From Spirogloea muscicola (taxonomy: Eukaryota > Streptophyta > Zygnematophyceae > Spirogloeales > Spirogloeaceae), in the NCBI GenBank assembly GCA_009602725.1, contig WELB01000003.1, positions 1,094,193-1,117,772 of the forward strand: DNA of 23,580 nucleotides, read 5' to 3'. The notes beneath the pieces were generated by a model. It was not told the origin of the DNA. It saw only the letters and a program-made list of their open reading frames with translations, and made no database searches. This document shows positions 1-23,580 of the stretch, in pieces. The position numbers and the translations under genes are program-made. Numbering within the stretch: position 1 is the first letter of the stretch; each line of letters opens with the position of its first letter.

Positions 1-1946
1 GGCGGCTGCGGCGGGGCTGTGGCGGCGTCCTCACCGCCGAGGGCGACTGCCGTGCCGGCGGCCGCTGGCGGCGGCTGCCGTCGCTGCCTGCGGTCCGTGT
101 GCTCTGCCAGCAAGGTGGCGCCATCGGCAGCGAGGCCGACCCTGCCAGAGACGGCCTCCACCTCCCTGCGCAAGCGGCCTGGCGCAGCGAGGACTGCCCA
201 GGCATCGTTGGCCGGCATTGCGGCAATCCGACAGCAGCTCGACTTCGAGGCTGCGCATCCTGCTGCAGCCGTATCGCCGCCGTCACCGCTGCCAGCACCA
301 GCGTCCACTGTGCCTGCTGCCAATCCCAGCCTGCAGGATTCAGCCTTCATGGAGATGAGGCCTCGCGGCGGCTGCAAGGTGGCATCCCAGGACGCGGCAG
401 CGAGCCAGCGCCAGCACCAGGCCCACATGGCGGGCCTGCCGGAGACGGCTGTGGACGTCACTGTGCAGTCCATGCCAACGGTGGACGATTGTACTCTGGC
501 AGGTGGTTCGGCCATCATGGACGCAGGCCCCATCCGAGCAGGGCCGTGGCGAGCCAAGGAGGGCTCTCCGCAGGCATCTGCCAGGGCAGTGGTGGCACCC
601 GCGGCTGACAGTGAGGCGCCCATGCAGTCGGAGGCTGGCATGTCATGCTCTGCGGCGGCAGCCGTCAGCAGCGCACGTACTGCGGCGGCAGAGGCGAATC
701 TTGCAGAGGCCAGCAGACTAACAACATCTACTGAGCAGCCGCCGCCCGGCGAGAGTGCTAGGAGTCTCAAGAAGGGGCGGAGGTGAGCTGCAGCGCTGCA
801 CCACAGCTGCGAGTGACTCGCGAGCTGCAGCGAGCAACAGTGCCAGCTAGTCTGAGCGGTGCTTGACCTGGTCGGCGCCGTTGTTGGTGCTTGTGGCAGC
901 TCGCTAGCAGTGCGTGTGGCAGGCAGGGCGCGGGATGGCGGCATGGCCATTGCGCGCGGCCTTGCGCGGCTCGGCTTCGCCGAGCGGGCACAGCTGCTCC
1001 GCCAGGTCCGCGTGCCTCCACTGGCAGGCCCTTGAGATGCCGGATTGCGAGACCCAGTGGCAGCCAGTTCTCCTTCTTGGCAGTCGTCGCTGCCTGGACG
1101 TACAGTAACCCGGTCGCTCGCTTGCTGCAGGCATGGGCTGCGGCGGACACCGCGGGGCGAGGCTGCAATGAGGAATCAGCGATCGTTGGCAATAGCAAGC
1201 CCGTCTCGGCGTGTGCTCTTGAGGCAACGCTTGGGTCATCGCCGCGCCAACAGCCGCCGTTGCTGCCATCATCGTTGGCGCGGGCTGCCGATGCCTCGGA
1301 GCGCCTCCTGGGGCAGCTCCGTGAGGTGGAGCAGCGCCAGCGACTGGCCAGACTCAAGACTGCTGCTTCTCCCTCGCCGGCATTGTGAGCCTCGAATAAG
1401 CCATTTGCTGCAGCCGCGTTCGCAGTGCATAAGGTGTTAGCTCCTGCTGATTTGTGTGAGAACCTGGACCGCGAAGGCTTCTGTTACGTGTTGTGACTGA
1501 TTACCCGTATGATTGTGCCAGCGCACCTCCACCTGTGGCACTGACGGTACCACAGGTGGTGACATTGCAAACGGAGGCGAGGGCTGAGAAGCGCCGTGAC
1601 TTTCATGAGAAGGTATGCTGTTGGGCCTTCATGGCCATAAGTGTACTCTATCATGCCCGCCCAGACCTTCACTTGCTTTAGGCGCTCGCGTGATGGGCCG
1701 CGCCTGCAGTTGGCGGAGAAGGCCAGGAAGGCGGCGGCATGGCATGCAGTGGCCGCCGAGCAGCGGCGCGAGGAGGAGACGCTCGCAGTAGTGGCGCTGC
1801 GGCGGGCGATGGTACCTCGCGCACGCCTCATGCCGTGGTATGATCGCCAGTTTGAGCCACACCGGTCAGTAGCCTCAGCCCGCCAGGCCCGCCACATGAT
1901 TGAGCCGACAACAAACGACTGTCGCTGCTTGTGCACTTCACCGTGA
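1..1946 (+). CDS. TPX2: TPX2-family spindle/microtubule-associated protein, 3' part
   Basis: 5'-partial gene. TPX2 proteins bind microtubules, promote spindle assembly and in many lineages activate Aurora kinase. The clear part is the C-terminus: an exon at about 1522-1612 (LTVPQVVTLQ..EARAEKRRDFHEK) is joined in phase to 1710-1943 (LAEKARKAAAWH..), then stop 1944-1946. Together they give the charged helix typical of the TPX2 C-terminal domain, followed by its signature MVPRARLMPWYDRQFEP, which resembles the MVPHARPVPNF-type end of plant TPX2. Upstream, frame 1-782 is open to the window edge (Ala/Ser/Pro-rich, ending SARSLKKGR) and stops at a strong GTGAGC donor. A further exon at about 1131-1384 (ERLLGQLREVEQRQRLARLK, acceptor after 1130, donor GTGAGC at 1385) fits downstream, but its start phase does not match the exon ending at 782, so a small exon is probably missing between them. 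The family call rests on the last two exons. The upstream structure is uncertain, and another TPX2-domain protein remains possible. Confidence 0.62.
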
Positions 1947-2706
1947 GCAATTGCATTAATTCCTAGGTTTTCAATTCGGATTGCTACTTCTCATACGTGG
2001 ATTGCTGGTCCAGGTCTACGCAGCGCCTAACGGTGCCTGTGTCACCCAAATTCCACCCGCTGCACGGCCACAAGCAGCATGCAGGAGTTCTACGCACATG
2101 ACTACACCTGCCCCACGCGTGGTGGTATAGCAGTACAGGCACCCCAAGGCATGTCGTTAAACAAGCACAGGGCAGCTGCAAGATGTCATTGAGGTTGCAG
2201 GGTCCACAACCTTGTGCACAGTGCTCCTGAATGAAAGAGACGCTTACCTGATGCCTTGTGTGTCAGCTCAGGCCTAGATGACTTCTTATGTCTATGTCAA
2301 GGAGATTTTGCTGTACTTGAATTCAGAGTCGCTTCAAATATCAAAATGAAATTGTGTCACGCAGAGGCCCATTTCATCATGCTGCGCATGTTGCGCTAAT
2401 AACAACACCCTATTTAGCGCTAAGTCAAGCTCGTTCCAGGCCAACTTGCACTGCCCCGCGTACTTGTGACTGCCAAGGGCAATAATGGCAGAGGCTGCGC
2501 GGGCAAGTTGCTACATAGACCAGCACAGCATAAGGGCCACAAGTTGCTCTGATGAAGCAACCACAGCTAGGCAGCACTCTCCCGTTCATCATTTGCTTTC
2601 ACCAAAGCTGCTGGGAATCTGCCATTCGGGGTGACAGGAGGGCTGCAGTGCCCATGCTGGTGAGCTGCCGTTTTGCACAGACTGAGTCTGCAGGCACGCT
2701 CCAATC
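1947..2706. other. Intergenic region between two convergent genes
   Basis: This holds the 3' flanks of the TPX2-like gene (plus) and the pyruvate-kinase-like gene (minus). I see no reading frame with coding character, no RNA gene and no clear poly(A) signal of the TGTAA or AATAAA kind. Base composition is near 50% GC and resembles the introns of the neighbouring genes. Confidence 0.6.
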
Positions 2707-5700
2707 TTAGCGCTCAATGTCAAGAATCTTTACCACAGCATGATCGCCAAGCTTCTGCATGACGACGACCTGGTCACCAGCCTTGATGATACCCGCTGCC
2801 TTGCCTGCACCAGCTTGCAACACACCCTCAAGCTCAGTAATGCCAGTGCGCAATAGGATGTCACTGCCTTCACAGAGGCCTTGAAAGTGGTAGGTCTTGC
2901 AACAAGGTGTTAGCAATCACAAATCACAGGACAGGGTCCATGATAGAGAGTGTTTTGGACTGTGGGCCATGTGGATTCACTCCAGGAAATGCGCACGAGA
3001 TTGAAGTGTGCAAAACATATGTCACATGGCCACTCTCCAACAAATTACGCTACTACTTGAAGCAGGCGCCTGGCCAGGTTGCTATAGAAGAGCTCCATGC
3101 TTACGACGCGAAAGCTGTGTGCCGCGATGCAGCCTTTACAACAAACATGAAAGTATAGAGCAAGGCTTCATGCACATGCAGCAAAGTTGATTCATGCGCA
3201 CCTGCATCCAAGGCGTAAGTAAGGATGCTCTCGTTGGAGCCGCCAGTGCCACTTGCATCGCTTCCGAGAGCAGAGCTCGCATAGTCAAGTCCTCCACGTA
3301 AGGAACCCGAGCCAGTCCTGGCAAGACAGATTAGGTACAGGTCACTAACTGTAAGTACAAGCTGGGGAGCTTCAAGGAGTGCCCATCGAAGAATTGGTAT
3401 AGAAGCTTCAGTCTGAAGGTTGCATGGGTATCTGCTTGCAGAGGAGCAATATGGCAGGCAGGTGCCACAATCTTTACCAATATATGGTGGATATCAGCGT
3501 TGCACCAGAGTCATGCTTATTAGCACTTCTTCCTCACCATCACGTAACTTGGAGAGGAGAGGTACCTGTTGAATGAGACAGCACTGCTGTCTTTGGCCAT
3601 TGTCAAGTCCTCAGCAGAGTCACGGTGAGCAAAGCTCCGAATCGTGGTCGATGAAGAGCCCGACTGCAAAGATTAATCGCATTAAGTGGCAAAAACCTCT
3701 GAAACTGGTCATCTAAGTCCACTTGATAAACATGGTGATGAATAGGATTGTCTTGGATCATTTGCGCCCGAAATTGTGATCATGGGCCTCATGTCGCTGT
3801 TTGAAAGACAAGTTGCTTGCGTGCACTGATCCATGTTATCATGCAAGTGGAAACAACAGTATTAAAATAGGGATTCATGATGTCTATGTAGCTGTACATC
3901 AAGTCACCTGACAATGTAACACATTTGCCATAGAGACTCACCGAGTGCCTTGGATCAGCAAGCATTGGGAAAAGCCCTCGGACAGCTAAGCATTGGTTTG
4001 CCTTGCAGGATCACGATTAAATAACAAAAGACAACCTCAGTAAAATGTGATGTCCCTATCTTTCTGAAGCAGTACTACATACAGTACTTCCGTATGCCTG
4101 ACATGACAATAGCTGCATTTACGAGGGCACAGGCGAATACAGGATGGAGACGTACACCTCAGTGAGCAGCTCAGAAGATAGCAGTGACACAAGATCAACA
4201 GTGTTTGCCAATTTAGCTTGTTCTCAAGTAGCCAATCTGTACAAACCCTACAAGAGGAATCTCAGTAAGCAAGATCGTCTCAGTGATTTGTATACATACA
4301 TGATAAGCTCCTGAGAATGTCCAGGTCAATTGATTGGTGGTCAGGCGAGGAATGACAACAACAAGCACTGGCATGCTTGGCCGATACTTGGCTATAAGCC
4401 TGCACAGAAACAGCCAGATACTAATCTTCAGGTGGCAGGCGGGTAGCAGGCACTCAGAATAAGTTGGGTACGAAGACTACACAGGTGAACATCACACAAC
4501 TGTGGGCTACTGCATGCTTGCACTCTTCAGTTCTGAAGGTACACAGAAGGGTTGAGCTTGCTTCATGCTGGACTCCTTGTCCACATGGGAGGCAGCAAGC
4601 ATGCAAACTTCTACTGGGGATAGTCTATCACCTGGGAGCCCGACCACTGGTTGTGAAGACGACAATCGTAGGTGCTCCAACTTTGGTTGCAGCTCTGACC
4701 TGCAGTTGCGTACATTCTTAGGAAAACTGTGCTTGTATAACATGCTGAATTATGAGTGATATTAGAGGGAGAGAGCGGAGTCAAGAATTTCAGATGATAG
4801 AAAGTCATCCAACACAAAGGTCCCAAGACAGAGAAGTTGTGAGATGTATGGGAAAGCAGACCGCTGATGAGGCAATTGATTCCAAATGGCTCATGGGTTC
4901 GCCCACAAATTTGACAGTCTTCTTGAAGAAAAGCTCGTGATTGTACACCTTTTCAGCCTGCAATTTCCATACAACAAATCTGACATTCCATTACTTTGTC
5001 TTATGGAGCATGAACACCTATGTATATCTGATTTACCAGTCTACTCAACAGCTTGCTCCACCGCACAGTCAACAAGCATCTATCATGTGGTTGACTTGTG
5101 GAAATCCTGGTATTCTAATATGGCTGCAGTCTTTGCCATGCCTCATCTTGAATAGACAAACCTGCACTATCAGGCAGCATCGACGAGATGCATGCTCAAT
5201 ATAGAACATGCATCAAACTCAGCATGAAAGGACTGATTAAATTCTCACCTCCTGGCAGATTCTGCGTACAGTCCCAACTGTCTCCACAGGATACAACCCC
5301 CGAAGCGTTTCAGCTCCAAGCAGAACTCCATCAGCTCCTGAAGAGGAAGGAGTGCACCAGAGGTAACAAGCTCAAGAAGGACATCAGCAAGACAGACAGT
5401 GTGCAGGGGAGAAGATCACTTGTTACAGGCAACAATCACGGTCTTCTCTGCACCTGCATAGTATATGTGGCAGCCTGACTCGTGAAAACGCACTACATAG
5501 CTTCAAGATTGGCTTCTAATGACAATCTAGGTCTTTCAAGACTAATTCATGGTCACTATCTCCACATTGCACAAGTATCTGTTTCTGCCTGTTGACTAGA
5601 ATATCATCCCTGGCATTGTGTTCATCAGATAGCACAAAGTCAAGACATCACTGCATATACCATCTAGCACAGCATTGGCGATATCTGTTGCCTCAGCTCG

Positions 5701-8700
5701 AGTGGGTCGCGGAGTATCTGTCATGCTGTCCACCACTCGCGTAACAATTGCAGGCTTTCCAGCCATATTGCACTTGTAGAGAGCTGCCTTTTGGAAAAGA
5801 AATACCTGCAGCACAACAATCACGGATATAACAATGTCATATATTTGCTGATGTTAACTTCTGAAGAGCGGACAATTTGAGTGCAGGCTGCAGCGAAGTC
5901 AGCTAACAAACGTTCAGCATACGCATGATGATTTCATGATTGAAAGATGTCATCCTGTTATGCAGTTTTTAAGAATGTCCATGCTGCCATCGGGCTGCTA
6001 ACTTGGTGGAATCAACAATATAAAGCTGATAGAATGCAACCTACTTTCTCAGCGGGCAGATCAATGCCGAGGTTTCCTCGCGAAAGGATTATTCCATTTG
6101 CTTCTGCCAGAATCTCATCAAAGTTGACCAATCCCTGCGAACATAACAGCACTCAACGCTCATGTCAACTTCGATGCCCATAATGCCGACGCTCTACATG
6201 CACTTCCCATCAGATTTTCGTAATCCTTTGCAGTCACAGGACATTCAGAAGCAAAAGGTTGCCCTGCTCAAGAGCACAGACTCGCAATTGCATAGCCTAT
6301 ATGACAATCCAATAATCGCAGGTCACTACTAGTCAAGCAGATGCATACCTCCGTGTTTTCGACCTTGGCAAAAATGTGCGTGTGCGCCAATCCGACAGAG
6401 TTCAGGAAGGATCTGGCCTGAGCAACAACAGATGTGTGAGCCACAAATGATAAGCAACTAGACGGTAAACTTACACAAGAACAGTATAGCTTACTATGTC
6501 AAGCCAATTGCATCTGGAAAGTGTCGTGCACTCGTAAGGAAATTAGACCTGCATGATCAAGCCATGCAGCCCCTTTAGAGCTCCCAGTGATGACTGGCAC
6601 GGCACAAGGACTCACAGTTCGGACGTCCTCCGCATGTCCTGTGAACGAAAGGGACAGAAAGTCGATGCTATTTCGCCCTCCCCAACCACTAATAATCTGG
6701 CATTCGAAACAAGTAAGCCATGTAAATACATGTATGCTCATGCAATGGCTTGCAGTGAGAATTGATGTTACACAAGTAAGTGCGTCGTACCTTCTTGTCT
6801 GCGTCACTCAAGGTGGGCATGGTAATTTTGACTTCCGCTGCATGTGCAGTGAATAGGCTTCCCGTCAAGATTGCGCTGTTCTTAATGTGACAGATCACAT
6901 CTTCATCCTTTGTCTCCACAACCTGTCACAAGCATGACATACTGACGACAAGCCTGTCAGGCCTGCCTTGCCTCTGGCTGCAAAGCCCACTTGCAAAGGT
7001 CAGACAGTTGAAAAACAACAATGTCGCTAATGACCAGCCATTCAGTACTTAAATCTTACATCAAGCCAGACGGAGGTCGTCTCGCTGCCAGTAAAGAGGT
7101 ATTGGCCAACGAAGATGGTGTCTCCAGGTTTGACAGCCTGCAGCGGGATATGAAATTGGGAATGAGTAAATGTATGCTTTAACATAACAAGACACAAGCA
7201 ATACCATCAAATCCGCTGCAAGGTTGGAGCATGACTTACGGCGGCAAGTCCTTTGAAGTTTATGGGCAAGAGGTTGGATGATGCCTCAGCGTCCAAGTTT
7301 GGCGTGAGTGTCACCCTCTCATCATGGACCAGGGCAATCTCATTCTCACTGCTGTTCATGATTTGCAATTCTGGGCCCACAGTGTCCAGCATGACCTGAA
7401 TATGCAGCCTCGGCAAACGTCGTTTCAGCTTGTTTGTCGGCTTTCAGCTTGTTCACGACATCTGCAGCAAACTAACCTTCTGCTCGAGATTCTTCATATT
7501 ATAGCATTTTTCCATCTTCAGGGGAAAGGTATGCTGAAGTATAGGTGCACATACTACATTGTCCACTTTGTCACTTACGTGAACGGATACTCCTTTGACC
7601 ATAATCCATGGCAACTCAGATTTGCACACAATGGAGTTTGTATCCATAGAGCACTTACTGCACAGAGTTTCCGGGTGGCTTTTACGGCCTTCTTCAGGTT
7701 GTCAAGGGTTTCCTGGTGATACTTTGTATCTCCTTGTGAGAAGTCAAATCTTGCAACTGAAGAACAAGTGGTGGGAAGGATATGTTGTCAAAGTTAGAAA
7801 GTTGGGCACGTTCATCTCCTCCTCAACCTCCTAACCTCCGCAACGGCAGAGCGAGGCAAAAGATGGAGAACAGTTGCGATATTGGCTGGTACAGAGTTGC
7901 ATTCAGCTTGAACAGCTCTTATCAAGAGCTTGTATTGCTACCTACACGCTGTTCTAAGCTCGTGCAAATCATGTGAACATCAGAGTGGCTTGCCCGTGGA
8001 ACAAGCACAGCATTGTTGCTGTGGATGTACTGACAACCAAAGATTTCTGCAAGTTCTAAAGTGCCCACAGATAGATTCACCTGACATGCCATTGGTCAAG
8101 AGCTCCTCAAGAACGTCCTGAGACCTTGACTGGTTCCCAAGGGTCCCAATGATCTTCGTCAATGAGGATGGTGTAGACTGCAGAAAGGAGAGGTTACAGG
8201 CATAATGAGCACATTGCTTGCCCTGAATTAGGATTGCGGACTGGGTAGCCCAACATACAGTACTTTGGTTCGGTGGTCAGAAACCTATGACCGACAACCT
8301 TCACAGTGGGTGAAACAGGGTCGTGTGCCCCTGTTTAGCTACAGTTCCTGTTATTCTCCTCCTCACTGCCAACCTCCTCAAGAAATGCAAGTGAATCCTG
8401 GGTACAGTATGCACCTTGAATTTATGCTTGAAAACGCCCTCTGCCTCTGTCGTGCTTGAAGGAGGGGTTGCGGATGCTGATGGCACTTGCATCTCCTGGG
8501 TACACATTGCAAGCCCGATTTTGATCAATGGCAGCAATACAACTTCCCCAGCATAATCTTGCTGCTGCCCTGCAGTGAACAGGTCACAATCCTGACAAAT
8601 GCAGCACTACAATGATGGCCACAGCGAGAAACTCTGCCTGCTGTGATGACTCTCTGCAAAAGGGTCTAACCCCAGCGGCCGGCAGAGGTAGTGTTTCTGC

Positions 8701-9010
8701 TTGAGTGTATCTTGTGCTTGTCATAAGAAAGAGGAGGAACACGGTCTCCAGAAGCTACTCTGTCAAGAGGCCGCCGTGAGGAAGACCTCTTACCTCCTTG
8801 GACGACTCTAGGATTGATGCAAGCTTCACAGGTTCCTGAAGTAGCAGGTGGCTCGCCTGCCAAGTTGGACAAGGCTACATCAATGCTCCTCACTGAGAAT
8901 GAGTAGCTGGTCAGTCAGCTCCTGTCAATCCTGAGAGGCAGAAGAGCTCGCACCCTGACAGGCTCACAGCTGCTTGCTACTGGGCGTGTTCGTGTCAGAT
9001 TGGCCGGCAT
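2707..9010 (-). CDS. Pyruvate-kinase-like protein, divergent plant class
   Basis: Complete gene; 20 exons give 680 aa. Minus-strand exons (high to low): 9010-8968, 8892-8794, 8569-8415, 8177-8081, 7756-7659, 7395-7240, 7137-7060, 6922-6791, 6696-6616, 6417-6349, 6134-6045, 5805-5661, 5337-5249, 4957-4862, 4699-4632, 4399-4300, 4001-3942, 3663-3566, 3317-3202, 2879-2707. All junctions agree in phase. The barrel begins near residue 106 ([13 protein letters not shown]). Landmarks are [10 protein letters not shown] (132-141), MLDTVGPEL (166-174), the B domain ([13 protein letters not shown]), HIFAKVEN (327-334), [10 protein letters not shown] (354-363), [18 protein letters not shown] and the C domain ([24 protein letters not shown]). 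Pyruvate kinase makes pyruvate and ATP from PEP and ADP, but key positions are altered here, so activity is uncertain. The usual plant length is near 520 aa; the excess is a roughly 100-aa N-terminal extension and a Ser/Gly-rich C-domain insert. Exons 1-3 are the least certain. Confidence 0.92.
8415..9010 (-). other. N-terminal extension exons of the pyruvate-kinase-like gene
   Basis: Three exons precede the barrel. Exon 1 (9010-8968) reads [14 protein letters not shown]. It ends at a GTGAGC donor, and a 75-base intron with a CTGAC branch-point-like site ends in TTCTCAG. Exon 2 (8892-8794) has no in-frame ATG, so the start must lie upstream, and exon 1 supplies it in phase. Exon 3 (8569-8415) follows a CTGCAG acceptor and reads [18 protein letters not shown] onwards. 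The Arg/Ser/Thr-rich, acid-free start could be an organelle-targeting peptide, but this is only inference. The exon 3 donor (GTGCAT) is weak. Confidence 0.5.
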
Positions 9011-9278
9011 TTCCTGATCAGAAAATATGCAGCTGGGGCCGAGACGAAGCTTCCTGCTGATGACTACGACTAAATAAATAAGTGCGGGCTCAGCAAATGA
9101 CGGCAGAGTGTGCTACTGCATGCGTGTACTCGTTAGCAAGCGCAAAGCTTCGCCTGGTGAGCTCAGGCAGGTGCAGGATCCAGCACAGACGAGCTCCTCT
9201 GAGTAGCACAGAGCACAAGCTAACCGAGCCAGAGGCAGGAAGTGAGCTTCTAGCTGTGGCTTGCGTACATTGTACGCC

Positions 9279-9503
9279 ATGGCTTCCCGTTGGAGCTGTA
9301 GCGAGCTGTGCGGTGTGCTGGGCGCCTTGCCGGAGCTCCGCCGAGCGACCGAGGGCGCTGCTCAGATTACGGAAACAATCGCTGCCGACGATTGCAGCTC
9401 GAGCGGTGGGAAAGAGCGACGAGCTGCCCGCAGCAGACGCGGCTCTCCACTGCCGGGTCCCAGGCGCGCCCCGGCGGCGGCGGCAGCAGCAGCGGCGGCG
9501 GCG

Positions 9504-9535
<32 letters not shown>

Positions 9536-9659
9536 GACTGCGGCAGCGACTGCGGCGGCTGCAGGAAAAGTCCCTCGAAGGATGGAGGCTCCCTTCACAT
9601 TTGAGCAGTTTTTGCCACGTTGGAATCCTGGTTGGATTGGTCAGTCGAAGGCGCAATAA
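9279..9659 (+). CDS. Possible small Ala-rich protein, unrecognised
   Basis: A 126-aa open frame with a good start context (gccATGG). It reads MASRWSCSELCGVLGALPEL, then a basic stretch, then a long alanine run encoded by the CGG/GCG triplet tract. It ends with a non-repetitive tail, MEAPFTFEQFLPRWNPGW. No family is recognised. The triplet repeat may instead lie in a leader, with translation starting at the second ATG (9581), or the segment may be non-coding, since GC-rich sequence is open in most frames here. No splice partner was found downstream. Confidence 0.25.
9471..9533. repeat. CGG/GGC triplet tract
   Basis: A run dominated by GGC triplets with a few AGC interruptions; the pure core lies at about 9493-9519. 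If translated on the plus strand in the 9279 frame it gives polyalanine. Similar tracts occur near other gene starts in this window. Confidence 0.85.
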
Positions 9660-9905
9660 GAGGCCAGCTGAAATCCAGGTCAGATATCAGGCTCACACGT
9701 GGGAAAGACGCGCTCCCAGAGGCAGCCTCGTGCTGCACTGCGGCTCGCTCGCGGCCGCCACGTGTGCACCACGGGGGGATCGGGCGTAGGGGGGCATGGC
9801 AAGAATCTGGAGATGGGCTGACTCTTCTTGTTCTGAATAGTAATGCTTGCCATTGAAGGATCCTTTTAGACCCTACGGACTTCGGAAAAGGCTGTCTTTC
9901 TTTTT

Positions 9906-10090
9906 TCAAGTGCCACGCCGTCGCCGCTCACGACGTTTTCTGTACGTCTCTCCGCAAGGATGGTCCCTGAGAGTGACCATGCTGGTTCCAAAATTTACTG
10001 GATTTGCAACAGTGGTGCCTTGGATCTGCTGGTCTGCCGCATCAAATTTGGAAGCGCGTGCCTTGCCCACTTCATTGATTTCAATATCCA
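9906..10090 (-). CDS. Candidate terminal exon of an unknown minus-strand gene
   Basis: The frame reads DIEINEVGKARASKFDAADQ, continues through QIQGTTVANPVNFGTSMVTL and ends in a basic tail (YRKRRERRRRGT) with stop at 9906-9908. Codon choice looks natural and base composition is moderate, unlike the GC-rich flank. Immediately upstream on the minus strand is TTTTACTAATTCCC followed by TTATAAAG, which could be a branch point plus 3' splice site. No upstream exon could be joined with confidence; the GC-rich frame beginning MVAKTVCLHLAGFHGRSLDI (ATG at 10575) is one possibility. No family is recognised. Confidence 0.3.
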
Positions 10091-10627
10091 CTTTATAAGA
10101 GGGAATTAGTAAAACACTCCCGACGTTGCCGTCTAGGGCGTCCCTAGCAGCTGCCCGGCGGCGGCGGCGCAGATCGCGGCGTCCGTCGCGGCGGGGACGG
10201 CGGCGCGAGCTGCGGAGCCAAGGCCAGCGCCAGCGGCTCGCCCACACGCCTGCGCCGCAGCTCGTCGGGGGCCCCGGCTGCGATGCCGTACACGGGCAAG
10301 AGCACGCTGGCCCTGGTGAGGAGCGAGCCCTCGCCACCTTCGCCGCGGCGTCGCAGCCCGATCCGCGGCCTCCTCGCGGCCGCGCTTGCGACGCGNCCCC
10401 GAGGCGCGGCGCTCGCGCCGCAGAACCCGGCGGCGTCTGCGGCGCGCGCGCCGCCGCCTCCGGCGCAGGGCCTTCGCCGCCGCCGGAAGTGGAGCACAAG
10501 AAGAACGCAGCTGCTGATGTCCAACGAGCGGCCGTGAAAGCCAGCCAGGTGCAAACAGACGGTCTTCGCGACCATGTCTCCGGAGACACAAGGCTAGGCG
10601 GACAGGGCGCTCGCGCAGCCTGACGGC

Positions 10628-13600
10628 ATGAGGACCGTCTGCTCCATCTGCTATGACGACGCGCCCGGACGGAGCGACTTCTCCAGCCTCGCCGCCTGCG
10701 GCCACGTCTTTCACAGCCACTGGTGCTCATCTCCCGCCTCCTCACCACTGTCGCGAGCACGGAGCGCGTTTGCTCTTTGCTGCTAGTCCACCTCTCCCCC
10801 AGTCGAGGGAGCCTATGACGGATCAGTCCATCCAGTGGCTCTTTGCAGTAGACACACTCTTCAACAGAAGCAGGCCACTGCTACCTCATGAGGGGAGGTG
10901 TGATAATGCCCGAGAGACGATAAGACGGTGGCCGAAGTCTTACTGAACTTGCAGGATGTGACATGTATTGCAGCGCCTTATTGTGGTCCACCTTTTGTAT
11001 CCCGACTACACCTGACATCCAGATCAGGCCTCGTGTAGTGTCCTGCAGTGGCTGGAGTTCTGCAAAGACAAGGCCACGTGTCCGACCTGCAAGTCCACAT
11101 TCAAGCAGAAGCATGTCCAGAAGCTTTTCTTCGAAACAGCAGAGGATGAGCTGCAAGCTCCTGCAGAAGCAGATGCAGCAGCCCACAGTGCTGAGCAGGC
11201 AGGCCAACTTCCTGCCGACAGATGTGTCATACTTGTAAGTATTTCCACCACTGTAAGTATTGCACTGCAGTGCCATGGTCACCTGCATTTAACTTGGACA
11301 AATGCAAGACTCATTAAAGGCACCAACAAAGGCACAGCTCTTGCTGGCGCTCCAAACCTGACGCCGTATGCATACTGGTCGCTCTATGCCTCATGACAAC
11401 CTTCATATACATTGATTGAAGGCCCTTGAAGGCCAGGTGAAGAACCTGGAAAAGATCAGAGATGAGTCACGCAATCTCTTGAGCAAGTATGAAGAACACA
11501 ACTTGGAACTTAAAAGCCAGGTATCGGTCAAATGGCTTTGTGCAGGCTGATTGACAAAGTTGGGATTCATGTATGTAATCAAGATTGCAACTTAGAGGGC
11601 AGGCTTATGCCTTTGGAAGCGCTGTTCGAGCACTACTGAAAGTTTCAGTGTGCTATCTATATATACAGCTGATGTACTGATATATCTGCACAACTGCATA
11701 CTCCCAGCTCAATGATGCTTTGGCCAAATGGGAAGAGATAAAGCACAACTTGATGCTGTCTCAAGAGAAGCATAAGAAGGTGCAAGGGGTAAGGGCTGCT
11801 GGTCTGAGCCAAGAACATTAAAAACTGCTGCCAGCTGCTCCAGATTACACCATGTTTGTGCTTTTCATCACTTGCATATAACCAATCAATGACACTTATA
11901 GTCACATGTGTTGTCATCTAGGAATTTGACAGGTTAACGGCCAAAATCATGGAAAACCTGCTGCTAGCAGCTCCTGATCATACCATGTCTGTGCTTTTTG
12001 TGACTTGCATATGAACAATAAGCGACACTTATTGTCACATGTTTTATTATCCAGGAATTGGACAGGTTAACAGTAGAGAGACTACAGTGGCACACTCTGC
12101 AGGCCTCACTTGAAGACAAGATTGTCCAGCTTGAGAGAGTGGCCGCTGGGCAAAGACTGTAAGTTATTTCCGTCCAGTGCATTCCGACGCCTGTGGTACT
12201 TAGCACTTTGGTCCATGTAGGAGTGTATTTCGGTACAATCACAGCTGGGTTGTGCTAAAGCAAAGTTCCTAGACTGGCTTCAAGACTTTGTGATAATGGC
12301 CAGACTTCCTCTCGAATGAAATGCAGAACCCCAACTCAGAGAGTACTCGTCATGCAGGAATGAGGATGTGAACATCTCCAAGGTGGAGATTTCCAGATTG
12401 CTTGTGTCAAGCCGGAGCAGCAGAGAGGACCTAGTAGACAATCTGGCAGAATCATTGCTAGTCCGCAACAAGTACATTGCTCCTCCTTACCTTTGGCTGT
12501 CGTTGAACAAGCAAAGTACTTGTGTAACTTGTTACATTCATGCAGGCGGCCTAACTTATACAGCACAGTTTGCTTTCTGATTACAAGGCATCGTTACTGT
12601 TCAGGCAGTATAAGGTGCTATTAGTCAAGTGCGCAGAGCTGGGGTCTCGAGAAAGCTCTGCTTTGAGCAGGGCTGAGAAGACAATGCAGAGATGTCAGCG
12701 TCTCCAGGTATTGTAGCTTCCCCACATAATTAAAGCTCCTAAGATTGTGATCAGACCCTTGATTGTGTCTTACGAAGCAGGATGCTCCTTTCATGTACCA
12801 GTACTCACCTATTGCCTCAAATATGGTAAGGCTTGTGCGTAGATACTCTGATTTATGTAGGTTAGACTTGTTTTCGACTTCATGGGCCTCAACTTCAAAG
12901 CAAAGAGGGGCAAATGTCAGTGCTCAGTCCAACTGACAAATGGAGATAGGCATACATGTAGCCTGCGTCGGAAGTCTGAAAGAATTTGAAGTCAATGCTG
13001 TAACCATTGAGTTGGCTTGCACGCAGGCTAGATTGCTTGCTCTTGAGAAAGAGAAGGAGGTTGAGCATCTGAAAGTTTTGCGAGAATCTCATCAAGCAAG
13101 GCTACAACAGGAGCAGTCTACTTCTGTCAAGCTTGAAAGTTCAGCTTCACCAACAAAGGGCAGCTGGCAGCAGTGTGCAGAAAAATCAGAGCATGAAAGG
13201 CCCTCCCCATCAAGGACAGGTTCTGGAGCACGCGCACCAGCACAGGGTGAAGATCATTACAGCTTGCTAGACCCATCAGCTATTAGAGATTCTTCTGCTC
13301 CTTTAGCTAAAGTACCTCAAGATGTAGACGGTGCAGAAGCTGCAGCAAGACCTCCACACACACAGGAGAGTACAAGGGCTTCCACTGATGGCAGAACAGG
13401 ATGGGAGCCACCCTACTCAGACCACCTTGAGACGTTTCAAGAAGGAAAAGCAAGAGGCCATGATGGTTGCACATCACCTGTGCAGCAGGACAGGATGTCA
13501 ACAATCCAGGCGGCTGCAGGAGCCCAGAGCTTACTTAGGGAGGGCTCAATGGAGCCACTGTTGCAGGGTGTTGTGAATTGGCCTGAGAACTGGAATTCAG

Positions 13601-14459
13601 TGATGCACAGTAGAGAGAATGACTTAGGAAATGGGTCAATTTACAGCTCACAGAAGCGAGGGGAGGAGGACTGGTCGATGACTAGTACGACAACAACAGG
13701 CTTGCTGTTGCCCTCATCAGGGAGGAGAGGGAGTTTCTTGTCAAAAGGTCCGCTTCCCACTACATGCAAGCCTTCAGCTGCATTGTCCCAGTCTGTGCTA
13801 TGTAGACATGTCCTGACATCTTGGTGTGTCCAGCATTTCTTACACTTGTGAGGATGCAAATTTTCGTCAGGCGGCATGAGCTGTGGTGTCACGTGTAGGC
13901 AGGCCAGTTAGATTGACGTAAGAATGTGGAGAACAGGAAATGCTGTTATGCTACTGTGAATATCAACACTACTTCCAAAGCTTGGTTACATGTGCCGCAG
14001 ACAGACAGCTTTCACCGGCAGAGCTTGGCAGGGAGGGTACATTCATTGTCTCTGGCGCTGATGGACGGGGGGGAAGGCTAACGGTCCTCAAGCCTCCAAC
14101 ACTGGTAGCTTGCTTGCTCCTCGAGTGCAGCTCTTTTAACCCTTGGCCAAAGGCTGCACTAAAGAGGCAAGCAAAGGCATGTGTGTTGGGCCCGTGGGAG
14201 GGGTCCTGATCGTGGTGTCATGCATGCCCTGTGAGATCAGCTACTGCCAATCTCATGCTCAAGCGCGAATGCACAATGCAACAAGAGTCACTGACAATCT
14301 GTGGTACTGCCTCTCTTACTTCTGCAGCAGAGACAGTCCAGCCCGTTCTTTGATGTCCCCAGCATGAGGCCAGCTAAGCGGGTGCGGCCTCCTCCGCCTT
14401 GCCGATCCAGCAAGTCTGTCCTATCTGTCAAAGACTTTTTCACAAAGGGCAATCACTAA
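10628..14459 (+). CDS. TRAIP: TRAIP-like RING-H2 E3 ubiquitin ligase
   Basis: Complete gene with ten exons and a 582-aa model: 10628-10722, 11039-11234, 11422-11520, 11708-11788, 12055-12158, 12358-12471, 12605-12707, 13027-13747, 14001-14104, 14328-14459, with phases agreeing throughout. The N-terminal RING-H2 finger has all eight ligands: C5, C8, C24, H26, H29, C32, C46, C49. It is followed by KSTFKQKHVQKLFFE, as in TRAIP/NOPO proteins. Exons 3-8 encode a coiled coil (for example ALEGQVKNLEKIRDESRNLL and ARLLALEKEKEVEHLK), then a long low-complexity Ser/Gly/Glu region. The last exons carry GADGRGGRLTVLKP and a tail ending SVLSVKDFFTKGNH, whose FF motif resembles a PCNA-interacting box. In animals TRAIP acts at stalled replisomes and crosslinks, ubiquitylating the CMG helicase; that role is inferred here. 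The exon 8 donor is ambiguous: GTCCGC at 13748 is in phase but weak, while a better GTGAGG at 13848 needs a different acceptor. Confidence 0.87.
11825..12075 (+). repeat. 133-bp tandem duplication in TRAIP intron 4 / exon 5
   Basis: Two diverged copies lie head to tail, offset by exactly 133 bases at their left ends. Copy 1 runs about 11825-11942 and copy 2 about 11958-12072. Shared landmarks are ctgctgc at 11825/11958, accatgt at 11849/11982, tgacactta/cgacactta, and ag|gaatt.gacaggttaac at the end. Each copy therefore holds intron sequence, a 3' splice site and the first codons of exon 5. Copy 2 is the one that leads into an open exon. Confidence 0.88.
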
Positions 14460-15211
14460 GACTTAAGCCAAGCCATCCCTCATCACTCCACGAGCCTTCA
14501 GCTTGTGATGGTCTTGCTGTAGTCAGGAGCTTGCCTGGTAGTAGTCGGTCTTGTTGCGGTGGTTATATTGTTGTATACAGCAGATTTGCATCTGTTCGCA
14601 TGCTGGTGATGATGGCATTGAGACGTGGTGCTGTAGCTGGGTGGTATTGGACAGAAGCTTTGCAGTGGCTAACATGCAGACAAATGCCTATAGAGCAGCA
14701 GGGGAGCAGGCCCCACGCTTAGGCAACTGGAGTTTGTGCACATCGGCATGCAAATATCGTGCTGCAACGATTGGTCACTTTCAGGATCGAGGCAGGGGCC
14801 AGAGCAGGCACCAACCAGGAAACCTAGGGGCTTTTCAGAGTCTGCGTGACCAATCTTCCTACAAGAGGACGGCAAAGGTGCACGAACGCTTTAGCTTAGC
14901 TCTTACGGTCAATGGTACTCAGTGTGGCTGCGCAAGCCAGCCAAGTGCTCAGAGACTGGTTGACAACTCTGCATCACACCACCAAGAGATCACAGGTTGA
15001 CTTGCCTGAAGCACTGAGTACTCACACAACAATCAGCTGGGAGGAAGACGAGGAATGGCGGGTGGCTGCTGCCATCGCCAGCCTATAAGCACGACAGCTA
15101 TGGGCGCTCGTCAGCCGAGGCCCAAGAGTCACAGGCCTGACAGGCAGGCCTGCAATCCTCCATGCTGCCATGAAAGTACATGGTCGTCTAAGCAGAACCA
15201 TCACGCAGTGT

Positions 15212-15651
15212 TCAATGAGACACTGCTGTGGCTTGCAGGTGCTGCAGCGGAACGAGAGTCAGAGCAAGATACGACAAAGTCAGGTAGCAGTTGTTAGAGA
15301 GAAAATCTTCCAAAAGGAGATGGAGGCTGTCAAAGGCCAGCCCAAAGTGGATGGATTGGGTGAAGAGGATATCCCCCATGCGAAAACGCCAACCACCCAG
15401 CAGGTCATAAGGATACTGCACATCGCCACTCGGCAATTCCTGGTCAAGTCGGTACAGTCCGCGGCTGGAGCTTGGAAGAAGTGAGCCCTTCCTAAGGGCA
15501 AGGGGCCGTGTAACGCGAGCCTGGAAAGAAAGAATGGACGGAGGAAACAGCTCTATGTAAGACGATGGCAGTGAGAGGCCAGCCCAAGAAGTTGTACATG
15601 GTCTGAAAGGGCCGGAAGGCTCGAACGAAAGAGCACGAACCTACTCTCCAT
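15212..15651 (-). CDS. Unknown protein, two-exon candidate gene
   Basis: Exon 1 (15651-15598) reads MESRFVLFRSSLPALSDH and meets a GTACAA donor. The 77-base intron ends in a textbook TTCTTTCTTTCCAG acceptor. Exon 2 (15520-15212) continues in phase through LYRLDQELPSGDVQYPYDLL and GGWRFRMGDILFTQSIHFGL to a stop, for 120 aa in all. Third codon positions in the central part almost avoid A, as in the recognised genes here; the opposite strand, although also open (15170-15484 plus), does not. The start is Arg/Ser-rich and could target an organelle. The end is hydrophobic (CYLTLSYLALTLVPLQ) and might be a membrane segment, or might be the polypyrimidine tract of a second intron misread as coding. 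I do not recognise the family. Confidence 0.42.
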
Positions 15652-16076
15652 GACTTTTCTGCGAGTGAAGGAGTCAGGACGCATGAGAAGCCAAGCTTGG
15701 CTCCCAGAGATGAGGGTTTCAGCTCGAACTGAGCTACAGTCGAAGTCTTGAGCTGAATGACGAAAGGGGGCAGCTCCCGCGGCTGAGCCGGAGCACGTGG
15801 CACCCGCCCGGCTCGCGTGCGTCTGACACGTGGCAGCCGTCACCCTTGAGGTCGTCAGCACGCCCCCGGTAGGAGGGGGAGGTTGCCCCGGAGCCGCGCC
15901 GCCGGCAGATTTCCGGCGCCCAGCTCGATTTTGCTCTCCCGGGAGAGCTCCCGGTAACGCGCTTGAAGCGGCCGAAATGCACCGCCCGCTCGGTACATTA
16001 ACCGACGAACTCGATTCGTGTCGAAGAAAAGTATTATCTCGACAGCCCCGCAACGGCGCTGTCCTGGAAGCTCACT

Positions 16077-16115
<39 letters not shown>
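16077..16115. repeat. (CCG)13 microsatellite upstream of the redox gene
   Basis: Thirteen uninterrupted CCG units end 100 bases before the ATG at 16216, so they probably lie in the leader or core promoter of that gene. An unresolved base (n) lies 21 bases downstream, consistent with sequencing difficulty in this tract. Confidence 0.95.
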
Positions 16116-16116
<1 letters not shown>

Positions 16117-16215
16117 CACCGCCGCCCCCGCGCCANGCCGCCGCCGTCGCCGCCGCGACCGCCGCCGTGATCAGCGGTGGCTGCGGCCCTCGGTTCTGCG
16201 GAGCCGGCACGCGCC

Positions 16216-17226
16216 ATGGGCAACTGCTGCGGAGCCCCCAGCCGCGCGCAAGTCGTTGGCGACCCCTCCCCGAGCGCCGCCGACGCCGTGCCGGCAGCGC
16301 CGCCGCCTCCATCGCTGCCGCCGGCGGAGGCCTTGCCGCCGCCGGACGCGGCGAGCCGGGCGCAGGAGAAGGAGGCGGCCGAGCGCTCCCGGCGGGCGCA
16401 CCGCGAGCTGCTCGCCACGCCCGCGCGCGACTTCCTGGTCGACCGCCGCGGCCACAAGGTCGGGCCCTTCGGCTTTTGCAGCCGCTGTTCGAATCCCAGC
16501 AGCCGCATTCTTCTTGTTGGGCACTCGATTTTTGGCCCTCGCTCAGCCGCAGGCCCGCGTTGCCTCCACGGCCTGAGACTGCCGCCGTCAGTTGTCGGAC
16601 GGTCGGCGGTGCCGCGGCGGCCAGGCCCCCAGTGAAGTTAGTACAAGAGACTGGCTGAAAGCATCCAAGTGGGAAAAACTCCATCTAGGAATACTCAGGG
16701 AATCGGCGGCTGTGCGCAGGTGAAGGTGGACCAGCTGAAGGGGAAGCCGGTGGCGCTGCTCTTCTCGGCGCAGTCCTTCCCGCCGGCGCGCGGCGCGACC
16801 GCGGCGCTGGCGGCGGCGTACGCCGAGCTGCGGGCTGCCGGGAAGCCGTTTGAGGTGGTGTACGTGTCCAACGACCCCACGCCGGCGGCGTGGCAGGAGG
16901 CGCTTGCCGCCATGCCCTGGCTCGCGCTGCCCTTTGCCGACCACGAGTCGAGCGACGCGCTGGGCGCCCGCTTCGGCGTGCGCGAGGTGCCCACGCTCGT
17001 GCTGCTGGACCGCGAGGGCGGCCTCGCCACCGCCGACGGCGTCGAGGTGCTGCGGCAGCTGGGCACCGCCGCCTACCCCTTCTCCGTGGCGCGCCTCAAG
17101 CAGCTCCGCTTCCAGCCCGCCGCCCGCAGCAGCCCCATGGCCGCTGGCCACCCTGTGGCCGCCTTTGAGGACGACGACAGCCGCTTCCGGAGAAGCGGCT
17201 ACATCGCCGCCGATCTGTCTGTGTAG
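16216..17226 (+). CDS. Nucleoredoxin/tryparedoxin-like protein lacking the CxxC site, with MGNCC start
   Basis: Two exons, 16216-16458 and 16720-17226, join in phase to give 249 aa. The start context is gccATGG. The N-terminus MGNCCGAPS fits N-myristoylation at Gly2 plus palmitoylation of Cys4/5, suggesting membrane attachment. Residues 6-60 are a Pro/Ala-rich linker. The fold spans about 70-210: DFLVDRRGHK|VKVDQLKGKPVALLFSAQ, VVYVSNDPT, MPWLALPFADHESSDALG, VREVPTLVLLD (cis-Pro172), GVEVLRQLGTAAYPF. These are the hallmarks of nucleoredoxin and tryparedoxin (thioredoxin fold). Where those proteins have SWCGPC, this one has QSFPPA (99-104), so both active-site cysteines are missing. It cannot act as a dithiol oxidoreductase; a structural or regulatory role is inferred. 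The residue 213-249 tail carries no recognised domain. The GTCGGG donor is acceptable but not strong. Confidence 0.85.
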
Positions 17227-17229
17227 GAA

Positions 17230-17520
17230 GGCCATGGCCGCCGGCGCAGCTGGCGCGAGGCCGCTGCCGTGCCACAGCCCTCCTGGCTACTGTGTCTCCT
17301 CGTAGCTTCTGCACCCCCCTCCCCAGCCCTCCTCCCTCCTTAGTGTCCGCCGCCGCCTTGGGAGGCGGCTGCATTGCTGCCGATTGCCATGTATAGAGGG
17401 CCATCAACACCGTTGCCGGTGGCGTACGGCCGCTGCCGTCACATGTTTGAGGTGAGCCCCCTCCTGGCTTGTCCACCTCCTCCTGGCCCCTAGAACCCCT
17501 CCTCCTTCCTCCTCGTCCGC
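17230..17520 (+). repeat. Diverged tandem duplication after the redox gene
   Basis: Copy 1 is about 17230-17350 and copy 2 about 17399-17520. Shared blocks in the same order are ggccat (17230/17399), ggccgctgccgt (17259/17428), tcctggct (17281/17462) and a C/T-rich stretch ending tccgc (17346/17516). Offsets are 169, 169, 181 and 170 bases, so the copies differ by small indels. A perfect 7-bp hairpin, GCCGCCT-TGGG-AGGCGGC (17352-17369), follows copy 1. Confidence 0.72.
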
Positions 17521-18052
17521 AGCTGCCGAATGAGGCGTCGACGCTTGTGCAGCTTGCAACAGACATGTATGAAGGTGCGCTGGCTCTCAGCGTGTCCTCG
17601 AAGCAATGGCTGCATGCGCTGCCCATCCCTTGGTGCACTGATTGTGCAGGCAGGCTTCAGGTACTTCCTGGGGCAGACCTATTCGGCACCATTATGTGTC
17701 TCGGCGCCACACTTGTCAGTGTTGTGAGCAGCGTAGCACGCTATTCACAAGAGTGCAGACTTGATGAGCTTGTTAGTGGTATTGCAAGAGCCTTTGCCTT
17801 GATTTTTATATTATACTGTGAAAAGGCATGAGAAAGCTCAGTGCCAAATCCGAAACTCTGCCAAGCTGATATGCACGCCACAGTAAGGAGCTGCCTAGGC
17901 GCTCAGCTGCCTGCATTGACAACGTGGGTTGGTCAGGAGCCGAGGCTATACTTCCTCTACTTCGTGAAGCCTGGATTAAGTGTTGAATTTGGCCGCAGGA
18001 CAAGCTTACTTGAAAATTTTAGTGACAGGCCCTCATTGGGGGCCAATGCACC

Positions 18053-18057
18053 TTACA
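18053..18057 (-). terminator. TGTAA poly(A)-type signal of ADA3
   Basis: On the minus strand TGTAA lies about 65 bases beyond the ADA3 stop codon. TGTAA is the usual polyadenylation signal of many chlorophyte genes. A pentamer can occur by chance; position is the main support. Confidence 0.4.
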
Positions 18058-18119
18058 AGGCGGCGGCCCTGGAGTGTCATCATTGTGCTGCCATGGCCAG
18101 CCTAGAGCAGCCGGGGCTG

Positions 18120-21100
18120 TCACATCATCATGCCGAGCATGGAGAGGTCGTCCATAGGCACGCTGAGGCCGGCGAAATCGCCCATGTCGGCGCCGTCCTG
18201 CAGCGACGGGTGGTCCAGGTCGCCCCACAGGTCGTCCTGGCCGTCCGCCATGCCGAGGTCGTTGCCGACGAGCTCGTCCATGCCCAGCGGCATCTGCGCC
18301 GCGAGGTCCCCGAGGCCGCCGCCCATCTCCATGCCCCCCGCCGGCGGCCCGAGCTCGCCCAGGCCCGGCGGCGGTGGCATCACGTCGTCCCGCTGGCCCA
18401 AGAAAAGGTCTACCAGCTGGCCCACGCCGCCGCCGCTCCCAGCGCTGCTCTCTGCGACGGCAGTGCCCCGGCCACCGCCGCCACCACCGTTGTCCACCCG
18501 GCTGCCGCTGGCCCGTGCTCCTGCGCCGCCGGCGCCTTTGCCAAGTTGGCCCTCCAGGTCGGCAGCCAGCAGGCTGCCGTCGATGCTCATGCTGTGCGGC
18601 GACACGGGGCGCGGCCTCTGCCGCTTGCTCTTGCTCTTGCTCTTGCTCTTGTTCTTGAGCGACGAGCGCATGCCCTTGGCAGCAGACGCAGGCGGGAACA
18701 CTGGCGCACTCCGCTTTCCCCTGGGCCCGCCGCCCTGCGGCGACCCCGACGCGGCTCCACTGGTAGTGAGCCCGTCCAGCTGCTCGTGGGACGCTGATCG
18801 CCGCCGGCCACCTGAAGAAAGGCAACTTGCGGATAAGGTTTAGAATAGATCGCAGTGTAGCTAAATAAGTGGCAGCCGCTAAAATCAATAATTACAACTT
18901 ACAAAACAGTAATTGTTGAAGGGGCTTGCTCCTTAGCTTGAGCGATTTGCATGATCAGCCACTACCACTGCGCATCAGAAGCTCGTGCACAGATACGCTA
19001 TGATTAACGGAAGCAGACCAGCAGCAGGGCCTCACCTGGAGCTGGGGCAATGCCGGCGGCAGCGCCAGCGGCGGCGCTCGACGTCGGCCCGGCGTCGGCC
19101 GTCGTCAGCTGCGGCGCAGGCTGCTTCAGAGGCGCAGTAGGATGGGCTAGCTGAGCCGGGACGCCGGGCCCCCTGCCGACGGCGCCGTTGTCCAGATCGC
19201 CCACTTGCAGCTGGCACATGAGCGCCTGCCGCAGAGCGCTGCCCTCTGGCAGCATGAACCGGCCCTCCTCAAAGTCCCGCAGACGGGCGAGAGCCCGCCG
19301 GGCAAGCTGCGCCGCTGCGTGCCGTGCGCCCTTGGCACCGCCGGCCACTGCACTGCCGCTGCTGTTCCCATTGCCGCCCCGGCGGCCCTGCTCGATGATT
19401 GCACACAGCAAGTGTGCCCAGCAGTCAGACACACATGTCGTGGCCAATTAAGCAGATACTACCGAAGCTGATACTCAAAGCCCTCAATGTTACTTGACCA
19501 TTCGGACTTGCAGCCATTCCACATCCCGGTGCGGTAGTGGGAGATGAGGCCACTGCAATGTCAGCTCTGCCAGCAGGCCTAGGTAAACCCCAACTAGACC
19601 AAATAGACACTACGCACTTGTCTCAGCTACAAGTAGGCCAGCTTACCAGGCGCTTCTCATAGGCAATCTCCACAAGCTTGTACAGAGAGAGCCTCTCCCT
19701 CTCCCTGCGTGTAGTCAGAACAATTATTTTAAAGTCAGAAAGGAAGGCAGCCTAAGCATTACAGCTGCAAAGACTGATGCCACAGGAGCGTTTCTTCCTG
19801 TTTTGAATGCCAAGTCTGTTAGAGCTCCTGCCAAATGCCCGAAAGTCCCTCAGATTGACTACAGTACTTATACACAAGAACGCCTCTGCATATCAAACTC
19901 TCAGGCTGTCTCATGCTGACATGAGGGTACCATTTTGTGAGCCGAAAGAGTAGACCGAGTATGTATCGACCTAGCCATAAACCACGCTTGGACCTTGTGA
20001 TTCAATTGCCATCACTAAGTCTGCTGTATATGTTGCGCTGACAAATGCATACAGCCTTGTGGGCAAGGCTGCACCTCTCTTCCTCCTCCCGCTTGCTCTT
20101 CATCGCCTGCTCCAAGACCATCACCCTCTCCTTGTTGGCATGCACCTGTGTTCTCGCATACAGTTATTGTCAGGTAACTAACCTTGTCCTCAGGAGCTAT
20201 GCAAGCAACAGTACGGACTGAGTCAGGACATAGGAAGTTGCTACCATGATACTGCTCACACCTCAAGTCAGGACGTACCATGTCATCAAAGCTCAACCTC
20301 TGCTGTTATAGTCCTATAAGAAGATGACTGCTTTGATTTGCAATTCAGATCCTCTGCATGAGCACTGGCAAAGGCTGCCGGACCTGGTCTCGAAGCTCCT
20401 GCTGCAGGCTTCGGAGGTGCAGGCACACCTCGTCGTCCTCCCTCTGGCTCATATTTGGCTGTCGCCCAAAGTGCAACACATGTTAAATGAAGGGGGGCAA
20501 GCTAGGCTAACAGAGATCAACCAACAGACAGAAGAGCTTGAGCTCTGACGCGTCTGCACGGAGCCGTATCAAAGACCACCTGCAGGTATGTGTAGCTTAA
20601 CATGTACATATGCTGCAACACCTGTACAATTGCTATGCTGGCTAGCTTGATAGCAAGACACATTGTCATTCTGTGCTCTAAAAGTGTCGTCGAGGTTGTG
20701 GAAGCTAAGATCTCAGGTTAAGGACTCTGAAGTTTGTAGGCTTGAGTCTGATCCTAGCCTCACCCCTTCTTCAGGCAACAGGCCGATGCTTTGGAGCTCC
20801 AGCCGTATCCGCTCGTCCAGCGTCATAGCCCGGTACCGCCGCTCCCATGCCGACTGAGGGCCTCCATCCGAGTCGCCGCCGCCGCCGCCCAGACCCTCGC
20901 CCGACGTCGACACCTCCTCCCGCTCCGCGGCGCTGCCACCGGGCCTGCCCACTGCCGCTTCCTCCACCTTGGCCATGGTAGCACCCGGCTCCACACCACC
21001 TGCGACGACAATGTCGTCTGCCTCGCTCAGCTCCTCCCTTCTGTCGTGGCCCGTGTCGGCACCATCGCCATCTCTCCACTTGCGCCAGTCGCCCTGCGCC

Positions 21101-23580
21101 TTCGCCGCGCACTGCTGCTCGCCGTCGGGCCCAACACCGTCGATGAGTGCTGCCAGCAGGCGCTGCTGGAGCGGCACGTGCACGTCCTGCGGCCTGGCTT
21201 GCGCCAGGCTGCTCTTTGGGGGCGCAGCAGCTGACGGGCCTCTTGGAGACAGACTCTTGCTCGTGTGACCTTGCGAGAGTCTCTCCAACTGCAATCATGG
21301 AAGGTCGAACAGTCAACCAACTACACACCACTTTCTCTGCAGCATTATGCCTACCCCTACATCCGGCAGATCGGAAATTGAGTGACTGCCATGCAAGGTT
21401 GACGCAAGCAGTGTGCATGATCAGCAGAACTTTTCAGTTGGTTAATTCAGCCATGCGGGCAACCGGCCAAGAAGCACCAGCATGACAGATGCTCAATTGC
21501 CATGCTGGCACATGTGGGTCACATTATCCAAGGACAGTACTCCAAACTTGAGCCTAAGACCTGAAACCAGCTCCTTGACACTGTCCTGCCTGACATAGTG
21601 CGACTTGATGTATACAGCTGCAGAGCTGCAGGCAAACCTGACTCCTTGAAGTCTGCCGCCGCAAGCTTGGCAACTCCGGTTCCTCCTGAGCTAGATCCTC
21701 CGCCAGCCATGCCTGGCCACCCGCAAAGCTCAACGTCTGTGAGACTCTTGACCATGGTCTTTTGGGCCCCAGATTTGTTTAGCAAAAACACGAAGGAGAT
21801 TCATTGGTGCATGTAGCACAAGGGTCAACAGGATAACCGATATTTGATGTGCAGCACATAGCAACCTGGGATGGGTTCTCGCCGAGCTTGGGTATCTGCA
21901 GTACGGAATCTGACTCACTAATGTCTTGTCCCTGCAATATCCAGGGGGAACATTCACCGGAACAAGTCGAGAGCACATTGGGGTCGGCCAGGAAGCAGAA
22001 AACACCATCAAGCCATCAACGGATATGTAGAAATTCAAGAGCATGGATGCATGCATAAGCTACAATCAGAATCATACAATGGGCGTAAGTAAGAGCTGCT
22101 CAAACAAAGGGGGACCGTACGAGGAGTTTGTTTGGGACTTACTACTCTGCGGATAAATTCAATATGCTTTGGCGTTACGAATTCAAAGTAAGGCTCCACC
22201 TCTTTCCAGAAGGGGCTATCCCCGCATGCCAGACCTGCAGCACAGCATGGAAATAAAATTATGGCTGAGTTGCCAACCACTTCATTGCAAGTGGCTACAG
22301 GTCAATGTTGCTGACTGCAGATGTTTCAGACTGCAGATTGAGATCTGCATGCTCACCGCTGTGCTGAACGGCCTTCTGTACAGCAGCACCCACCTCGTCT
22401 TGGTCGTCATCAGATTCACCTGCAGGGAAAAGGAATCGGCAAGGGCCAGCCATATGACGATAATCTGTGGAGACCTCTTAATGGCCTTACGCGTTAGAGC
22501 AACACAAGCCAATAAAAGCCAGGAATTGCTACTGTGCAAGCTCAAAGAAGGTGAGCGCAGAGGCGAGAAGTGCACCTGACACGTCAGCAAAGCTGGACAT
22601 GTGCGCCCGCCTAAGGCGGGGAAAGGCAGATCTCGCTAAGGACAGTACCGGCCCGGCATGCACCTTCCCCCTGCTAAGCCAGGCAAAGCACGTGTGAGAG
22701 ATGCACATTAGTGGATGACTCTGCAATGCTGCTGTCTGCAAGAGATGGAAAACAGTCTAGATGACTGCATCAACTTTTACCTTACACACGTGTCATGGAC
22801 TGAGCACGTCTTCCACAAGTCAGACTCAGCAGCTATTAACTGTCAGTATGGAGATCAAGTCCGGCATGCAATGTTATGTTACCTTTCCCCTTTGTCGGTG
22901 CCAGCCCGGGCGCTGCGCATCTGCTTGGTAGCCGACGGCTTCTCAGGCAGCGGCAGCAAGCTGCCGCCGTTGTTGTGGAAAGCCTCCGGGGCACCTGCGC
23001 CACTGCCGCCGCCCTGCTTGCCCCTGCCGCCGGCCAACGCCGGCAGGGCGGCGCCGCCGCGGTTCTTGCTGCTCCTCCCCTGCCGCCGGACGCCGTCGTG
23101 CCCGCTGCCGCTGCCGCCGCATGCGCTGCCGACCTCCTCTGCATGCGCGACATAGCCGCCGGCACGCCGGTAGCCGCCACTGTCCCGTGCCTTCTCGCCC
23201 GAGTCCTCGCTCTCCGAGAGTGGCACACCAGCGATGCCCTGCTCGGGGATGGCGATGCCCCCGGACCGGCTCCGCACCACGAGCTTCCTGGCCGCCTTGG
23301 GAATGCCGGCCACAGGGCCGCCGGTGCTAGCCGCACGGATGCCAAGCTGGCCACCGCCGCCGCCGCCGACGGCGGCGGCAGCCATGGCCTCCTCCGCCTT
23401 GTCGTCCTTGGCGGCAGCCCCGCTGTCCCTCACCGCCATTCCACCGCCATCGCCAGTCGGCAGCGGGGCCGTGCCGGTGCGCGCCACGCGGGCCATCTTC
23501 TTGGGCTTCTTCTTCTGCGCGCCCCAGCCGAGCGGGAACGGCGGCGACGGCGACCGCGAGTGCGGCAGCCGCTTGCCCAG
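18120..23580 (-). CDS. ADA3: Transcriptional adaptor ADA3 (SAGA/ADA histone acetyltransferase module), 5'-partial
   Basis: Twelve exons, high to low: 23580-22883 (open to the edge), 22610-22576, 22419-22357, 22234-22143, 21931-21866, 21712-21638, 21288-20764, 20458-20384, 20145-20075, 19704-19647, 19387-19036, 18811-18120. Phases agree; 933 aa plus stop are recovered, with the N-terminus off the window. ADA3 links the GCN5 acetyltransferase and ADA2 within SAGA. Family landmarks in order are DSPFWKEVEPY (271-281), IPKLGENPSQ|AWLAEDLAQEE, LQQRLLAALIDG, YRAMTLDERIRLELQSIGLL, the coiled coil REDDEVCLHLRSLQQELRDQ onward to LYKLVEIAYEKRL (519-586), and the helix AAQLARRALARLRDFEEG. The final exon holds a Lys/Ser repeat and an acidic tail ending LSVPMDDLSMLGMMM, the same motif that closes plant ADA3. 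The coiled coil and ERIRLEL block make the identification secure. A short exon may be missing between 21638 and 21288. Confidence 0.92.
18624..18653 (-). repeat. Hexamer microsatellite encoding alternating Lys-Ser in ADA3
   Basis: Four perfect cttgct units and one variant (plus-strand view). On the coding strand these read AGCAAG repeats, giving KSKSKSKSK within the basic segment near the start of the last ADA3 exon. This is probably part of a nuclear localisation signal and a site of length variation. Confidence 0.85.

Follow-up and report, generated by a model that had tools for sequence, protein, structure and literature searches.

A predicted redox-dead nucleoredoxin-like protein with a dual-acylation-type start in Spirogloea muscicola

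In the window analysed here, a stretch of 23,580 nucleotides from Spirogloea muscicola, a two-exon gene on the forward strand (16216-17226) encodes a protein that is well supported, as a prediction, as a redox-dead nucleoredoxin-like pseudoenzyme. The thioredoxin-type fold of the family is recognizable, both cysteines of the active site are replaced, and the protein begins with MGNCC, a candidate lipidation signal. We propose, with confidence evenly balanced for and against, that it would serve as a dually acylated, membrane-tethered adaptor that binds partners through its old substrate groove.

The gene model and its domain

The two exons, 16216-16458 and 16720-17226, join into 750 nt encoding 249 residues with no stop or frameshift, and this is the best of the candidate gene models tested. 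Exon 1 (residues 1-81), placed by translation, start context, an upstream stop and the rank of its junction, contains the MGNCC start, a Pro/Ala-rich stretch, the charged stretch AQEKEAAERSRRAHRELLA and then the first domain residues, DFLVDRRGHK. Exon 2 supplies residues 82-249 and the stop codon (TAG, last base 17226); it codes for almost all of the thioredoxin-like domain, followed by an acidic C-terminal tail, and is backed by the Pfam, tryparedoxin and AlphaFold results given below. The intervening GT-AG intron (16459-16719, forward strand, phase 0, 261 nt) has the donor CACAAG/GTCGGG after 16458 and the acceptor GCGCAG/GTGAAG before 16720, and stop codons in the exon-1 frame mean that its retention would truncate the protein. 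When a family HMM built from eight relatives was applied to the 86 open GT-AG pairs, the predicted junction came first; support from this score is modest, with 94.5 bits versus 92.8 for the next pair, and the lead is small because exon 1 contributes few aligned residues. The G+C content at codon positions 1, 2 and 3 (0.815, 0.654 and 0.926 in exon 1; 0.751, 0.521 and 0.941 in exon 2) follows a coding-like pattern, with 93-94% at the third position versus 52-65% at the second.

Four lines of evidence bear out the nucleoredoxin/tryparedoxin-type thioredoxin fold. Residues 89-181 match Pfam Thioredoxin_8 (E 2.3e-16, 60.4 bits against a curated cut-off of 27), and the solved structures that match best by sequence are tryparedoxins, with E 1.3e-17 and 67.6 bits for the spliced protein and E 5.1e-17 and 65.5 bits for exon 2 alone. 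An AlphaFold model of the exon-2 part (letters contiguous in the window), computed with an alignment of 12 bacterial domains, kept the thioredoxin fold with a disordered tail (mean pLDDT 77.4, pTM 0.67), and Foldseek searches with this model again placed tryparedoxins first (6gxy_A, E 5.3e-10, TMt 0.70). The cis-proline loop, V171-P172-T173 (16987-16995, forward strand), is retained, P172 being present here as in 12/12 bacterial relatives; its cis state is inferred from the family. The original prediction also held that the C-terminal family motifs were intact, and this proved too strong: among the 37 columns conserved at 90% or more across the 12 bacterial domains, 22 are kept and 15 are changed, the latter including R189 and W203; the cis-proline, MPWLALPF and FSA stretches are kept. 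Pfam shows one domain in the 249-residue model, two family HMMs found no second thioredoxin-like domain in the six frames of the window, and the protein thus has one domain where the three-domain nucleoredoxins (NXN and NRX type I) have several.

The surroundings of the gene were also surveyed. G+C content across the window is mixed, with stretches of 45% and 73%. Of 66 stop-to-stop frames of at least 110 residues, 40 were scanned with Pfam and gave no match at 0.01, and two weak second matches of a family HMM upstream of the gene (13917-14078 and 14210-14350) looked chance-like on inspection and were rejected. A 304-residue open frame on the forward strand (12937-13848) lies where G+C is about 50% and is likely an exon by its length. 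On the reverse strand, an open frame (18123-18839) contains a basic Lys/Ser run, has a C-terminus rich in Gly, Met and Asp, and may be the final exon of a gene for a regulatory protein. Neither frame has a Pfam match. A 133-bp unit is repeated in tandem at 11820-12071, with 1.9 copies and 82% matches. Within the intron, GTTCGAATCCC (16487-16497, forward strand) resembles a tRNA B box, for which 0.16 occurrences with at most one mismatch are expected by chance; no tRNA genes were found in the window.

The former active site and the loss of CxxC among bacterial relatives

The missing CxxC motif was confirmed. Residues 99-104 (16771-16788, forward strand; codons CAG TCC TTC CCG CCG GCG) read QSFPPA and align with S/H-W-C-P-P-C of the relatives, so that SFPPA stands opposite the WCPPC of tryparedoxin, in the place of the WCxxC of active family members, and both site cysteines are replaced. 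The family site had been quoted as SWCGPC; in 12/12 bacterial domains and in the tryparedoxin fragment it is WCPPC or WCGPC, mostly the former. The only cysteines among the 249 residues are C4 and C5 of MGNCC, which leaves the domain with no thiol pair that could substitute. Around the site, W100, C101, C104, F107, P109 and V112 of the family are replaced, and F96, S97, A98, P103, R105, T108 and L111 are kept. The active-site loop is not significantly enriched in losses (six lost and four kept, versus nine lost and 18 kept elsewhere; Fisher p 0.26), which leaves room for a general drift of the domain.

A splice form or a sequence error might conceal a working CxxC. The intron does contain an in-frame but chance-like CSRC, and some CxxC after residue 6 occurs in 97 candidate GT/GC-AG forms; all 20 of those listed carry CSRC, ahead of the first strand. 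The site itself, in contrast, lies inside exon 2 with ungapped homology on both flanks, several of its codons differ, the other two reading frames give no CxxC there, and the one N close to the gene (16136) falls outside the coding sequence. We consider a concealed motif very improbable.

Relatives in bacteria provide a base rate for such losses, one that is bacterial and not eukaryotic. A scan of genome contigs gave 12 loci, of which 11 were nucleoredoxin-like and one (L012) was by look a peroxiredoxin; CxxC is present in 12 of the 13 matching domains of these 11 (L001-L011), the exception being an extra copy in L005. A survey of 288 genomes from the phylum of the L001 genome (match at or below 1e-20, up to 14 candidates scored per genome) then gave 72 relatives in 62 genomes, and the sites of all 72 were inspected (30 and 42 loci). 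Four of the 72 have no CxxC: L037 reads WDPPS, with neither cysteine, and L068, L071 and L072 have lost the first cysteine and keep the second. Three others (L084, L085 and L089) resemble more general thiol-disulfide proteins. We note that L037 (L090, 3838-4410) also has a lipoprotein-type start, and that one domain without the first cysteine forms the N-terminal part of a 682-residue frame (L091, 2831-4876, reverse strand), the middle of which we take by eye to resemble Sel1-type repeats. A link between a lipid anchor and CxxC loss in bacteria found no support: a lipobox occurs in 4 of 42 bacterial frames, and three of these have CxxC (3/40 CxxC relatives).

On a tree of 86 rows (84 bacterial domains, the window protein and a tryparedoxin fragment, with the duplicates L013, equal to L001, and L043-L047 dropped), the six rows without CxxC require six changes, of which at least four are forced by well-supported branches, and these rows cluster no more than shuffled labels do. 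Our data thus suggest that CxxC has been lost recurrently among nucleoredoxin-like folds. Elsewhere, viral contigs gave no relative with either the window protein or alignment A1; alignment A4 gave 35 loci with patterns that required YFSA(S/H)WC or (P/G)PCR-FTP and so favoured intact sites. Phage and plasmid records gave no match at 1e-5, and the single BFVD match below 0.001 is to a Sylvanvirus protein that carries the name nucleoredoxin.

The same tree bears on the possibility that the gene is relaxed or decaying, its catalysis lost and its fold drifting towards a pseudogene. The five bacterial rows without CxxC have longer end branches (0.52-1.26) than the rest (median 0.295; one-sided p 0.0005), as decay would predict, and the 15 changed columns of the window protein point the same way; its own branch of 1.47 is confounded by the deep divergence of the domains of life, and with its aberrant composition the placement of this row is untrustworthy. 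A decaying gene would not be expected, on the other hand, to retain 249 uninterrupted codons, a clear family score, a coding pattern of G+C and the cis-proline, MPWLALPF and FSA stretches, and we regard decay as unlikely.

In other enzyme families, dead paralogues act as competitors or regulators of their active relatives. The window protein could similarly bind the substrates of an active nucleoredoxin, or the active enzyme itself, and hold them at the membrane, a role compatible with a kept groove around a dead site. One bacterial arrangement is suggestive of such a pairing: in L005, a Kiritimatiellia record, a copy with VSRPC (1701-2585) sits immediately upstream of one with WCPPC (2473-3402), and their N-terminal parts are similar. 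Against this, no second family member occurs within the 8.5-10 kb around each of the other four bacterial copies that lack CxxC, and the window contains no active paralogue, since two family HMMs agree on the 16216-17226 gene only, with next-best E values of 0.044 and 0.29. We give this regulatory role little credence.

The MGNCC start and the proposed role

The predicted start at 16216 is the first ATG after an in-frame TGA (16168-16170), with G at both -3 and +4. Directly 5' of it lies a CCG triplet array (16077-16167, Tandem Repeats Finder, including the N at 16136), which is probably 5' untranslated. The first five residues, MGNCC (16216-16230, forward strand), are a candidate signal for N-myristoylation at G2 and palmitoylation at C4 and C5. 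The general myristoylation pattern permits G at position 6, and MGNCCGAP fits this pattern with two cysteines in the palmitoylation zone. In random starts of the gene's base composition, the pattern came up together with a cysteine within positions 3-5 at a rate of 0.0007, and together with two cysteines at 0.00001. These rates may be underestimates because the rest of the gene is without cysteine, and MGNCC was one of many features considered in the original prediction. Among the 620 ATGs of the window that are followed by nine open codons, three fit the pattern with a cysteine, and one, that at 16216, fits it with two. The predicted dual-acylation type of start holds at the sequence level, and we infer acylation at G2 and at C4/C5, and with it a membrane location.

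An upstream exon could nevertheless join this gene, in which case MGNCC would be internal, the anchor would vanish and the product would be a soluble redox-dead domain or a part of a larger nucleoredoxin. An AG acceptor at 16173-16174, 3' of the upstream stop and 5' of the ATG, would allow such a junction, and exon 1 is worth only about 2 bits of the family score. The position of the ATG after a stop and its context speak for the present start instead, as do the improbability of MGNCC by chance and the finding of no other family domain in the six frames of the window; a wrong 5' end thus seems a poor prospect.

Maize kinases provide a caution. In a study of these (PMC3704972), two of nine listed MGNCC starts, MGNCCAAP and MGNCCATP, were predicted to be myristoylated, whereas starts whose sixth residue is R, V or P received no such prediction. 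Position 6 is G in the window protein and A in both of these predicted maize starts; such mixed predictions mean that MGNCC alone does not settle myristoylation.

Under the adaptor model, myristate on G2 and palmitate on C4/C5 would fix the N-terminus to the membrane, and the Pro/Ala-rich stretch of about 45 residues would form a flexible tether. The thioredoxin fold might then bind a partner by the groove beside the retained cis-proline; lacking both site cysteines, it would do so without thiol exchange, and reversible palmitoylation would be the likely switch of location. The model is supported by the replacement of the site cysteines and Trp while the flanking FSA and PP-R stay, by the fold, by the confinement of cysteine to C4 and C5, by the rarity of the MGNCC start, by the precedent of TrxL1/TrxL2 discussed below and by the repeated bacterial loss of CxxC with the fold kept. 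It is weakened by the spread of losses beyond the loop, by the maize predictions and by the long branch and skewed composition of the window protein. More speculatively, we suggest that the gene may represent a eukaryotic lineage of single-domain, dually acylated pseudo-nucleoredoxins that exchanged their catalytic pair of cysteines for the lipid-anchoring pair C4/C5; this is a tentative idea that we think has some chance, well short of even, of being right. If it were true, the lineage would be a redox fold made into a palmitoylation-controlled membrane adaptor. The protein is likely a membrane-tethered addition to the few proteins of thioredoxin type that work without chemistry, and the repeated site loss in the bacterial census makes the binding target of a dead fold testable in a single-domain, two-cysteine protein.

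Comparison with known systems

The original prediction called this combination of features unusual for the family, and the claim stands in part. A dead domain of the nucleoredoxin family is already known, as the four bacterial relatives and the systems below illustrate; one that stands as a single domain and begins with a dual-acylation signal did not turn up in the literature searched, and no paper on an acylated nucleoredoxin without CxxC was found there (partial coverage, by titles and the starts of abstracts). Tryparedoxin (PDB 1o73, 6gxy, 9fov and others) is the best match by both sequence and fold, but it has a catalytic WCPPC where SFPPA is found here, and its aligned chains have no N-terminal tether. 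According to a review (PMC9030443), the N- and C-terminal domains of vertebrate NXN have no redox centre; NXN is thus similar in having same-family domains without one, but has three domains, the central one being active. Atypical sites are likewise shared with plant nucleoredoxins, of which type I has an atypical second domain and type II atypical sites according to a wheat paper (PMC8632643), but these have two or three domains, versus one domain with an MGNCC start here. Bacterial L037 resembles the window protein in its cysteine-free WDPPS site and lipoprotein-type start, and differs in that the start depends on a lipobox, not on myristoylation.

By analogy, the closest precedent is the pair TrxL1/TrxL2 of Toxoplasma gondii, microtubule inner proteins (7miz) without a canonical CXXC that are non-enzymatic in the authors' reading (PMC8144581). 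They match the family profile (4e-11 and 8.7e-9), Foldseek finds 7miz_a at 9.6e-6, and they are like the window protein in fold, in family range and in the missing canonical CXXC. They differ in lying inside microtubules and in their weak sequence similarity to the window protein (TrxL1, 0.0012; TrxL2 absent from 23 matches).
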